Positions 1 through 64,000 of a stretch of 64,000 nt of DNA are shown piece by piece. Source of the stretch: Candidatus Alistipes faecigallinarum (GTDB taxonomy: Bacteria > Bacteroidota > Bacteroidia > Bacteroidales > Rikenellaceae); NCBI GenBank assembly GCA_019115605.1, contig DXDG01000016.1, positions 62,001 to 126,000 on the forward strand, given 5' to 3'. The notes under the pieces were generated by a model, which was given only the letters and a program-made list of their open reading frames with translations, was not told the origin of the DNA and searched no databases. The position numbers were made by a program, and so were the translations under genes. The first letter of the stretch is position 1; the number at the start of each line of letters is the position of its first letter.

Positions 1-1
1 C

Positions 2-313
2 GGGTGGCTTGCAAGGGAGTATGGACAGGCCTGCAGGGTGTGGCATGAACGTCCGATCCGCATGTGGCGTGACGGACAGGAGTTGAACGGTTCGATCGAT
101 CTGGTCTGGGAGACGGACCACGGATGCGTGGTTGTTGATTTCAAGAGCTTTCCGGGAGGTCGGAACATGATTGTCGATCCGGAGGGTGAACATTTTGCCG
201 GACGTTATGCGCCACAGTTGACTGCCTATCGCGAAGTATTGGAAGCAGCCGGAATACAGGTGTTGGACACACTTGTCTGCTACGCCGTGCAGGGATCTCT
301 GGTGCGAGTGTAA
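2..313 (+). CDS. C-terminal end of a RecB/AddA-like PD-(D/E)XK nuclease (5' truncated by window edge)
   Basis: The frame is open to the left edge, so only about the last 103 residues are seen. The segment GSIDLVWETDHGCVVVDFKS has the PD-(D/E)XK layout: an acidic residue in a beta strand, then a D-F-K strand. It is followed by QLTAYREVLEAAG, the Q-x2-x-Y helix typical of RecB-family nuclease domains. The protein ends shortly after a final strand (SLVRV), as do AddA/UvrD-type helicase-nucleases of Bacteroidota. The helicase part would lie outside the window, so the identity beyond the nuclease fold is inferred. A role in double-strand break processing is likely. It may be core DNA rather than part of the island that follows. 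Confidence 0.7.
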   Translation, partial: GWLAREYGQACRVWHERPIRMWRDGQELNGSIDLVWETDHGCVVVDFKSFPGGRNMIVDPEGEHFAGRYAPQLTAYREVLEAAGIQVLDTLVCYAVQGSLVRV

Positions 314-569
314 TTCAGATCTCGTTTTGTTGTGGTCTGTATGTGTTATTTTTTGGCATATATATCGCTGAACGGGTGTTCTAAATGCCGCGATATGTGT
401 TCTATTGTTCCGTGCAAATTATTTTCCTAAAATTTGATTTGGAGATGTAAAAAAAAATCCCGAACATTGTATTGAGGGAGGCCCCAAAAAGGGTCCGGAC
501 CAGAAGGTCAGATAAGATCAAACGATTTACGAATCATTTGTTTTTGTCTGACTTTTTATTTTATGCGCT
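314..569. other. AT-rich intergenic region, left edge of the accessory island
   Basis: This 256-base gap holds no ORF that I can support. It is clearly AT-richer than the core DNA further right and has several homopolymer runs. I see near matches to TAnnTTTG but no exact copy with good spacing, so the promoter of the following cluster is not assigned. Confidence 0.5.
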
Positions 570-1292
570 ATGGCTCAACTGGTCTATTCTGGCATCCCGG
601 CGACGATCCGTACGTTCCGTTACGACGAGGTCGTCAGTTTCTGCGAGGTACGCAAGACATGGGGAGGTTTCTCGAACATGTCAAGCGAATATCCGCTATT
701 ATATAATGGTGTAATCTATCCCACGGCTGAACACCTCTATTTGGCCGGGCGCTTTTCTTCCCATCCGGAGATCGTTGCGGAAATCCTTGCTCACCGCAAT
801 GCCATGTACTGCAAACGACTGTTTCACGGTCGAGCATGGGCTCCGTTGATCCGTCCGGATTGGCCGGAATTGCAGCTGTCGTGGATGCGATTTGTCCTCA
901 ATCTCAAGTATGAACAGCATTCCTCATTCCGGCGGCTTCTGCAGCAGACGGCTGACAAGGTGATTCTTGAGGATTCGACAATGCTCGTCGGCAAGGATCC
1001 GCTCTGCGGCCATTCGAGCTTTTTCTGGGGCGCCAAGGATTTGACGCGCCGGGAGGCCATCCGTAACGAACGTCGTCGTATTACGCGCGAGGCACGTCTT
1101 GAGGGTTGGTCGCAGGCCCGGCTGAAGTTGGCCCGTGAGGAGGTCCGCGAGCGGATTGGGCAACAGGTCCGTGGTGAATTTGTCGGAGCTAACGTACTGG
1201 GGCTGCTCCTTACCGAGTTACGCGATTCGGGCCATCTCGAGTGTTCGATTCCGGAGGACCTGTTGCGGTTGCATGGTGTGACAGCTGCCTGA
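570..1292 (+). CDS. NADAR-family protein (DUF1768/YbiA-like), predicted N-glycosidase on ADP-ribose-type substrates
   Basis: The 240-residue product carries the NADAR signature: an FSN motif at about 34-36, then YNGVIYPTAEHLYLAGRF at 45-62 (family pattern Y-x-x-E-H-x-Y-x-A-x-K/R-F), FFWGA at 151-155, and the closing GANVLGLLLTELR helix at 206-218. NADAR proteins are known to cleave N-glycosidic bonds. Some reverse guanine ADP-ribosylation in DarT1-type toxin-antitoxin pairs, others act in riboflavin intermediate clearance or phage-conflict loci. Residues of about 165-205 form an Arg/Glu-rich helical insertion before the last motif. The ATG at 570 is the first good start. It heads a same-strand cluster and lies 16 bases upstream of the next gene. 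No ADP-ribosyltransferase partner is visible within the window. Confidence 0.85.
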   Translation: MAQLVYSGIPATIRTFRYDEVVSFCEVRKTWGGFSNMSSEYPLLYNGVIYPTAEHLYLAGRFSSHPEIVAEILAHRNAMYCKRLFHGRAWAPLIRPDWPELQLSWMRFVLNLKYEQHSSFRRLLQQTADKVILEDSTMLVGKDPLCGHSSFFWGAKDLTRREAIRNERRRITREARLEGWSQARLKLAREEVRERIGQQVRGEFVGANVLGLLLTELRDSGHLECSIPEDLLRLHGVTAA

Positions 1293-1308
1293 ATAGATTG
1301 ACGGAGCC

Positions 1309-1785
1309 ATGAAACGTCTGTTTTATCTTGCCTTGTCAGCCTGTGCCTTATTCGGATGTCGCCCCACGGAGAAGTCTGCCCAAATCGTCTTCTTCCGCGA
1401 AACGGCACCATTGCACAGCTACGCCACCGTACCTTGGGCGAAACTTGTCCGGGACTATTGGCGTCCGAACAGGAGCGATTGGAACCAGGAGGTCGAAAAG
1501 CAACTCGAGGAAACTGCATTCCCGTATGAGATTGCGGCCGCATACTGGGAACAACTGCAAAGCGCCCGGGAGTTTGTCCATCAGCGGAGTCTGCCGCTGC
1601 GGGCGGTAGCGACCCCGGAGTTTGTCGAGCGGCTTGACCAGCTGGAGGCCGCTTTCGATACGGTCTTTCTGCGGTGTATCTCCGAACCTTATTACATGCG
1701 GCTGCTGCCTGACATCTACAATGAGGTAATCCCGGAGCGACTTGATGTATTGGTCAAAGCGGCAAACAGCGAAGAAGACTATTAA
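1309..1785 (+). CDS. Small predicted lipoprotein of unknown function
   Basis: The 158-residue protein starts with a lipoprotein signal: MKRLFYLALSACALFGC, where LFGC is the lipobox and the cysteine is residue 17. The mature part is mostly helical and rich in aromatic and charged residues. It has no domain I recognise. Export and lipidation are therefore predicted, and the role is unknown. It lies 16 bases after the NADAR gene and 46 bases before the WG-repeat gene, so co-transcription is likely. An envelope lipoprotein inside a cluster with NAD/ADP-ribose-type enzymes is unusual and may mean the cluster is only partly functional as one unit. Confidence 0.75.
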   Translation: MKRLFYLALSACALFGCRPTEKSAQIVFFRETAPLHSYATVPWAKLVRDYWRPNRSDWNQEVEKQLEETAFPYEIAAAYWEQLQSAREFVHQRSLPLRAVATPEFVERLDQLEAAFDTVFLRCISEPYYMRLLPDIYNEVIPERLDVLVKAANSEEDY

Positions 1786-1831
1786 GTAGAATAATAAACA
1801 ATTGACGTATAACCAGTTAAATTTAAAAACC

Positions 1832-3838
1832 ATGACAAAGATTTCATTTGTATCCCAAACCGACGGCGAACTGTATGTCGATACCGAGAAGGTAGCAGCG
1901 ATTACGGCCAATGTACCCTGCGAGTTTGAACTGCCCAAAGGAGCCTATCAGTTCTGTTTTAACGAGACATCGGTAGAAGATGAGGCTACATGGTGGCCGA
2001 CAGTGTTCGATCTTCGGTTGAACGGTTTCGGTTCGGTTGATATCCAGCTGGAGGCGTGGAACAAAGTTCATATCAACCACCACGCAACGATCCGGAAGGA
2101 GGCTATTTTCTCGGATGGAATGACTGAATGTGTGAATTACGCCGAGGATGATCCGAATTCCGAAGTCGACGCCGGGCTGCGCAATGCTCGCCTCGAGACG
2201 CTCAAAACCTCGTACGATAAGGTAATTCCCTTCAACGAGGCGCTCATGATCGTTGTCCGTGAAGGGCTCTACGGCCTTTATGATTTGGATCGGGAGCGGT
2301 TGGTGCAACCCGTCAAGTACCAGAAAATCTGGAGTGCCACGCCGGAATATGCCATTATCCAGCAAGGAGATCTCTGCGGTCTGTTGAGCTCCGAAGGCGA
2401 GAAGCTGACGCCGATCAAATATGCCTGGATTGAGGCCAATACCTCCGCCCGGTTGATTCGGGTATTGATGGTTCCTTACACCGATCCGGAAAGTTCGTTC
2501 GGTCTTGTGGACCGGTCGGGCCATGAAATATTGCTTGGTCAACATGCCGGAATCCCTTCAGCTGAAAGCGATTTGTTCTCCCTCGAGGATTACAATCCGT
2601 GGGCTGATGTTCGGATTTCCACTTTCGGATTTTATAACGAACGGACGGGGGAATATATCCGGCCGAAGTATGACCAGGTCGGAATCCTGTGCCATAATCG
2701 CATGCGGGTCTGCCGGGATGGACTGTGGGGTTATGTCGACGGTAGGGGTCGCGAGGTAATTGCGCTTCGATTCGATCAGGTCGGGAACTTTATGGAGCAA
2801 GGTCTTGCACTGGCCGTACAGAATGGTCAATTCGGAATCATTGATCTTCAAGGAAATTATCTGGTGCAGCCCGAGTATCGCTCGATCGAGATTGTGGCGG
2901 ACCATTGGGTTGCAGCCCGTACGCAGAATGACCAGTATCGGCTGATCGTTCTGCGGGATTTCCGGGTTTTGCCGGCGGAGTATGACCAAATCAAATATCT
3001 CAACGGTCAGGTGATGCTCTTCAAGCAGGGTGAACAGTGGGGCTTGCTGGATCGGGAGGCAAAGGAGACCCTCATCGACGGAGCGTACGACGATCTGACC
3101 CGTCATGACGACCATCTGATTCGGGCCCGGCGTGGCGAGTTCTTCGGGTTGCTTGACCTGCAAGGCAGAGAGGTGCTTCCAATCGTTTATAAACAGATCG
3201 GTGAATGTCACAATGACTTCTTCTATGTGATTATTCCCAAAGAGAAAGAGAATTCGTCGTATTGGTTCCGATGGGGTTGTGTTGATGCGCAAGGGCATGA
3301 GAAGACCCCTCTGGAATACGACTCAATAGAACCGAGTCTGAATGCCGGAGTTTTCCGGGTAACCAGGGACGGCAAAGTCGGATTATGCGACCTGGAGGGC
3401 AACGAACTTCTTGTTCCCACATTCGATAACATCTATGATTTTTACAACGGAGTGGCCGTTGTTTGCCAAAACGGCCATATGGGAGCAATCGACGCGTCGG
3501 GGCAGGTGGTTGTTCCGATTGTCTACGATGACCTCTGGAACTTCCTCGGTGATACGGCGCTTGCCTCTCGTGACGGGAAGTGGGGTGCGGTCGACCGATC
3601 GGGTCGGGAAGTGATTCCCTGCCGATTTGCGGCAACGGAGAGCCGCTTGCACGACGGCTATGCCAAGGTCGGGATTACGGCCCCCTCCATGACGGATCCG
3701 GACTATTCGGCCGACTTCGTGGGGTATGTCAATGAATCGGGTGAAGAGATCCGGTTCCGGCAAGAGTTTGCAAGCTATTACGGCGAGTACGATGGACCGA
3801 ATCCCAATCTTGACGGTCGGGACATTTTCATGGACTAA
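1832..3838 (+). CDS. WG-repeat (KWG) protein
   Basis: The product has 668 residues if started at the ATG at 1832. A longer reading from a TTG at 1802 is open, but the ATG gives a clean beta-rich N-terminal domain. After about 135 residues there are roughly thirteen WG repeats of 35-50 residues, with the form Y-D-x-I/V ... G-x-W/Y/F-G-x-x-D-x-x-G-x-x-x-x-P. Clear copies are LWGYVDGRG, FGIIDLQG, WGLLDREA, FGLLDLQG, MGAIDASG and WGAVDRSG. WG repeats are thought to form a propeller-like or solenoid protein-binding scaffold. No signal peptide is visible, so a cytosolic location is likely. Its place between the lipoprotein and the 413-residue protein suggests a scaffold or sensor role, which is inference. 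Confidence 0.85.
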   Translation: MTKISFVSQTDGELYVDTEKVAAITANVPCEFELPKGAYQFCFNETSVEDEATWWPTVFDLRLNGFGSVDIQLEAWNKVHINHHATIRKEAIFSDGMTECVNYAEDDPNSEVDAGLRNARLETLKTSYDKVIPFNEALMIVVREGLYGLYDLDRERLVQPVKYQKIWSATPEYAIIQQGDLCGLLSSEGEKLTPIKYAWIEANTSARLIRVLMVPYTDPESSFGLVDRSGHEILLGQHAGIPSAESDLFSLEDYNPWADVRISTFGFYNERTGEYIRPKYDQVGILCHNRMRVCRDGLWGYVDGRGREVIALRFDQVGNFMEQGLALAVQNGQFGIIDLQGNYLVQPEYRSIEIVADHWVAARTQNDQYRLIVLRDFRVLPAEYDQIKYLNGQVMLFKQGEQWGLLDREAKETLIDGAYDDLTRHDDHLIRARRGEFFGLLDLQGREVLPIVYKQIGECHNDFFYVIIPKEKENSSYWFRWGCVDAQGHEKTPLEYDSIEPSLNAGVFRVTRDGKVGLCDLEGNELLVPTFDNIYDFYNGVAVVCQNGHMGAIDASGQVVVPIVYDDLWNFLGDTALASRDGKWGAVDRSGREVIPCRFAATESRLHDGYAKVGITAPSMTDPDYSADFVGYVNESGEEIRFRQEFASYYGEYDGPNPNLDGRDIFMD

Positions 3839-3878
3839 CCACCTGCCATCATAGTATTGTATTAAACTTGAATGAAGG

Positions 3879-5120
3879 ATGAGAACGAAAAAAATGCATC
3901 CCGTAGCCCAATATCGGGAAGACAACGATTTTTTGAAGCAGAATGCCGGATTCCTTTTCAAATACAAGGAATTGATCCTCGGTCACGCCTGGTTTCCATA
4001 TGTGCCCATACCGCTGGATATTCCAGGTATCAGACCGGTTCCGCTGGGTGCCCTGCTGGAGCTGGCAGGAAACAGCAGCGAGGAATTTTGCCTGCTTTGC
4101 GAGAATGCTACCTGGTGGGAACCCATCATTATGGACGGGATCCCAGATAAACTGGCGGTCATAACGGATCCGGAAATCGATATTGAATCCCCGTCTTCGC
4201 TTTTCCTATCCTTAAAAGAGCGGGCTGAAGCGCAGTTAGACGTCATACGAAACAGAGTCCGGGCTCTTTCGGAACTGTGCGCGCAATATAACCACGCGGA
4301 TGCCGTACCTCCAAAAGCGGACTTGAGAGAAGTCGTTTTTTCTTTGGAACGCGCCGGAAATTTGGCTTACCTCACAGATGAACAAGTGGAACGACTCCGC
4401 AGTCTGTTGTGTACCTTCAAGGTCTATGATAGCCTCGAAGAGATGGAGAATTCTCTGGTGGACGTCTTTCTCGAGAGTATCATTTCCGATTGTCGCGACG
4501 GAGCCAGTGTGACCTTTCGTCCCGAATATTTTCAGTATGCCTGGTCCCAGATAGATTACTCGTACCACTTTACTGCCCACTATGCCAAAGATCGGAACGT
4601 CTGTATTTTCTCGGAAAAAGCGGATATTATTAATTCGATTTGGTACATGCGTCGGGCTCAAGAAAAGTATCTGAAGACTCTTTATGTCTCCCGTTTCGAA
4701 GCGATCTTCAATGCTGTAGAGAAGGCAATCAAGGGAGATCCAGACCTTGAAATTGAAAATTTCAATCCTGAAACCCATTCTTTTACTCTAGCCAATCGAG
4801 TAAGTCGGGATCTTCCGGCATTAACCCTTTGGGAGGCTATCGACGGAGAAAATAACTTGGAGAAAGATATTTGGTGGCTTAGGTTGGTACTCGATGATGG
4901 TCCAGAAGACTTAGCAATAGACTTGATTAGGAAGGATGAAGAGCAAAGAAGACGCGAAAATGAACTGGCCCAACGGCAACGTGCTAAAATTTTGATACCA
5001 GCCCATGCTGACCTTTTGGAGCGAATTATCGATGGCGCGGCCTCGGACGAGGATCTGGATCAATGCGTTAAATTGTGCGATCAAATCGAATGGGATCAGC
5101 AGGAAGTCGAGAATGAATAG
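3879..5120 (+). CDS. Unrecognised 413-residue protein of the NADAR/DUF1810 cluster
   Basis: I cannot assign a family. The product is soluble-looking, without signal peptide or membrane segment. It is mixed alpha/beta in its first 110 residues and mostly helical after that. Around residues 355-375 there is a charged helix (RKDEEQRRRENELAQRQR) that could be a coiled coil or linker. The final 40 residues are acidic. The start could be 3879 or the ATG five codons later at 3894. The gene begins 40 bases after the WG-repeat gene. Its last 8 bases overlap the start of the DUF1810-HD gene, an arrangement that usually means coupled translation. It is the best candidate for a new component in this cluster. 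Confidence 0.7.
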   Translation: MRTKKMHPVAQYREDNDFLKQNAGFLFKYKELILGHAWFPYVPIPLDIPGIRPVPLGALLELAGNSSEEFCLLCENATWWEPIIMDGIPDKLAVITDPEIDIESPSSLFLSLKERAEAQLDVIRNRVRALSELCAQYNHADAVPPKADLREVVFSLERAGNLAYLTDEQVERLRSLLCTFKVYDSLEEMENSLVDVFLESIISDCRDGASVTFRPEYFQYAWSQIDYSYHFTAHYAKDRNVCIFSEKADIINSIWYMRRAQEKYLKTLYVSRFEAIFNAVEKAIKGDPDLEIENFNPETHSFTLANRVSRDLPALTLWEAIDGENNLEKDIWWLRLVLDDGPEDLAIDLIRKDEEQRRRENELAQRQRAKILIPAHADLLERIIDGAASDEDLDQCVKLCDQIEWDQQEVENE

Positions 5121-6162
5121 TATTATGATACGAATGAATAACAGAATGGAATTGGAACGCTTTATCAAGGCGCAGCACGGCACTTACGAGAAGGCATTCT
5201 CCGAAGTACGGCAGGGTCGCAAACGAACCCATTGGATCTGGTATATTTTCCCACAGTTGGTCGGCCTCGGGCACAGCTATAATGCCCATTATTACGGCAT
5301 TCGGGATCGAGACGAAGCGAAGGCCTATCTGGCTCATCCGGTGCTGGGAAGCCGTTTGCGGCAGATCTCAGAGCAGTTACTTACCGTCGAAGGGCGAACG
5401 GTTCGGGAAATTTTGGGAGATTTGGATGCCATGAAGGTCCGTTCTTCGATGACGCTGTTCGATGCAGTGAGCCCGAACGATATTTTCGGGTTGGTGCTGG
5501 ACAAATATTACGGAGGACAGCGGTGTCAGTTTACGCTTGAAATGTTGGGTGAAAGGATCGATTTGCAGGAGGCTCTCCGTTATATCGGGGTTGATCCGGC
5601 AGATTTTGCCCTCTACAATCCGATGTTCGCCCGGAGGGTGCACGCCCCGATTCACGGCATCGGACATATCTATCGGACGATGATTGCCTGCGCGCTGTTG
5701 GGCAAGGCCCTGAAGAAACCGCGCGAAGGGTTGCTGGCCTTCTGCGGCGCCTTTATTCACGACCTGGCTCGCCGAACGGATGGAGATGAACCTGAACACG
5801 GACCCAACGCGGCAACGTATTTTTTCGGCCGGTTCCAACGGTTGTGGGACAAGTACGGCCTGACGCCGGAAGAGTGTGAACAGGTGCGGCAGGCTGTTTC
5901 CCAACATTCAACGCGGGAATCATTGCATCCTTCGGATGAGGGTTATGCGGTGATGGCTATCCTCAAGGATGCCGATGCGCTGGATCGTTGCCGCCTGCAT
6001 AGAGGAGGGTTGAACCCCGACTGGCTCCGTTATCGGGAGAGCCGGCGGCTGATTGGCTTCATGGAGCAAATCTGCGCGAAAACCCGAACAGTGAACCGGG
6101 GGCTACCCTTTGCGGATTTTGTAGCGATGTGCCTTTCGAATAACCCATCTTCAGAAGTATAA
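5113..6162 (+). CDS. DUF1810 - HD-domain fusion protein
   Basis: The 349-residue protein has two parts. Residues 12-150 match the DUF1810 family: ELERFIKAQ, then RKRTHWIWYIFPQL, SSMTLFDAVSP and DKYYGGQRCQFTLEML. Residues 175-330 form an HD hydrolase domain with H181 and H185, the H216-D217 doublet (AFIHDLARR), and D286/D288 (LKDADALDR). HD domains with these ligands usually bind two metals and cleave phosphoester bonds in nucleotides or cyclic nucleotides. DUF1810 is normally a short stand-alone protein, and I know of no settled function. The start at 5113 was chosen because AGGAAG lies 6 bases upstream and the start overlaps the previous stop. ATGs at 5125, 5134 and 5146 are alternatives. 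Confidence 0.85.
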   Translation: MNSIMIRMNNRMELERFIKAQHGTYEKAFSEVRQGRKRTHWIWYIFPQLVGLGHSYNAHYYGIRDRDEAKAYLAHPVLGSRLRQISEQLLTVEGRTVREILGDLDAMKVRSSMTLFDAVSPNDIFGLVLDKYYGGQRCQFTLEMLGERIDLQEALRYIGVDPADFALYNPMFARRVHAPIHGIGHIYRTMIACALLGKALKKPREGLLAFCGAFIHDLARRTDGDEPEHGPNAATYFFGRFQRLWDKYGLTPEECEQVRQAVSQHSTRESLHPSDEGYAVMAILKDADALDRCRLHRGGLNPDWLRYRESRRLIGFMEQICAKTRTVNRGLPFADFVAMCLSNNPSSEV

Positions 6163-6238
6163 TGGAATCACATATTGAAATGCATCAGCCAGTTGATGCC
6201 CCTTAATTTTTTTGTCTAATTTATTAAATCTTATCACT

Positions 6239-6409
6239 ATGCTGGACAACTATTTGGTTAAGTATCGTTTTCAGAACTCCAATTGTCAGACGACATTGAC
6301 ACTCCATGGCGAGAGTGAGAGCGAAGCCATACAGAAACTTATTGAACGTGGAACTATTCCCGAGGAGTTGGCCGATGAGCTGATCATTTACTCCGTGGAG
6401 AAGCGGTAG
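6239..6409 (+). CDS. 56-residue hypothetical protein
   Basis: This small ORF starts at ATG 6239. It encodes MLDNYLVKYRF, a polar beta strand region, an amphipathic helix (SESEAIQKLIERG) and a short C-terminal strand. The beta-alpha-beta pattern and even charge distribution look like a folded small protein rather than a random ORF. I cannot name a family. It follows the DUF1810-HD gene by 76 bases on the same strand and is closed by a strong hairpin terminator at 6420-6455, so it is probably the last gene of that unit. Size and position would suit an antitoxin or regulator, which is only inference. Confidence 0.55.
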   Translation: MLDNYLVKYRFQNSNCQTTLTLHGESESEAIQKLIERGTIPEELADELIIYSVEKR

Positions 6410-6419
6410 TACATGACTG

Positions 6420-6455
6420 TCGACAGGTCCCCTTTACAGGGACCTGTCGAATCTT
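6420..6455 (+). terminator. Rho-independent terminator of the NADAR/WG/DUF1810-HD cluster
   Basis: A 12-bp stem (6420-6431 with 6439-6450, core CGACAGGTCCC) encloses a 7-base loop and is followed by ATCTTTT. It lies 11 bases after the stop of the 56-residue ORF and marks the end of the plus-strand unit. Confidence 0.8.
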
Positions 6456-6704
6456 TTGCCGACGTCCAACTCGCTGAATCGTATAGCTTATCGACTGTTT
6501 TCTTGGCTTGTTGTCCTATTAAAATAAACTTTGTTAGCCGGATTGTTACCATGCCGACTATAATCTAAAGAATCTGTATAATCTTTTACCCTTCTTATCC
6601 CAAGATATACTGAATAGTAATTCCAAGCGGTTTGTATACAAAAACGCAAAACGAATCGTAAACGAAGTCGGATTTATAAATCCGACTTCCTCGTATCACA
6701 ACTT
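6456..6704. terminator. Convergent intergenic region with a second hairpin (6664-6689), likely druE terminator
   Basis: No gene is seen here. A perfect inverted repeat, GAAGTCGGAT with ATCCGACTTC at 6664-6673 and 6680-6689, lies 15 bases beyond the druE stop on the minus strand. The T-run on that side is weak. The hairpin probably ends Druantia transcription and insulates it from the opposing cluster. Confidence 0.5.
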
Positions 6705-9700
6705 TCAGACTGGTTTTATCTCCACATCATACATAATCGTTTGATCCTTTGATGAGATATTTATATCACCTTCCGTCCCATCAACTGCATCCACATATCT
6801 TCCATTGCGTCCCAGGAACCAACCGTTTGGAATACCTCCATTCGGATAAAATACCAGGCATTCTCCTCCGGCCTCAACCTTCAGTTCTCGCCAATGAGGA
6901 AGGGTCTTCGGGGAGTTCGAGTTAATATTGAGATCTATTCCCTGTCCAAATACGCGATTGCAGAAATCCTTCAGCACTCCATCACGAGTCTGGTTATCCG
7001 GCAGATTGTCGGTAATTCTTGCGTTATTGGTTCGGCCGTCCCAATATTTTTCCATCTCGAAGCAGAGCTGAATATCTGAGGGTTGAAGAATCTCAACCAT
7101 CCGCTTGACGAACTGGACCGTGAGCAGCATGCCAAGTTCCGATTTCAGATGTTCGTCCTGATAGACAAAGCATACGCTTTGCCTCCGATGCCGCTCCATA
7201 AAAGACGTGATGGCTTTTTGACACTCGGGCTCGATGCCGCAGACCGTATCGTAGAGCTGCCGGACCGGAATCTCCGTCCCGGACGGAATCACAAACTTCC
7301 AACTGTTGCCGGCGTTGGGATTTACAGGTTCCAGGTTGGCGGATCGCAGCGCAGCGGCCATTCCCGGAAGCCGGTAGCAGGTATCTCCGCCCCAGTTCCC
7401 ATCCAGACGGGCGGCAGCGTTATCTTCTGTTACATACAGATCATTCCCTATGGCTGCTATCGGCCATACACCTGGAGTCAATACAGTCTGGGTCTGACGC
7501 AACGAAACATTCGCCTGGCAACGGACCAGAATCAAATATGTTGGGAAATCGATGGCCTTCGCCGTTCCATACAAACACAGAGATGTATTTGCCGGCGTAC
7601 AGTTTTTGTACCACAAGGCCCGGTTAATCGACAAAAAGTCATCATATTGTCCAACCGAATCGGCCGCGGCATAGAGCGTAACCGACGTTCCATCGGACAA
7701 GGCCCGAAGAATATCCGATTTTAAGGTAAACGAAATCTGAGCCTGCTGAGAAAGGTTCCGAATAGAGTCAGGAAGCGTTTCTCGCATCCTGTATTCTTCA
7801 TCCAACCAAGCCTTGGCAGCATCCAAATCTATCTTGTCGCTGTTATTGTAAGTATAGCGGTCAATCAGCATGTCGGGAGTCATCGCCTGAATCAATTCGC
7901 GGATATGATCCAAAACCACATAAATCAGCCCATTCATGCAAAGCCGATTGGAGTAACCGGCCCCACCCTTGGCCTGGTCATACACACACAGCGATCCGAA
8001 CGAGGTGATCAGATAATCGATATCACCCCGATTAATGCCGGTTCGTTCCGCCAATTCGTTGCATATCAGCATACCAAGCGTATGGCGCAGCTTTGTTCCA
8101 TCGAGGACCCATCCCGGAATGTGGATGTCGATTTCGGTATAGTCGGTCTGAATGGTATCCCCCAACACCACATTCCGCAGCAATCGGCCATCACGACGGG
8201 GATTAAACGAGCAGGCCCTGTCACTCTGAACGGATTGATGGGCTATACGCGTTCCGGTCATGAAGGAATCGGGCAAATCGGCCAGATTCTGTGTTGCTGC
8301 ACAAAACTCTGCCTCGGCTCTTCCACACCCAGACTTCGGACAAACACAAAATCCATATCCCATACCAACATTGTAAAACAAAATGGCGGAAGTAATATCT
8401 TCGGCAGAGCTGCGGACCCGGATCAAACGAGAATTATTAACTTGTGGCCAAGATGCTGTCCCGACCAGAGCAACCTCAGTCCTGTAGTATGGGGAATCGC
8501 GGATAAATCGATCGGCAGGATGATTGTTGTCAGAAACAAAGGTCAGTGGACGAATCATGGTTAGAGAGGTTTGGCCATTAACCTTAAAGCGTTGGCTTCC
8601 AGGCGTTCCATCAAGAAAGATCTGCCCGTCGTTATTCTGGGTAATAGAGACAAAATCCGTCTGCTGCCCATACATATTACTCCATCGCAACCCTCCGGAT
8701 ACATAACACTTATTCCCCAAAACAACAACACTTCCCGGTGCATATTGCGACAGAGCCTGCCGAAGCATATAGGAGGGCTTGTCCTGACTCTTGTCATAGT
8801 CAGACTTGGTGCTGAATTCCACCACATTAACCGGCATGGCAGCATTGGGTGTCACTTGATGTGTCGCCAGATATTGCGCCAAATTCGTTTTGAGTAAGGC
8901 TACAAAGGTTGCTTTCAACCAAGACCTATATCTTGCAAAACGATTAGCCTGGTGCTCTGGTTTGGTGTACTCCTCCTGGAGATACTTGAACCTGTCCTTC
9001 AATTCTTGATAAGCACGGTCGAGCATACTCACTGTAATTTGAGCTGCCTCAATCACTGTCATATTTGACAAGACTGTTCCCGCAACCAACGATGACAGAA
9101 TTTGTTGATCAGGAAGATCATTGCCCGATATGAGCTGATTCCTCAACGTAAAAAAGGAGGTCACGTCTGTATCAAGACAAAGCCCTCGAGCAGGAACAAC
9201 CGGAGTATGGTTGGTATCAACGACGACATCTCTTCCCTGATCATCTTCAAGCATGTAGGGTGTAAAAAAGTCAATGATTCGATCATTCAACCGGGGAGCA
9301 TTGCCACCATTTCCTACGGTTCGGATCATGAAAGCTGTAATATGCCGTTTAATCAGTTGTGGACTATTGAGATCCACCTTCGGAATATCGAATGGCCGAG
9401 TGATGAGATTCAAATAGGGATTCTGCATGGTCCGCAATCCCACGGGATCGCTGCCACACAGAGTTACGGCTGCACTGCGGCATTGACCATTTCGGCCGCT
9501 TCGACCTGCGCGCTGCTTGTAGTTCGCTGGATGAGGTGGTACGGAGTTCATCTCCACCAACTCCAAATCGCCAAGATCCACACCCATCTCCATAGTTGTC
9601 GAGCACGTTAAAATATTGATTTTATGCTCCCTGAATTCCTGCTGATAGACATCCAACAACCGCCTCTTGATCTGGGCAGTATGTTCCGCTGAAATATAAA

Positions 9701-12479
9701 TTTTCGGACTCAGATAATATTTTGCCGTCTGACGGGATACAGAGTTAAGGATGCGTCTATGGTCTTGGCACCATGCCTGTACATCCTCAACGGTCTCACA
9801 CGAAAAATCATACGGAATCCACACCTCTCCCTCAAGCGGTTCTACTTTGTGTAACTGATGGTTTTCATCCCAATACGGAGAGTACCCCTTAAATACATAG
9901 GGCAGCGGACGGTGTGTCACGGGGCATAACCAGGCTTTGCGATATAACTGTAGTTCCATCTGGGCCAGATTCAGTTGGATCTTGTCATTGGAGTGCCAGC
10001 CATTTTTATAAGATTTTCCTGTAACCAGAAGATCTCGCTTGCGCAAAGTATCCCACATGGCATGTAAAACACCTCCAACCAGTATTTTCTGTGCTTCGTT
10101 CATCTCCGACGGGGCCAATCCGAGCAGGCCGCAAAGCAGTTTGGTCCAACGATTATTCCCAAAGGTGGGTTCTTCAACCTCACGAGCAATATTTTGTTGC
10201 GAATAAAAGCGTCGGCATGTTTCCAGGCTAATCGTATGCCATGGATGATCCACATCTTGTTCGACTTGCTGATTTCGTTGATAGAAAGCGGCATTACGGC
10301 TGCGGACGGTGCAATCCAGATACATGTGCAGCAGAATCCGCCAGTCTTCCGGGTTGATCCGGTCCTCGTCCCGAGGAATAATATTGTTAAACCGTACGAC
10401 TTCGTCAGGCAATGTCAGATTATCATTGTCTATTGCCGGATAACGCATCCAGAGTAAACCCAGAGTTTCGGCAGCATTGGCCACCCTGGGACGTCGGGCC
10501 AGCTGCTCATACATTAAGGTCAATATATAACGATGCTTTACCACCTCAAGGATCCGACCCTGGTCATCGTAATCATCCGGAGAGTCGGCAAACTGTTGCA
10601 ACAACAGGCTGAAATCGGGATCCTTCTCTAATTGATCACACATCTTATTCCAACTAATCGGCTGGTCAGGCTGACTGGAAAGAAGATGGAATATCCGATT
10701 CAAAAGCCATTGACGCTCAACGTAGACCGACTGTTTGAGCGTGATACGGGCTGCAGCCTGACGGCTGTCGATAAAACTGATGAACTGTTGGCCATCATGA
10801 GGCAGGCCTTGTCCCGACGTTTGGGTTTGATCCAACAAGACCGGGCTCAAAATACGGCTTAAATATTGAGCCGAGATGCGGAATGACTTGAGTTCTACCG
10901 GTTTGCGTGGAGAGGTCTGATCATTACCCCGACGATCCCCCTTCAGGAACGAAGATTTACAATAAGGGCATTCGTCTCCGGCCGAGCAATTCAGTGTTCC
11001 ATGTTGCGGATTGTACATGAATGTATGTCCGGCTTGGACTTCATACTCATTACCCGGGCAGAAATAAAGCGTTTTTGGAACTGTGCGATTATTATTATCG
11101 GCTGTGGTATCATTATCATCATCTCCGTCATCATCATATTCGTTGTCCTCCATGTCAAAAATATTCACTCGATCCTCATTGCGCATGGGTTGATAATTGT
11201 GATCGCTGACAGAACCGGATGCTTTGGCGAGCAATGTTCCACAATAGGGGCAACGGGCCAACTCCAGCAGTGGAAAATCCGTATCATTGTCCTGCTGCTG
11301 GTTAAACAACTCAAAACGCCCGTCATGAATCTTATTGAGGCGCACGCTCAAGCCTTCGGAAAGTGTGCGGAAAAAGTAGTGTACTTTAACTGGCAGAAGG
11401 CAATACTCACACAATTCGTCCAATAAGCCAAGCTTCTCAGCGATTGTCTTGCCTTCGGGTATAAGTCCGTTCAGTGGAACATATTCCGATTCCGGGCGGA
11501 GCAGGATATCCCGGATCTCGCGCTGTCGGGCCTTAGACAGAAGCGGTTGATCCGATTCGCACCAATTAGTCGGACAAACACGCTTGCCGGAGATTATTTC
11601 AATCTGAGATTCCTGCTTTCCTGAAATACCTGCAATGAATTTTTTAAGATCGGCATCGTTCCCCGAACCAGTCGTAGCCGACGAGGTGATAAACTGTACC
11701 TGATTAAGCGGCACTCCGGCAGCAAGCAGGAAACGGCGAAGTAAAAGAGCCAATTCTGCCGCCGCAGCCCCCTTGAATGTATGGGTTTCATCAATAACGA
11801 TCCAGCGCAGATTACTTGCCTGAGTAAGAACTAGCATGTCCTTTTTCCGCAACAGCATATACTCCAACATGGTCGGATTGGTTACCAGAATTTCGGGCGG
11901 AGTCAACCGAATTGCATCCCGGGTATTGATCTCATGATCGAGCGGAGCGACGTAATTGTCGTCCTGGTCGTTTTCGGGCGTATTCCCGTTATAAGTTGCA
12001 AAACGCAGATCCTTACCGCTTGCCTCGATATACTTGCTGAAGCGGGTCTTCTGATCCTCGGCCAGGGCATTTAACGGATAGAGGAAGAGGGCCTGCACGC
12101 CATTTCCCGGAACGGCATTGTGGATGATCGGCAACATGAAACATTCCGTTTTGCCGGAGCCCGTACCCGTCGTCACACAGATGGATTTACCCTGTTCGAG
12201 CGCCTTCCAGCTTGCGAATTGATGCATGTACGGCGTATACGGGGCAGTCCAGGCAACCAGATGATCGATCTCCCGCTGCGGCGCGGTGCTGGCCTCCCAG
12301 GGGAACATGGACTGAACCACCGGAAAACAATCATCGGGACAGAATGTTTCCCGAACAATCTTTCTGAAATCATTAAGATAGGGATCATCCCGACGTGTTG
12401 TATCATCTCCCTGCCAATAAGAGGTAACCGACTCTACAACCTCCCGGCATGCGTTCTCATATAAATCTTTGAATTTCAT
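6705..12479 (-). CDS. druE: DruE-like giant DEAD/DEAH helicase with DUF1998, Druantia anti-phage system
   Basis: The 1,924-residue protein is a superfamily 2 helicase. Motif I is GTGSGKTE at 105-112, motif II is DETH at 230-233, motif III is SSAT at 266-269, and motif VI is QRAGRSGR at 990-997. The stretch TMEMGVDLGD at 963-972 precedes motif VI. Two CxxC pairs (411/414, 505/508) flank a very acidic linker at about 443-465, and FIDSRQAAAR lies near 570-579. The C-terminal third has the DUF1998 layout, ending in LCVYDQAKGGAGYSNRL. Druantia DruE is known as an 1,800-2,100-residue helicase with DUF1998. Length, domains and the upstream partner fit type III. A MrfA-like or DISARM-type helicase is the alternative, but no DrmC or methylase gene is present. 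Confidence 0.8.
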   Translation of the reverse strand: MKFKDLYENACREVVESVTSYWQGDDTTRRDDPYLNDFRKIVRETFCPDDCFPVVQSMFPWEASTAPQREIDHLVAWTAPYTPYMHQFASWKALEQGKSICVTTGTGSGKTECFMLPIIHNAVPGNGVQALFLYPLNALAEDQKTRFSKYIEASGKDLRFATYNGNTPENDQDDNYVAPLDHEINTRDAIRLTPPEILVTNPTMLEYMLLRKKDMLVLTQASNLRWIVIDETHTFKGAAAAELALLLRRFLLAAGVPLNQVQFITSSATTGSGNDADLKKFIAGISGKQESQIEIISGKRVCPTNWCESDQPLLSKARQREIRDILLRPESEYVPLNGLIPEGKTIAEKLGLLDELCEYCLLPVKVHYFFRTLSEGLSVRLNKIHDGRFELFNQQQDNDTDFPLLELARCPYCGTLLAKASGSVSDHNYQPMRNEDRVNIFDMEDNEYDDDGDDDNDTTADNNNRTVPKTLYFCPGNEYEVQAGHTFMYNPQHGTLNCSAGDECPYCKSSFLKGDRRGNDQTSPRKPVELKSFRISAQYLSRILSPVLLDQTQTSGQGLPHDGQQFISFIDSRQAAARITLKQSVYVERQWLLNRIFHLLSSQPDQPISWNKMCDQLEKDPDFSLLLQQFADSPDDYDDQGRILEVVKHRYILTLMYEQLARRPRVANAAETLGLLWMRYPAIDNDNLTLPDEVVRFNNIIPRDEDRINPEDWRILLHMYLDCTVRSRNAAFYQRNQQVEQDVDHPWHTISLETCRRFYSQQNIAREVEEPTFGNNRWTKLLCGLLGLAPSEMNEAQKILVGGVLHAMWDTLRKRDLLVTGKSYKNGWHSNDKIQLNLAQMELQLYRKAWLCPVTHRPLPYVFKGYSPYWDENHQLHKVEPLEGEVWIPYDFSCETVEDVQAWCQDHRRILNSVSRQTAKYYLSPKIYISAEHTAQIKRRLLDVYQQEFREHKINILTCSTTMEMGVDLGDLELVEMNSVPPHPANYKQRAGRSGRNGQCRSAAVTLCGSDPVGLRTMQNPYLNLITRPFDIPKVDLNSPQLIKRHITAFMIRTVGNGGNAPRLNDRIIDFFTPYMLEDDQGRDVVVDTNHTPVVPARGLCLDTDVTSFFTLRNQLISGNDLPDQQILSSLVAGTVLSNMTVIEAAQITVSMLDRAYQELKDRFKYLQEEYTKPEHQANRFARYRSWLKATFVALLKTNLAQYLATHQVTPNAAMPVNVVEFSTKSDYDKSQDKPSYMLRQALSQYAPGSVVVLGNKCYVSGGLRWSNMYGQQTDFVSITQNNDGQIFLDGTPGSQRFKVNGQTSLTMIRPLTFVSDNNHPADRFIRDSPYYRTEVALVGTASWPQVNNSRLIRVRSSAEDITSAILFYNVGMGYGFCVCPKSGCGRAEAEFCAATQNLADLPDSFMTGTRIAHQSVQSDRACSFNPRRDGRLLRNVVLGDTIQTDYTEIDIHIPGWVLDGTKLRHTLGMLICNELAERTGINRGDIDYLITSFGSLCVYDQAKGGAGYSNRLCMNGLIYVVLDHIRELIQAMTPDMLIDRYTYNNSDKIDLDAAKAWLDEEYRMRETLPDSIRNLSQQAQISFTLKSDILRALSDGTSVTLYAAADSVGQYDDFLSINRALWYKNCTPANTSLCLYGTAKAIDFPTYLILVRCQANVSLRQTQTVLTPGVWPIAAIGNDLYVTEDNAAARLDGNWGGDTCYRLPGMAAALRSANLEPVNPNAGNSWKFVIPSGTEIPVRQLYDTVCGIEPECQKAITSFMERHRRQSVCFVYQDEHLKSELGMLLTVQFVKRMVEILQPSDIQLCFEMEKYWDGRTNNARITDNLPDNQTRDGVLKDFCNRVFGQGIDLNINSNSPKTLPHWRELKVEAGGECLVFYPNGGIPNGWFLGRNGRYVDAVDGTEGDINISSKDQTIMYDVEIKPV

Positions 12480-12492
12480 ATGTAGTTACTTT

Positions 12493-15400
12493 TTAGTTAC
12501 ATAAAAACTCATACAGATCAGCATAATTGATCCCATCAAAATCACTCATGCGACCTGATCTTTGCTCATGTCCCATATCCATATTAGCATCCTTCGCATC
12601 ACCCCGCAGGCATTGTGCGACGCGATTGGCAGACAGATTGCTACGCCGAAACCGCATCGGAAGCCGCCAGAATTCAGCAACAACGCGTTTTTTATCCGGT
12701 TCCATCGTACCATCATCCGGTTTGCTCTCCAGCAGTTCCTGAACCGCCGATTTCAACCGGGCTTGTTCCTCCTTATTTTGCCCCGACTGACGGATCACCT
12801 CCAACCAGGTGGAACGAGAAACAGCCCACCAGTCAAACAACATCTCGGACGAAAGTCGGTACAAGGCTTGATAATCGACCTGTTCGGTTTGGGCACATAA
12901 AGATACAAAAAATTGAGCGAACCGGAAGGAAATAGAACGAATAGATCGCAATTCAGGCATCTGCATATCATCGCATAATTGACAGTTGTAACAATCGTCC
13001 TGGAAATCATTGCTCGTCCAGGTCAAAGCGCACAGCCGGTCAAAAACATTGAAATAGAGGGAATGCTCAACTGCCAACCGGAAGTCGCGAACCGCTCCGT
13101 CCCAATCCGGTTGATGGGCATACCGACAAACCCGTTTGTGCCGTCGGAAATTTCGTGTATTATAATTGAGGGCGGCCTCATTAGCCTGAGAGGATGAGGG
13201 AACATACCTGGGTCTGAAATAGTACAGCGGAAGCGTATCCAATTCGGCCAAAGTTTGAAACAGCATACCTTCGTTCGGCGAATCAAAGTGTAATTCCGTT
13301 TTACCATCCTGCTCGATACACTGTACATCTACAATCTTTCCACTCGCAAACTCGTAGAATAGGAATCGACAGAATTTCAGACGATCGCCGTTGAGATTGA
13401 TGAAATACCCCTGCCGATTATTTTTAATAATATTGGAGGAATATGGCATAAACCTGATTTTCAGAATCTCTACAACATTCTGATTGTTCGGATAGTACAA
13501 GTCCTTGTATATGGTATACCAAACCGACCCAGGACCCGACTTTTGAGCAAAATCCAGCCGGACGCACCCGTGTTCATCAACCCGTCGCAATTGGTAGAAA
13601 GCGAGAAACTTTAATGGAAGATAATTAATATTTGCTGGAATCAACACATCAGTATTTCGAATAAAGATAGAACCGTCATCAGATATGGGTCGATATACCT
13701 CAAGTGTCAACGAATCATTGCCACTCCGAATGGTATAAGGAACCGTATCAGCCTGCTCATTGCTATTGACCGACAATGTCTCTGCATCCAAATTGGAAGA
13801 GCGAATCTGATAAAGTCGCAGATCCCGTTCAAGCGTTGCATCGTCTGGGATGACAAAGCATGAAACGGAGGCTTTTTTCCCGGTGGCTTTATCCAATACA
13901 ACAACCTCACAAAAGCCGTGTTGTTCGGCATTATTTCCTATTAGTTTTTCTCTGAAACGGGGTGTCTCGGTCCCATTTTCAATATACCCATTGAATTTTG
14001 TTGAACGTTTGATCAAAAAAACAGGATGGACAACATTGTCTTTGTCTCGGTATTCGACCTTTCCATTCCGGTAGCGGACCGCATTTGAGAAAAGTTGTTC
14101 CTGCGGCTCCACATAAAGCGTTCCCGCCACGTAAGGCAAAATTGCCAATTTTTTACCTCCATAACTGTATTCAATACGCGAATAAACCGGAATCCACAAG
14201 CTCTCCCCGCAGACAGCGGCTTCAGGCGAGCCTGTTTCAACCTTGAATTTCATCCGATCCAATACAAATAGGGCTTTTTCTCCAACCTGTTTTCGACTGC
14301 TCCAGCGATTCTGTTGTTCGAGCGTAAACGGGATGCAAGGTGGCAGATCCAAAGTTTGAAGGGTGTCTCCTTCTCTTTCGGAAGTCCGCCAACCGATTGT
14401 CAATGGATGCAACCAGGAGATACGACGTTCTCCGCTCAGCACACCATAATGAGATGCCGCAGGATACCGCCCGTAATCGGATGCCAATATGAATTTAAAG
14501 AAGCCTCCGGCATTGTAAAAATAATCGCGGCCTACGGCCCTGTAAAACGGGATTGTCAACAAGGGAATGCGCCCTTGTTTGATAACGATCTCAAAGAGAT
14601 TCTCATCATCAGGAATACCCCACATGCGTGCCGTTTCAATCGGAATATCCTTGTTGGGCCGGGTCGTCCGGGGATTGGAATGCAGGCACAGGAGCAACGC
14701 CATGGCGAGCTGATCATCGTCGTCGGACTTCCATGCCAGCCATTCCAGGTAAAACTTACCCGGACGCCGTCGCTGATCGGCCTTTCGCCTGCCTTCCAAT
14801 ACGAATTTCCGGAAGGAGACGAAAGGCTCCTGCGAAAGATCCTCTTCAGCGATGGGCCAGCCGATATCCCCATCCTGACGCAAAGCACTCAAGCAATCCA
14901 CATAAGATCGGATCGAGTCGGATTGAGCCATAACCTGGTTGCGAAAAACATCATCCTCCTCGGACAACTCATCGGATGTTTGCTCCCCGGGAGCAAAATA
15001 CGCTGCCAAAGTATCAACCATGTTGTTATTCCGGTTCTTCTGCACGATATAGTTTACCGGAAGACCTCCCTGCACATACATCGACCAGAGCCATTCCCGA
15101 TGGTTGCCCGCATGGCAGACGTTTTCTTCGCCATAAGCCCTGCAGAATATCTCTTGAGCTATTCCAGGTCCAATCAGTCCGATATCTTCCAGCGCATTAT
15201 TTTCCAAATCATATCCATTGAATTCTCGCTTGAACCATTCTGCACAATACACGGCTACCAATCGGGAAAAAAGCCGAATGGCTTGATCGTTTCCCAACCT
15301 TTTGATCGTAGTTTTTATATTGCCCTGTGTCCCGAAAAACTCGTTTACAATCTTAGCCAGATTCTTTTTCAATATCTCATATACCGAAGACGGAATCTTC

Positions 15401-15921
15401 CACTGCCAGATATACCGTTTGCCAAAGTTTTTCAGATCATCGCCCCATTTTTCAGTAAAAGCGCTCAGATTCTCCGAACAGACATCCGTTGCCTCTACCG
15501 GTCTCACCTCTTTTCGTCGAATGGAAGTTTTTTTTAAATCACACTCCTGCGTCACCCCATATTCCTGGGATACCGGAGCAGACAAATGCCCATATTTAGA
15601 CCTATTAAACTCGACATGCACCTCATCCACATGACTCAGCATCGGAGAATCCAGCATGGCGACCAACCGATCCGGTTCGACAGGACCGATCATTGAAGAA
15701 ATATTGGCACAACATGCTTCCCGAGAGAGTTTCAGTAATTTTTTCCGGAAAGGTTCTAACTTTTTAAAAATAGATTGCAAGGCGCTATCTTTTTCCCGGA
15801 ATTCCAGATCCCAGCCGATTCCTTCAGTAAGCAGGACACATAACAACATGCAACTTTCCATAGTTTCTTGCTGTTTCATCAAGTTCAGATAGACAATAGA
15901 CTTCAGCTTCCCAATCGTCAT
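12493..15921 (-). CDS. druH: DruH-like protein, partner of DruE (Druantia type III)
   Basis: The 1,142-residue protein has no catalytic motif that I recognise and no membrane segments. Near the C-terminus a cysteine cluster (CYNCQLC) could bind a metal. The assignment rests on context: Druantia type III consists of just two genes, a protein of about 1,000-1,200 residues (DruH) followed by druE. Here the stop is 13 bases upstream of the druE start on the same strand, so the two are almost certainly one transcript. No exact TAnnTTTG element was found upstream. A closer start at an internal ATG (MKQQETMES) is possible. The mechanism of DruH is not known. Confidence 0.7.
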   Translation of the reverse strand: MTIGKLKSIVYLNLMKQQETMESCMLLCVLLTEGIGWDLEFREKDSALQSIFKKLEPFRKKLLKLSREACCANISSMIGPVEPDRLVAMLDSPMLSHVDEVHVEFNRSKYGHLSAPVSQEYGVTQECDLKKTSIRRKEVRPVEATDVCSENLSAFTEKWGDDLKNFGKRYIWQWKIPSSVYEILKKNLAKIVNEFFGTQGNIKTTIKRLGNDQAIRLFSRLVAVYCAEWFKREFNGYDLENNALEDIGLIGPGIAQEIFCRAYGEENVCHAGNHREWLWSMYVQGGLPVNYIVQKNRNNNMVDTLAAYFAPGEQTSDELSEEDDVFRNQVMAQSDSIRSYVDCLSALRQDGDIGWPIAEEDLSQEPFVSFRKFVLEGRRKADQRRRPGKFYLEWLAWKSDDDDQLAMALLLCLHSNPRTTRPNKDIPIETARMWGIPDDENLFEIVIKQGRIPLLTIPFYRAVGRDYFYNAGGFFKFILASDYGRYPAASHYGVLSGERRISWLHPLTIGWRTSEREGDTLQTLDLPPCIPFTLEQQNRWSSRKQVGEKALFVLDRMKFKVETGSPEAAVCGESLWIPVYSRIEYSYGGKKLAILPYVAGTLYVEPQEQLFSNAVRYRNGKVEYRDKDNVVHPVFLIKRSTKFNGYIENGTETPRFREKLIGNNAEQHGFCEVVVLDKATGKKASVSCFVIPDDATLERDLRLYQIRSSNLDAETLSVNSNEQADTVPYTIRSGNDSLTLEVYRPISDDGSIFIRNTDVLIPANINYLPLKFLAFYQLRRVDEHGCVRLDFAQKSGPGSVWYTIYKDLYYPNNQNVVEILKIRFMPYSSNIIKNNRQGYFINLNGDRLKFCRFLFYEFASGKIVDVQCIEQDGKTELHFDSPNEGMLFQTLAELDTLPLYYFRPRYVPSSSQANEAALNYNTRNFRRHKRVCRYAHQPDWDGAVRDFRLAVEHSLYFNVFDRLCALTWTSNDFQDDCYNCQLCDDMQMPELRSIRSISFRFAQFFVSLCAQTEQVDYQALYRLSSEMLFDWWAVSRSTWLEVIRQSGQNKEEQARLKSAVQELLESKPDDGTMEPDKKRVVAEFWRLPMRFRRSNLSANRVAQCLRGDAKDANMDMGHEQRSGRMSDFDGINYADLYEFLCN

Positions 15922-16600
15922 ATATTTATCAATATTAGATTCTTACAATATTCAGATCATGTGTGCATAGCAGTAACTGCTGCTACGAGAATTCCCTACG
16001 ACTGTTTTAACGGATAAAATACGTAATAAAAATAATATAAAAGATCCGTTCTCGCAATAACATATTTGATTGTCGTTAAGTTGGTTCACATCCAGATTTC
16101 AGGCTAATCTATGGCCTGCTTCAGTTCCAATACAGTGATTGCTTTCCGGACATTCGCTGCCGTAAGGCCTGCTTCCGGATTTCAGAAAGTCCTCCTCATC
16201 TCCCAGGGTGATATAGGTAGTACCTGTTCAAGCATGTCAGACCAGTCACTCGGCAATTCCAGATTCACGATAACCCAAGGTAAATACGATAAGCGATTCC
16301 CCAGCAAAAAATGAGGTAGACACCGTATTCATAAAACGGAGCCACATCGGCTACTCGGATTAGGCGTTGTTGCCGCATGGTACCTGCGAGCGACCACAAC
16401 CGTGTGCCGGCTGAGACAGGTGAATCTCGAGAAGTTTTACCGGAAAAGGCTTTGGGCGCATCGATTTCACGAGAATTTAGAACCCCCAAATGGCGAACAA
16501 CAACCATAAGATGCCGTCAGAAAACAACTAAAATTATTCGATTCCTTTTCGAGGTGGAGCAAAATTGGAGGACATCTGTTTGTTTCTCAAAATAAAAGGT
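15922..16600. other. Low-coding region upstream of Druantia, possible decayed coding fragments
   Basis: About 680 bases lack a convincing gene. On the minus strand between about 16,100 and 16,320, two successive open segments (one containing LPWVIVNLELPSDWSDMLEQ, the next ending VRKAITVLELKQAID) are separated by a single in-frame stop. This looks like a decayed C-terminal coding region. An 80-residue minus-strand ORF at 16,265-16,507 may be its frame-shifted upstream part. None matches a family I recognise. Confidence 0.35.
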
Positions 16601-16608
16601 TATCTTTG
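16601..16608 (+). promoter_or_regulatory. Bacteroidota promoter -7 element TATCTTTG with a TTTG at 16579-16582
   Basis: A perfect TATCTTTG is preceded by TTTG with an 18-base spacer, close to the ideal -33/-7 layout for the phylum's primary sigma factor. It drives only a micro-ORF that ends 155 bases downstream. Confidence 0.6.
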
Positions 16609-16631
16609 CATCGTAGTAGGAAATCGACCCC

Positions 16632-16763
16632 GTGAAACCCTGCAAAATGGTGCACAGTTTTTCGGTGGAGCAACCGCGGGAGACAGTCCCTTTTGCCGAA
16701 ATCCAATTCAAAGAGATACAGCTACTTAATCAAATAGTTCGATTCCTGGTGGTACCACTTTGA
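16632..16763 (+). CDS. Micro-ORF at the right edge of the island
   Basis: A 43-codon ORF starts at GTG 16632, or at ATG 16647 for 38 residues. It sits between a good promoter and a good terminator. Its last 12 codons run through the tRNA-3'-end-like stretch (16737-16756), which argues that the C-terminus is a by-product of integration. The reading could instead be the start of a gene truncated by insertion, or the real product could be a small RNA. No family is recognised. Confidence 0.3.
   Translation: MKPCKMVHSFSVEQPRETVPFAEIQFKEIQLLNQIVRFLVVPL
16737..16757 (+). other. tRNA 3'-end-like sequence, candidate attachment-site scar
   Basis: GTTCGATTCCTGGTGGTACC followed by A resembles the T-loop (TTCGATT), the T-stem 3' strand (CCTGG) and an acceptor 3' strand (TGGTACC) plus discriminator A of a tRNA. 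The bases upstream (AATAG) cannot pair with CCTGG, so no complete tRNA is present. A lone tRNA 3' end at an island edge is what tyrosine-recombinase integration leaves behind. This is inferred from sequence likeness only; the parental tRNA is not in the window. Confidence 0.45.
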
Positions 16764-16781
16764 AGAGAAGCAAAAAGTTGC

Positions 16782-16819
16782 AAAACCCTGATTTCGTTTG
16801 GAAATCAGGGTTTTCTCTT
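16782..16819 (+). terminator. Strong rho-independent terminator
   Basis: A 13-bp perfect stem (AAAACCCTGATTT at 16782-16794 with 16802-16814) with a 7-base loop is followed by CTCTTTTT-like sequence. It closes the micro-ORF unit. A weaker T-rich flank on the other side means it may also stop minus-strand transcription from the barrel gene that ends at 17048. Confidence 0.75.
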
Positions 16820-17047
16820 TTTGTCGGCAGCGCAAAAAACAGCGGTTTTCGGCACCTTTTGGTGGAGCAATCGGTGGAGATGAAAACCGCCCCATTTATC
16901 TCCACCGAATTCGCGTCTTTCTCGTTGAACTGCAATATTCTGTTCTGTGCAGTTACAAGCCGGGCCGGATCTCCTGCATGCGCCGATCGGGCAACAGGCG
17001 ATTCCATCCGCAGGCCCCCGTCTGTACAATCCGTGTCCGGAACTGTG

Positions 17048-19387
17048 TCAATGCCCGAAACGCGAGGTGTCGACCTCTTTGTGCTTACGCTCCTTGTAGC
17101 CTCCGAAGCGATAGGAGAAATGGACAGTCACGCTGCGCATATAGCGGAGGGCCCCCATATCGAGCCACTGCCCCTGGTAGCGTATCTTTGTCAGTGGCAT
17201 ACTGCTGTTGAAGAGGTCGTTGCAACGGACCGAAAGCGTGGCACGGCTCCGGTCGAAGGTCCACTTCACGGCAGCATCGGCCGATCCGAGCGGTTCGATG
17301 TCGAAGGTCCCCTGAATGGCCCCCGACTGGAAGAATCCGTTCACCTCGAGGTCGATGGCGGGTTTGCGACTCAGGTGGAAGGTGTTCATGAGCCGTGCGA
17401 TGCCGACCCATTTCGAGCGGTCGAACGACATGTCGTGGAACCGATCACATCGCTGCCGCATCCGCATGCCCGTAAGTGTCAGCCGCGAATTAAGCCATTT
17501 GCCTGCACGGAACGGCAGGACGGCATTGACGCCCCACTGCCGGTTGAAGTTCCAGTTGAGCGACTGATAGATCAGCGCCAGCCGGTCGGAGGCCTGCCAG
17601 GCGGTCTGCACGAAGTAGTCGGGGCGCTCGTTCCAGAAGAGGACGAAGATATACTTCTGGCGGTAGATGTAGACGGCCTGTGCCTCGTAACTGCGCGAAG
17701 GGCGGAGTCCCGACGTGCCGTGGATCTCCGAATAGCCGTCGATGTAGGAGATAGCCCCCTGCATCTCCCAATAGGCGGGATACTCCTTGTCCGACGAGAA
17801 GTTCAGCTGCAGGATATGCCGCTCGGAGGGCGTCCAGTTCAGCGACGCCTGCGGATACAGCGACCAGTTCTCGTAGTCGCCCAGCCGGTAATACTCTCCG
17901 GCAAGCGAAGCCGAAAAGCCGACCTTTCCGAACTGCCGCCCAAAGCCGGCGTAGAGATTCCCGGTGTATTCGTCGAGCCGGGCATCGGTATCCGAGGTCG
18001 TGGGCGCCCCTTCCAGCACGGTGTAGTGCTGCCAGTCGTGCGAGCGGGCGAAGGCAAAGGCTCCGCCGGCCGTCAGTTCCCAGCCCGAGTCAAACGTGTG
18101 GCGCTCGTCGGCCGTCACGTTCAGTCGGTCGATACGCTGCCCCGAACCGACATCGAAGGCCGTCGCCTCCCGGTCGGTATAGCGGTTTTCGAGCCGCGAC
18201 TGCTCGGGATTGTCGTAATGGGTGTAGTCGAGCCCCAGGTCGAGTCCGAATGCCGAGGTGTAGCGCAGTGCCAGGTTGTGCAGCGACCTATCGCTCAGCT
18301 TCTTCGAGAGCGACTCGACGTAGCTTCCCGTCGAATGGGAGAGTCCGTCGGTATTGGGCGAAAACGAGGCGGTGTAGGCGGCGCTCAGGCGTCCCCGCTG
18401 CTTCGGGGCGTACTCGACGGCGGCACGGAGCTGATGGCTCCACCCTTCGTCGGTCATCCATTCATCCTGCCGGATGTCGTACTGCCGCCCCTCGAAGGTG
18501 TGCAGCGAGTGCAGGTCGAAACTCGACAGCTCCTTGCTCCGGGCGGCCGAATAAGTAACGTCGGCTGACCATTTGGGGGATGAGAGCGCAAAACTGCCGC
18601 CGGCATCGTAGGTGTCGTACCAGCGGTTCGTGTAGTTGGCGTGGACTTCGCCCGAGAAGGCTGTCTCGTGGCTGCGGCGCAGCACGACGTTGATCGCTGC
18701 CCCGCGGACGTGGTACTGCGGCGGTGCGCTGAACATCACCTCGGCCTTCTCCACCCGGTCGATCGGCGTCGAACGCAGCAGCGTGGCCAGCTGTTCGGCG
18801 GTCATCGTCGAGGGGCGCCCGTTCAGGATCACCGTGACGGACGACGCCCCGGCCAGCGTCAGCGCCCCCTCCTGTTCCGCAACGCCCGGCAGCCGCGTCA
18901 GGGCTTCGTAGGCGTTGTTGACGGCCTGCCCTTCGGTCAGCCGCTCAAGGTCGTAGGACAACCGCCCCTGCTCGACCTTCACCACGGGACGCTCGCCCTC
19001 GACCACCACGGCATCGACCTTCGTCGAGGCCTCCGAGAGACGAATGTCGCCCAAATCCGAACGATCGGACTCCAAGACGCGCACCTCGTAGGCCAGATGC
19101 TGGATCTGCAGTCGGTAGGGCCGCACCCCGGAGTGGATCTCAAAGCGTCCATCCGCTCCCGAGGCGACGGCATCGAGATAGACCGAGTCGCGGTCGAACA
19201 GCACGACGGCAGCCCCCGCAACGGGCCTGTCGGAGGCATCGACAAGCCGGCCCCGAATCGCGGTTTCGGAGGCGGTCGCCGCACGGGATACGGCCGCTGC
19301 ACGGGATGAGGTTTGGGCGTGGGCGGTGGCGAAGGTCAGCAGCACCACCACCGGAATCAGCAGGATGGACAGTCGGTTGTTCTTCAT
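17048..19387 (-). CDS. TonB-receptor-like outer-membrane beta-barrel protein (OMP_b-brl_3 type)
   Basis: The 779-residue protein begins with a signal peptide (MKNNRLSILLIPVVVLLTF to AHAQ). A carboxypeptidase-regulatory-like beta-sandwich follows (about 45-118: IRGRLVDASDRPVAGAAVVL), then a plug-like segment (about 125-215, with LTRLPGV and VTVILNGRPS). The rest, 220-779, is a long beta-barrel with alternating aromatic strands. This is the architecture of the PF14905 branch, not of SusC: it is shorter and has no SusD neighbour. It sits in the outer membrane and may import or sense a ligand that cannot be named. It lies just outside the island and is GC-rich, so it is probably core. Confidence 0.8.
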   Translation of the reverse strand: MKNNRLSILLIPVVVLLTFATAHAQTSSRAAAVSRAATASETAIRGRLVDASDRPVAGAAVVLFDRDSVYLDAVASGADGRFEIHSGVRPYRLQIQHLAYEVRVLESDRSDLGDIRLSEASTKVDAVVVEGERPVVKVEQGRLSYDLERLTEGQAVNNAYEALTRLPGVAEQEGALTLAGASSVTVILNGRPSTMTAEQLATLLRSTPIDRVEKAEVMFSAPPQYHVRGAAINVVLRRSHETAFSGEVHANYTNRWYDTYDAGGSFALSSPKWSADVTYSAARSKELSSFDLHSLHTFEGRQYDIRQDEWMTDEGWSHQLRAAVEYAPKQRGRLSAAYTASFSPNTDGLSHSTGSYVESLSKKLSDRSLHNLALRYTSAFGLDLGLDYTHYDNPEQSRLENRYTDREATAFDVGSGQRIDRLNVTADERHTFDSGWELTAGGAFAFARSHDWQHYTVLEGAPTTSDTDARLDEYTGNLYAGFGRQFGKVGFSASLAGEYYRLGDYENWSLYPQASLNWTPSERHILQLNFSSDKEYPAYWEMQGAISYIDGYSEIHGTSGLRPSRSYEAQAVYIYRQKYIFVLFWNERPDYFVQTAWQASDRLALIYQSLNWNFNRQWGVNAVLPFRAGKWLNSRLTLTGMRMRQRCDRFHDMSFDRSKWVGIARLMNTFHLSRKPAIDLEVNGFFQSGAIQGTFDIEPLGSADAAVKWTFDRSRATLSVRCNDLFNSSMPLTKIRYQGQWLDMGALRYMRSVTVHFSYRFGGYKERKHKEVDTSRFGH

Positions 19388-19422
19388 GATTTTGCGATTT
19401 TCGGAGGAAACTTCCGTATCGC

Positions 19423-19430
19423 AAAATTAC
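19423..19430 (-). promoter_or_regulatory. Promoter -7 element TAATTTTG of the barrel gene
   Basis: On the minus strand TAATTTTG lies 35 bases upstream of the ATG at 19387, in an AT-rich pocket of otherwise GC-rich sequence. No clear -33 TTTG was found. Confidence 0.5.
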
Positions 19431-19571
19431 ACCCGAAAGGACCTTTCCGGTGTGGAAAGAATCTTGCCTTCCGATATCTAATCGGTTGATTTCCAGGGAT
19501 TGCTGCGTGGAGAATCTTGCGCTGGGGCGGTTGCGCCTTACTCTGTGTCGGAGGATTCGCGCCCCCGTGTT

Positions 19572-21293
19572 TCAGGCGAAAAGCGAGAGCATCTTCTCGC
19601 GGTCCGCAACCGTGGAGTCAGCGATGCGCCGCTTGAGCTTCGACTTGAGCGTATAGACGCCGTTCAGGGACATGTCGAGCATGACGCAGATCTCCTGCGG
19701 CGTGAATCCGGCGATGACCAGCGCCGCAAAGTCGTAGTTGCGCTCGGTCCAGCCGGGAAACTCTTCGCGAAGCCGCGTCACGGCCCGGTCGCTGTACAAA
19801 TCGGCCATGTCGACCACGTCGGCCAGCATTGCGGGGCTCAACGCCAGCTCGCGCATCTTGGCTGTCAGCCGCTCACCCTCGCCATAGGTATAATAGGTGG
19901 CGGCGATATCGCGTACGGCGGCCATGCGCCCCTCCAGAAGCCGCTTCACGGCCGCCTGGCGGGCATTGGAGGCATCGAGCCGCGAGGTGAGGCTGTCGTG
20001 CGACTCGCGGAAGGAGTCCACGAGCGCCAGCGATTCGCTGAGCTGCTCGTCGCGGCGACGCAGTTTGCGGCGGTAGCTGACCACGGCCCATACGGCCGCC
20101 ATCGCAACCAGCACGGCCGCCAGTCCCAGGATCCACACCCGGTAGCGCAGCGACGCCTCGCGCAGCGCCACCTCGTTGGCCGTGCGGTAGCGGCGTTCGA
20201 GTTCGGCGACCTGCGCCCCGCGCTGCACTTCGAAGAGCGAATCCTTCACCGAGACATACTGCTGCATGTAGTCGTAGGCACGCTTGTCGTCGCCCAGGCC
20301 GTGGTAGATTCCCGCGGCGATGTCGAACAGCCCGACATCCCCCTGGTGGAAGGTGTCCCGGCAGGCCAGCGACTCTTCGATGTAGCAGCGGGCCGAATCG
20401 AGCTGGCCGTCCTCCCGGAAGATGATCGCCGAGGCGATGTCGTAGAACGACCGCCCGGTATCCTCCGAGGCGGCTTTCCCGTAGGACAGCGGCGCTGTAC
20501 GGATCACGTCGAGATCAATCTTGCTCCGTGCATCCAGCAGCTGCCCGGGGGTCCAGTCCCCGAAGTAGGCGTGGAACAGGAGATTCTGGATGCGCACCTG
20601 CTGGGCGAAGTAACGGAACGGGATCGTGTCGGCCGCCTCGACCAGCGGTGAGAGCGTCTCGATAGCCTGCCGGTAATCCCCGTTGGCGCAATAGGCCGAG
20701 GCGAGCATGAAGCGGCTGTAGCCCTCCTGCTCCGTATTGCCGTTGGCGCGTGCCGCTTCGACCGCCTTTTCGAAGGGCTCCACGGCATTGTATCCCTGCT
20801 CGAAATAGAGCAGACCCAACGTGTGGTAGACGGCCACAAGCAGCGTTTCGGTCTGTTTCCGCTGCGGGGTATCACTCCCGGAGCTCCCTTCCAACGCCTT
20901 TTCGGCCTGAATTGCCGCCTGGGTGTAGCCCCGGATTCCCTCCTCCATGTCGCCGAGACTGACATGAGCCTTGGCATAGGTGTACCACGCTTCGGCCCGT
21001 TCACCCTCCGAACCGTGACGGTCGTAGTAGCGCATGCCGCGGTTCAGGATCTTTTTGCCGGCCAGGGTGTCGCCCGACGAGACCTCGGCCAGCCCCGTCA
21101 GCAGCGACCAGCGGGCCCGGTCGTTGCGGTTCATCCGCTCCGGATCCATCGCCCGCAGCAGCTGCCGTGCGCTGTCGGGGTGCTCCACGGCAAGGAATGA
21201 GTTGACCGTGAAACGGACCTCTTCCCGATGCACGCATCCGACGGCCGGCAGTGCGACAGCCGCCAGCAACCATCCGATGATCTTTCGCTTCAT
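19572..21293 (-). CDS. Lipoprotein with TPR repeats, one membrane segment, coiled coil and C-terminal LuxR-like HTH
   Basis: The frame extends upstream to 21428, but the ATG at 21293 gives a proper lipoprotein signal (MKRKIIGWLLAAVALPAVGC), so the product is 573 residues. Helical TPR-like repeats fill about 30-370. A membrane helix (VWILGLAAVLVAMAAVWAVV) follows near 385-405 and runs into a charged coiled coil. The C-terminal 60 residues (AALVIAGFTPQEICVMLDMS, then VYTLKSKLKRRI) match the HTH recognition region seen in Bacteroidota sensor-regulators. Such proteins are thought to be membrane-tethered regulators, but lipidation together with a downstream TM is topologically awkward. Target genes are unknown. 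Confidence 0.75.
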   Translation of the reverse strand: MKRKIIGWLLAAVALPAVGCVHREEVRFTVNSFLAVEHPDSARQLLRAMDPERMNRNDRARWSLLTGLAEVSSGDTLAGKKILNRGMRYYDRHGSEGERAEAWYTYAKAHVSLGDMEEGIRGYTQAAIQAEKALEGSSGSDTPQRKQTETLLVAVYHTLGLLYFEQGYNAVEPFEKAVEAARANGNTEQEGYSRFMLASAYCANGDYRQAIETLSPLVEAADTIPFRYFAQQVRIQNLLFHAYFGDWTPGQLLDARSKIDLDVIRTAPLSYGKAASEDTGRSFYDIASAIIFREDGQLDSARCYIEESLACRDTFHQGDVGLFDIAAGIYHGLGDDKRAYDYMQQYVSVKDSLFEVQRGAQVAELERRYRTANEVALREASLRYRVWILGLAAVLVAMAAVWAVVSYRRKLRRRDEQLSESLALVDSFRESHDSLTSRLDASNARQAAVKRLLEGRMAAVRDIAATYYTYGEGERLTAKMRELALSPAMLADVVDMADLYSDRAVTRLREEFPGWTERNYDFAALVIAGFTPQEICVMLDMSLNGVYTLKSKLKRRIADSTVADREKMLSLFA

Positions 21294-21319
21294 GTTCCGG
21301 CGGAGGATTCGGGGAGGGG

Positions 21320-22375
21320 TCAGCAGACTCCGAAGCGGTAGACGATCTTCTGGCAGTAGGTCTCGCCCGGGTGGAGCAGCGGCGACGGGAAGTCGGCGTG
21401 GTTCACGGCATCGGGGTAGTTCTGGCATTCGATGGCCACGCCGTCGTAGTCGGCATACTGTCCGCCGTGCTTGGTCTCGGGGCAGCCGCCCGCGAGCCAG
21501 TTACCCGTGTAGATCATCACGCTGGGTTGCGACGAGAGCACCTCGACTCGGCGGCCCGAACGCGGGTCGCGCAGCGTGCCCACCTCACCCAGGATGTTGG
21601 GCTTCCAGCCGTCGATGACGAAGGGATGGTCGTATCCCTTGAAGTCGCGGATGTGGTTGAACTCGGCGTCGATGCCCGGTCGGAACGTCCGGAACGTCCG
21701 GAAATCCTGCGGTGTACCCTCTACGTCGAGCAGCTGCCCCGTAGGGATCTGCCGCTCGTTCATTTCGAGCACCTTCGAGGCGTTGAGCTGCAGCTCGTGG
21801 TCGAGAACCGACCCGGAGTCTTCGCCCGCCAGGTTGAAATAGACGTGGTTCGTGAGATTCACGACGGTGGTCCGGTCGGTGCGGGCCAGATAGGTGATCT
21901 CCAGCGCGCAGTCGTCGTCGAAGTCGAAGATCGCCTCGACGCACAGCTCGCCCGGATAGCCCTGGTCGCCGTCCTCCGAAAGGAGCGACATCACCACGCG
22001 GTTGGTCTCCACACGGCTCTCCCAGACCCGGTTGGCAAAGTTCTTCGTGCCGCCGTGCAGGTGGTTCACGCCGTTGTTCACTTCGAGTGCGTACTCCTTG
22101 CCCTCGACGGTCATCCTGCCGTAGGCGATGCGGTTGGCGCAGCGGCCCACGCTCTTGCCGGCGGCGGCTCCGTCGTAGAAATAGCCCTCGGGTCGCTTGT
22201 AGCCCAGCACGACGTCGGCCATGCGGCCTTCGCGGTCGGGCATCACGGCGGCGACGACTGCCGCGCCATAGTTCGAGAGGCGCACCTCGGCGCCGCGGTC
22301 GTTGCGCAGCGTGTAGAGGATGATCGCCTCGCCTTCGGGGGTCATACCCCAGACATGCTGTTGGATATCTACCAT
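21320..22375 (-). CDS. galM: Aldose 1-epimerase (galactose mutarotase)
   Basis: The 351-residue product matches GalM along its length. Landmarks are NYGAAVVAAVMPDREG, GRCANRIAYGRM, the NNGVNHLHGG motif that supplies the catalytic His, LTNHVYFNLAGE with the second His, and a C-terminal AIECQNYPDAVNHADFPSP where the conserved Glu acts as base. It interconverts alpha and beta anomers of galactose or glucose in the Leloir pathway. Its start lies 1 base after the gltX stop on the same strand, so it is read from the gltX transcript. This pairing looks like shared transcription rather than shared function. Confidence 0.92.
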   Translation of the reverse strand: MVDIQQHVWGMTPEGEAIILYTLRNDRGAEVRLSNYGAAVVAAVMPDREGRMADVVLGYKRPEGYFYDGAAAGKSVGRCANRIAYGRMTVEGKEYALEVNNGVNHLHGGTKNFANRVWESRVETNRVVMSLLSEDGDQGYPGELCVEAIFDFDDDCALEITYLARTDRTTVVNLTNHVYFNLAGEDSGSVLDHELQLNASKVLEMNERQIPTGQLLDVEGTPQDFRTFRTFRPGIDAEFNHIRDFKGYDHPFVIDGWKPNILGEVGTLRDPRSGRRVEVLSSQPSVMIYTGNWLAGGCPETKHGGQYADYDGVAIECQNYPDAVNHADFPSPLLHPGETYCQKIVYRFGVC

Positions 22376-22376
22376 C

Positions 22377-23939
22377 TTATTCGGCGGGTTTGAGTGTGGC
22401 CAGCAGGTGGTCGATGCGTCGCAGACACTCCTGCTTGCCGATAAATTCCGTTACGTCGTACATGCCGGGGCCCTTGCCGGCGCCTACGAGCGCCAGCCGC
22501 AGCGTGTTCATCACCTGGCCCATGCCGTAGCCCTTCTGCTCGATCCAGGCGTGAACGACCTCCTCGGTATGCTCCTTTGAAAAGTCGTCGATGCCCTCCA
22601 GCACGCCGCGCAGCTCGCGCAGGATCTCCGGATTCTGCCCCTTCCAGTATTTGCGCACCTGCTTCTCCTCATACTCCGTGGGTGCGATGAAGAAGTAGGA
22701 GGTCAGATCCCAGAGGTCGGTCGTCAGCTGTGCGCGCTCCTTCATGATGCCTGCAGCCTTGCCGGCCACCTCGTCCGACACCTCGATGCCGTGCTCGCGC
22801 AGGATCGGCTGGTAGACGACGGCCAGCTCGGCGTCCGTCTTGCGGTGCATGTACTGGGCGTTGAACCAGCGGGCCTTGTCGGGCTGGAAGCGGGCGCCGG
22901 ATTTCGAGACGCGTTCGAGCGAGAAGCTGTCGATGAGCTCCTGCATCGTGAAGAGCTCCTGCTCCGTACCGGGGTTCCAGCCCAGCAGGGCGAGCATGTT
23001 GATGAAGGCTTCGGGGAAGTAGCCGTCCTCGCGGTATCCGCGGGCCGTTTCGCCCGTCGCGGGGGATTTCCAGAAGAGCGGGAAGACCGGGAAGCCCATC
23101 TTGTCGCCGTCGCGCTTGGAGAGCTTGCCGCCGCCCGTAGGCTTGAGCAGCAGGGGCAGGTGGGCGAACTCGGGACGCGAATCGCTCCATCCGAAGGCCT
23201 CGTAGAGCAGGTAGTGCAGCGGCAGCGACGGCAGCCACTCCTCGCCGCGGATGACGTGCGAAACCTCCATCAGGTGGTCATCCACGATGTTCGCGAGGTG
23301 GTAGGTGGGCAGGGCGTCGGCCGACTTGTAGAGCACCTTGTCGTCGAGCGTCGAGGTGTTCACCTCGACATGGCCGCGGATCAGGTCATCCATGCGGACT
23401 ACCTGGTTCTCGGGCATCTTGAAGCGGATGACCCACTGGTCGCCGCGGTCGATGCGCGCGCGGACCTCCCCGGCCGGCAGGGCCAGCGAGGTGGCGAGTT
23501 TCTCGCGCACGGCGTAGTTGTAGGCGAAGGCTTCGCCGCGCGCCTCGGCTTCGTGGCGCAGGGCGTCGAGCTCCTCGGCCGTGTCGAAGGCGTAGTAGGC
23601 CCAGCCCGCCTCGACGAGCTGCAGAGCGTACTTGAGGTAGATCTCGCGCCGCTCGCTCTGGCGGTAGGGGGCGTGGGGGCCGCCGACACCGACGCCTTCG
23701 TCGATCTCGATGCCGCACCAGCGGAGCGACTCCAGGATATACTCCTCGGCTCCGGGGACGAAGCGCTGCGAGTCGGTATCCTCGATGCGGAGGATCATCG
23801 TGCCCCCGTGCTGCCGGGCGAAGAGGTAGTTGTAGAGGGCCGTGCGGACGCCGCCAATGTGCAGCGGTCCGGTGGGGCTGGGTGCGAAGCGCACCCGAAC
23901 GGGTCTTTCCATATCGTGTTTCGAATTTTGAATGCTCAT
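22377..23939 (-). CDS. gltX: Glutamyl-tRNA synthetase
   Basis: The 520-residue class I synthetase shows the HIGH-type motif (PLHIGG, 25-30), the strongly conserved [10 protein letters not shown], and the KLSKR loop at 272-276, with the anticodon-binding helical domain after about 340. It charges tRNA-Glu (and possibly tRNA-Gln only indirectly; a separate glnS is present at 33265, so discriminating specificity is expected). Two starts are possible: 23939, or the ATG nine codons in ([11 protein letters not shown]) at 23912, which matches the usual N-terminus of the family better. It lies 37 bases downstream of the SIMPL gene. Confidence 0.95.
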
Positions 23940-23976
23940 AGGGTTGTGTGGAGGCCGGACCTCCCTGCCGGGGCTC

Positions 23977-24705
23977 CTACTTTACGCGGTATTCCACGCG
24001 CATCGTAATGCGGGCCTTCTTCTGACGGCTCGACGTGTTGAACGACCCTCCGGCCGAGAACTCCTCGTTGGTGTTGGCTCCCGTAATCTGGAAGACGCCC
24101 ATGCGGGCCGAAGCCACTCGTCCGATCTTCGTGCCGGCGTTGCGGGCGATCTTCTCGGCGCGCATCCGCGCGTCGGCCGAGGCCGTTTCGATCAGGCCCA
24201 TCTTCACGTCGTCGAGCTTCGTGTAGTAGTAATCCGGGGCGTAGGCCTCGATCGAGACGCCCTGGGCGATCAGCGACGAGATCTCGCGCGAGACGGTCTC
24301 GACCTTCTCCACGTCGGAGGACTCCACCGTGAAACGCTGCCGCAGACGGTATCCCGTGAAGCGCTGCCCGGCCCAGTTGCCGTTGGCGTTGTAGACCGGG
24401 TCGTACTGTTTCTCGACATTGACGAAGGCGAAGACCACCGCCTCGGCCGGGATGCCCTTGTCGGCGAGGTACTGCTGGACCTTTTGCTTGCTGCGTTCGA
24501 TCTCGGCATATCCGGCGGCCGCCTGCTGCGCCTCGGCCGTGAGTTCTCCCGACCAGACGATCAGATCCGACGTGAACTCCGTCTCGCCCAGTCCCGTTAC
24601 GAGAATCGTGTCCTGTGCGCGGTACTTGTAGGTGTAGGCGCGTCCCAGAATGACGGCGCATGCGACGGCCGCAAGGCCGATGAGCAGATACTTCGCGTTC
24701 TTCAT
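23977..24705 (-). CDS. SIMPL-domain (DUF541) periplasmic protein
   Basis: The 242-residue protein has an uncleaved-anchor or signal-like N-terminus ([20 protein letters not shown]). The SIMPL fold follows: [20 protein letters not shown], a helical pair around 60-80, and the [19 protein letters not shown] helix near 180 that is typical of the family. SIMPL proteins are periplasmic or membrane-attached with poorly defined roles; some bind partner kinases or stress factors. It sits between ychF and gltX on the same strand, 44 bases after the ychF stop. The context gives no clear functional hint. Confidence 0.85.
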
Positions 24706-24749
24706 GGCTTATGATTTTTAAGGTTCGGTCAACGGTCGTCCGACGCCGG

Positions 24750-25850
24750 TCAGACGTTGAACAGGAAGTGCATGATGTCGCCGTCCTGAACGACATACTC
24801 CTTGCCCTCGATGCCGATCTTGCCCGCATCGCGGCAGGCCTTCTCGGAGCCGAGTGCGACGTAGTCATCGTACTTGATGACCTCGGCGCGGATGAAACCC
24901 CGCTCGAAGTCGGTGTGGATGATGCCGGCCGTCTGCGGGGCCTTCATGCCGCGCGAATAGGTCCAGGCGCGGGTCTCGTCGGCTCCCGTGGTGAAGAAGG
25001 TCTCGAGGTTGAGCAGCTTGTAGGCCGCCTTGATCAGACGCGCCACGCCCGACTCCTCGAGCCCGAGGTCCTCGAGGAACATCTGCCGCTCCTCGTAGCT
25101 CTCCAGCTCGGCAATGTCGGCTTCGGTGGCGGCGGCGATGATGAGCATCTCGGCCTTCTCGTCGGCGATGGCCGCACGGACCGCCTCGGTGTAGGCGTTG
25201 CCCGTCGCGGCGCTCTTCTCATCGACGTTGCAGACGTAGAGCACCGGTTTGTCGGTCAGCAGGTTCAGGTCGGCAACCAGCTTGCGGTCCTCCTTCTCGA
25301 GTTCGATCGTCCGGGCGCTCTTGCCCTGTTCGAGGGCCGCCTTGTACTGGAGCAGCAGCTCCACGGCCCGCTTGGCCTGCTTGTCGCCGCCCGACGTGGC
25401 GGCCTTCTGGGTCTTGGCCAGCCGGTTTTCGACCGTCTCGAGATCCTTCAGCTGCAGCTCCGTGTCGATGATCTCCTTGTCGCGCACGGGGTCGATCGAA
25501 CCGTCCACATGGGTGATGTTGCCGTTGTCGAAGCAGCGCAGCACGTGGATGATGGCATTCGTGTTGCGGATGTTGCCCAGGAACTTGTTGCCCAGGCCCT
25601 CGCCCTTCGAGGCGCCCTTGACCAGTCCGGCAATGTCGACGATCTCGATCGTCGTGGGGATGACCCGTTTGGGATGGTCGATTTCGGCCAGCCGCACGAG
25701 CCGCTGGTCGGGCACGGTGATCACCCCGACGTTGGGTTCGATCGTGCAGAAGGGGAAGTTGGCCGCCTGCGCCTTTGCGTTCGACAGGCAGTTGAAGAGG
25801 GTCGATTTCCCGACGTTCGGGAGCCCTACGATACCACACTGTAAAGCCAT
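24750..25850 (-). CDS. ychF: Redox-regulated ATPase YchF (Obg-like)
   Basis: The 366-residue product has the P-loop GLPNVGKST at 8-16 and the Obg-type G2/G3 region (NVGVITVPD, EIVDIAGLVKGASKGEGLGN). The YchF-specific NMEE-type position is altered here. A helical insertion and a C-terminal TGS domain (HTDFERGFIRAEVIKYDD, ending DIMHFLFNV) complete it. YchF binds ribosomes and hydrolyses ATP rather than GTP, affecting stress responses. It is a housekeeping gene transcribed from a good promoter at 25913-25920 and followed by the SIMPL gene. Confidence 0.95.
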   Translation of the reverse strand: MALQCGIVGLPNVGKSTLFNCLSNAKAQAANFPFCTIEPNVGVITVPDQRLVRLAEIDHPKRVIPTTIEIVDIAGLVKGASKGEGLGNKFLGNIRNTNAIIHVLRCFDNGNITHVDGSIDPVRDKEIIDTELQLKDLETVENRLAKTQKAATSGGDKQAKRAVELLLQYKAALEQGKSARTIELEKEDRKLVADLNLLTDKPVLYVCNVDEKSAATGNAYTEAVRAAIADEKAEMLIIAAATEADIAELESYEERQMFLEDLGLEESGVARLIKAAYKLLNLETFFTTGADETRAWTYSRGMKAPQTAGIIHTDFERGFIRAEVIKYDDYVALGSEKACRDAGKIGIEGKEYVVQDGDIMHFLFNV

Positions 25851-25912
25851 ATGCTATAGTTCGTTTGTTGTCTGTTCGGAGCTTCCGGCGCACCTTGCGC
25901 CTTTGCGAGTGG

Positions 25913-25920
25913 CAAAGATA
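25913..25920 (-). promoter_or_regulatory. Promoter -7 element TATCTTTG of ychF
   Basis: On the minus strand TATCTTTG lies 62 bases upstream of the ychF start. It is an exact copy of the phylum consensus, next to the terminator of the GH97 gene. Confidence 0.65.
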
Positions 25921-25943
25921 CGCAATTCTTTTCATTTATGCAC

Positions 25944-25973
25944 AAAAAAGCAGCGGCCTGCACCGCTGCTTTT
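25944..25973 (-). terminator. Rho-independent terminator of the GH97 gene
   Basis: An 11-bp stem (AAAAGCAGCGG at 25946-25956 with 25963-25973) and a 6-base loop are followed, on the minus strand, by TTTTTTGTGC. It sits 28 bases past the GH97 stop. Confidence 0.8.
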
Positions 25974-26000
25974 CGTTCGAAGCAGAGCAGATACCTGCCC

Positions 26001-28001
26001 TTACCGCGTGATGCGGGCCGCGAAGCCGCCGCCCGGGGCGAGCTTCACGCGGAGCTTTCCGTCCGAGGGGAGTGTCGAGCATTCGCGCCGGTAGTCGCGG
26101 GCCACGCGGGCGGCATTGACTCCGTCGCTGAAGCTCTCGACCTGCCACGGCCCTGCGCCGAGGAACGAGAGGTCGAGTTCCAGTTCGCGGGCGTCCCATC
26201 CCGTCAGGGCACCGACATACCATACGTCGCCCGCGCGGCGTGCCACGGAGATGTACTCGCCGACGGCATTCTTCAGCGGCACGGTCTCGTCCCATACGGT
26301 GGGAATCGCCGCGATGAAGTCGAGCGTCTCCCGCTCGCGGAGGTAGTTCGAGGGCGAGTCGCTCAACATGTTGAGCGGCGACTCGAAGACGACATACTCG
26401 GCCACCTGGCGGCTGCGCGTGCCCTGGCTCATCGGCTCGCCGTGCACGGGGCGGTAGTTCTCCTTCGTGGCGTTGCGCATGGCACCCTGCGTATAGTCCA
26501 CCGGACCGGCGGCCATGCGGATGAAGGGCATCGTAACGTCGTAGGTTACCATGTCGGTGGTCGTCGGCGACCATTTCATGTTCTCCAGGCCGAAGACACC
26601 TTCGAAGTTGAGGACGTTGGGCCAGGTGCGGTTCATGCCTGCGGGCTTGAAGATTCCGTGGAAGTCGAGAATCAGGTGGTATTGGGCGCAGAGCTCCGCG
26701 GCACGGTGCAGGAAACGTACGACCTGCTGGTCGTCGCGGTTCATGTAGTCCACCTTGAAGCCCTTGATGCCCATCTCGGCGTAGTGCTTCACGGCCTGCT
26801 CCATGCCGTTCTCGAAGGGGGCGTGTCCGGCCCAGAGCAGGATGCCGACGCCGCGCTCGCGGCCGTAGGCCACCAGCTCCTCGAGATCCATCTCGGGCAC
26901 GACCTGCATCAGGTCGGCCGGGCCGTTCACGGACCAGCCGTCGTCGATGAGGATGTACTCCAGACCGTTCTGTGCGGCGAAGTCGATGTAGTACTTGTAG
27001 GTCCGGGTGTTGATGCCCGCCTCGAAATCGACGCCGTAGAGGTTCAGGGCGTGCCACCAGTCCCAGGCCACCTTGCCGGGTCGGATCCACGACGTATCGT
27101 CGATCTTCGACGGCGGGGCCAGCCGGTAGGTCATGTCCGATGCGAGCAGGTCGGAATCCTCGCGGGCGTAGACCATCACGCGCCACGGGAAGGTGCGTGT
27201 GCCCTCGGTGCGGGCGATGTAGTCCTCCCGGTCGAGGACGATCTGCTGCTGGTTGTTGTAGCCGCTCGGATTGGCAACGGTGTGGGGATAGGTCGCCAGC
27301 ACGCCGCGCAGCTGCGGCTTCTCGGCCGACGAGGCCAGGAACAGGCCCGGGTAGTCCCTCAGATCCGATTCGGTGAGGAGCAGCTTGCTGCCTTCGGGCC
27401 CTTCGATGAGCACGGGAAGGAACATCAGCCGCCGCACATCGAGCTGCGTCATGGGCAGCTTGACGTAGGTGTTCTCAAAGGCGTTCGAGAACTGCCATTC
27501 GAAATCGCGCAATTCGGTGCGGTACACATAGGGGGCGTAGGTCGTGAAGTCGGCCGGGAAGTTGAACTCCGCCTGTTCGTTCTCGACGGTGATCTCCCCC
27601 TTTTTGCGCGTCTCGAAACGATAGGCCATGCCGTCGTCGTAGAGGCGTACGACCAGGCTGTAGTCGCCGCGGAAGGCGAGTGCCAGCTCGTTGTAGTGGT
27701 CGCGGACCTGTGCCTTTTTGTAGAAGTGGGCGTCAAACGTCTCGTCGGCCGAACGCTTTTTGGCCTTGACGACCCTGGGATCGCGTCCCAGCACCTCGCC
27801 GCCGGCGAGCGTCATCGCAACGGGCGAGGGGTTCAGTAGCGCCTTCCCGTCGGCCGAGAGGGCGATCCGGATCTCCGTATCGACCGCAACGGTTCCCTGC
27901 AGGGTGCCGTCCGGCGAGGTGATCGTGTAGTTTTTCGGTGCCGCAAGGACTGCCGGGGTGCTTGCCAGACCGAGGAGCAGCATCAGTGATTTGAAGGACA
28001 T
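26001..28001 (-). CDS. Glycoside hydrolase family 97, retaining (alpha-galactosidase-like)
   Basis: The 666-residue protein has a signal peptide (MSFKSLMLLLGLASTPAVLA), an N-terminal beta-sandwich to about 290, a (beta/alpha)8 barrel at about 300-560 and a C-terminal beta domain, the standard GH97 plan. In GH97 the inverting SusB-type enzymes use two Glu residues as base, while retaining members use an Asp nucleophile. Here GIKGFKVDYM places Asp at 418, close to the known nucleophile position of the retaining B. thetaiotaomicron enzyme, and NFEG places a candidate acid/base at E467. A retaining alpha-galactosidase is therefore favoured. It acts in the periplasm on plant or host alpha-galactosides. 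No SusCD pair is adjacent. Confidence 0.9.
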   Translation of the reverse strand: MSFKSLMLLLGLASTPAVLAAPKNYTITSPDGTLQGTVAVDTEIRIALSADGKALLNPSPVAMTLAGGEVLGRDPRVVKAKKRSADETFDAHFYKKAQVRDHYNELALAFRGDYSLVVRLYDDGMAYRFETRKKGEITVENEQAEFNFPADFTTYAPYVYRTELRDFEWQFSNAFENTYVKLPMTQLDVRRLMFLPVLIEGPEGSKLLLTESDLRDYPGLFLASSAEKPQLRGVLATYPHTVANPSGYNNQQQIVLDREDYIARTEGTRTFPWRVMVYAREDSDLLASDMTYRLAPPSKIDDTSWIRPGKVAWDWWHALNLYGVDFEAGINTRTYKYYIDFAAQNGLEYILIDDGWSVNGPADLMQVVPEMDLEELVAYGRERGVGILLWAGHAPFENGMEQAVKHYAEMGIKGFKVDYMNRDDQQVVRFLHRAAELCAQYHLILDFHGIFKPAGMNRTWPNVLNFEGVFGLENMKWSPTTTDMVTYDVTMPFIRMAAGPVDYTQGAMRNATKENYRPVHGEPMSQGTRSRQVAEYVVFESPLNMLSDSPSNYLRERETLDFIAAIPTVWDETVPLKNAVGEYISVARRAGDVWYVGALTGWDARELELDLSFLGAGPWQVESFSDGVNAARVARDYRRECSTLPSDGKLRVKLAPGGGFAARITR

Positions 28002-28312
28002 GGGTGTTCAGGTTAATTATGTAAGTAAAATATTTTTCCTTGAGCGTCCGTTTGGTGTGGAAAAACGGGCTGTTTTCCCGGTTTTTGCCGCACAACTTGG
28101 CAAAGTTAATCGAAATTCTCCGTACTTCGTGGCGGGACGGGCGATATTTCGTGAACTTTTTTCGGTTTTCGCTCTCTCCGGCGTTGGACGGAAGGCGCCG
28201 CGGAGGCGGCTGCGCCCCTCTTTGCGGGTGTGTACGGGAAAATCCTCGGGATGCGGCTTCCGGTATTGGCGAATTTTTCGTATCTTTGTGTGGCGAAGAA
28301 AGCAAATTTCGT
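28002..28312. promoter_or_regulatory. Divergent promoter region between GH97 and the Ala/Pro-rich gene
   Basis: No gene is seen in these 311 bases. TAACTTTG on the minus strand (28101-28108) is a likely -7 element for GH97, giving a leader of about 95 bases. TATCTTTG on the plus strand (28281-28288) lies 24 bases before the ATG at 28313 and decides that start, since the longer open frame would begin upstream of its own promoter. Confidence 0.6.
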
Positions 28313-29605
28313 ATGCATATGGATCTGGAACGTTTGCAGGGCGATCTGCGGCGGCTGACGGAGATCGTCGGCGGCTGGGACGCTTCGAAGGAGATAGATG
28401 CACTGGAGCGCGATCTGGTGCTTGAGAAGTTGCGCGGTCTGTATGAGGCGGTCCGTTTCGGGATGCCCGTTGCGGCGCCTGCGGAGCCGGCCGTGGGGGA
28501 GGCCTCCGCGCCGATCGATCTTGGGGAGGTGCTCTCGCTCGATCCGCTGTCCGATCTGCCGGCGCCTGACGCCGAGGCGCTTCCGGAGGTGCAGCTTCCC
28601 TTCGAGGAGGTGCTCTCCACCGTCTCGGAGCCCGAGATGGTCTCCGTGCTTGAGGCCGCTGCGGAACAGACCGCGGAACAGAGCACGTCGCCGGCCGGCA
28701 GCGATGCCGCGACCCCGGATGCCGACAAGCCGGATGGTCGCGAACAGACCCGGTCGTCCGGGCCCGAGACAGCCGCCCCCGCGCCGGAACCCGACGGGAA
28801 GACCGCCTCGGAATTCCTCGCCGCAGCGTCGGCGGAGATCCCCTCGCCGGAACCTCTTGCCGCTGCCGCGGCGGAGCCCGTTGCGCCGGCTCCCGCTGCG
28901 GAGCCTGCACCCGAGGACCCCGAATCGCCGGCCGTGGAGGCCTTTATCAGCGCTTCGGTGGCCGAATCGACGCATGAAACGGCACCTTCCGACCCCGATG
29001 CAAATCCGGACCAACCCCATGAAAAGTCCGCCGCCCAGACCCTGTTCGGGGTGGAGGAGCCTGCATCGCGCCATCGCCACAAGCAGCGGGTCATCATGTC
29101 GCTCTACGGATCCGACACGCCGGAGCACACGCCGGTGACCCCGACCCGGGAAGCCGCTCCGGCCGAACCCGTGACGGAACCGGCGCCGGCCCATAAGCCC
29201 GTGCATCCCGTGCATGCGACGACCGAGACTCCAGCCGAGACCCCAGCCCCGGCCACGACCCTTTCGGATGCGGCTGCGGCGGGTGCCGTGTTGGGCGAGG
29301 TGATCAATGCAAACGTGCATACGCTGGCCGACACGATCGCCCCGCCGCACGATATCGCCTCGGAGCTGCGGCGCAGCGAACCCGTTACGGATCTGCACCG
29401 GGCCATCGGCATCAACGACAAGTTCCTCATGATCCGCGACCTGTTCGGCGGCGACGGTGAGGCGTTCGAACGGGCGATCGAGGCCCTCAACGGTTTCGAC
29501 AACCTCGACGACTGCATGATCTACGTGGCCGAGAACTACGCCTGGAACGCCAACTCCGACGGAGCGAAGCTGCTTATGGAGCTTCTCGAACGCAAATTCG
29601 CCTGA
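28313..29605 (+). CDS. Hypothetical protein with Ala/Pro/Glu-rich linker and conserved C-terminal domain
   Basis: Started at 28313 the product has 430 residues. A helical N-terminus (LERLQGDLRRLTEIVGGWDA) is followed by about 250 residues of low complexity rich in Ala, Pro, Glu and Thr, probably disordered. A well-ordered helical C-terminal domain begins near 355 (LHRAIGINDKFLMIRDLFGG, then FERAIEALNGFDN). That C-terminal pattern is familiar from uncharacterised Bacteroidota proteins. No signal peptide is seen. The stop is 5 bases before rsmI, so they are likely co-transcribed. Function is unknown. The long disordered linker suggests a tether between an N-terminal anchor and a C-terminal binding domain. 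Confidence 0.75.
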   Translation: MHMDLERLQGDLRRLTEIVGGWDASKEIDALERDLVLEKLRGLYEAVRFGMPVAAPAEPAVGEASAPIDLGEVLSLDPLSDLPAPDAEALPEVQLPFEEVLSTVSEPEMVSVLEAAAEQTAEQSTSPAGSDAATPDADKPDGREQTRSSGPETAAPAPEPDGKTASEFLAAASAEIPSPEPLAAAAAEPVAPAPAAEPAPEDPESPAVEAFISASVAESTHETAPSDPDANPDQPHEKSAAQTLFGVEEPASRHRHKQRVIMSLYGSDTPEHTPVTPTREAAPAEPVTEPAPAHKPVHPVHATTETPAETPAPATTLSDAAAAGAVLGEVINANVHTLADTIAPPHDIASELRRSEPVTDLHRAIGINDKFLMIRDLFGGDGEAFERAIEALNGFDNLDDCMIYVAENYAWNANSDGAKLLMELLERKFA

Positions 29606-29610
29606 TCCGC

Positions 29611-30306
29611 ATGGCCAAACTCTATATCGTGCCGACGCCGATCGGCAATCTGGACGACATCACGCTGCGCGCGATCAACGTGTTGCGCGGGGTCGATTTC
29701 ATTCTGGCCGAGGATACGCGGACGAGCTCCGTGCTGCTCAAGCATCTCGGCATCGAGAAACGGCTTTACGCGCACCACAAGTTCAACGAACACGCCACGG
29801 TGGCGGCCGTGGCGGCGGAGATCGCCGCGGGACGCGATGCGGCGCTCATCTCGGATGCCGGGACCCCGGGCATCTCCGATCCGGGTTTCCTGCTCGTGCG
29901 CACCTGCGTCGAGGCGGGGATCGAGGTCGAGACCCTGCCGGGCGCCACGGCGCTGATCCCGGCGCTCGTCCAGAGCGGCTTCCCGTGCGACCGCTTCTGC
30001 TTCGAGGGATTCCTGCCGCAGAAGAAGGGACGCATGAAGCACCTGCAGGCCCTTGCCGACGAGGAGCGCACGATGGTCTTTTATGAATCGCCCTACCGGG
30101 TGGTCAAGTGCCTCGAACAGTTTGCCGAGACGTTCGGCGCGGATCGCCGCATCTCCGTGTCGCGCGAGCTGACCAAGAAATTCGAGCAGACGCTGCGCGG
30201 CACCGTTGCCGAGCTGTTGGAACACTTCTGGACGACGGAACCCAAGGGCGAATTCGTGATCGTCGTCTCGGGCCGTCCCAAAAATCGCAACGCCGAAGAG
30301 TTATGA
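29611..30306 (+). CDS. rsmI: 16S rRNA (cytidine-1402-2'-O)-methyltransferase RsmI
   Basis: The 231-residue tetrapyrrole-methylase-fold enzyme shows the RsmI N-terminus (LYIVPTPIGNLDDITLRA), the AEDTRTSSVLL segment, SDAGTPGISDPG and LPGATALIPALVQSG, all signature regions. It methylates the 2'-OH of C1402 in 16S rRNA using SAM, tuning decoding at the P site. It is the second gene of a plus-strand unit. Its stop overlaps the next start (ATGA at 30303-30306), implying translational coupling to the acyltransferase. Confidence 0.95.
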   Translation: MAKLYIVPTPIGNLDDITLRAINVLRGVDFILAEDTRTSSVLLKHLGIEKRLYAHHKFNEHATVAAVAAEIAAGRDAALISDAGTPGISDPGFLLVRTCVEAGIEVETLPGATALIPALVQSGFPCDRFCFEGFLPQKKGRMKHLQALADEERTMVFYESPYRVVKCLEQFAETFGADRRISVSRELTKKFEQTLRGTVAELLEHFWTTEPKGEFVIVVSGRPKNRNAEEL

Positions 30307-31223
30307 GCAAGAAACGGACGGAACTGAACCTGCTGCAGCGGATCTGGCTGGAGATACTCTGGGTCCTGGCGCGCCTGTTCGCCGTATTGCCCTACTGGTT
30401 CAAGTACTACGTCGTCGAGAATCTGATCTTCTTCATCCTGTATTACTGCCTGCGCTACCGGAGGTCGGTCGTCGACCGCAATCTGCGCAACTCCTTCCCC
30501 GAAAAGAGCGCCGCGGAGCTGGCCGTGATCCGGCGCCGCTTCTACCTCACGCTGGCCGAGCTCTTCGTCGATACGGTCGATCTGGCCCACATGACGCCCG
30601 CAAAGGGGCGGCGGATCCTCAAGGTGCGGGGGCTCGACGAGCACCTTGCGAAGGTCGCGGGCCGCAACTGGATCGCCATGACGGCCCATTTCGGATGCTG
30701 GGAGTACTGCTCCTTCTGGGGTATTTACGTTCCGTCGCAGATCGTTGTGGCGGTCTATCATCCGCTGGAGAGTCCCGTGGCCGATGCCCTCTACAAGCGG
30801 CTGCGCCGGGGCGACTACGCCACGCCCGTTCCGATGAAGGAGTGTCTGCGCTTCTACCTGCACCACAGCGAAGAGGGCTTCGCCGGCCGGAACCTGGTGC
30901 TGGGACTTATCGCCGACCAGAATCCCCCGCGGCGTCCCGACAGCCACTGGTTCCGCTTCCTCAACCAGGATACGATCTTCTTCGACGGCGGCGAGAAGCT
31001 GGCGCTGCGCTGCCACCTTCCGGTCTATTTCGTCCGGATGGACCGCCTGCGCCGCGGCCGTTACGAGATGTCGTTCGTCCCGCTCTATGACGGCGAGGAG
31101 GAGGTGGCACCCAACGAGATTACCGAACGTTACGTTCGCGAACTGGAGCGCGTGATCTGCGAGCGGCCCGAACTCTGGATCTGGTCGCACCGCCGCTGGA
31201 AACACAAACGTACCCATGCCTGA
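30303..31223 (+). CDS. LpxL/HtrB-family lipid A late acyltransferase
   Basis: The 306-residue product has an N-terminal hydrophobic helix (FAVLPYWFKYYVVENLIFFI), then the HX4E acyltransferase motif (TAHFGCWEYC), the downstream GLIADQNPPR segment and RRWKHKR near the C-terminus. These belong to the LpxL/LpxM family, which adds secondary acyl chains to lipid A at the inner membrane. Bacteroidota lipid A is usually penta-acylated and one such enzyme per genome is common. The ATG was chosen because it overlaps the rsmI stop. The final 8 bases overlap the glycosyltransferase start, so rsmI, this gene and the next are one coupled unit. Confidence 0.9.
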   Translation: MSKKRTELNLLQRIWLEILWVLARLFAVLPYWFKYYVVENLIFFILYYCLRYRRSVVDRNLRNSFPEKSAAELAVIRRRFYLTLAELFVDTVDLAHMTPAKGRRILKVRGLDEHLAKVAGRNWIAMTAHFGCWEYCSFWGIYVPSQIVVAVYHPLESPVADALYKRLRRGDYATPVPMKECLRFYLHHSEEGFAGRNLVLGLIADQNPPRRPDSHWFRFLNQDTIFFDGGEKLALRCHLPVYFVRMDRLRRGRYEMSFVPLYDGEEEVAPNEITERYVRELERVICERPELWIWSHRRWKHKRTHA

Positions 31224-32226
31224 CGTCAAGATCGTTATCCTGAACTGGAACGGAGAGGCGCACCTGCGCCGTTTTCTGCCGAGCGTCGTGGCGGCAGCGC
31301 CTGCCGGCGTGGAGATCGTCGTGGCCGACAACGGCTCGACGGACGGTTCGCTGGCGCTGCTGGCAAGCGGGTTCCCGACGGTCCGCGTCGTGCGTCTCGA
31401 TGCCAACTACGGCTTTGCCGGAGGCTACAACCGGGCGCTGGAGCAGATCGAAGCGGACATTTTCGTGCTGTTGAACTCCGATGTCGAAACACCCGCCGGA
31501 TGGCTCGAACCGCTGCTCGAATGCCTTGAACGGAATCCCGACGTGGCGGTGGTGTCGCCCAAGCTGATCTCCTGCCTCGAACGCGAGAAGTTCGAATATG
31601 CCGGAGCGTCGGGCGGCTTCATCGACTTTCTGGGCTATCCCTTCTGCCGGGGCCGTATCCTGCGCACGGTCGAGGAGGACCGGGGCCAGTACGACGACGA
31701 GCGCGACGTCTTCTGGGTGAGCGGAGCGGCCTTCTGCTGCCGGGCCGGGGTCTTCCGGGCACTGGGCGGCTTCGATGCCGACTTTTTCGCCCATATGGAG
31801 GAGATCGACCTTTGCTGGCGGATGCAGCTGGCGGGCTGTCGCGTGCGGGTGGTTCCCCGCAGCGTGGTCTATCACCTCGGCGGCGGCACGTTGCAGACCG
31901 ACTCGCCGTCGAAGGTCTTCTACAACCATCGCAACAACCTGGCGATGCTCTTCAAGTGCGCAACGCCTGCGCAACGGATCGTCGTGGCATTGCTGCGCCC
32001 GGGGCTCGACCTGCTGGCGGCCCTGTCGTACCTCATGCAGGGGCGTGCCGACAATTTCCGGGCGGTATTCCGCGCCTGGCGGGACTTTCTCCGGTGGCAT
32101 CCGGTGCTGTCGCACAAGCGGCGGGCGATCCAAGCCGCAAGACGGAGCGAGTCGAAGCATATCTACGCCGGATCGATCCTCGTGCGTTATTTTCTGGGTC
32201 GACGGGTGTTCGGCGAAATGATGTGA
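31216..32226 (+). CDS. Glycosyltransferase family 2 (rhamnosyl/GlcNAc-type)
   Basis: The 336-residue enzyme starts with the GT2 nucleotide-binding strand (KIVILNWNGEAHLRRFLPSV), followed by VVADNGSTDGS, the DXD-like LLNSDVETP, and the acceptor-side segment FDADFFAHMEEIDLCWRMQ, where E-E-x-D supplies the likely catalytic base. The C-terminal part has basic and hydrophobic helices for membrane association. It most resembles WbbL-like transferases acting on lipid-linked envelope glycans. It overlaps the acyltransferase gene by 8 bases, consistent with a role in the outer-membrane glycolipid pathway. The sugar and acceptor cannot be assigned. Confidence 0.88.
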   Translation: MPDVKIVILNWNGEAHLRRFLPSVVAAAPAGVEIVVADNGSTDGSLALLASGFPTVRVVRLDANYGFAGGYNRALEQIEADIFVLLNSDVETPAGWLEPLLECLERNPDVAVVSPKLISCLEREKFEYAGASGGFIDFLGYPFCRGRILRTVEEDRGQYDDERDVFWVSGAAFCCRAGVFRALGGFDADFFAHMEEIDLCWRMQLAGCRVRVVPRSVVYHLGGGTLQTDSPSKVFYNHRNNLAMLFKCATPAQRIVVALLRPGLDLLAALSYLMQGRADNFRAVFRAWRDFLRWHPVLSHKRRAIQAARRSESKHIYAGSILVRYFLGRRVFGEMM

Positions 32227-32326
32227 TCTTCCGGGCGTAAGTTCCGGGTCATGTAAGTGGGTGATGATTGTGGGAATCTTCGCCCGTTTTTTTGCGGATG
32301 CAGTTGCCGGACCGTCGGAAAAAACG

Positions 32327-32334
32327 TATCTTTA
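32327..32334 (+). promoter_or_regulatory. Promoter -7 element TATCTTTA
   Basis: TATCTTTA differs at the last base from TAnnTTTG and lies 26 bases before the ATG at 32361, matching the spacing of other promoters in this window. Confidence 0.45.
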
Positions 32335-32360
32335 TTCCGCCCGAATCATCCTGAAGAGTC

Positions 32361-33182
32361 ATGAAACGGATCCTTTTCCTGCTGGCGGCATTGTGGATCG
32401 CGGTGCCGTCGTTTGCCACGATGCAGATGACCGAACGACTGATCGTGGGGCGCGATACGCTGTCGATGCTTGCCTGCCCGCTTGAGTATGCCGACAGTAC
32501 GATGCGGATGCGTCTCGACGAGCGTCTGAAAGAGGCGGATGTTCCCGTCAATACGGCCTGCTGGCGCGGCTATGTGGGCTGTTGGAGGCTGGAGAAGGGG
32601 CAGCTGTGGCTCGAACGGGTGTATACCTGTACGGATATACCCCTTTTCACGGCCGAGGAGCTTTTCCCGGAATGGGCCGAAGGGGGACGGGTCCGTGCAT
32701 CGTGGTTCAGCGGCGAGATCTGTTACGGCCGGGGCGAAGTGATCTGTTACGGGCGTCGTGCCATTTTTGAAGAGGAGTGGGCAGCTACCGTTGAAGCGGG
32801 TAAGGTCGGTCCGACCCGCCATTTCCGGAACCGGGCGTATAAGCAGGGTGTCGATTTGCAGGAGAATCACCTCCGGTTATGCGAGGCGTTCGACCGGCTC
32901 GGACCGACGGATTCGCTGCCGCCGTTTTTGTCCTTTTCCGTGCATTTCGCCGCGGATTCCACGGGACGCCCGGTTCGGATCCTGAAATCTACGCTCTTTC
33001 TGGCAAGAGATAGCATCCTCACGGATCCCTCCGACCCGTTGGTGCAACGGGCCCGGAGGGCATTCATGGAGTCTACGCGCTGGGATGCCTGCTGGGTCCA
33101 CGGAGCGTGGCAGGAGTCGTACTACTTTCTTCCGTTGCGGCGCAACGGCGCTCCCTGGAAGTCCCGGGGAAATACGCGCTGA
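32361..33182 (+). CDS. Secreted hypothetical protein
   Basis: The 273-residue protein has a signal peptide (MKRILFLLAALWIAVPSFA) and no further membrane segment. It contains scattered Cys residues (about 7 in the mature part) and a C-terminal half (FLSFSVHFAADSTGRPVRIL ... ARRAFMESTRW) that resembles a TonB-C or energy-transducer-like fold: a polar strand followed by a helix leading to a final strand. That resemblance is weak. It is expressed alone from its own promoter and ends at a bidirectional terminator shared with glnS. Periplasmic location is likely and function is unknown. Confidence 0.7.
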   Translation: MKRILFLLAALWIAVPSFATMQMTERLIVGRDTLSMLACPLEYADSTMRMRLDERLKEADVPVNTACWRGYVGCWRLEKGQLWLERVYTCTDIPLFTAEELFPEWAEGGRVRASWFSGEICYGRGEVICYGRRAIFEEEWAATVEAGKVGPTRHFRNRAYKQGVDLQENHLRLCEAFDRLGPTDSLPPFLSFSVHFAADSTGRPVRILKSTLFLARDSILTDPSDPLVQRARRAFMESTRWDACWVHGAWQESYYFLPLRRNGAPWKSRGNTR

Positions 33183-33205
33183 TCGCTTCCCGGTATGGCG
33201 TAAAG

Positions 33206-33240
33206 AAGGCGGAGATTTTCTGAAAATCTCCGCCTTCTTC
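33206..33240. terminator. Bidirectional terminator between convergent genes
   Basis: A 13-bp perfect stem (AAGGCGGAGATTT at 33206-33218 with 33224-33236) with a 5-base loop sits between the secreted protein gene and glnS. Flanks of CTTC and its complement make it only moderately T-rich on either side. Confidence 0.6.
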
Positions 33241-33264
33241 GGTTGTGAGGCCGTCCGTCCGATC

Positions 33265-34947
<1,683 letters not shown>

Positions 34948-34997
34948 ATTGTGTTGCGTTGTTTTTGATTTTGACGTCTGAATCTATATTGGTCCCG

Positions 34998-36092
34998 CTA
35001 TTTGCGTCTCATGCCGAACATCCGCTGGATGTCCACCGAGAGCTTGACCATCTGCTGCGTTCCGAGACCCGTGCCGTCGTAGTGGAAGACCATGCCGGCC
35101 TCGACATGCACCGTGTCGTCAAAGAACTTGCGGTCGTAACCCACCCACGTGCGGTTGTAGACATGCTCCGTGGTGGCGTAGAAGGCCTCGCCGGCATAGA
35201 GCCCGTCGGCTCCGTAGGTGAGTCCCGTTGCGGGGTTGGCCGTTTCGTTGCGCAGCGGCTGGAGGTTCTCTCCCAGATAGAGGTTGTTCTCGATCTTCAG
35301 ACCCCAGCGGCTGATCTTCAGGTCGATCTGCCCGCCGCAGGGCTTCTTCCACTCATGGTCGAGGCTGCGGGCCCGCTGCGGGGCGAAGAGCATCCCGGCC
35401 TTGACGTCGAAGTCGAAGAAGGCCTCGAACTCCCAACCCACGAAGGGATTGACCAGCAGGTTGTCCGTCACGTTCTCGTTGAGCTTCGACCCGGCAAAGT
35501 GGAACATCGAGAAGGCGTATCCGAAGTAGAATCCGCGGTCAAACGTGTAGCGGCCTGCGGAGAGGATGCGGAACATCTCGCGCGAGGCTTCGGAGTACAT
35601 GCCCTCCCAGTCGATGGCCATCTCGACATAGCTCTTTTCGCGCTGCGTCGAGACGTAGCGCCCGAGGAATCCCGAGAGACGGTTGTGGTAGAAGGCCACC
35701 GAGTCGCTGATGAGCGCCTGCGAATATTCGCCCATGAGCTCCTTGCGGTCGAAGATACCCGCTGCGGCCGTGACGTTGCGCGTCGCGAAGCGGTAGTACA
35801 TCAACGGCTTGACGTCGCTCAGGAAGGGTTCGCGGGGACCGTTGTGCTGTCCGAAGTTCTGCAGCATGTCCACGCCGAAGACCAGGCGGTTCTTCTCCTG
35901 CCACTCGATTCCCACACGGGGCGTGAGGCGGGCGCTGAAGAGCGTCTGCGACTCGTTGAAGGTGTTGTTGGCATATTCGCGGTTGTCGAAACGCGTGGCG
36001 AAGTCGGCGCCGACGAGGATCTGCTGTGCCCGGAGTCCTCCTCCGCAGATGCAGAGAGCGGCGGCAAGCGTCAGAAGTTTTCGGAACTGCAT
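34998..36092 (-). CDS. Outer-membrane beta-barrel protein, uncharacterised
   Basis: The 364-residue protein has a signal peptide (MQFRKLLTLAAALCICGGGLRAQ). The mature protein is a run of short amphipathic strands with aromatic girdles (such as RFATRNVTAAAGIFD and FYFGYAFSMFHFAG), consistent with a 12-16-strand barrel. It has no plug domain, so it is not a TonB receptor. No enzyme motif is seen. It lies 50 bases upstream of glnS on the same strand but has its own promoter at 36115-36122. An outer-membrane location is well supported; the substrate is not. Confidence 0.75.
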   Translation of the reverse strand: MQFRKLLTLAAALCICGGGLRAQQILVGADFATRFDNREYANNTFNESQTLFSARLTPRVGIEWQEKNRLVFGVDMLQNFGQHNGPREPFLSDVKPLMYYRFATRNVTAAAGIFDRKELMGEYSQALISDSVAFYHNRLSGFLGRYVSTQREKSYVEMAIDWEGMYSEASREMFRILSAGRYTFDRGFYFGYAFSMFHFAGSKLNENVTDNLLVNPFVGWEFEAFFDFDVKAGMLFAPQRARSLDHEWKKPCGGQIDLKISRWGLKIENNLYLGENLQPLRNETANPATGLTYGADGLYAGEAFYATTEHVYNRTWVGYDRKFFDDTVHVEAGMVFHYDGTGLGTQQMVKLSVDIQRMFGMRRK

Positions 36093-36114
36093 AATTTCTT
36101 TAGCGTTGAGGCCC

Positions 36115-36152
36115 CAAAAATAGGGAAAATATTTTTTATTTGACTACTTTTG
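36115..36152. promoter_or_regulatory. Divergent promoter pair: TATTTTTG (minus, 36115-36122) and TACTTTTG (plus, 36145-36152)
   Basis: Both elements fit TAnnTTTG. The minus copy lies 22 bases before the barrel ATG. The plus copy lies 26 bases before the methyltransferase ATG at 36179 and supports that start over the longer open frame. Confidence 0.5.
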
Positions 36153-36178
36153 ACGCCGAAATCATCCAAAAAACGGGA

Positions 36179-36715
36179 ATGCGTAAAATTACCAACGAAG
36201 AACTCGGGCGCCCGACCCCGGAGCAGTTTGCCGCGATGGCGAAGATGCCCGTTGCGGTGGTGCTGGACAACGTCCGCTCGGCGCAGAACGTCGGGGCCTT
36301 TTTCCGCACGGGAGACGCCTTCGCCGTGGAGCGGATCCTGCTGTGCGGTATCACGGCGACGCCGCCTCTGCGCGAGATCCACAAGACGGCGCTCGGGGCC
36401 GAGCTGACCGTGCCGTGGAGCCATTGCGACTCGACCGAGGCGTGCATCGACCGTCTGCATGCTGAAGGATACCGGGTCTATGCCGTCGAGCAGGTCGAGG
36501 GTGCCGAGATGCTCGATGCCTTCACGCCCGAGGAGGGGGTGCGCTATGCGCTGGTCTTCGGCAACGAGGTCGACGGGGTAGGGCAGCAGGCCGTGGACCG
36601 CTGCGACGGGGCGCTGGAGATCCCGCAGGTCGGCACCAAGCACTCGATCAACGTATCGGTTTCGGGCGGCGTGGTGCTGTGGCACTTTTTCCGCCGGCTC
36701 CGGCCCCTGGGGTGA
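36179..36715 (+). CDS. SpoU-family (SPOUT) RNA 2'-O-methyltransferase
   Basis: The 178-residue protein is a compact SpoU methyltransferase. Motif 1 is VVLDNVRSAQNVGAFFRT, motif 2 is ALVFGNEVDGVGQQ and motif 3 is LEIPQVGTKHSINVSVSGG, which together form the trefoil-knot SAM site. There is no N-terminal RNA-binding extension, so it is nearer the TrmL/TrmH-core type than RlmB. It most likely methylates a ribose in tRNA or rRNA; the exact target cannot be given. It precedes panB by 109 bases but panB has its own promoter, so they are probably separate. Confidence 0.9.
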   Translation: MRKITNEELGRPTPEQFAAMAKMPVAVVLDNVRSAQNVGAFFRTGDAFAVERILLCGITATPPLREIHKTALGAELTVPWSHCDSTEACIDRLHAEGYRVYAVEQVEGAEMLDAFTPEEGVRYALVFGNEVDGVGQQAVDRCDGALEIPQVGTKHSINVSVSGGVVLWHFFRRLRPLG

Positions 36716-36763
36716 TCCTCCGGCCGAGTTGCGGGAGCCGCTTCCGCGCGGAATGAAAAAAAT

Positions 36764-36794
36764 TTTGCTTTGCCCAGGGCAAACGCTATCTTTG
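36764..36794 (+). promoter_or_regulatory. Promoter of panB (TTTG, 19-base spacer, TATCTTTG)
   Basis: TTTG at 36764-36767 and TATCTTTG at 36787-36794 are 19 bases apart, the textbook Bacteroidota layout, 30 bases before the panB ATG. It is the best-formed promoter in this window. Confidence 0.8.
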
Positions 36795-36824
36795 CCGCCG
36801 ATTTGAAACCTAAAATCTGAAGAA

Positions 36825-37640
36825 ATGTCCGTAGAAAGCACCGTTCGCGCGGTTACGACCTATCGCCTGACGGAGATGAAACAGCGGGGCGAGAAGATCG
36901 CCATGCTTACCTCTTACGATTATTCGATGGCCAAGATCGTCGATGCCGCGGGCGTCGACGTGATCCTGGTGGGCGACTCGGCGGCCAACGTCATGGCCGG
37001 TTACGAGACGACGCTGCCCATCACGCTCGATATGATGATCTATCACGCCCGTTCGGTGGTGCGTGCCGTCAGCCGTGCGCTGGTGGTCGTCGATCTGCCC
37101 TTCGGCACCTATCAGGGCAACTCGAAGGTGGCGCTCGATTCGGCCGTGCGCATCATGAAGGAGACCGAGGCCGACGCCGTGAAGATGGAGGGCGGCGAGG
37201 AGATCCTCGAATCGGTCCAGCGCATCCTTTCGGCGGGTATTCCCGTCATGGGGCACCTCGGACTGACGCCCCAGTCGATCCACAAGTTCGGCACCTATAC
37301 GGTGCGCGCCAAGGAGGAGGCCGAGGCCGAGAAACTCGTGCGCGACGCCCATCTTTTGAGCGATGCGGGCTGCTTCTCGATCGTTCTCGAGAAGATTCCC
37401 GCAGCCCTTGCGGCCCGCGTTACGCGGGAGATCTCGGCGCCGACGATCGGCATCGGGGCCGGCGGGGCGTGCGACGGCCAGGTGCTGGTCATCCACGACA
37501 TGCTGGGTATCAACAAGGGCTTCTCACCGCGCTTCCTGCGCCGGTATGCCGACCTGCATACGGTGATGACCGATGCCGTGTCGCAGTATGTCGGCGACGT
37601 GAAGTCGGGCGACTTCCCCAACGAGAAGGAGCAGTACTGA
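36825..37640 (+). CDS. panB: 3-methyl-2-oxobutanoate hydroxymethyltransferase (PanB)
   Basis: The 271-residue protein is a (beta/alpha)8 enzyme with the PanB signature: [20 protein letters not shown], the metal-binding [35 protein letters not shown] and [15 protein letters not shown] with a downstream D-x-L-G. It transfers a hydroxymethyl group from 5,10-methylene-THF to 2-oxoisovalerate to make ketopantoate, the first pantothenate-specific step. It is monocistronic, from its own promoter to a terminator at 37667-37701. Other pan genes are not adjacent. Confidence 0.95.
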
Positions 37641-37666
37641 TCCGCAGGATCACTCCCGAAAAATGA

Positions 37667-37702
37667 CGGATCCGGCCCCGCAGGAGGCCGGATCCGCTGT
37701 TT
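37667..37702 (+). terminator. Rho-independent terminator of panB
   Basis: An 11-bp stem (CGGATCCGGCC at 37667-37677 with 37686-37696) and 8-base loop are followed by CTGTTTTG, 27 bases beyond the panB stop. Confidence 0.75.
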
Positions 37703-37717
37703 TGCAGCCGCTGCGGG

Positions 37718-38173
37718 TCAGCGGGCCCGATGCCGCACGCTGTCCGGGGATTCGCGTTCCAGGCGGATGATCTCCATGACGCGGTAAACGCCTGCGTACT
37801 CCGCGGCGAAGCCTTCGTCCGAGGGCCCCAGATAGCGGACGCGCAGCTCGGCCCGCACGGGCGTGCCGTTCTTCGCGCCTCCGGTCAGCCGGTCATAGGC
37901 CTCTTCGAGCACCCCGCCCCGGTCCTGGAGCCAGTACTCGGTCGTGTCGCCCTCGGGCGTGAAGGCGCGGACCTCGTGCGAGAAGACCACGCGGCCCCGG
38001 ATCACCGTTGTGGCTGTCGTGTCGCAATCCGTCGTGCCGCAGGCCGTTGCGGCGGCATCGGAACGGTCGGCCGGGACGGCCGGATCCGCCGGGGAGCCGG
38101 AATGCGGCGTTCGGGAGATGCAGGAGACCGCGGCGGCGGTCAGCAGCAGAATCGGCAGCAGACTCTTTTTCAT
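37718..38173 (-). CDS. Small predicted lipoprotein
   Basis: The 151-residue protein has a lipoprotein signal (MKKSLLPILLLTAAAVSC, lipobox AVSC) and then a low-complexity Pro/Ala/Thr/Asp stretch to about residue 58, probably a flexible tether. The remaining 90 residues form a beta-rich domain (VIRGRVVFSHEVRAFTPEG ... YWLQDRGG ... AELRVRYLGPS). No family is recognised, although the beta strand pattern is reminiscent of NigD/OB-like lipoproteins. Its promoter, TAAATTTG, is at 38195-38202 on the minus strand. Confidence 0.7.
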   Translation of the reverse strand: MKKSLLPILLLTAAAVSCISRTPHSGSPADPAVPADRSDAAATACGTTDCDTTATTVIRGRVVFSHEVRAFTPEGDTTEYWLQDRGGVLEEAYDRLTGGAKNGTPVRAELRVRYLGPSDEGFAAEYAGVYRVMEIIRLERESPDSVRHRAR

Positions 38174-38194
38174 GCAGATGGATGTTTATGGGTG

Positions 38195-38202
38195 CAAATT
38201 TA
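38195..38202 (-). promoter_or_regulatory. Promoter -7 element TAAATTTG of the lipoprotein gene
   Basis: On the minus strand the element lies 21 bases upstream of the ATG at 38173, close to the distance seen for other promoters in the window. Confidence 0.45.
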
Positions 38203-38298
38203 TAACAAACCCCGAAGATCCCGCGCCGGATGGAACAAATTGTTGATAAAAAGTGTACGATAGGAGAGCCGATTTTAGGCCGTTTCGAAAAAAATGCT

Positions 38299-38306
38299 TA
38301 ATTTTG
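38299..38306 (+). promoter_or_regulatory. Promoter -7 element TAATTTTG of guaB
   Basis: TAATTTTG lies 25 bases before the guaB ATG. The leader between is short and AT-rich, with no sign of a purine riboswitch. Confidence 0.55.
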
Positions 38307-38331
38307 CGAGCAACAAAAATCCACGTTCATT

Positions 38332-39810
38332 ATGTCTTTTATCAATGAAAGGGTTCAGCCCGAAGGACTTACGTTCGACGATGTGCTGCTCGTACCCGCC
38401 TATTCGGAAGTGTTGCCGCGAGAGGTCGATGTCCGTACCCGCTTTTCGCGAAATATCAAGCTCAACATCCCCGTCGTCTCTGCGGCGATGGATACCGTAA
38501 CGGAGGCGCCTCTGGCCATTGCGCTGGCGCGCGAAGGAGGTATCGGCGTGATCCACAAGAACATGACGATTGCCGAGCAGGCCGCCCAGGTGCGCCGAGT
38601 GAAGCGTGCCGAAAACGGCATGATCTACGATCCGATCACCATCTCGAAGGACAATACCGTGGGCGACGCCCTGAATCTGATGAAGGAGAACCGCATCGGC
38701 GGCATTCCCGTCGTGGATGCCGGCCGCCGGCTCATCGGTATCGTTACGAACCGTGACCTGCGCTTCCAGCCCGACATGTCGCGCCGCATCGAGGAGGTGA
38801 TGACCCCGGGCGACCGGCTCATCACCACGCACCGCACCGACCTGGCCCACGCTTCGGAGGTGCTGCTCAACAACAAGATCGAGAAGCTCCCGGTCGTGGA
38901 CAACGACGGCCGTCTGGTGGGGCTCATCACCTATAAGGACATTACCAAGGTGCAGGACCACCCGAATGCCTGCAAGGACGACAAGGGACGTCTGCGTGCG
39001 GCAGCCGGCGTGGGTATCACGGCCGATGCGCTGGAGCGCGTTGCGGCGCTCGTCGCCGAGGATGTGGATGCCGTGGTGCTGGATTCGGCGCACGGCCATT
39101 CGCGCAACATCGTCCGCACGCTCCGGGAGATCAAGGCGGCCTATCCGTCGCTTGACGTCGTCGTGGGCAACATCGCCACGGCCGAGGCCGCGAAGTTCCT
39201 CGTCGAGGCGGGTGCCGACGGTATCAAGGTGGGCATCGGTCCCGGTTCGATCTGCACGACGCGCATCATTGCCGGCGTGGGCGTACCCCAGCTCTCGGCG
39301 ATCTATGCCGCAGCTTCGGCCGCCAAGGGCTCGGGCGTTCCGGTCATTGCCGACGGCGGTCTGCGCTACTCGGGCGACATTGTCAAGGCGCTGGCGGCGG
39401 GCGGCGACTGCGTGATGATCGGTTCGATGTTCGCCGGTACGGAGGAGGCTCCGGGCGACACGATCATCTACAACGGCCGCAAGTTCAAGGCCTACCGCGG
39501 CATGGGATCGATCGACGCCATGAAGGCGGGATCGGCTGACCGTTACTTCCAGAAGGGGTGCGAGGGCAATATCAGCAAGCTCGTGCCGGAGGGCATCGTG
39601 GCCCGCGTACCGTTCAAGGGTTCGTTGAGCGAGACGGTTTACCAGCTTATCGGCGGTCTGCGTTCGGGCATGGGCTACTGCGGTGCGAAGGATATCCCGA
39701 CCCTGCAGAAGGCGCAGTTCATCCGCATCACCTCGTCGGGCATGCACGAGAGCCATCCGCACGACGTAACGATCACGAGCGAGGCCCCGAACTACTCGAG
39801 CGAGCGGTAG
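38332..39810 (+). CDS. guaB: IMP dehydrogenase
   Basis: The 492-residue protein shows the N-terminal [15 protein letters not shown], two CBS domains at about 95-205 (ending [12 protein letters not shown]), and the catalytic loop [10 protein letters not shown] with Cys at 308. The flap and C-terminal [17 protein letters not shown] follow. It oxidises IMP to XMP with NAD+, the rate-limiting step to GMP. The CBS pair normally binds adenine/guanine nucleotides for allosteric control. It lies two genes upstream of guaA, with the DUF3795 gene between, beginning 2 bases after this stop. Confidence 0.97.
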
Positions 39811-39812
39811 AG

Positions 39813-40148
39813 ATGAAACCGGTGATAGCGGCCTGCGGTCTCTTTTGCGAAGCCTGCCGGGCTTATGCGAAAGGGAAGTGCCCGGGATGCCGGGCGAACG
39901 AGAAGGCGGCCTGGTGCAAAGTCCGGGCCTGTTGTATCGAACAGGGATGGCAGAGTTGTGCTGAATGCACGTTGATGCCTTTGTCGGCATGCCGGAAGTT
40001 CAACAGCTTTGTCGGAAAGATTTTCGGCGTGATTTTTCGTTCCGACCGCAGGGGTTGCATCGAACGGATCCGGGAAGTCGGGGCTGAGACCTTTGCCGCG
40101 GAGATGCGCATGGCAGGCTGTTACAACCGTCCAGTGAAGAACTCATAA
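39813..40148 (+). CDS. DUF3795-type cysteine-rich protein between guaB and guaA
   Basis: The 111-residue protein has 12 cysteines. It opens with [21 protein letters not shown], the CGxxCxxCxxY ... CxGC pattern of DUF3795, followed by [13 protein letters not shown] and CRKF. Such clusters usually bind zinc or an iron-sulfur centre. It starts 2 bases after guaB stops and ends 14 bases before guaA starts, so it is inside the guanine-nucleotide operon. Its function is unknown. The location may only reflect shared transcription, though a redox or metal sensor on GMP synthesis is possible. Confidence 0.8.
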
Positions 40149-40162
40149 ACACCTACACATAC

Positions 40163-41692
40163 ATGCAGGAAAAGATAGTGATTCTCGACTTCGGATCGCA
40201 GTACACGCAGCTCATTGCGCGGCGTGTGCGCGAGCTGAACGTCTATTGCGAGATCCACCCCTTCAACAAGATTCCGCCGATCGACGCTTCGGTGCGGGGT
40301 GTGATTCTCTCGGGCAGCCCCTTCTCGGTGCGCGATGCCCAGGCTCCGACGCCCGACCTCTCGGCGATCAAGGGGCGGCTGCCGCTGCTGGGCGTCTGCT
40401 ACGGCGCGCAGTATCTCTCCCACGCCTTCGGCGGCGAGGTGCAGCCGGCTCCGAGCCGCGAGTACGGCCGGGCGATGCTCACGGTCGCCGATCCGGAGGA
40501 TGCCCTGATGAAGGGCCTTCCGTCGCCCACGCAGGTGTGGATGTCGCACGGCGACACCATTACGCGCGTGCCCGACAGCTATAGGATCGTCGCCAGCACG
40601 GAGGATGTGCGCGTGGCCGCCTTCCACATCGAGGGAGAGCCGACCTGGGGCATCCAGTTCCATCCCGAGGTCTACCATTCGACCGACGGCAAGCAGCTGC
40701 TGAAGAATTTTGTCGTGGATATCTGCGGGTGTTCGCAGTCGTGGACCTCGGAGAGCTTCGTCGAGTCGACCGTTCGCGAGCTGCGCGAGAAGCTGGGCAG
40801 CGACAAGGTCGTGCTGGGACTTTCGGGCGGCGTCGATTCCTCGGTGGCCGCCGTGCTGTTGCATCGGGCCATCGGCGAGAACCTCTACTGCATCTTCGTC
40901 GATTCGGGCCTGCTGCGCAAGAACGAGTTCGAGGAGGTGCTCGAATCCTACAAGAACATGGGGCTGAACGTCAAGGGCGTGAAGGCCGGCGCGAAGTTCC
41001 TCGGCGACCTGGCCGGGGTTACCGAGCCCGAGAAGAAGCGCAAGATCATCGGCCGCGACTTCGTGGAGGTTTTCAACGAGGAGGCGCAGCAGATCCGCGA
41101 CGTGCGGTGGCTGGCGCAGGGTACGATCTATCCCGACGTGATCGAGTCGTGCTCCGTAAACGGGCCTTCGGCGACGATCAAGTCGCACCACAACGTGGGC
41201 GGCCTTCCCGAGAAGATGAACCTGAAGGTCGTCGAGCCGCTGCGGCTTCTGTTCAAGGACGAGGTGCGCCGCGTGGGCCGCTCGCTGGGCATCTCCGACC
41301 GGCTGATCGGCCGCCATCCCTTCCCGGGGCCGGGCCTTGCGATCCGCATCCTGGGCGACATCACGCCCGAGAAGGTGGAGATCCTGCAGAACGTGGACAA
41401 GATCTATATCGACGCCCTGCATGCGTGGGGGCTCTACGACAAGGTCTGGCAGGCGGGTGCCATCCTGCTGCCGGTCAAGAGTGTCGGCGTGATGGGCGAC
41501 GAGCGCACCTACGAGAGTTGCGTGGCGCTGCGTGCCGTAACCTCCACGGACGGCATGACGGCCGACTGGGTCCACCTGCCCTATGAGTTCCTGGCCGACG
41601 TCTCGAACGAGATCATCAACAAGGTGCGCGGCGTGAACCGCGTTGTCTACGACATCTCCTCCAAACCGCCCGCAACGATCGAGTGGGAGTAG
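40163..41692 (+). CDS. guaA: GMP synthase (glutamine-hydrolysing)
   Basis: The 509-residue protein combines a class I glutaminase (nucleophile Cys79 in [11 protein letters not shown], with His167/Glu169 in GIQFHPEV) and an ATP-pyrophosphatase domain with the PP-loop SGGVDSS at 221-227. A C-terminal dimerisation domain ([19 protein letters not shown] and on, ending PATIEWE) completes it. It converts XMP to GMP using ATP and Gln ammonia. The guaB-DUF3795-guaA order makes a compact guanylate operon ending at the terminator at 41718-41755. Confidence 0.97.
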
Positions 41693-41717
41693 GGTGTCCC
41701 GCGGCGATAGCTCTTTC

Positions 41718-41755
41718 GAGATCCGCATCCGGCAACGGGTGCGGATCTCCTTTTT
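41718..41755 (+). terminator. Rho-independent terminator of the gua operon
   Basis: A 13-bp stem with one G-U pair (GAGATCCGCATCC at 41718-41730 with 41737-41749), a 6-base loop and CTTTTT lie 25 bases after guaA. Confidence 0.85.
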
Positions 41756-41793
41756 CCGGTCCCGGGATTTTCACTCCGGAAATGCCGTGCCGA

Positions 41794-41825
41794 TTTGCTT
41801 TTCTTCCCCGGGGTGGCTATCTTTG
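41794..41825 (+). promoter_or_regulatory. Promoter of the exonuclease gene (TTTG, 20-base spacer, TATCTTTG)
   Basis: TTTG at 41794-41797 and TATCTTTG at 41818-41825 lie 30 bases before the ATG at 41856, a well-formed phylum-type promoter. Confidence 0.7.
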
Positions 41826-41855
41826 CCGCGGAAAGATTGATCCCATTCTTGTACG

Positions 41856-42350
41856 ATGAATGACTTTGCTGCCATCGATTTCGAAACGGCCAACGGCAGC
41901 CGGACGAGCGTCTGCGCGGTCGGTGTGGTCGTCGTGCGCGGCGGTGAGATTTGCGATACCTTCTACAGCCTGATCCACCCGCGCCCGAACTATTACAGCC
42001 GTTTCACGACGGCGATTCACGGACTGACGGCCGCCGATACGGAGGATGCGCCCGATTTCGAGGAGGTCTGGCGGCAGGTGGCGCCGCGCATCGAGGGGCT
42101 TCCGCTCGTCGCGCACAACTCGCCCTTCGACGAGGGGTGCCTGCGGGCCGTTTTCGACCTCTACGGCATGCCCTATCCCGGATACCGTTTTCTGTGCACC
42201 TGCCGGGCCTCGCGCCGCGTCTTCGGAAAGCGGCTGCCCAACCACCAGCTGCATACGGTCTCCGCGGCCTGCGGCTTCGATCTGGAGCATCATCACCATG
42301 CCCTGGCCGATGCCGAGGCCTGTGCGCGCATCGCCCTGAAGATTCTTTGA
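41856..42350 (+). CDS. DnaQ-like 3'-5' exonuclease (DEDDh)
   Basis: The 164-residue protein is a single DEDDh exonuclease domain: FAAIDFETANGS (Asp/Glu of Exo I), LVAHNSPFDEGCL (Exo II Asp), and HHHALADAEACA (His and Asp of Exo III). It lacks the BRCT, GIY-YIG or helicase extensions of larger relatives and is shorter than Pol III epsilon. Bacteroidota carry several such stand-alone copies, probably for proofreading-like or RNA/DNA end trimming. It is read from its own promoter and is followed 145 bases later by tpx. Confidence 0.88.
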   Translation: MNDFAAIDFETANGSRTSVCAVGVVVVRGGEICDTFYSLIHPRPNYYSRFTTAIHGLTAADTEDAPDFEEVWRQVAPRIEGLPLVAHNSPFDEGCLRAVFDLYGMPYPGYRFLCTCRASRRVFGKRLPNHQLHTVSAACGFDLEHHHHALADAEACARIALKIL

Positions 42351-42495
42351 GGCAGAGACCGGCCGCCGAGGTAGAGGCTGGTCAGCACAAAGGTGCGGCG
42401 GTCTGTGCATCGGGCATCGGATTTGCAGCAATTGCGGAGGAGTAACAATATTTCCTTTTCCGCAACGTTTTTTTTCTATAAAACTGCATTCAATC

Positions 42496-43002
42496 ATGAC
42501 AACGACGAAATTCAAGGGAACTCCCGTGACGCTTTCCGGGGAGTTCATCCGTCCGGGAGTCCCGGCTCCCGACTTCGAACTGGTCCGCACGGACCTTACG
42601 CCGCTGCGTCTCTCCGATCTGCGGGGACGCCGCGTCGTGCTGAACATCTTCCCGAGCCTCGATACGGGGGTTTGCGCCACCTCCGTGCGCAAGTTCAACC
42701 AGCTGGCGGCCTCGCTGCCCGATACGGTCGTCGTGGCCGTTTCGAAGGACCTGCCCTTTGCCCATGCGCGTTTCTGCTCGGTCGAGGGGATCGAAAACGT
42801 CGTCCCGGCGTCGGATTTCCGTGCCTCGGGCTTCGATGCGGCCTACGGCGTAGGGATGACCGACGGACCGCTTTGCGGGCTGCTGGCCCGGGCCGTGGTG
42901 GTGATCGACCCCGAAGGACGGGTCGTCTACTCGGAGCTGGTTCCCGAGATCACCGAGGAACCCGACTACGAGCGGGCCGTCGAGGCGGTGAAGGGGTGCT
43001 GA
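42496..43002 (+). CDS. tpx: Thiol peroxidase
   Basis: The 168-residue protein is an atypical 2-Cys peroxiredoxin of the Tpx class. The N-terminal beta hairpin (KFKGTPVTLSGEFIRPGVPAPDF), the peroxidatic Cys60 in FPSLDTGVCATSV and the resolving Cys94 in HARFCSVEGI fit the family. It reduces hydroperoxides using thioredoxin and is cytosolic in this phylum. It is monocistronic, with a strong terminator right after. The 145-base upstream gap is AT-rich and shows no exact TAnnTTTG, so an alternative or regulated promoter is possible. Confidence 0.95.
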   Translation: MTTTKFKGTPVTLSGEFIRPGVPAPDFELVRTDLTPLRLSDLRGRRVVLNIFPSLDTGVCATSVRKFNQLAASLPDTVVVAVSKDLPFAHARFCSVEGIENVVPASDFRASGFDAAYGVGMTDGPLCGLLARAVVVIDPEGRVVYSELVPEITEEPDYERAVEAVKGC

Positions 43003-43018
43003 CGCCCCGCTGACGGAC

Positions 43019-43048
43019 AAAAAAGGGTGGTTGCGGCCGCCCTTTTTT
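43019..43048 (+). terminator. Rho-independent terminator of tpx
   Basis: A 12-bp stem (43019-43030 with 43037-43048, six A-T pairs then GGG) contains its own T-run. It lies 16 bases after the stop and is effective in either direction. Confidence 0.85.
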
Positions 43049-43090
43049 CGTATTCCGCCGGGTTCAAACGGGATTTTCCGGAAAAATGCC

Positions 43091-43098
43091 TATCTTTG
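43091..43098 (+). promoter_or_regulatory. Promoter -7 element TATCTTTG that fixes the aminopeptidase start
   Basis: TATCTTTG lies inside a longer open frame that begins at 43086 and 23 bases before the ATG at 43122. Transcription from here makes 43122 the real start. Confidence 0.65.
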
Positions 43099-43121
43099 GA
43101 ACGTTTGATATTTTCCCGCAT

Positions 43122-44498
43122 ATGAAGAAAATCCTGTTTACCGCACTGCTCGTGGGCGGCTGGAGCCTTGCCGCTCCGGCCCAGGAGCTCACCGACAAGG
43201 AGTTGAAGGAGATCGCCTCCTCCTTTGTGAAGGATGCCCCGACCCGGGCGCTGCAGAACGTCCTGACCTCGGAGGCCAACCTCCGCAAGCTGGCCCTCAA
43301 CCGAGATCTGCAGGGCAGGATCGACCACTACTTCAAGTACCGCGTGAACGTGAAGGGCATCACCGACCAGAAACAGTCGGGCCGCTGCTGGATGTTCACC
43401 TCGATGAACGTGCTGCGTCCCGCGGTCATGGAGCGTTTCGATATCGCGTCGTTCGACTTCTCACACAACTACAACTACTTCTGGGATCTGTTTGAGAAGA
43501 GCAACCTCTTCCTCGAAAATGCCATCGCCACGGCCGACCGTCCGATGACCGACCGCGACGTGGAGTTCTTCTTCAAGACCCCCGTGGGCGACGGCGGCGT
43601 GTGGAACCTCTTCTACAACGTGGCCGAGAAGTACGGTGTCGTGCCGCAGGAGGTGATGCCCGAGACGGCCCATTCGAACAACACGACGCAGCTGCGCGCG
43701 GTGCTCAACGAGCGGCTGCGTGCCGGAGGCTATGCCCTGCGCGAACTGGTGGTCGCCGGAGCCGGACGGCAGGAGATTGCCGCCGCGAAGGTTGCCATCC
43801 TCAAGGAGGTCTACCGCATGCTGGCACTCTGCCTGGGCGAGCCGCCCGCGGAGTTCACCTGGCGTTATGAGACGCGCGGCGGCGAGGTGAAGACGCTCCG
43901 CAGCACGCCCCGGGACTTCTACCGCAGCATCATTCCCGCAGACTATTCGCCCGAGGCCTACGTGATGATCATGAACGACCCGACGCGCCCCTATTACAAG
44001 GTCTATGAGATCCAGAATTACCGCAATACCTACGAAGGGGTGAATTGGGTCTACCTGAACCTCCCGAACGAAGTGATCAAGCAGGCCGCCGTCGCCTCGA
44101 TCAAGGCCGGCGAGGCGATGTACGCCTCGTGCGACGTGGCGATGTACGATCCGGCGCAGGGCGTCTGTGATCCGGAGATGTATGACTACGGCTCGCTGTT
44201 CGGCGTCGATCTTGCGATGGATAAACGGGCGCGGATCCTCACACGCGAGAGCGGCTCGGCGCATGCCATGGCGCTCATCGCCGTGGATACCGACGAGAAC
44301 GAGGTGCCCGTGAAGTGGCAGTTCGAGAACAGCTGGGGTCCCACCGCCGGCCACGAGGGTTACATGACCTTTACGGACCGCTGGTTCGACGAGTACATGT
44401 TCCGACTGGTCATCAACCGCAAATACCTCGACGAACGGTCGCGCGCGGCCGCCGCGACGGAGCCCGTGCAACTGCCCGCCTGGGACTACATGTTCTGA
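43122..44498 (+). CDS. Exported C1-family aminopeptidase (bleomycin hydrolase/PepC-like)
   Basis: The 458-residue product has a signal peptide (MKKILFTALLVGGWSLAAPAQ). The papain-type triad is complete: Cys89 in KQSGRCWMFTSMN, His381 in GSAHAMALI and Asn403 in FENSWG. The spacing and the N-terminal KYRVNVKGITDQK match C1B peptidases (PepC, bleomycin hydrolase). Unlike the cytosolic enzymes of other phyla, this one is predicted to be exported, a known Bacteroidota variant. It probably trims peptides in the periplasm. It is transcribed alone and ends at a good terminator. Confidence 0.92.
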   Translation: MKKILFTALLVGGWSLAAPAQELTDKELKEIASSFVKDAPTRALQNVLTSEANLRKLALNRDLQGRIDHYFKYRVNVKGITDQKQSGRCWMFTSMNVLRPAVMERFDIASFDFSHNYNYFWDLFEKSNLFLENAIATADRPMTDRDVEFFFKTPVGDGGVWNLFYNVAEKYGVVPQEVMPETAHSNNTTQLRAVLNERLRAGGYALRELVVAGAGRQEIAAAKVAILKEVYRMLALCLGEPPAEFTWRYETRGGEVKTLRSTPRDFYRSIIPADYSPEAYVMIMNDPTRPYYKVYEIQNYRNTYEGVNWVYLNLPNEVIKQAAVASIKAGEAMYASCDVAMYDPAQGVCDPEMYDYGSLFGVDLAMDKRARILTRESGSAHAMALIAVDTDENEVPVKWQFENSWGPTAGHEGYMTFTDRWFDEYMFRLVINRKYLDERSRAAAATEPVQLPAWDYMF

Positions 44499-44519
44499 CG
44501 GGAGTGCCCCGTCGATGCG

Positions 44520-44555
44520 AATTCGCCCTCCAGTATCGGAGGGCGAATTTGTTTT
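44520..44555 (+). terminator. Rho-independent terminator of the aminopeptidase gene
   Basis: A 12-bp perfect stem (AATTCGCCCTCC at 44520-44531 with 44538-44549), a 6-base loop and TGTTTT follow the stop by 21 bases. Confidence 0.85.
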
Positions 44556-44590
44556 GAGAACTTTTGGGCCGGCACCCTGCCGGTGCAGAT

Positions 44591-44667
44591 TCCGTAATTG
44601 GGGTCATATCGGAGGCAAAAATCCGGAATCCGTCTACAGGAAATAAACCCCGAAATGCGGAACTTTG
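44591..44667 (+). promoter_or_regulatory. Bipartite operator-like site and promoter of the DUF418-MATE unit
   Basis: TCCGTAATTGGGGT (44591-44604) and ATCCGGAATCCGTCTAC (44621-44637) are 16 bases apart. They are followed after exactly 22 bases by GAACTTTG (44660-44667), a degenerate -7 element with a G for the first T. Almost the same arrangement occurs at 47381-47447. The position just upstream of a weak promoter suits an activator such as an AraC-family protein; the regulator itself is not in the window. Confidence 0.6.
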
Positions 44668-44697
44668 CAGCTGGTGCAAACCATTTCCACACGGTTC

Positions 44698-45958
44698 ATG
44701 ACTTCGACATCCGACACGATACACGCGGCCCGTCCCGTTCGCTCGTCCGAGCGGCACGCCATTCTGGATATCCTGCGCGGTTTGGCGCTGCTGGGTATTG
44801 CGCTGGCCAACTTCTCCGAGTTTTCGTTGTACTCCTTCCTTCCGGCCGATGCGGCCGGAGCCCTGCCGACGGCCGGGATCGACCGTATCGTGCGCTACCT
44901 GCAGCTGGTCTTCATCGACGGCAAGTTCTACACGCTGTTTTCGTTGCTGTTCGGTATCGGCTTCTCGATCATCATCGACCATGCGGAGCAGCGCGGAGCC
45001 AGCGGACTTGGAATTTTCTACCGGCGCATGGCGGTTCTGCTGCTGATCGGCTTTCTGCATCTGATGCTTTTGTGGAGCGGCGATATCCTCATGCTGTATG
45101 CCTGTCTGGGACTGTTGCTGCCCCTTTTCCGCAGGACCTCGAACCGGGTGCTGCTGACCTGGGCCTTTGCGTTTCTGCTGCTTCCCGTTGTCGTGGATTT
45201 CATCGTGGCATGGCTGGGCCTTGATCCGTCGGCACCGGTCGTGGCGCTGCAGCAGGCACGGTGTGCCGAATACGGAATTACGGAGGAGAATTTCGCCTAT
45301 TGGCTGCGGGACGCGGAGTATTACGGCGAGGTGTCCGAATTCCTGATGCAGGGTGCCTGGGTCCGGCTGCAGGAGTTTATCGACGGGAACCGTTATTTCA
45401 AGGTCCTGGGGCTCTTCCTGCTGGGCTTCCATATCGGACGCAACCGCCTTTATGCCGATCTTGCGGGCCACGAACGGCTGTTCGAACGCATGACCCGTTA
45501 TGGATTTCTTTTCGGATTGCCGCTGTCGCTGCTCTATGCCTGGAGTGCAGTGCAGTGAACGGCCGTCCCTGGGGTGCGGGCTTGCATGCCGTACTCTACC
45601 TTGTCAGCGTGTTTCCGCTGGGTTTTGCCTATGCGGCGGGCGTCTCTCTCTCTGTTATCTCAGGCATCCGCAATGGAAAGTTTTTCGTATTTTTGTCCTG
45701 CCGGGACGCATGGCCTTGACCAACTATATCGGACAGTCGGCGTTCGGGATGCTGCTTTTCTACGGTACGGGACTGGGCCTTGGAGCCGGTATGGGGCTGG
45801 TATGCGTGAAACTGATGGCTGCCGGCGTCTGGTTTCTGCAGGCGCTGTTCAGCGGTCTGTGGCTGTATTATTGTCAGTTTGGTCCTCTGGAGTGGATCTG
45901 GCGGATGCTGACCTACGGAAAGATGCTCGGATTGGTTAAGAAACGCTATAGGAAATGA
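44698..45958 (+). pseudogene. DUF418-family membrane protein gene with two frame-breaking lesions
   Basis: The first 287 codons (to a stop at 45556-45558) form a normal DUF418 N-terminal region: AILDILRGLALLGIALANF, GKFYTLFSLLFGIGFSI and several membrane helices. A 5-base tandem repeat GTGCA-GTGCA at 45545-45554 precedes the stop. Removing one copy restores reading into SAVNGRPWGAGLHAVLYLVS. A second shift near the T-run at about 45,677 moves the frame again into GRMALTNYIGQSAFG, the canonical DUF418 C-terminus, ending at 45958. Adding one T restores it. Family members are inner-membrane proteins of unknown transport or sensing role. The stop overlaps the MATE start (ATGA). It could be a true pseudogene, a phase-variable gene or an assembly error. 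Confidence 0.85.
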
Positions 45959-47373
45959 CGCTGGCCGACAAGACAAACGGACTGCTGGCTCTGATCCGCG
46001 AGGGAGCACCGATGTCGCTCGGACAGCGGTTGCGCCTGACCGTGCGGCTCAGTGTTCCGGCCGTCATTGCACAGCTCTCCTCCATCATCATGCAGTATAT
46101 CGATGCGGCGATGGTGGGGCATCTCGGAGCCGAGGCGTCAGCCTCCATCGGGTTGGTTTCGACAACCACCTGGCTCTTCTGGGGACTTTGTGCGGCCGTG
46201 GCCACGGGCTTTACCGTGCAGGTGGCCCATCGGATCGGAGCCGGGGACCTGGAGCAGGCGCGGGCGGTGTTGCGGCAGTCGCTGACCGCAACGCTTGTTT
46301 TCAGCCTGCAGCTGGCGGCTACGGGAGTGGCGATCAGCGGCGCGCTGCCCGGATGGCTGGGCGGCGACGACTCGATCCGTCGGGATTCGTCGCTCTATTT
46401 TGCCATTTTCTCGCTCTTTCTGCCGGCCCTGCAACTGAACTTCCTGGCGGGAGGCATGCTGCGATGCAGCGGCAACATGCACATACCGAGTCTGCTGGGT
46501 GTGGCCATGTGCGTGCTGGATGTCATCTTCAACTTCTTCCTGATCTTTCCCTCGCGCACATGGAGCGTGGCGGGCCTCTCCTTCACGATGCCCGGTGCGG
46601 GTCTGGGCGTCTGCGGTGCGGCCCTGGGAACGGTCGCAGCCGAAGCGGTGGTTGCCGCCATCCTGCTCCGATATCTATGGGTGCGTTCCGACATGTTGAG
46701 TCTGGTTGGACGGCCGGGCCGTTTCCGACCGCAGGCGGCCACCCTGAAGAAAGCCTTCCGCATCGGTTTTCCGATGTGTATCGAGCATGTCGTGATTTGC
46801 GGTGCACAGATCATGACGACGGTCATAGTGGCTCCGCTGGGGGTTTTCGCCATTGCGGCCAATTCGTTTGCCGTAACGGCCGAGAGTCTCTGCTACATGC
46901 CCGGCTACGGAATCGCCGATGCCGCCACGACGCTTGTCGGGCAGAGTGTAGGAGCCGGACGCCGTGCCCTGACCCGCAGTTTCGCCCGCATAACCGTGCT
47001 GATGGGCATGTCGGTCATGGGGTTGATGGGGGTGCTCATGTATGTGTTTGCTCCCCAAATCATCGGTTTGATGACGCCGGTCGAGGAGATCCGGCAGCTG
47101 GGGGTCATGGCCCTGCGTATCGAAGCCTTTGCCGAGCCCATGTTTGCGGCCTCGATCGTTGCCTACGGAGTCTTTGTCGGGGCGGCCGACACGATTGTTC
47201 CGTGTCTGATGAACTTTTTCAGTATCTGGGCCGTACGGTTGACGCTGGCTGCCTGGCTTGCTCCGTCGATGGGCCTCAGGGGGGTCTGGATCGCCATGTG
47301 TGTCGAGCTGTGCTTCCGGGGAGCGATCTTCCTGATCCGGCTGAAACGCGAGCGGTGGCTGCGGACAACGTGA
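45955..47373 (+). CDS. MATE-family multidrug/cation antiporter
   Basis: The 472-residue protein has 12 predicted membrane helices in two six-helix halves. It shows the MATE signatures SVPAVIAQLSSIIMQYIDAAMVGHLG near 34-59, and the second half opens with KKAFRIGFPMCIEHVV. It exports drugs or toxic metabolites in exchange for Na+ or H+ across the inner membrane. Its ATG overlaps the stop of the broken DUF418 gene by 4 bases, so its translation may depend on a frame that is now disrupted. It lies under the operator-like site at 44591, with the DUF3737 unit starting 109 bases downstream. Confidence 0.92.
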   Translation: MTLADKTNGLLALIREGAPMSLGQRLRLTVRLSVPAVIAQLSSIIMQYIDAAMVGHLGAEASASIGLVSTTTWLFWGLCAAVATGFTVQVAHRIGAGDLEQARAVLRQSLTATLVFSLQLAATGVAISGALPGWLGGDDSIRRDSSLYFAIFSLFLPALQLNFLAGGMLRCSGNMHIPSLLGVAMCVLDVIFNFFLIFPSRTWSVAGLSFTMPGAGLGVCGAALGTVAAEAVVAAILLRYLWVRSDMLSLVGRPGRFRPQAATLKKAFRIGFPMCIEHVVICGAQIMTTVIVAPLGVFAIAANSFAVTAESLCYMPGYGIADAATTLVGQSVGAGRRALTRSFARITVLMGMSVMGLMGVLMYVFAPQIIGLMTPVEEIRQLGVMALRIEAFAEPMFAASIVAYGVFVGAADTIVPCLMNFFSIWAVRLTLAAWLAPSMGLRGVWIAMCVELCFRGAIFLIRLKRERWLRTT

Positions 47374-47380
47374 GGCGGCA

Positions 47381-47452
47381 TCCGTAATTGGGGTTGGAGA
47401 ATCCGTAATCCGTCTACCCCGAACCGTTGCAAACTTCCGTAATTTTGCAACG
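47381..47452 (+). promoter_or_regulatory. Bipartite operator-like site and promoter of the DUF3737-MalY unit
   Basis: TCCGTAATTGGGGT (47381-47394) and ATCCGTAATCCGTCTAC (47401-47417) are 6 bases apart and 22 bases upstream of TAATTTTG (47440-47447). The first word is identical to, and the second differs at one base from, the site at 44591. A 9-bp inverted repeat, CGTTGCAAA with TTTGCAACG (47425-47433 and 47444-47452), brackets the -7 element and could be a second, repressing site. Confidence 0.65.
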
Positions 47453-47481
47453 TAATAACGGCACAAAATCCATCATGCAAT

Positions 47482-48354
47482 ATGAAACTGATCTGTAACA
47501 AGGAGTTTGGAGGCGAGCGCCCTCTGTTCGAATCCCATGACCTGCGTCTGGAGCATGTCGTCATCCGTGCCGGCGAGTCGGCCATCAAGGAGTGCAGCAA
47601 TATCGAGGCGTATGAGTGCCGTTTCGAGGGCAACTATCCCTTCTGGCACGTTCACGGCTTTACGATCGACCATTGCTATTTCGATGTGGGAGGGCGTTCG
47701 GCGCTGTGGTACTCCGATCATCTCAAGATGACCGATACGGTGATCGACGCTCCGAAGATGTTTCGGGAGATGAGCGAGATTGACATCGAGAACGTCACGA
47801 TGAACGATGCCGACGAGGTATTCTGGCGCTGCAACGGCATACGTGTCAGGAATCTGACGCTGCACGAGGGCACCTATCCCTTCATGTTCAGCCGTGATAT
47901 CCGCGTGGACGGACTGGTGAGCGACAGCAAGTACGTATTCCAGTATGTCCGGAATGCGGAGATCCGCAACGCCCGCATCACGACCAAGGATGCCTTCTGG
48001 GAGGTGGAGAACGTCACCATCTACGATTCGGAGCTCAACGGCGAGTACCTGGGCTGGCATTCGCGGAATCTGCGTCTGGTGAACTGCCATATCACGGGAG
48101 AGCAGCCGCTCTGCTATGCGCACGACCTGGTGCTGGAGAACTGCACCTTCGGACCCGATTGCGACCGGGCTTTCGAATACAGCACCCTGCAGGCCGATAT
48201 CCGCGGTACGATTACGAACATCAAGAACCCAATGTCGGGCCGCATCGTGGCGGACGGGATCGGCTCGGTAACCATCGACGACAACATCAAGGCCCCGGCC
48301 GACTGTGTGATTCGGCTTCGGGACGGACGGGATCCGCTGATCGATAGAGGATAA
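47482..48354 (+). CDS. DUF3737-family beta-helix protein
   Basis: The 290-residue protein is made of repeated short strands with turns at Cys, Asn and Asp (ECSNIEAYECRFEGNYPFWH, NVTIYDSELNGEYLGWHS, LVLENCTFGPDCDRAF), the pattern of a right-handed beta-helix like pectate lyases. It matches DUF3737, a family without a known activity. No signal peptide is visible. It is followed by the MalY/PatB-like gene with 4 bases between, so they form one transcript. Co-control with a MATE exporter suggests a shared response to some small molecule; that is inferred from the operator sites. Confidence 0.88.
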   Translation: MKLICNKEFGGERPLFESHDLRLEHVVIRAGESAIKECSNIEAYECRFEGNYPFWHVHGFTIDHCYFDVGGRSALWYSDHLKMTDTVIDAPKMFREMSEIDIENVTMNDADEVFWRCNGIRVRNLTLHEGTYPFMFSRDIRVDGLVSDSKYVFQYVRNAEIRNARITTKDAFWEVENVTIYDSELNGEYLGWHSRNLRLVNCHITGEQPLCYAHDLVLENCTFGPDCDRAFEYSTLQADIRGTITNIKNPMSGRIVADGIGSVTIDDNIKAPADCVIRLRDGRDPLIDRG

Positions 48355-48358
48355 GACC

Positions 48359-49552
48359 ATGAGATATGACTTTGACGAGCCGGTTTCGCGGCGGGGGACC
48401 GACTCCTTCAAATGGGACAGCGCCGCCAACGGGGATGTGCTGCCCATGTGGGTGGCCGACATGGATTTCCGTACGGCGCCGGCGATTGTCGAGGCGCTGC
48501 GCCGCCGGGTGGAGCATGGTATTTTCGGCTATACCCGGGTGCCGGATACCTATTACGACTCCGTTGTGCGATGGTTCGCCCGGCGGCACGGCTGGACGAT
48601 CGACCGGCTGTGGATCATCTATACGTCGGGCGTTGTGCCGGCCATTTCGGCCGTTATCAAGGCCCTGACCGTTCCGGGAGACAAGGTGCTGGTGCAGCCC
48701 CCCGTCTACAACTGCTTCTTCTCGTCGATCCGCAACAACGGCTGCGAGATCGTGCCCTCTCCGCTGGTGCACCGGGGCGATACCTACGGGATCGACTACG
48801 AGGATCTGGAGCGCCGGGCGGCCGATCCCGGCGTGAAGGCGATGCTGTTGTGCAATCCCCACAATCCGGTCGGACGGGTCTGGCGGCGAGAGGAGCTGCT
48901 CCGCATCGGTGAGATCTGCATCCGCCACGATGTGGTGGTCATTTCGGACGAGATCCATTGCGAACTGGTCTTCCCGGGCCATGTCTATACGCCGTTTGCC
49001 TCCCTGTCGGATGAGTTTCTGCAGCATTCGGTAACCTGTATCTCTCCGAGCAAGGCATTCAACATCGCCGGACTGCAGATAGCCAACATCGTCTGCGCCG
49101 ATGCCGGCCGCCGGGTGCGGATCGACCGGGCGATCAATGACAACGAGGTCTGCGACGTCAATCCGTTCGGCGTCATCGCCACGCAGGCGGCCTATGACCG
49201 GGGCGGGGAGTGGCTGGATGCGCTCATCGGATATCTGCAGGCAAACTACGCCTGCATGCGGGAGTTCTGCGAACGGAATCTGCCTGATTTCCCGATTTCC
49301 CGACTGGAAGGGACCTATCTGGTCTGGATGGACTGTCGCGTGCTTGGGCGTTCTTCGGAGGAGCTTGAGCGGCAGCTGATCGACCGGGCGGGGCTGTGGC
49401 TCAATGCCGGCTCGATGTACGGAGCCGCGGGAGAGGGATTCATGCGGTGGAACATCGCCTGTCCCCGCACCACCCTGATTCGGGGCCTGCACCGTTTCTC
49501 GGATTTCGTAAGCGCGGAAAATCCCGACGTAACCCGCGGCCTTTCATCGTGA
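48359..49552 (+). CDS. MalY/PatB-type PLP-dependent cysteine-S-conjugate beta-lyase
   Basis: The 397-residue fold-type I aminotransferase shows the MalY/PatB N-terminus (DEPVSRRGTDSFKWD, then LPMWVADMDFRTAP), AMLLCNPHNPVGRVW, SDEIHCELVF and the PLP lysine in SPSKAFNIAG. Members cleave C-S bonds of cystathionine or Cys conjugates, and MalY also acts as a transcription modulator in E. coli. It lies 4 bases after the DUF3737 gene. With a MATE pump under a similar operator, one reading is processing and export of sulfur-containing or conjugated compounds. The substrate is not shown by the sequence. Confidence 0.92.
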   Translation: MRYDFDEPVSRRGTDSFKWDSAANGDVLPMWVADMDFRTAPAIVEALRRRVEHGIFGYTRVPDTYYDSVVRWFARRHGWTIDRLWIIYTSGVVPAISAVIKALTVPGDKVLVQPPVYNCFFSSIRNNGCEIVPSPLVHRGDTYGIDYEDLERRAADPGVKAMLLCNPHNPVGRVWRREELLRIGEICIRHDVVVISDEIHCELVFPGHVYTPFASLSDEFLQHSVTCISPSKAFNIAGLQIANIVCADAGRRVRIDRAINDNEVCDVNPFGVIATQAAYDRGGEWLDALIGYLQANYACMREFCERNLPDFPISRLEGTYLVWMDCRVLGRSSEELERQLIDRAGLWLNAGSMYGAAGEGFMRWNIACPRTTLIRGLHRFSDFVSAENPDVTRGLSS

Positions 49553-49673
49553 GTGTGCAGGAGCGATACAACCCATTGGTAGATTCTCCGTGGGTTCCAT
49601 CACGTTCCCTTCTTTATTGGGGTTATACTTCGGTTATCTTCCGTTACGGGCGGAACTTTTTCCGCCCGACGGT
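49553..49673. terminator. Intergenic region with a weak terminator hairpin (49647-49668)
   Basis: CGGGCGGAA and TTCCGCCCG form a 9-bp stem with a short CTTT loop, 95 bases after the MalY/PatB stop and just beyond the end of the decayed minus-strand gene. The T-run is poor on both sides. The rest of the gap holds nothing I can support. Confidence 0.4.
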
Positions 49674-50809
49674 TTACTGTTTCTTCAAGGCGGGAAATGC
49701 TCCGGTGAGTTCGTAACGCCACTCCGAACCTGCGCTCTGCAGAGCGGCGTTCATCTGTGTAACGGCATTCCGCCGATTACCGTCCGTCACCTGCTCGGTT
49801 CCGCCGGTGGTGCCTGCCTGTTTGTCGCCGATGCCTGTGTCGGGATTGCTTCCCCAGTAGCAGGCGGTCATGGTTCCGCAAGCGTTGATTCCCGTTACGC
49901 CGCCTACATCGACGGGGCCGCTTCCAGAACCGCTCACGCTGCCCGTGGCATAGCAGCCGGTCAGGGTGGCAGAATTGTGCCACCTGCCACACCACCGGCT
50001 ATATTCCCGGCATTCACTGTGGCCGAGGAGCTGCATCCGGTAAGGAAACCGTTCGCTTGATAGCCTACTGCACCACCAGCATAGCTGTTGATGCCGCTGT
50101 GGCTGACGCTGCCCCACACCGAGCAGTTTTCAATTTTACCGCCATAGCTCCATTCCGTCACGCCGCCGACGTTGCCCGAATCATCGCCTTCTATCTTCAC
50201 GTCCTTCAGCATCACGTTCTTCACCGTGCCGTTTTCGCCGATGAAGCCGAACAGGCCCGCATAGTAGTTACTTCCCGTAACGGTCAGTCCCGTGATGGTA
50301 TGGCTGCCGCCGTCGAAAGTGCCGGTGTATTGGTGGTTATGGTCTATGCCTATCGGTGTCCAGTCGATGCCTGTCTGGTCGATGTCGTCGGTCAGGGTGC
50401 AGTTCAGCGAGAGGTTGCTCTTCGCGGCTTCAGCTCACGTCTTCAGGCCGTCGGCGGAGGTGACTGTGTAGGTCTTGCCATCCTCTGATACGGTATATCA
50501 CTTGTCCTTATCCAGCGTGATGTTGTAGAACTTGCCTGCCTCGGGATTGATGGCAGCGGAGAGGTCGCGTTCCTCGGTGCCGTTCGCCCGCAGCCTCGAC
50601 GATTTCGGTGATGTGCAGCCTGGGGTATTGGAGTATGCGTCGTTTGGCGTACTCCATTCGCTGTATTCATTGTTGCCACGAAGCCAAAACACACGGCTCA
50701 AATCCTTTCCGCCGCGGTTTTTTTCGTTGGCTTTTCCTTTTGCCGAGTTCCAGGCGTGCGGCTTGATAAAGTGCTTGATTGAGGGAAATACCGCTGCAAA
50801 CAGATGCAA
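49674..50809 (-). pseudogene. Decayed GLUG-type surface protein gene
   Basis: The remaining frame reads into repeated Gly/Asn-rich beta motifs (TGTFDGGSHTITGLTV, AGLFGFIGENGTVKNV, AGGAVGYQANGFLTGC, then ATLTGCYATGSVSGSGSG), the GLUG-repeat type found in secreted Bacteroidota adhesin- or peptidase-like proteins. Two in-frame TGA codons (50498-50500 and 50435-50437) each stand where Trp is expected (KDK*YTV, LKT*AEA). A frame shift near 49,975 joins GNIAGGVAGG to the last segment, which ends FPALKKQ. No signal peptide remains at the 5' end, so the gene is also truncated there. It lies directly beside tRNA-Ser, a frequent insertion point. Confidence 0.8.
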
Positions 50810-50827
50810 AACAATCTGTTACGAGTA

Positions 50828-50867
50828 ATTCGGTGTACTTTTTCGGCCCGGAAAAAGTACACCGAAT
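50828..50867. repeat. Perfect 17-bp inverted repeat
   Basis: ATTCGGTGTACTTTTTC (50828-50844) and its exact complement (50851-50867) flank the 6-base loop GGCCCG, just upstream of the decayed gene. A stem this long with T5/A5 tracts in each arm could be a bidirectional terminator or a remnant of a small mobile element end. Confidence 0.75.
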
Positions 50868-50920
50868 AGGCCACAGGTAACCCGCTTTTCGATGCTTTTT
50901 TCTGCATTTCGGCCCAAATA

Positions 50921-50955
50921 AAAATCCCTGTAAATCATGAATTTACAGGGATTTT
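50921..50955 (-). terminator. Long hairpin downstream of tRNA-Ser
   Basis: A 15-bp perfect stem (AAAATCCCTGTAAAT at 50921-50935 with 50941-50955) with a 5-base loop lies 20 bases beyond the tRNA 3' end on the minus strand. Four A-T pairs at the base and an adjoining T-tract on the minus strand fit a terminator. Confidence 0.75.
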
Positions 50956-50975
50956 GGGTTTTGTCAACCCCCTCT

Positions 50976-51067
50976 TGGCGGAGAGAACGAGATTCGAACT
51001 CGTGGTACGGGTTGCCCCGTACGTCGGTTTAGCAAACCGGTGGTTTCAGCCACTCACCCATCTCTCC
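50976..51067 (-). tRNA. tRNA-Ser (anticodon GCU)
   Basis: On the minus strand the gene begins GGAGAGA at 51067 and ends TCTCTCC, discriminator G and an encoded CCA at 50976-50978. The acceptor stem has 7 perfect pairs. The anticodon loop TTGCTAA carries GCT, reading AGC/AGU. A long variable arm (GTACGG paired with CCCGTAC-like sequence) is diagnostic for class II tRNA-Ser. The T-loop is TTCGAAT. Its promoter, TATATTTG, is at 51109-51116 on the minus strand. Confidence 0.95.
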
Positions 51068-51375
51068 GGGCACGCCTTGCGGGAGTGTTGTTCTTCCGAA
51101 AGGGTGTGCAAATATAGGATCTTTTTGGGGAATTTCAAAAAAATGGAATCAAAAATTCCCGTTTTCCGCCGATCCCTCGTGTGAATGGCGTCCGGAGCCC
51201 TTCGCCGCCGCATGGGAACTCCCGGTCGAGGCTGGCGACCGTGCTGCGGGCGGACGGGGCGGCTCGTACGGGCGGACCCCGCTTTGGAAGGATTGGTCGC
51301 GGGGGTGCAGATTTGCCCGGCGGCATTATGATTTTGCAATTTGATTTCGTACCTTTGTCCGACATTTGACAACAT
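51068..51375. promoter_or_regulatory. Divergent promoter region between tRNA-Ser and sufB
   Basis: These 308 bases hold no supported gene. TATATTTG (minus, 51109-51116) suits tRNA-Ser. TACCTTTG (plus, 51350-51357) lies 18 bases before the sufB ATG and is its likely -7 element. No Fe-S regulator site such as an IscR-type palindrome was recognised. Confidence 0.55.
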
Positions 51376-52821
51376 ATGGCAACGAATGAAAAGGAGCTCC
51401 TCGAAGATCTTCGGGAGCAGGAATATAAATACGGATTTACCTCGGACATCGAGACCGAAACCATCGGCAAGGGCCTTTCGGAAGAGGTCGTGCGCCTGAT
51501 TTCGGAGAAGAAGGGCGAGCCGGGGTGGATGACCGAGCGGCGCGTGGCGGCCTACCGCCATTTTCTGACGCTCGAACCTCCGACGTGGGCGCATCTGCGG
51601 ATTCCCCCGATCGATTTCCAGGATATCATCTACTATGCGGCCCCCAAGGCCAAAATGGCGCTCGGCTCGATGGACGAAGTCGATCCCGAGCTCAAGCGCA
51701 CCTTCGACCGTCTGGGCATTCCCCTCGAGGAGCAGATGGCGTTGGCCGGCGTGGCCGTGGATGCCGTGATGGACTCCGTCTCGGTGAAGACCACCTTCCG
51801 CGAGACGCTGGCCGAGAAGGGTATCATCTTCTGCTCGATCTCGGAGGCGCTGCGCGACCATCCCGATCTGGTCCGCAAGTACCTCGGAAGCGTCGTTCCC
51901 TATACGGACAACTTCTATGCGGCGCTCAATGCCGCGGTCTTCTCCGACGGGTCGTTCTGCTACATCCCGAAGGGCGTCCGCTGTCCGATGGAGCTCTCGA
52001 CCTACTTCCGGATCAACGCCGCCGGCACGGGACAGTTCGAACGCACGCTGATCGTGGCCGACGAGGGGGCCTATGTGAGCTACCTGGAAGGTTGTACGGC
52101 TCCGATGCGCGACGAAAACCAGCTGCATGCCGCCGTGGTGGAGATCGTCGTCGAGCGCGACGCCGAGGTGAAGTACTCCACGGTGCAGAACTGGTATCCG
52201 GGCGACCGCGAGGGGCGCGGCGGTATCTACAACTTCGTAACCAAGCGGGGCATCTGTCGCGAAAACGCCCGCCTGTCGTGGACGCAGGTCGAGACCGGTT
52301 CGGCCATAACCTGGAAATATCCGAGCTGCATCCTTGCGGGCGACAACTCCGTCGGGGAGTTCTACTCGGTGGCGATGACCAACAACTTCCAGCAGGCCGA
52401 CACGGGCACGAAGATGATCCATATCGGCCGCAACACGCGCAGCCGCATCGTCTCGAAGGGCATCTCGGCCGGCCGCAGCGAGAACTCCTACCGGGGTCTG
52501 GTGCGCATGGCCAAGGGTGCCGATCATGCGCGGAACTATTCGCAGTGCGACTCGCTGCTGATCGGCGACCGCTGCGGGGCGCATACCTTTCCGGTGATTG
52601 ACAACCGCAACGCCACGGCCGTCGTGGAGCATGAGGCCACGACCTCGAAGATTTCGGACGACCAGCTCTTCTACTGCCGGCAGCGGGGCCTTTCGACCGA
52701 GGATGCCGTGGGGCTGATCGTGAACGGATATGCCCGGGAGGTGCTTGCAAAGCTGCCCATGGAGTTTGCCGTTGAGGCACAGAAACTGCTGGCCCTGCAG
52801 CTGGAGGGCACGGTGGGATAG
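51376..52821 (+). CDS. sufB: Fe-S cluster assembly scaffold SufB
   Basis: The 481-residue protein matches SufB along its length: [17 protein letters not shown], the SRLVSKG-equivalent [31 protein letters not shown] with the conserved Cys, and [22 protein letters not shown] with the Glu used in cluster transfer. With SufC and SufD it forms the SufBC2D scaffold that builds Fe-S clusters from sulfur supplied by SufS. It starts the sufB-C-D-S operon. The stop is 49 bases before sufC. Confidence 0.97.
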
Positions 52822-52870
52822 CAGCCCGCCCATGAAAGGACAAAAATGGAATAATAGAAACGGAACACAT

Positions 52871-53623
52871 ATGTTAAGCGTAAAAAATCTGCACGCCTCG
52901 GTTGATGGCAAGGAGATCCTCCGGGGCATCGACCTTGAGGTCCGGCCCGGTGAGGTGCATGCCATCATGGGTCCCAACGGCTCGGGCAAATCGACCCTGG
53001 CGTCGGTCCTGGCCGGCAACGAGAAGTTCACCGTAACCGAGGGCTCGGCCACCTTTCTGGGCCGCGACCTGCTGGCAATGCCGATCGAGGACCGGGCGCG
53101 CCTGGGTCTCTTCCTGGGCTTCCAGTATCCGGTGGAGATCCCCGGCGTTACGATGGCCAACTTCATGAAGATCGCCGTCAACGAACAGCGCCGTTTCCGC
53201 GGCGAGGAGCCCCTCACGGCTGCGGAGTTCCTGAAGCTCATGCGCGAGAAGAGCGCCATCGTCGAACTCTCGTCGAAACTTACGTCGCGGGCCGTGAATG
53301 AAGGTTTCTCGGGCGGCGAGAAGAAGAAGAACGAGATTTTCCAGATGGCAATGCTCGACCCGAAGCTGGCGATTCTGGACGAGACCGACTCGGGTCTCGA
53401 TATCGACGCGCTCCGGATTGTCGCCACGGGGGTTACGAAGCTCCACACGCCGCAGAACGCCACGGTGGTCATCACGCACTACCAGCGGCTGCTCGACTAC
53501 ATCGTTCCCGACGTGGTGCATGTCCTCTATCGGGGCCGCATCATCTACTCGGGCGACAAGACGCTGGCCCTGAAGCTCGAAAAGGAGGGCTATGACTGGC
53601 TCATTAACGATTACGCGGAGTGA
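52871..53623 (+). CDS. sufC: Fe-S assembly ATPase SufC
   Basis: The 250-residue ABC ATPase has the Walker A GPNGSGKST at 34-42, the signature FSGGEKKKNE typical of SufC, and Walker B with the LDETDSGLDIDAL box. It is soluble and drives conformational change of the SufBC2D complex. The ATG at 52871 gives the standard N-terminus (MLSVKNLHASVDGK). Its TGA overlaps the sufD ATG by one base (TGATG), so translation is coupled. Confidence 0.96.
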   Translation: MLSVKNLHASVDGKEILRGIDLEVRPGEVHAIMGPNGSGKSTLASVLAGNEKFTVTEGSATFLGRDLLAMPIEDRARLGLFLGFQYPVEIPGVTMANFMKIAVNEQRRFRGEEPLTAAEFLKLMREKSAIVELSSKLTSRAVNEGFSGGEKKKNEIFQMAMLDPKLAILDETDSGLDIDALRIVATGVTKLHTPQNATVVITHYQRLLDYIVPDVVHVLYRGRIIYSGDKTLALKLEKEGYDWLINDYAE

Positions 53624-54444
53624 TGGATGCTTTGAAGGATCTGTTGCGGAGTTTCCGTCCCGCGGGAAGCGAGCGACTCCGCATCGCGGCATCGGAGACG
53701 ACGCCCTTTGGGGCGATCGATCCCCGCAGGCTGCATGTCGAGGTGGCTGCCGGAGCCTCGGCGCATCTGGTCGTGCTGCATGCCGAGGCGGCGGCTTCAG
53801 TGCTGACGGTCGAACTGGCCGAAGGGGCGCAGCTCGACCTGACGGAACTCTTCCTCTCCGAGGCCTTTGCCGAGGTCTCCGTGTCGCAGGCCGCCCGCAG
53901 CCGGTGCCGCATGACGGCCGTCGAGCTCACGAGCGCCAACGCCGCCTATCGGATTGAGCTGCAGGGCGCCGATGCCGAGAGTGATTTCGGCGGTGTCTTT
54001 CTGGCCGCCGGCAAGGAGCATTGCCTGCTGAAACTGCATACGGCGCACCTTGTGCCGGACTGCCGCAGCGACTCCTCGGTCAAGGGCGTTGCCGGCGGCG
54101 AGGCCGTGGGGGAGTTCCACGGTCTGGTCTATGTCGCCGCCGACGCCCAGCGCACCGATGCCCGGCAGCAGAGCCGCAACGTGCTTTTGAGTGATCGGGC
54201 GCGGATCATGACGCAGCCCCAGCTGGAGATCTACGCCGACGACGTGAAGTGTTCGCACGGCGCGACGGTGGGGCAGATGGATGCCGATGCGATTCTCTAC
54301 ATGCGCCAGCGGGGCCTGAGCGAGGCGGAGGCCCGACGGCTCCAGGTCGAAGGTTTTGTCGGCGACATCGTGCGCCGCTGTGCGATAGAACCTCTTTCGG
54401 AGGCGCTCATGGAGCGGGTTACCGCAAAAATGGAGGAGATGTAG
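53623..54444 (+). CDS. sufD: Fe-S cluster assembly protein SufD
   Basis: The 273-residue product is the SufD paralogue of SufB, with a beta-helix core (LHVEVAAGASAHLVVLHAEA) and the conserved C-terminal region PQLEIYADDVKCSHGATVGQMDADAILY that contains the functional His. It is shorter than E. coli SufD because the N-terminal helical domain is reduced, as often in Bacteroidota. It acts as the non-scaffold partner of SufB. It is coupled to sufC and followed 2 bases later by sufS. Confidence 0.93.
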   Translation: MDALKDLLRSFRPAGSERLRIAASETTPFGAIDPRRLHVEVAAGASAHLVVLHAEAAASVLTVELAEGAQLDLTELFLSEAFAEVSVSQAARSRCRMTAVELTSANAAYRIELQGADAESDFGGVFLAAGKEHCLLKLHTAHLVPDCRSDSSVKGVAGGEAVGEFHGLVYVAADAQRTDARQQSRNVLLSDRARIMTQPQLEIYADDVKCSHGATVGQMDADAILYMRQRGLSEAEARRLQVEGFVGDIVRRCAIEPLSEALMERVTAKMEEM

Positions 54445-54446
54445 CC

Positions 54447-55673
54447 ATGCAGCCGTTCGATGTCGAATCCATACGCCGGGAGTTTCCGATTCTCTCCCGC
54501 AAGGTCTACGGCAAGCCGCTCGTCTATCTCGACAGCGGGGCCACGGCCCAGAAACCGCAATGCGTGATCGACCGGGTTGCATCGCTCTACCGGGAGACGA
54601 ACGCCAACGTTCACCGCGGGGTGCACCTGCTCTCGGAGGAGGCCACCGAGCAGTTCGAGGCGGCCCGTGCCGAAATCGCCGACTTCATCGGCGCGGCCGA
54701 AAAGGAGGAGATCGTCTTCACAGCGGGCGCCACGGCGTCGCTCAATACGGTGGCCTACGCCTGGGGCGAGCGTTTCGTGCAGGCGGGCGACAACCTGGTC
54801 GTCAGCGAGATGGAGCACCACTCGAACCTCGTGCCGTGGCAGCTGCTGGCCGAGCGCAAGGGCGCCGAGATCCGCATGCTTCCCTTCGATGACGAGGGGC
54901 GTCTCCGTACGGAACTGCTTCCGACGCTGCTCGACGGGCGTACGCGCGTGGTGGCCGTAACGCAGGCCTCCAATACGCTCGGCACGCGCCCCGATCTGCG
55001 CACGGTCATCGATGCGGCGCATGCCGCGGGAGCCATAGCCGTCGTGGACGGCTGCCAGGGCGTGGTGCACGGAGGTGTCGATGTCCGCGCGCTGGACTGC
55101 GACTTCTACGCCTTCTCGGGCCACAAGCTCTACGGCCCGACCGGTATCGGCGTGCTCTACGGCAAGCGGGCGCTGCTCGAAGCGATGCCCCCCTTCCTCG
55201 GCGGCGGCGACATGGTCGACCGTGTAACCTTTGCGCGCACGACCTTTGCGCCCGTACCGCTCAAGTTCGAGGCCGGCACGGCGGACTTCGTCGGAGCGAT
55301 CGGCCTGGGCGAGGCGGTGCGTTTCCTCCGGCAGTTCGACGCCGCACAAATCGAGGCGCACGAACGGGCCCTGCTGCAGCGGGCCGAGGAGCGCCTTGCG
55401 GCGATCGACAGGCTGCGGATCTACGGCACGACGGTCGACAAGTGCGCCATCGTTTCGTTCAACGTCGAGGGGGTGCACCCCTACGACATGGGCATGATCC
55501 TCGACAAGCTGGGCATCGCCGTCCGCACGGGACAGCACTGTGCCGAGCCGGTGATGGACCACTTCGGTGTTACGGGCATGTGCCGGGCCTCGTTTGCCCT
55601 GTACAATACGCTCGCCGAGGCCGATGCCCTGGCCGACGGCGTGGCGCGTGCCGTGCGCATGCTGCGCGGATGA
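54447..55673 (+). CDS. sufS: Cysteine desulfurase SufS
   Basis: The 408-residue PLP enzyme has YLDSGATAQKP, NANVHRGVHLLSEEAT, SEMEHHSNLVPWQ and the Schiff-base lysine K227 in FSGHKLYGP. The catalytic cysteine is in RTGQHCAEPV. It belongs to the SufS group II desulfurases, which pass sulfur from Cys to the SufBCD scaffold through SufE or SufU. Neither partner is in this operon. It is followed by tmk after 32 bases, so the operon may read through. Confidence 0.96.
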   Translation: MQPFDVESIRREFPILSRKVYGKPLVYLDSGATAQKPQCVIDRVASLYRETNANVHRGVHLLSEEATEQFEAARAEIADFIGAAEKEEIVFTAGATASLNTVAYAWGERFVQAGDNLVVSEMEHHSNLVPWQLLAERKGAEIRMLPFDDEGRLRTELLPTLLDGRTRVVAVTQASNTLGTRPDLRTVIDAAHAAGAIAVVDGCQGVVHGGVDVRALDCDFYAFSGHKLYGPTGIGVLYGKRALLEAMPPFLGGGDMVDRVTFARTTFAPVPLKFEAGTADFVGAIGLGEAVRFLRQFDAAQIEAHERALLQRAEERLAAIDRLRIYGTTVDKCAIVSFNVEGVHPYDMGMILDKLGIAVRTGQHCAEPVMDHFGVTGMCRASFALYNTLAEADALADGVARAVRMLRG

Positions 55674-55705
55674 GAAAACTGTTGAAACCACCATACTGAC
55701 CTGCC

Positions 55706-56401
55706 ATGTTTATCGTGCTCGAAGGTTTGGACGGTGCGGGCAAATCGACCCAAATCCGTCTGTTGCGCCAGCTGCTTGCGGAGCGGGGCGTGGCGAGTGA
55801 ATACATCCATTTCCCGCGTTTCGACGCCCCGGTCTACGGCGCGTTGATCGCCCGCTTCCTGCGCGGCGAGTTCGGGGGTGTCGATGCCGTTGATCCCTAC
55901 CTGGTGGCGCTGCTCTATGCCGGCGACCGGGCCGAGGCGGCCCCGCAGATCCGGCAGTGGCTCGCCGAAGGCAAGGCCGTGGTGCTGGATCGCTACGTCT
56001 ATTCGAACGTCGGCTACCAGTGTGCCAAGCTGCCCGCCGGTGCGGCCCGTGATGCGCTTCGGCGCTGGATCCTCGACCTCGAGTTCGGCCACAACCGCCT
56101 GCCGCGCCCCGACCTGTCGCTCTTCCTCGACGTGCCCTTCTCGTTCACCGAGCGCAAGCTCGCCGAAGCCCGTGAGGGGGAGGACCGAAGCTATCTGCAG
56201 GGGGCGCGCGATATCCACGAGGATGCCCTCGACCTGCAGCGTCACGTGCGCGAGGTCTACCTCGATGCGGCAGCCTCGGACCCGCAGCTGCGGGTCATCG
56301 ACTGCAGCGACGATACCGGAACCATGGCCTCTCCGGAGGCGATTTTTGACAAAATAGGCGCTGCACTCGCGCCCGTTCTACCTACCCGATCTACCCGATG
56401 A
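55706..56401 (+). CDS. tmk: dTMP kinase
   Basis: The 231-residue P-loop kinase has MFIVLEGLDGAGKSTQ, the substrate-side DRYVYSNVGYQ (DRY/H motif) and a LID region (AREGEDRSYLQGARDIHEDA). It phosphorylates dTMP to dTDP, essential for DNA synthesis. It lies after sufS and its stop overlaps the next start (ATGA at 56398-56401), coupling it to the BT_3928-type membrane protein. This neighbour pair appears often in the phylum, as far as I recall. Confidence 0.94.
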   Translation: MFIVLEGLDGAGKSTQIRLLRQLLAERGVASEYIHFPRFDAPVYGALIARFLRGEFGGVDAVDPYLVALLYAGDRAEAAPQIRQWLAEGKAVVLDRYVYSNVGYQCAKLPAGAARDALRRWILDLEFGHNRLPRPDLSLFLDVPFSFTERKLAEAREGEDRSYLQGARDIHEDALDLQRHVREVYLDAAASDPQLRVIDCSDDTGTMASPEAIFDKIGAALAPVLPTRSTR

Positions 56402-57507
56402 GACAGAACCGAATCTTCAAACTGCTGACCAATCTCTGCCGGATCATTCTTGCGGCAACCTTCATTTTCTCGGGTTTCACGAAGGTCGTGGACCCGTGGG
56501 GCACGGCCCTGAAGGTGAACGAGTACCTCTCGATCTACGGACTGGAGCGGCTCGAACCGGCCTCGATGACCTTCTCGATCTGGCTGTGCGGAGCCGAGCT
56601 GATGATGGGCTGCATGCTGCTCTTCAAGGTCCGCATCCGCCTGATCTCGATCTTTGCGCTGGCGTCGATGACCTTCTTTACGGTGCTTACCTTCCTCAGT
56701 GCCACGGTCATTCCCGTCGAGGACTGCGGCTGCTTCGGCGATGCGCTGAAACTGACGCCCTGGGAGACCTTCCTGAAGAATCTCATTCTGCTGCCGATGG
56801 CCTTCGTGGTCTGGTGGCGCTACCGGCCCGACAAGATTTTCGCCTTCAAGCCCGTGGAGATCCTGCTCACCTGCACCTTTTTTTTCTGCTCGATGTACCT
56901 GGGCTACTATTGCTATATCCACCTGCCGCTGATCGACTTTCTGCCCTACAAGGTCGGCGTGAACATTGCCGAGGCGATGCACGCTCCGGTGGAGGAGTCC
57001 GGCGAAGAGTCCGAGACGGTGCTCGTCTACCGCAATCTCCGCACGGGCGAGGAGCGCGAGTTTTCGCTCGACGATACGGAGTGGCAGAATGCCGACGAAT
57101 GGGAGTGGGTCGATACGCGTACGACGGGGGAGGCGCCCTCGGCAACGCCGCTCATCGGCGAGTTCGCTCTGCGCGATGCGCAGGGAGATGCCACGTACGA
57201 GGTGCTCTCGACGCCGGGTCGTCTCTACATGCTCTGCGTTACCTCGTTCGAAGCGCTTTCGCCGCGCTGCGCACAGCGTATGGCGCGGCTTGTGGAACGG
57301 GCGGCCATGCGGGGTGAAACGATCGTCTGCCTGACGCCCGAACCGCTCTACAACGGCTCGTGGCATGATTTCGGATCGGGCCCGGTCCGTTGCTACAACA
57401 TCGACGCCTCGACGATGAAGACCATGCTGCGTGCCCGCAACGGGGTCGTGGTCCTCGATGACGGCGTGATCGCGGAGAAGAAAAACTGCCGCGACATCCG
57501 GCCCTGA
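56398..57507 (+). CDS. BT_3928-type membrane protein (DoxX/MauE-like N-terminus)
   Basis: The 369-residue protein has four to five membrane helices in the first 190 residues (RIILAATFIFSGFTKVVDP, FSIWLCGAELMMGCMLLF, ISIFALASMTFFTVLTF, then VEILLTCTFFFCSMYLGYY). The motif VEDCGCFGDALKLTP is typical of MauE/DoxX relatives and could support thiol redox chemistry. The C-terminal 180 residues are periplasmic or cytosolic, with a thioredoxin-like strand (RLYMLCVTSFEAL) but no CXXC. This is the conserved Bacteroidota family named after BT_3928. It overlaps tmk by 4 bases. Function is unknown. Confidence 0.85.
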   Translation: MRQNRIFKLLTNLCRIILAATFIFSGFTKVVDPWGTALKVNEYLSIYGLERLEPASMTFSIWLCGAELMMGCMLLFKVRIRLISIFALASMTFFTVLTFLSATVIPVEDCGCFGDALKLTPWETFLKNLILLPMAFVVWWRYRPDKIFAFKPVEILLTCTFFFCSMYLGYYCYIHLPLIDFLPYKVGVNIAEAMHAPVEESGEESETVLVYRNLRTGEEREFSLDDTEWQNADEWEWVDTRTTGEAPSATPLIGEFALRDAQGDATYEVLSTPGRLYMLCVTSFEALSPRCAQRMARLVERAAMRGETIVCLTPEPLYNGSWHDFGSGPVRCYNIDASTMKTMLRARNGVVVLDDGVIAEKKNCRDIRP

Positions 57508-57539
57508 TGCGGCGGTAGCGGCGGATCGTGTGATTTTGC

Positions 57540-57576
57540 CGGGCGGACCGATCGAAATCCGGTCCGCCCGATTTGC
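57540..57576 (+). terminator. Candidate terminator after the tmk unit
   Basis: An 11-bp stem (CGGGCGGACCG at 57540-57550 with 57560-57570) and a 9-base loop are followed by ATTTGC. The T-run is weak but the stem is strong. Confidence 0.6.
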
Positions 57577-57706
57577 TGTCTATCGGGGTTGTCCGCCGCC
57601 CCGCGGCAATAAATCGTTGTCGGCAGCCGTTCTGTTCAGGTCATGATCCGGGTCGAAAATGCCTCTTTTTCAGACGGACGTTCCCGTGTGCAAAGTCTGC
57701 CTGCAA

Positions 57707-57739
57707 ATTTGGCTTTGCGCTCGGGATATATTATCTTTG
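57707..57739 (+). promoter_or_regulatory. Promoter of the TPR-barrel operon (TTTG, 21-base spacer, TATCTTTG)
   Basis: TTTG at 57707-57710 and TATCTTTG at 57732-57739 lie 21 bases before the ATG at 57761. This rules out the longer open frame starting at 57659. Confidence 0.7.
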
Positions 57740-57760
57740 TCCGTCATAAGAATGGAACGT

Positions 57761-60736
57761 ATGCGAAAAATTCGGAACATGCTGCTGCCGCTCCTGCTTC
57801 TCTGCGCCGGGACGGTGCAGGCGGAGGGGGATCTCACGACGATCCTCGCCCGGGGACGCGATCTGTTTGACTACGGCCGCTGGAGCGATGCCCGCCACGA
57901 GTTTCTGCGGGCCCGGGCCGCACTGGAGCCGGCCGACCGGGCCGCCCGCGAGGAGATCGACTACTATCTGGCGGCCTGTGCCGTGGAGCTGGGCAGTGCC
58001 GATGCCGAAGGGGCGCTGCGCGATTTCGATGCCCGTTATCCCGGTTCGGTCTACGCCAACGACGTGCGTTTTGCCCTGGGTTCCTACTATTGCACGGTCG
58101 GCAACATGAAACTGGCGCGCGAGGCCTTCGAGCGCGTCGAATACAAGGCCCTGAGCACTTCGCGGCGCGAGCAGTACGACGTCCGCATGGGCTATGTCTC
58201 CTTCACCGAAGGGAACTATCGGGCGGCCTACGACTATTTCGAGCGGATTCCCGCCCGCAGCGAATATGCCGACCATGCCCTTTACTACAAGTCCTATATC
58301 GACTATGCCGAGGGGCGTTACGACCAGGCCAGGAAGGGCTTCACGCAGCTGGCCCGGAGCGACGCCTACGGAGCCGTCGCGCCCTATTACCTGCTGCAGA
58401 TCGAGTTCCGCGAAGGCAACTACCGCTATGTCGTCGAGCACGGTGAGGAGCTGGCCCGCAAGGCCGTACCCGAGCGTCGTACCGAGCTGGAGCGTGTCAT
58501 GGCCGAGTCGTGGTTCCATCTGGAGGATTACAACCGTACGATCGAGCACCTTGAGGCCTATACTGGGTCGGGCGGCGAGATGGACCGCGATGCAAGCTAC
58601 CTGCTGGGCTTCTCGCTCTACCGCACGGCCCGCTACGACGAGGCTGCGGAGTGGCTCCGCAAGGCCTGCGGCGCGGAGGATGCCCTGACGCAGAACGCCT
58701 CCTACCACCTGGCCGACTGCTACCTGCGTGCCGGCGACAAGGAGTCGGCGATGAAGGCCTTTGCGATGGCCTCGGACGAGACGCTCGATGCCACGATTGC
58801 CGAAGATGCGCTGTTCAACTACGCCAAGCTGCAGTACGAACTGGGCGGCGGGGCCTTCAACGGGGCGATCAACATGCTGACGCGCTACATCGACCGCTAT
58901 CCCCGCTCGCCGCGTGTGGGTGAGGCGCGGACGCTGCTCATTGCCGCCTACTACAACTCGCGCGACTACGATGCGGCCTACCGGGCCATCCGTTCGATGC
59001 CCTCCTCGGATGCCGAGATCCGCGCCGCGCTGCAGAAAATCACCTATTTCCGGGCGCTGGAAGCCTATCGTGAGGGCGACCTTCAGGCGGCACAGCGCTA
59101 TCTTGCGGAATCCGCCGCGGTGAATGTCAGCCCCAAATATGCGGCGCTGAACGACTTCTGGCAGGGCGAGATCGCCTTCTCGCGCGGGGACTATCCGGTT
59201 GCCGCGGCCAAGTACAACGCCTACCTGCGCCGTGCGCCGCGCGATGCGCGCGAATATGCGCTGGCATGGTACAACCTGGGCTACTGCGCCTTTGACCGCA
59301 ACGACATGTCGCAGGCCCGAAACTCCTTTGAAAAATTCCTCTTGGTCTATGCCCCCCGCGACCGCTATCGCGCCGATGCCTGCAACCGTCTGGGCGACGT
59401 GGAGTATGCCGAGCGGAAGTTCGACGCGGCGGTAGGGGAGTATGACCGGGCCATCGCCCTCGGTACCGATGAGCGCCACTATGCCCGGTACAAGCGGGCC
59501 ATTACGCTCGGCATTCTGGGCCGCACCTCCGAGAAGCAGCAGGCCCTGCGGCAGATCCTTGCCGACGGCGAGGGCGACTATGTGAGCGAAGCCTCCTACG
59601 AACTGGGCCGGAGCTTCATCGCCCAGGAGAAATATGCCGAGGGCGCCGCGCAGCTCGAACGGTTCGTGGCCGACTATCCCTCTTCGCCGCGCCGGGCACA
59701 GGCCCTTTCGGACCTGGGCCTTGCCTATCTCAATCTGGGCAACAAGGAGAAGTCGCTCCTCTACTACGACATGGTGGTCGAGTCGGCTCCGCACTCCACC
59801 GAGGCGAAGGAGGCGATGCAGGGCATCCGCGAGATCTATGTTTCGGAGGGCAACGCCGACGGCTACTTCGACTATGCGGCCAAGGCGGGCCTGGAGAGCG
59901 ACCTGTCGGCTCTTTCGCGCGACTCGCTCTCGTTCGTCGCGGCGCAGAACCTCTACCTGACGGGAACACCTGAGGCGGCGGCCCGATCGCTCAAGGGCTA
60001 CGTTGACAACTACCCGAAGGGATACTACCTCACCGACGCCCTCTACTACCTGAGCGACTGCTACCTCCGCACGGGAGCCCGCACGGAGGCCATCGAGACG
60101 CTCACGACGCTCGCCGACCGGGGTACGAACCGCTATACGGAGCAGGTGCTCGAAAAACTCTCCGAGATGACCTTCGCCGACAAGCGCTACGACGAGGCGG
60201 CGTCGGCCTACCGACGCCTGTACGATGCAGCCTCGACCTCCACGGGTCGCGAGGCGGCAATGACGGGTTATGTCCGTGCGACGGTTGCAACGGGCGACCG
60301 TGCGAAGATTGAGGCGATGGCCGCCGACGTTGTCGGACATTCGGATGCCGGGGCTACGGCCCTGCGCGAGGCCCGCTATGCGTGGGCCGGGCAGTTGCGC
60401 TCGGAGGGCCGCAAGGAGGAGGCCGTGAAGCTCTACCGCGAACTGGCCGGGGAGGTGAAGAGCCGCGAGGGCTCCGAGGCGGCCTACTATGTTATTGAAT
60501 CCCTCTTCGAGAGCGGCGACATGGATGCCACCGAGAAGGCCGTCTTCGCCTACTCCGACCGCGAACCGGACTCCTACTGGCTGGCCAAGGCCTTCCTGCT
60601 CCTGGGTGATGTCTACGTCCGCAAGGGCGACAATTTCCAGGCCCGGGCCACCTATCAGAGTGTTGCCGACGGCTATACGCCTGCCGATGACGGCATCGTG
60701 GACGAAGCCAAGGCACGAATCGCAAAACTGAACTGA
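57761..60736 (+). CDS. Large periplasmic TPR-repeat protein
   Basis: From ATG 57761 the product has 991 residues, with a signal peptide (MRKIRNMLLPLLLLCAGTVQA). An ATG three codons upstream at 57752 is possible but too close to the promoter. The rest is about 25 helix pairs of TPR type, with repeated A-x-Y-x-L-A/G-x-x-Y and Y-P-x-S-x-x-x-x-x-A patterns like those of YbgF/BamD-type outer-membrane assembly proteins. It is a periplasmic scaffold. Its stop overlaps the barrel gene start by one base. This TPR-plus-barrel pairing is common in the phylum and suggests a fixed complex. Confidence 0.85.
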   Translation: MRKIRNMLLPLLLLCAGTVQAEGDLTTILARGRDLFDYGRWSDARHEFLRARAALEPADRAAREEIDYYLAACAVELGSADAEGALRDFDARYPGSVYANDVRFALGSYYCTVGNMKLAREAFERVEYKALSTSRREQYDVRMGYVSFTEGNYRAAYDYFERIPARSEYADHALYYKSYIDYAEGRYDQARKGFTQLARSDAYGAVAPYYLLQIEFREGNYRYVVEHGEELARKAVPERRTELERVMAESWFHLEDYNRTIEHLEAYTGSGGEMDRDASYLLGFSLYRTARYDEAAEWLRKACGAEDALTQNASYHLADCYLRAGDKESAMKAFAMASDETLDATIAEDALFNYAKLQYELGGGAFNGAINMLTRYIDRYPRSPRVGEARTLLIAAYYNSRDYDAAYRAIRSMPSSDAEIRAALQKITYFRALEAYREGDLQAAQRYLAESAAVNVSPKYAALNDFWQGEIAFSRGDYPVAAAKYNAYLRRAPRDAREYALAWYNLGYCAFDRNDMSQARNSFEKFLLVYAPRDRYRADACNRLGDVEYAERKFDAAVGEYDRAIALGTDERHYARYKRAITLGILGRTSEKQQALRQILADGEGDYVSEASYELGRSFIAQEKYAEGAAQLERFVADYPSSPRRAQALSDLGLAYLNLGNKEKSLLYYDMVVESAPHSTEAKEAMQGIREIYVSEGNADGYFDYAAKAGLESDLSALSRDSLSFVAAQNLYLTGTPEAAARSLKGYVDNYPKGYYLTDALYYLSDCYLRTGARTEAIETLTTLADRGTNRYTEQVLEKLSEMTFADKRYDEAASAYRRLYDAASTSTGREAAMTGYVRATVATGDRAKIEAMAADVVGHSDAGATALREARYAWAGQLRSEGRKEEAVKLYRELAGEVKSREGSEAAYYVIESLFESGDMDATEKAVFAYSDREPDSYWLAKAFLLLGDVYVRKGDNFQARATYQSVADGYTPADDGIVDEAKARIAKLN

Positions 60737-62499
60737 TGATGAAAAAAGTGATACTGGCCGCCCTGCTGATGGCGGCCCTGCCGCAGCTGGCTGCGGCGCA
60801 GGTCGAAAAGCAGGTGGAGGTTACGAAAGCCTATGTGCCGCGTGTGGAGAGCGCCTCGAAGCTCGCCGTGGAACCCGACATGACCGATACGACGCAGATG
60901 CGGCCCGAGATCGACTATGCGATTACGCCGCTGTCGCTGCGCACGACGCTGACGACGCGCCCGATCCGTCCCGCCACGGTAACCTACTGGGAGTTCAACC
61001 GCCCGCTGCCCTTCTACCTGAAGGTCGGTGCGGGTTATCCGCTCAACTCGGTGCTGGACTTCTACGCCACGACGCAGAATCCCTCGACGGGCTATCTGAC
61101 CGGCTATGTCAACCACGAAGGGCGCTATGCCGATATCCGCAACGATTTCGGCGTGGCGGACAACAACTCCATGCAGATGAAGAACCGCGCCGGCGTCGCC
61201 GCGGGCAAGTATCTCGGCCGCCATATCCTCGAAGGGGAGCTGTCGTACGACAACCGCATGTACCATCGCTACGGCGCCTTTGCCGCTCCGGGCAGCGAGC
61301 TCGCTCCGGCTCCGGGTTCGATGGCCGATTTCGGGGATGCCAACCTCCTGCTGCGTTTCGGCGATGGGTTCCAGAACCTCGAACGCACGAATTTCGAGGT
61401 GGTGCTGCGCGGCGGCATGTTTTTCGACCACTCCGACTGGGCCGCGGGGAGTGATCCCGGGCAGCAGCTGTCGCTGGAGGGGTATGGCCTCATCGCCCGT
61501 GGCTTCGGCCGTCATATGCTTTCGGCCACGTTGGGCTATGAATACCTGGCGGGTAAAAAGGCCTTCGAAGGTACCGATCAGGGCCGCTTCCATGCCGCCC
61601 TGCGCTACGGTTTCCGGGGAGGTGTCGTGCGTCTGGAGGTCGGAGCCGACTTCTACCGCGACCGGGTGGAGAGTGCCGCCGATCCCGAACCGATCGTGGA
61701 GACGGGAAACTACCTCATCCCCTTTGCGCACCTCGACTTCAACCTCGGAACTCCGGGGCTCAAGCCCTTCCTCGAGGTGGACGGCAGCGTCAATGACAAC
61801 AGTCTGCGTTCGATGATGTACCGGAATCCCTACACCGCATCCGAATGGCTCGACCGCAGTTCGGTGGACTATAACGGCCGCTTCGGTCTGAACGGCACGC
61901 TTTGGAACAACCGCTTCTCCTACCGGGCCTATGCCGGACTTACGATCCACGACAACCATGTCTACTGGATGGCTCTCCGCAACATCCGCCTCGATGATGC
62001 CGGAACCCGCAGTGAAACCTTCACGGGTCTGTTCTCCCCCTGTATGGGGCGCCAGACCGTGACGTCGTTCAACGGCGAGATCGAATACCGCCCGTTGAGC
62101 GTGCTGAAGTTCGATCTCGGCGTTCACAGCTATGCCTACAACGACGAAAAGAAGTGGAGCAGCGGGGCACCCACCTTAACCGCCAATCTCGGGGCCCGCT
62201 ACGAGGGTCGGAAGATCGGTTTCGGCGTGGAGGCGGTGATGCTGAACGGCCGGACGTGGAATACCTTTGATGTCGAAACCACGCTCAACAGCGACGGTTC
62301 GACGGAGGTCAACAACCGTTTTGCCCGTGTGGATATTCCCTTTGGCGTTGATCTGCGCGTCGATTTCGACTGGAAGATCTCGAATCGCGTAACCTTCTTT
62401 GCCGAGGGCCGCAACCTCGTCAACCAGCGGTTGTACGAATATCTGTGGTATCCCGAGTTGGGCGCCCATTTCACGGCAGGCATCAAGGCCAACTTTTGA
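60736..62499 (+). CDS. Outer-membrane beta-barrel protein, partner of the TPR protein
   Basis: The 587-residue protein has a signal peptide (MMKKVILAALLMAALPQLAAAQ) and a conserved first segment (VEVTKAYVPRVESASKLAVEPDMTD) that looks like a partner-docking region. About 480 residues of barrel strands follow, ending GAHFTAGIKANF with the terminal Phe preferred by the BAM complex. It has no TonB plug. TGA-ATG overlap with the TPR gene implies tight stoichiometry. A role in envelope assembly or in a surface complex is likely, but no substrate can be named. Confidence 0.8.
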   Translation: MMKKVILAALLMAALPQLAAAQVEKQVEVTKAYVPRVESASKLAVEPDMTDTTQMRPEIDYAITPLSLRTTLTTRPIRPATVTYWEFNRPLPFYLKVGAGYPLNSVLDFYATTQNPSTGYLTGYVNHEGRYADIRNDFGVADNNSMQMKNRAGVAAGKYLGRHILEGELSYDNRMYHRYGAFAAPGSELAPAPGSMADFGDANLLLRFGDGFQNLERTNFEVVLRGGMFFDHSDWAAGSDPGQQLSLEGYGLIARGFGRHMLSATLGYEYLAGKKAFEGTDQGRFHAALRYGFRGGVVRLEVGADFYRDRVESAADPEPIVETGNYLIPFAHLDFNLGTPGLKPFLEVDGSVNDNSLRSMMYRNPYTASEWLDRSSVDYNGRFGLNGTLWNNRFSYRAYAGLTIHDNHVYWMALRNIRLDDAGTRSETFTGLFSPCMGRQTVTSFNGEIEYRPLSVLKFDLGVHSYAYNDEKKWSSGAPTLTANLGARYEGRKIGFGVEAVMLNGRTWNTFDVETTLNSDGSTEVNNRFARVDIPFGVDLRVDFDWKISNRVTFFAEGRNLVNQRLYEYLWYPELGAHFTAGIKANF

Positions 62500-62546
62500 T
62501 CCGCCGCGGCGCGCATTGTGATGCGTGCCGTTCGGATGATCGTTTT

Positions 62547-62583
62547 TTCCGGTCCGGCAGAACAACGGACCGGAATTTTTTTT
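62547..62583 (+). terminator. Rho-independent terminator overlapping the sod promoter
   Basis: A 10-bp stem (TTCCGGTCCG at 62547-62556 with 62566-62575), a 9-base loop and a run of eight T lie 48 bases after the barrel stop. The T-run leads straight into TATCTTTC of the next gene. Confidence 0.85.
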
Positions 62584-62590
62584 ATCTTTC
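62583..62590 (+). promoter_or_regulatory. Promoter -7-like element TATCTTTC of the sod-rubredoxin gene
   Basis: It differs from TAnnTTTG only in the last base and lies 24 bases before the ATG at 62615, so terminator and promoter are fused back to back. Confidence 0.5.
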
Positions 62591-62614
62591 ACGAAACTTA
62601 AAACAAACGCGACC

Positions 62615-63352
62615 ATGAAACACCTCATGCCCGAGCTTCCCTATACTCCGGAGGCATTGGCTCCGAAGATGAGCCTTGAGACGATCGAGTACCACTACGG
62701 GAAACATCTGCAGACCTATATCGACAATCTGAACCGGCTGATCGTCGGCACGCCCTATGAGGAGTTGCCGCTCGAGGAGATCGTCCGTCGTGCCGACGGT
62801 GCGATCTTCAACAATGCGGCGCAGAGCTGGAACCACACCTTCTTCTTCGGGATGCTGACCCCCGAGCAGAAGCCGATGCCCGAGAAGCTGGCGGCACTGC
62901 TTGCGCGGGATTTCGGCTCGGTCGAGAACTTCCGCCAGCAGTTCACGCAGGCGGCAATGGGCCTCTTCGGCTCGGGCTGGGTATGGCTCGTGGCCGACAA
63001 GTCGTGGCACCTCTCCATCGTGGCCCGCTCGAACGCCGGCAACCCGATGACCGAGGGACTGCGTCCCGTGATGACGATCGACGTCTGGGAACACGCCTAC
63101 TATATCGACTACCGCAACCGGCGTGCGGACTTCATTGCCGCCTTCTGGGAGCTGATCGACTGGACGAAGGTAGCCGATCGCTGCATTCCGCGGCGCTACC
63201 GCTGCACGGCCTGCGATTATGTCTATGACCCTGCGAAGGGTGACCCCGAGACGGGCATTGCCCCCGGAACCCCCTTTGAGGAGATCCCCGACGACTGGAG
63301 CTGCCCGCTGTGCGGCCTGGACAAGGGGGCATTCGTTCCCGTCGAGGAGTAA
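62615..63352 (+). CDS. Iron-type superoxide dismutase with fused C-terminal rubredoxin
   Basis: The 245-residue protein has an Fe/Mn SOD (1-190) with metal ligands H27 (EYHYGKH), H74 (WNHTFFF), D156 and H160 (DVWEHAYY). Gln70 in AAQSWNH is the position that usually marks FeSOD or cambialistic enzymes. Residues 195-243 are a complete rubredoxin: [12 protein letters not shown] ... DDWSCPLCG, with ligands C197, C200, C230 and C233. SOD dismutes superoxide in the cytosol. The attached rubredoxin would place a one-electron carrier beside the active site. It has its own promoter and terminator. Confidence 0.95.
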
Positions 63353-63390
63353 CCCGGCTCTCGGGGTATTCCCGGCAGCCTGCCTGCCAT

Positions 63391-63428
63391 AAGCCGACAT
63401 CCGGATCCGGATGCCGGCTTTCTCTTTT
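63391..63428 (+). terminator. Rho-independent terminator of the sod-rubredoxin gene
   Basis: A long stem (AAGCCGACATCCGG at 63391-63404 against 63407-63420, one mismatch) is followed by TCTCTTTT, 38 bases after the stop. Confidence 0.8.
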
Positions 63429-63445
63429 GCGCACGGAGTGCGCAG

Positions 63446-63487
63446 GGAATAAAAGAGCAGGGGTTCCGATACATACCGGAACCCCTG
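63446..63487 (-). terminator. Rho-independent terminator of rplT
   Basis: On the minus strand CAGGGGTTCCG pairs with CGGAACCCCTG (63477-63487 and 63458-63468, 11 bp, 8-base loop), followed by CTCTTTTATT. It lies 88 bases past the rplT stop. Confidence 0.85.
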
Positions 63488-63574
63488 TCGGGTTGCTGCC
63501 GTGTGGATCTCGGATTGCTCCGAACCTTCCGGCGGCTTTTGATCTGCGGCGGCCCGAGGCCGCTTGGGGATCTG

Positions 63575-63919
63575 CTATTTAACCTCTTTAACGATTGCTT
63601 CGAATGCCTTCGGCTCGTTCATGGCCAGGTCGGCAAGAACCTTGCGGTTCAGGACGATACCCTTGGCATTGAGCTTGCCGATAAACTGCGAATAGGTCAT
63701 TCCCTGGGCGCGGACTGCGGCGTTGATACGCGTGATCCACAGCGAACGGAACGTCCTCTTCTTGAGCTGGCGGTGTGCATAGGCAAACTGCAAGCCCTTC
63801 TCGACCGTATTTTTCGCAACGGTCCAAACGTTTCCCCTTGAACCAAAGTTACCCTTGGCAAGTTTCAAAACTTTTTTTCTGCGTGCGCGGGACGCAACGG
63901 CATTTACTGAACGTGGCAT
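63575..63919 (-). CDS. rplT: 50S ribosomal protein L20
   Basis: The 114-residue protein is L20 throughout: [20 protein letters not shown], the basic N-terminal arm, then [38 protein letters not shown] and [16 protein letters not shown]. It binds 23S rRNA early in 50S assembly and represses its own operon in other bacteria. In most bacteria it follows infC and rpmI. Those would lie to the right, outside the window. The last 80 bases contain a small hairpin (63950-63955 with 63961-63966) but no recognisable rpmI end. Confidence 0.97.
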
Positions 63920-64000
63920 AACGTAAAAGTTTTTGAAGAGCTGTCAGCGACGCGGTTCTCCCGCGTTCTTCGGGGCTGATTCGCTCCGGTTTTGAGTCCG

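What the first reader, a model, noticed from the sequence alone, without database searches (positions are those of the whole stretch)
570..6409. Uncharacterised NADAR - lipoprotein - WG repeat - unknown - DUF1810/HD cluster
Six same-strand genes, with short gaps or overlap and one terminator, join a NADAR glycosidase-type protein with a DUF1810-HD fusion, a WG-repeat scaffold, a lipoprotein and an unrecognised protein. NADAR proteins are linked to ADP-ribose or modified-nucleotide turnover, and HD domains to nucleotide hydrolysis. The cluster faces a Druantia operon. The natural hypothesis is a nucleotide- or NAD-related immune or conflict system. No toxin-like ADP-ribosyltransferase is seen, so the trigger and effector are open.
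Basis: partly seen in the sequence, partly recalled or inferred. Interest (0 to 1): 0.75.

Follow-up and report, generated by a model that had tools for sequence, protein, structure and literature searches.

The report
ADP-ribose clean-up cassette beside Druantia
Five neighbouring genes in a bacterium that is probably an Alistipes from the gut, lying next to a Druantia-like phage-defence pair, join a NADAR protein to a DUF1810-HD protein whose two domains are, in relatives, fused to enzymes of families that strip ADP-ribose from other molecules, so the set is likely a repair kit against ADP-ribose tags attached by phages or rivals, a role that has not been tested.

The parts
504..555 (+). 24-nt imperfect inverted repeat (79% complementary, 4-nt loop) followed by T-rich sequence, just upstream of the first gene; operator, attenuator or terminator of the upstream transcript
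   Evidence: sequence
570..1292 (+). NADAR-domain protein, 240 aa; keeps Glu54, Lys82 and Glu134, has Arg61 at the place of the catalytic Lys
1309..1785 (+). predicted lipoprotein, 158 aa; no family over cut-off in Pfam, none in NCBIfam, PADLOC or PHROGs
1832..3838 (+). WG-repeat protein, 668 aa (TTG start at 1802 possible)
3879..5120 (+). U413: 413-aa orphan family; N-terminal third related to an Alistipes-family zinc-ribbon family, rest without a convincing structural match in a mid-confidence model
5134..6162 (+). DUF1810-HD fusion, 342 aa; the HD half keeps the HD-motif residues
6182..6199 (+). terminator-like hairpin after DUF1810-HD
6239..6409 (+). 56-aa ORF, doubtful member of the cluster
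6420..6450 (+). terminator-like hairpin, 12-bp stem, closing the cluster
6705..12479 (-). neighbour, not part of the cluster: DruE-type helicase of a Druantia type III-like pair
12493..15921 (-). neighbour, not part of the cluster: DruH3-like protein (weak match)

Best explanation
The five genes are likely an ADP-ribose clean-up module without its own ADP-ribosyltransferase: NADAR would cut the bond between ADP-ribose and a modified base, and the DUF1810-HD protein is predicted to bind ADP-ribose and split its phosphate bridge. It would thereby undo ADP-ribosylation inflicted on the cell by a phage or a competitor. Step 1 (inferred from characterised NADARs): NADAR releases ADP-ribose from a guanine-type N-glycosidic adduct in DNA or RNA, or handles a related soluble derivative, since the catalytic Lys position is changed. 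Step 2 (inferred from fusions): DUF1810 holds or hydrolyses ADP-ribosyl groups, as its fusion to ADP-ribosylglycohydrolase suggests. Step 3 (inferred from fold and fusions): the HD phosphohydrolase opens the pyrophosphate, on the adduct or on the freed ADP-ribose. Step 4 (inferred, weakest): the WG-repeat protein and U413 act as scaffold or substrate adaptors; the lipoprotein's role is open. Shown: gene content, domain composition, fusions in relatives, island composition. Not shown: any activity, operon transcription, phage protection.
Against: NADAR has Arg61 (Leu or Gln in some sister proteins) where Lys95 of the E. coli C7 enzyme is catalytic (PMC11543638 passages). The match to the NCBIfam anti-phage NADAR model is 103.7 bits against a cut-off of 240. 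No Nudix or WYL regulator and no ARG in the cluster. 64 of 80 DUF1810 loci and 9 of 11 places in the less selected sample show no eraser hit. The controls are small: 12 ARH hits in 1.09 Mb against 0 in 0.50 Mb. A plain HD hydrolase (2pq7) is within one Z unit of the best effector match (13.0) and is the only HD entry found by sequence profile (E 0.0092); Foldseek E-values for the HD half are 0.14 or worse. A more distant sister HD gene lies beside histidine-degradation-type genes (L150), which argues for a wider substrate range. U413 and the lipoprotein are unexplained. The whole cluster was seen in one genome only.
Confidence: 0.42

Rival explanations
1. A metabolite damage-control set: NADAR acts as a YbiA-like N-glycosidase on riboflavin or NAD-derived waste, and DUF1810-HD recycles the phosphosugars, with no role in conflict.
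For: The only solved relative of NADAR found by sequence is YbiA (2b3w); the NCBIfam riboflavin N-glycosidase model matches below its cut-off (52.3 bits against 73.7). A sister HD lies beside formiminotransferase-cyclodeaminase and an amidohydrolase (L150).
Against: Sporadic distribution: U413 only in the own genome among 200, DUF1810-HD as one protein only in the own genome among 268 family genomes, judged by match spans and open frames. Low-GC island with Druantia. Fusions point to ADP-ribose.
Confidence: 0.18
2. A self-contained abortive or toxin-antidote system in which U413 or the WG protein is the harmful part and NADAR with DUF1810-HD the restraint or the cleaning-up.
For: NADARs of relatives sit by ART-like genes: adjacent in L198 and L199, one and two genes away in L196 and L197 (all these Pfam ART matches are below cut-off). 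Published NADAR antitoxins: DarT1 and YarT partners (PMC11125620, section 6 read). U413 varies much (49-77% identity among the 14 other proteins found) and a second copy is followed by a NADAR remnant.
Confidence: 0.17
3. Accretion: unrelated accessory genes piled up in one island, co-transcribed by chance, with no joint function.
For: No second genome with the set was found. Of the longest-contig lengths listed for the 15 U413 and 120 DUF1810-HD hits only one, 13778, coincides, and none coincides with those of the 12 NADAR hits. Other repair or conflict-type genes lie near by.
Against: Tight same-strand spacing and a closing terminator, HD-NADAR fusions in relatives, WG near DUF1810 in 3 of 14 same-genus DUF1810 loci (L163, L166, L168).
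Confidence: 0.2

Closest known systems
ARG-centred host systems predicted to counter viral ADP-ribosylation (Iyer et al. 2022, PMC9503650, section 3.8 read in full)
   Same: ADP-ribose eraser plus phosphatase (an HD phosphatase is listed there) without a coupled transferase or sirtuin; accessory NADAR listed; variable accessory genes
   Different: No ARG in the window, NADAR is the only recognised eraser; DUF1810 does not occur in the paper's main text (0 occurrences); no Nudix or WYL regulator; WG and U413 instead of the listed chaperones; the lineages named there include actinobacteria, planctomycetes and proteobacteria
DarT1-NADAR and YarT-YbiA toxin-antitoxin pairs (PMC11543638 passages; PMC11125620 passages and section 6)
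   Same: NADAR domain with the core glutamate kept
   Different: No ADP-ribosyltransferase recognised in the cluster; catalytic Lys position is Arg
NCBIfam NF053876, NADAR family anti-phage protein (DS32_2)
   Same: Best-matching NCBIfam model for the NADAR core (residues 14-137, E 6.1e-30)
   Different: 103.7 bits against a cut-off of 240, so not a member
SidE/Dup-type phosphodiesterase fold of Legionella effectors
   Different: 9-17% identity; the HD half keeps canonical HD residues; 2pq7, a plain HD hydrolase, is within one Z unit; sequences not compared here
Rv1873 (2jek), only solved DUF1810 protein found
   Different: Single domain; the entry title calls it conserved hypothetical

Membership tests
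ARG-centred counter-ART system | ADP_ribosyl_GH (ARG) domain in the cluster | tested here: not met
   none in the six products
ARG-centred counter-ART system | no coupled ART or sirtuin gene | tested here: met
   (Pfam, E up to 0.1) on the six products; an ART too diverged for Pfam is not excluded
ARG-centred counter-ART system | phosphatase partner (rhodanese-type, HD, calcineurin, HAD); in a little over 55% of systems | tested here: met
   HD
ARG-centred counter-ART system | Nudix or WYL regulator (in over 42% of systems, so not obligatory) | tested here: not met
   a WYL-HAD_SAK_2 gene lies about 14 kb upstream in the genome (L004:5432-6895), outside the cluster
ARG-centred counter-ART system | peptide-binding chaperone (vWA, SseB, TY) | tested here: inconclusive
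   none by Pfam in the window cluster; vWA next to DUF1810 in L166, L167, L168 and three genes from DUF1810-HD in L145
DarT-NADAR type toxin-antitoxin | adjacent ADP-ribosyltransferase | tested here: not met
   by sequence families; the structural second look at U413 was inconclusive
DarT-NADAR type toxin-antitoxin | catalytic Glu and Lys seven residues apart | tested here: not met
   Glu54 present, position 61 is Arg (Leu or Gln in some sisters); mapped by residue spacing from PMC11543638 passages
NF053876 anti-phage NADAR | score over 240 bits | tested here: not met
   103.7 bits
Known defence system in PADLOC-DB 2023 | a match by any of the six products | tested here: not met
   none at E up to 0.1
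SidE/Dup-type phosphodiesterase | shared fold | tested here: inconclusive
SidE/Dup-type phosphodiesterase | catalytic residues | not tested
HD metal-dependent phosphohydrolase | H, HD and D motif residues conserved | tested here: met
   H174, H178, H209-D210, D279, D281, D284 invariant in 27 of 27 aligned proteins (the window plus 26 chosen from the 120 listed)

The most novel reading that the evidence does not exclude
DUF1810-HD is a new class of ADP-ribose eraser in bacterial immunity: DUF1810 recognises or unloads ADP-ribosyl groups and the HD domain, a host-side counterpart of the SidE/Dup phosphodiesterases, destroys them, while NADAR, WG and U413 supply target-specific arms against phage ADP-ribosyltransferases.
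Probability: 0.25. Interest if true: 0.85.

Novelty: new variant of a known kind. Interest (0 to 1): 0.55.

Why it matters
Iyer et al. [quoted passage not shown] The fusions seen here give DUF1810 a concrete biochemical hypothesis that one binding assay and one hydrolysis assay can settle, and they put a phosphodiesterase-like HD domain into ADP-ribose turnover outside pathogen effectors.

Full report
What is there. The window lies at bases 62001-126000 of contig 3 of a 2.18-Mb assembly. Its genus is inferred to be Alistipes: one same-genus genome (G258) has its DUF1810 hit on a contig of 14906 bases, the length of the record titled uncultured Alistipes that gave L027. Five genes on the + strand run from 570 to 6162 with gaps of 13 to 46 nt: NADAR, a predicted lipoprotein, a WG-repeat protein, a 413-aa orphan (U413) and a DUF1810-HD fusion. 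A 56-aa ORF follows after a hairpin, and a terminator-like site with a 12-bp stem closes the set at 6420-6450. The DUF1810-HD gene begins near 5134, not at 5005.

Island. Bases 314-16700 (limits read by eye) have GC 0.486; bases 17001-64000 have 0.622; the upstream stretch that begins with a PD-(D/E)XK gene (L004 14501-20000) has 0.632. The island holds the cluster plus a DruE3 gene (914 bits) and a weak DruH3 match on the other strand; cluster and Druantia-like pair converge.

Each part. NADAR: Pfam 55.5 bits; the only solved relative found by sequence is YbiA. In an alignment of 23 chosen NADARs Glu54 is invariant and Lys82 and Glu134 nearly so, but the position seven residues after the Glu, Lys95 in the E. 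coli C7 enzyme (PMC11543638, passages), is Arg in the window and Leu or Gln in some sister proteins. NCBIfam's anti-phage NADAR model scores 103.7 bits, below its cut-off of 240. In a tree of these 23 rows the window protein sits in a well-supported set of six with metagenomic proteins, apart from the HTH-NADAR fusions and from a set that holds the NADARs near ART-like genes and the NADAR-HD fusions. U413: 15 proteins, the window's own included, from 5.8 billion (only the 7996 best candidates were scored); own genome only among 200 searched. With a profile that includes the second copy, 2 of 268 family genomes match, the other one (G240) only over 59 N-terminal residues of a zinc-ribbon-type protein. 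Its N-terminal third is related by profile comparison to such proteins. DUF1810-HD: model pLDDT 91.0, pTM 0.85. PHROGs holds families of unknown function that match NADAR (phrog_1017) and the HD half (phrog_3921), so phages carry relatives of both.

The ADP-ribose link of DUF1810. Twelve carry an ADP-ribosylglycohydrolase (ARH) hit, five a hit to the N-terminal half of a PARG-domain protein, two a NADAR; 16 carry at least one and 64 none. In 9 of the 12 the ARH lies within 150 bp of DUF1810. Of these 12, six have both domains in one stop-free frame and six do not; Pfam confirms both domains in the six and in viral-contig locus L105. A same-genus genome has DUF1810-ARH (673 aa) with SIR2 two genes downstream and a WG-repeat gene three genes upstream (L163). 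Controls: 0 hits in 216 kb of contig starts and 0 in 279 kb around HD genes; with 12 ARH hits in 1.09 Mb these controls are small, and the shared frames are the stronger evidence. The 80 loci are the best-scoring ones, so a less selected sample was taken: 10 of 286 genomes of the order have DUF1810, at 12 places; of the 11 outside the own genome 2 have ARH in the same stop-free frame (L227, L230) and 9 show no eraser hit within the short flanks. So the link is real but holds for a minority of DUF1810 genes. Ten shared frames were seen in all; Pfam was run on eight.

Neighbours in relatives. Of 268 family genomes 13, the own one included, have a NADAR hit, 12 of them over the cut-off. Of the 12 other genomes, all fetched, four have an ART-like gene near NADAR (L196-L199; Pfam below cut-off), L197 also has an ARH, L200 is a NADAR-ARH fusion, L201 has a PARG-domain protein and KptA, and five are HTH-NADAR proteins (HTH tested by Pfam in L192 only, the rest by alignment or by eye). 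Next to DUF1810 stands vWA in L166, L167 and L168, and vWA lies three genes downstream of DUF1810-HD in L145; WG lies near DUF1810 in L163, L166 and L168, 3 of 14 same-genus DUF1810 loci, and in L063, 1 of the 80. The window shows no ART by Pfam, which by the logic of Iyer et al. 2022 points to an extrinsic modifier.

Second U413 copy. At contig bases 53810-54964 (minus strand), 7.6 kb upstream of the NADAR start, lies a U413 gene with 25% identity. Directly after it is a decayed NADAR, 41% identical to an HTH-NADAR and 27% to the window NADAR. This supports a U413-NADAR partnership only moderately.

Verdict. An ADP-ribose adduct-clearing module is the best-supported reading (0.42). It works like, but is not a member of, the ARG-centred systems. 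The larger result is the assignment, by fusion, of DUF1810 and its HD partner to ADP-ribose turnover. The whole-cluster neighbourhood, the role of U413 and any phage protection remain unshown.

Noticed in passing
window 6705-15921: Druantia type III-like pair (DruE3 strong, DruH3 weak) in the same low-GC island.
   Followed up: partly
L004:11003-12964 (own genome, upstream of the window): Second, diverged U413 gene followed by a decayed HTH-NADAR-type gene.
   Followed up: yes
L004:5432-10001: WYL-HAD_SAK_2 fusion, zinc-ribbon-type protein related to U413's N-terminus, 355-aa orphan and MBL-RMMBL gene in a row: looks like an RNA-repair or conflict set.
   Followed up: partly
L163:5197-11762: SIR2, an MreB/Mbl-like gene, DUF1810-ADP-ribosylglycohydrolase fusion, two orphans and a WG-repeat gene on one strand: a sister ADP-ribose cluster.
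   Followed up: partly
L196, L197, L198, L199: ART-like gene at or near a NADAR gene in four family genomes, with an ARH in L197: candidate toxin-antitoxin pairs.
   Followed up: partly
L191-L195: HTH-NADAR fusions in mobile-looking contexts, several with a short gene and a 285-295-aa orphan upstream.
   Followed up: no
phage records LR756501.1 and LR756503.1, 43863-44441: A 735-kb phage encodes a relative of the HD half (33% identity).
   Followed up: no
BFVD match A0A5B8IHI9: A giant-virus protein named WWE domain-containing protein is a weak structural match (E 0.06); that WWE domains read ADP-ribose is recalled, not looked up.
   Followed up: no
L225:4967-7346: Row of zinc-ribbon-type proteins in a same-genus relative, kin of U413's N-terminus.
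   Followed up: partly
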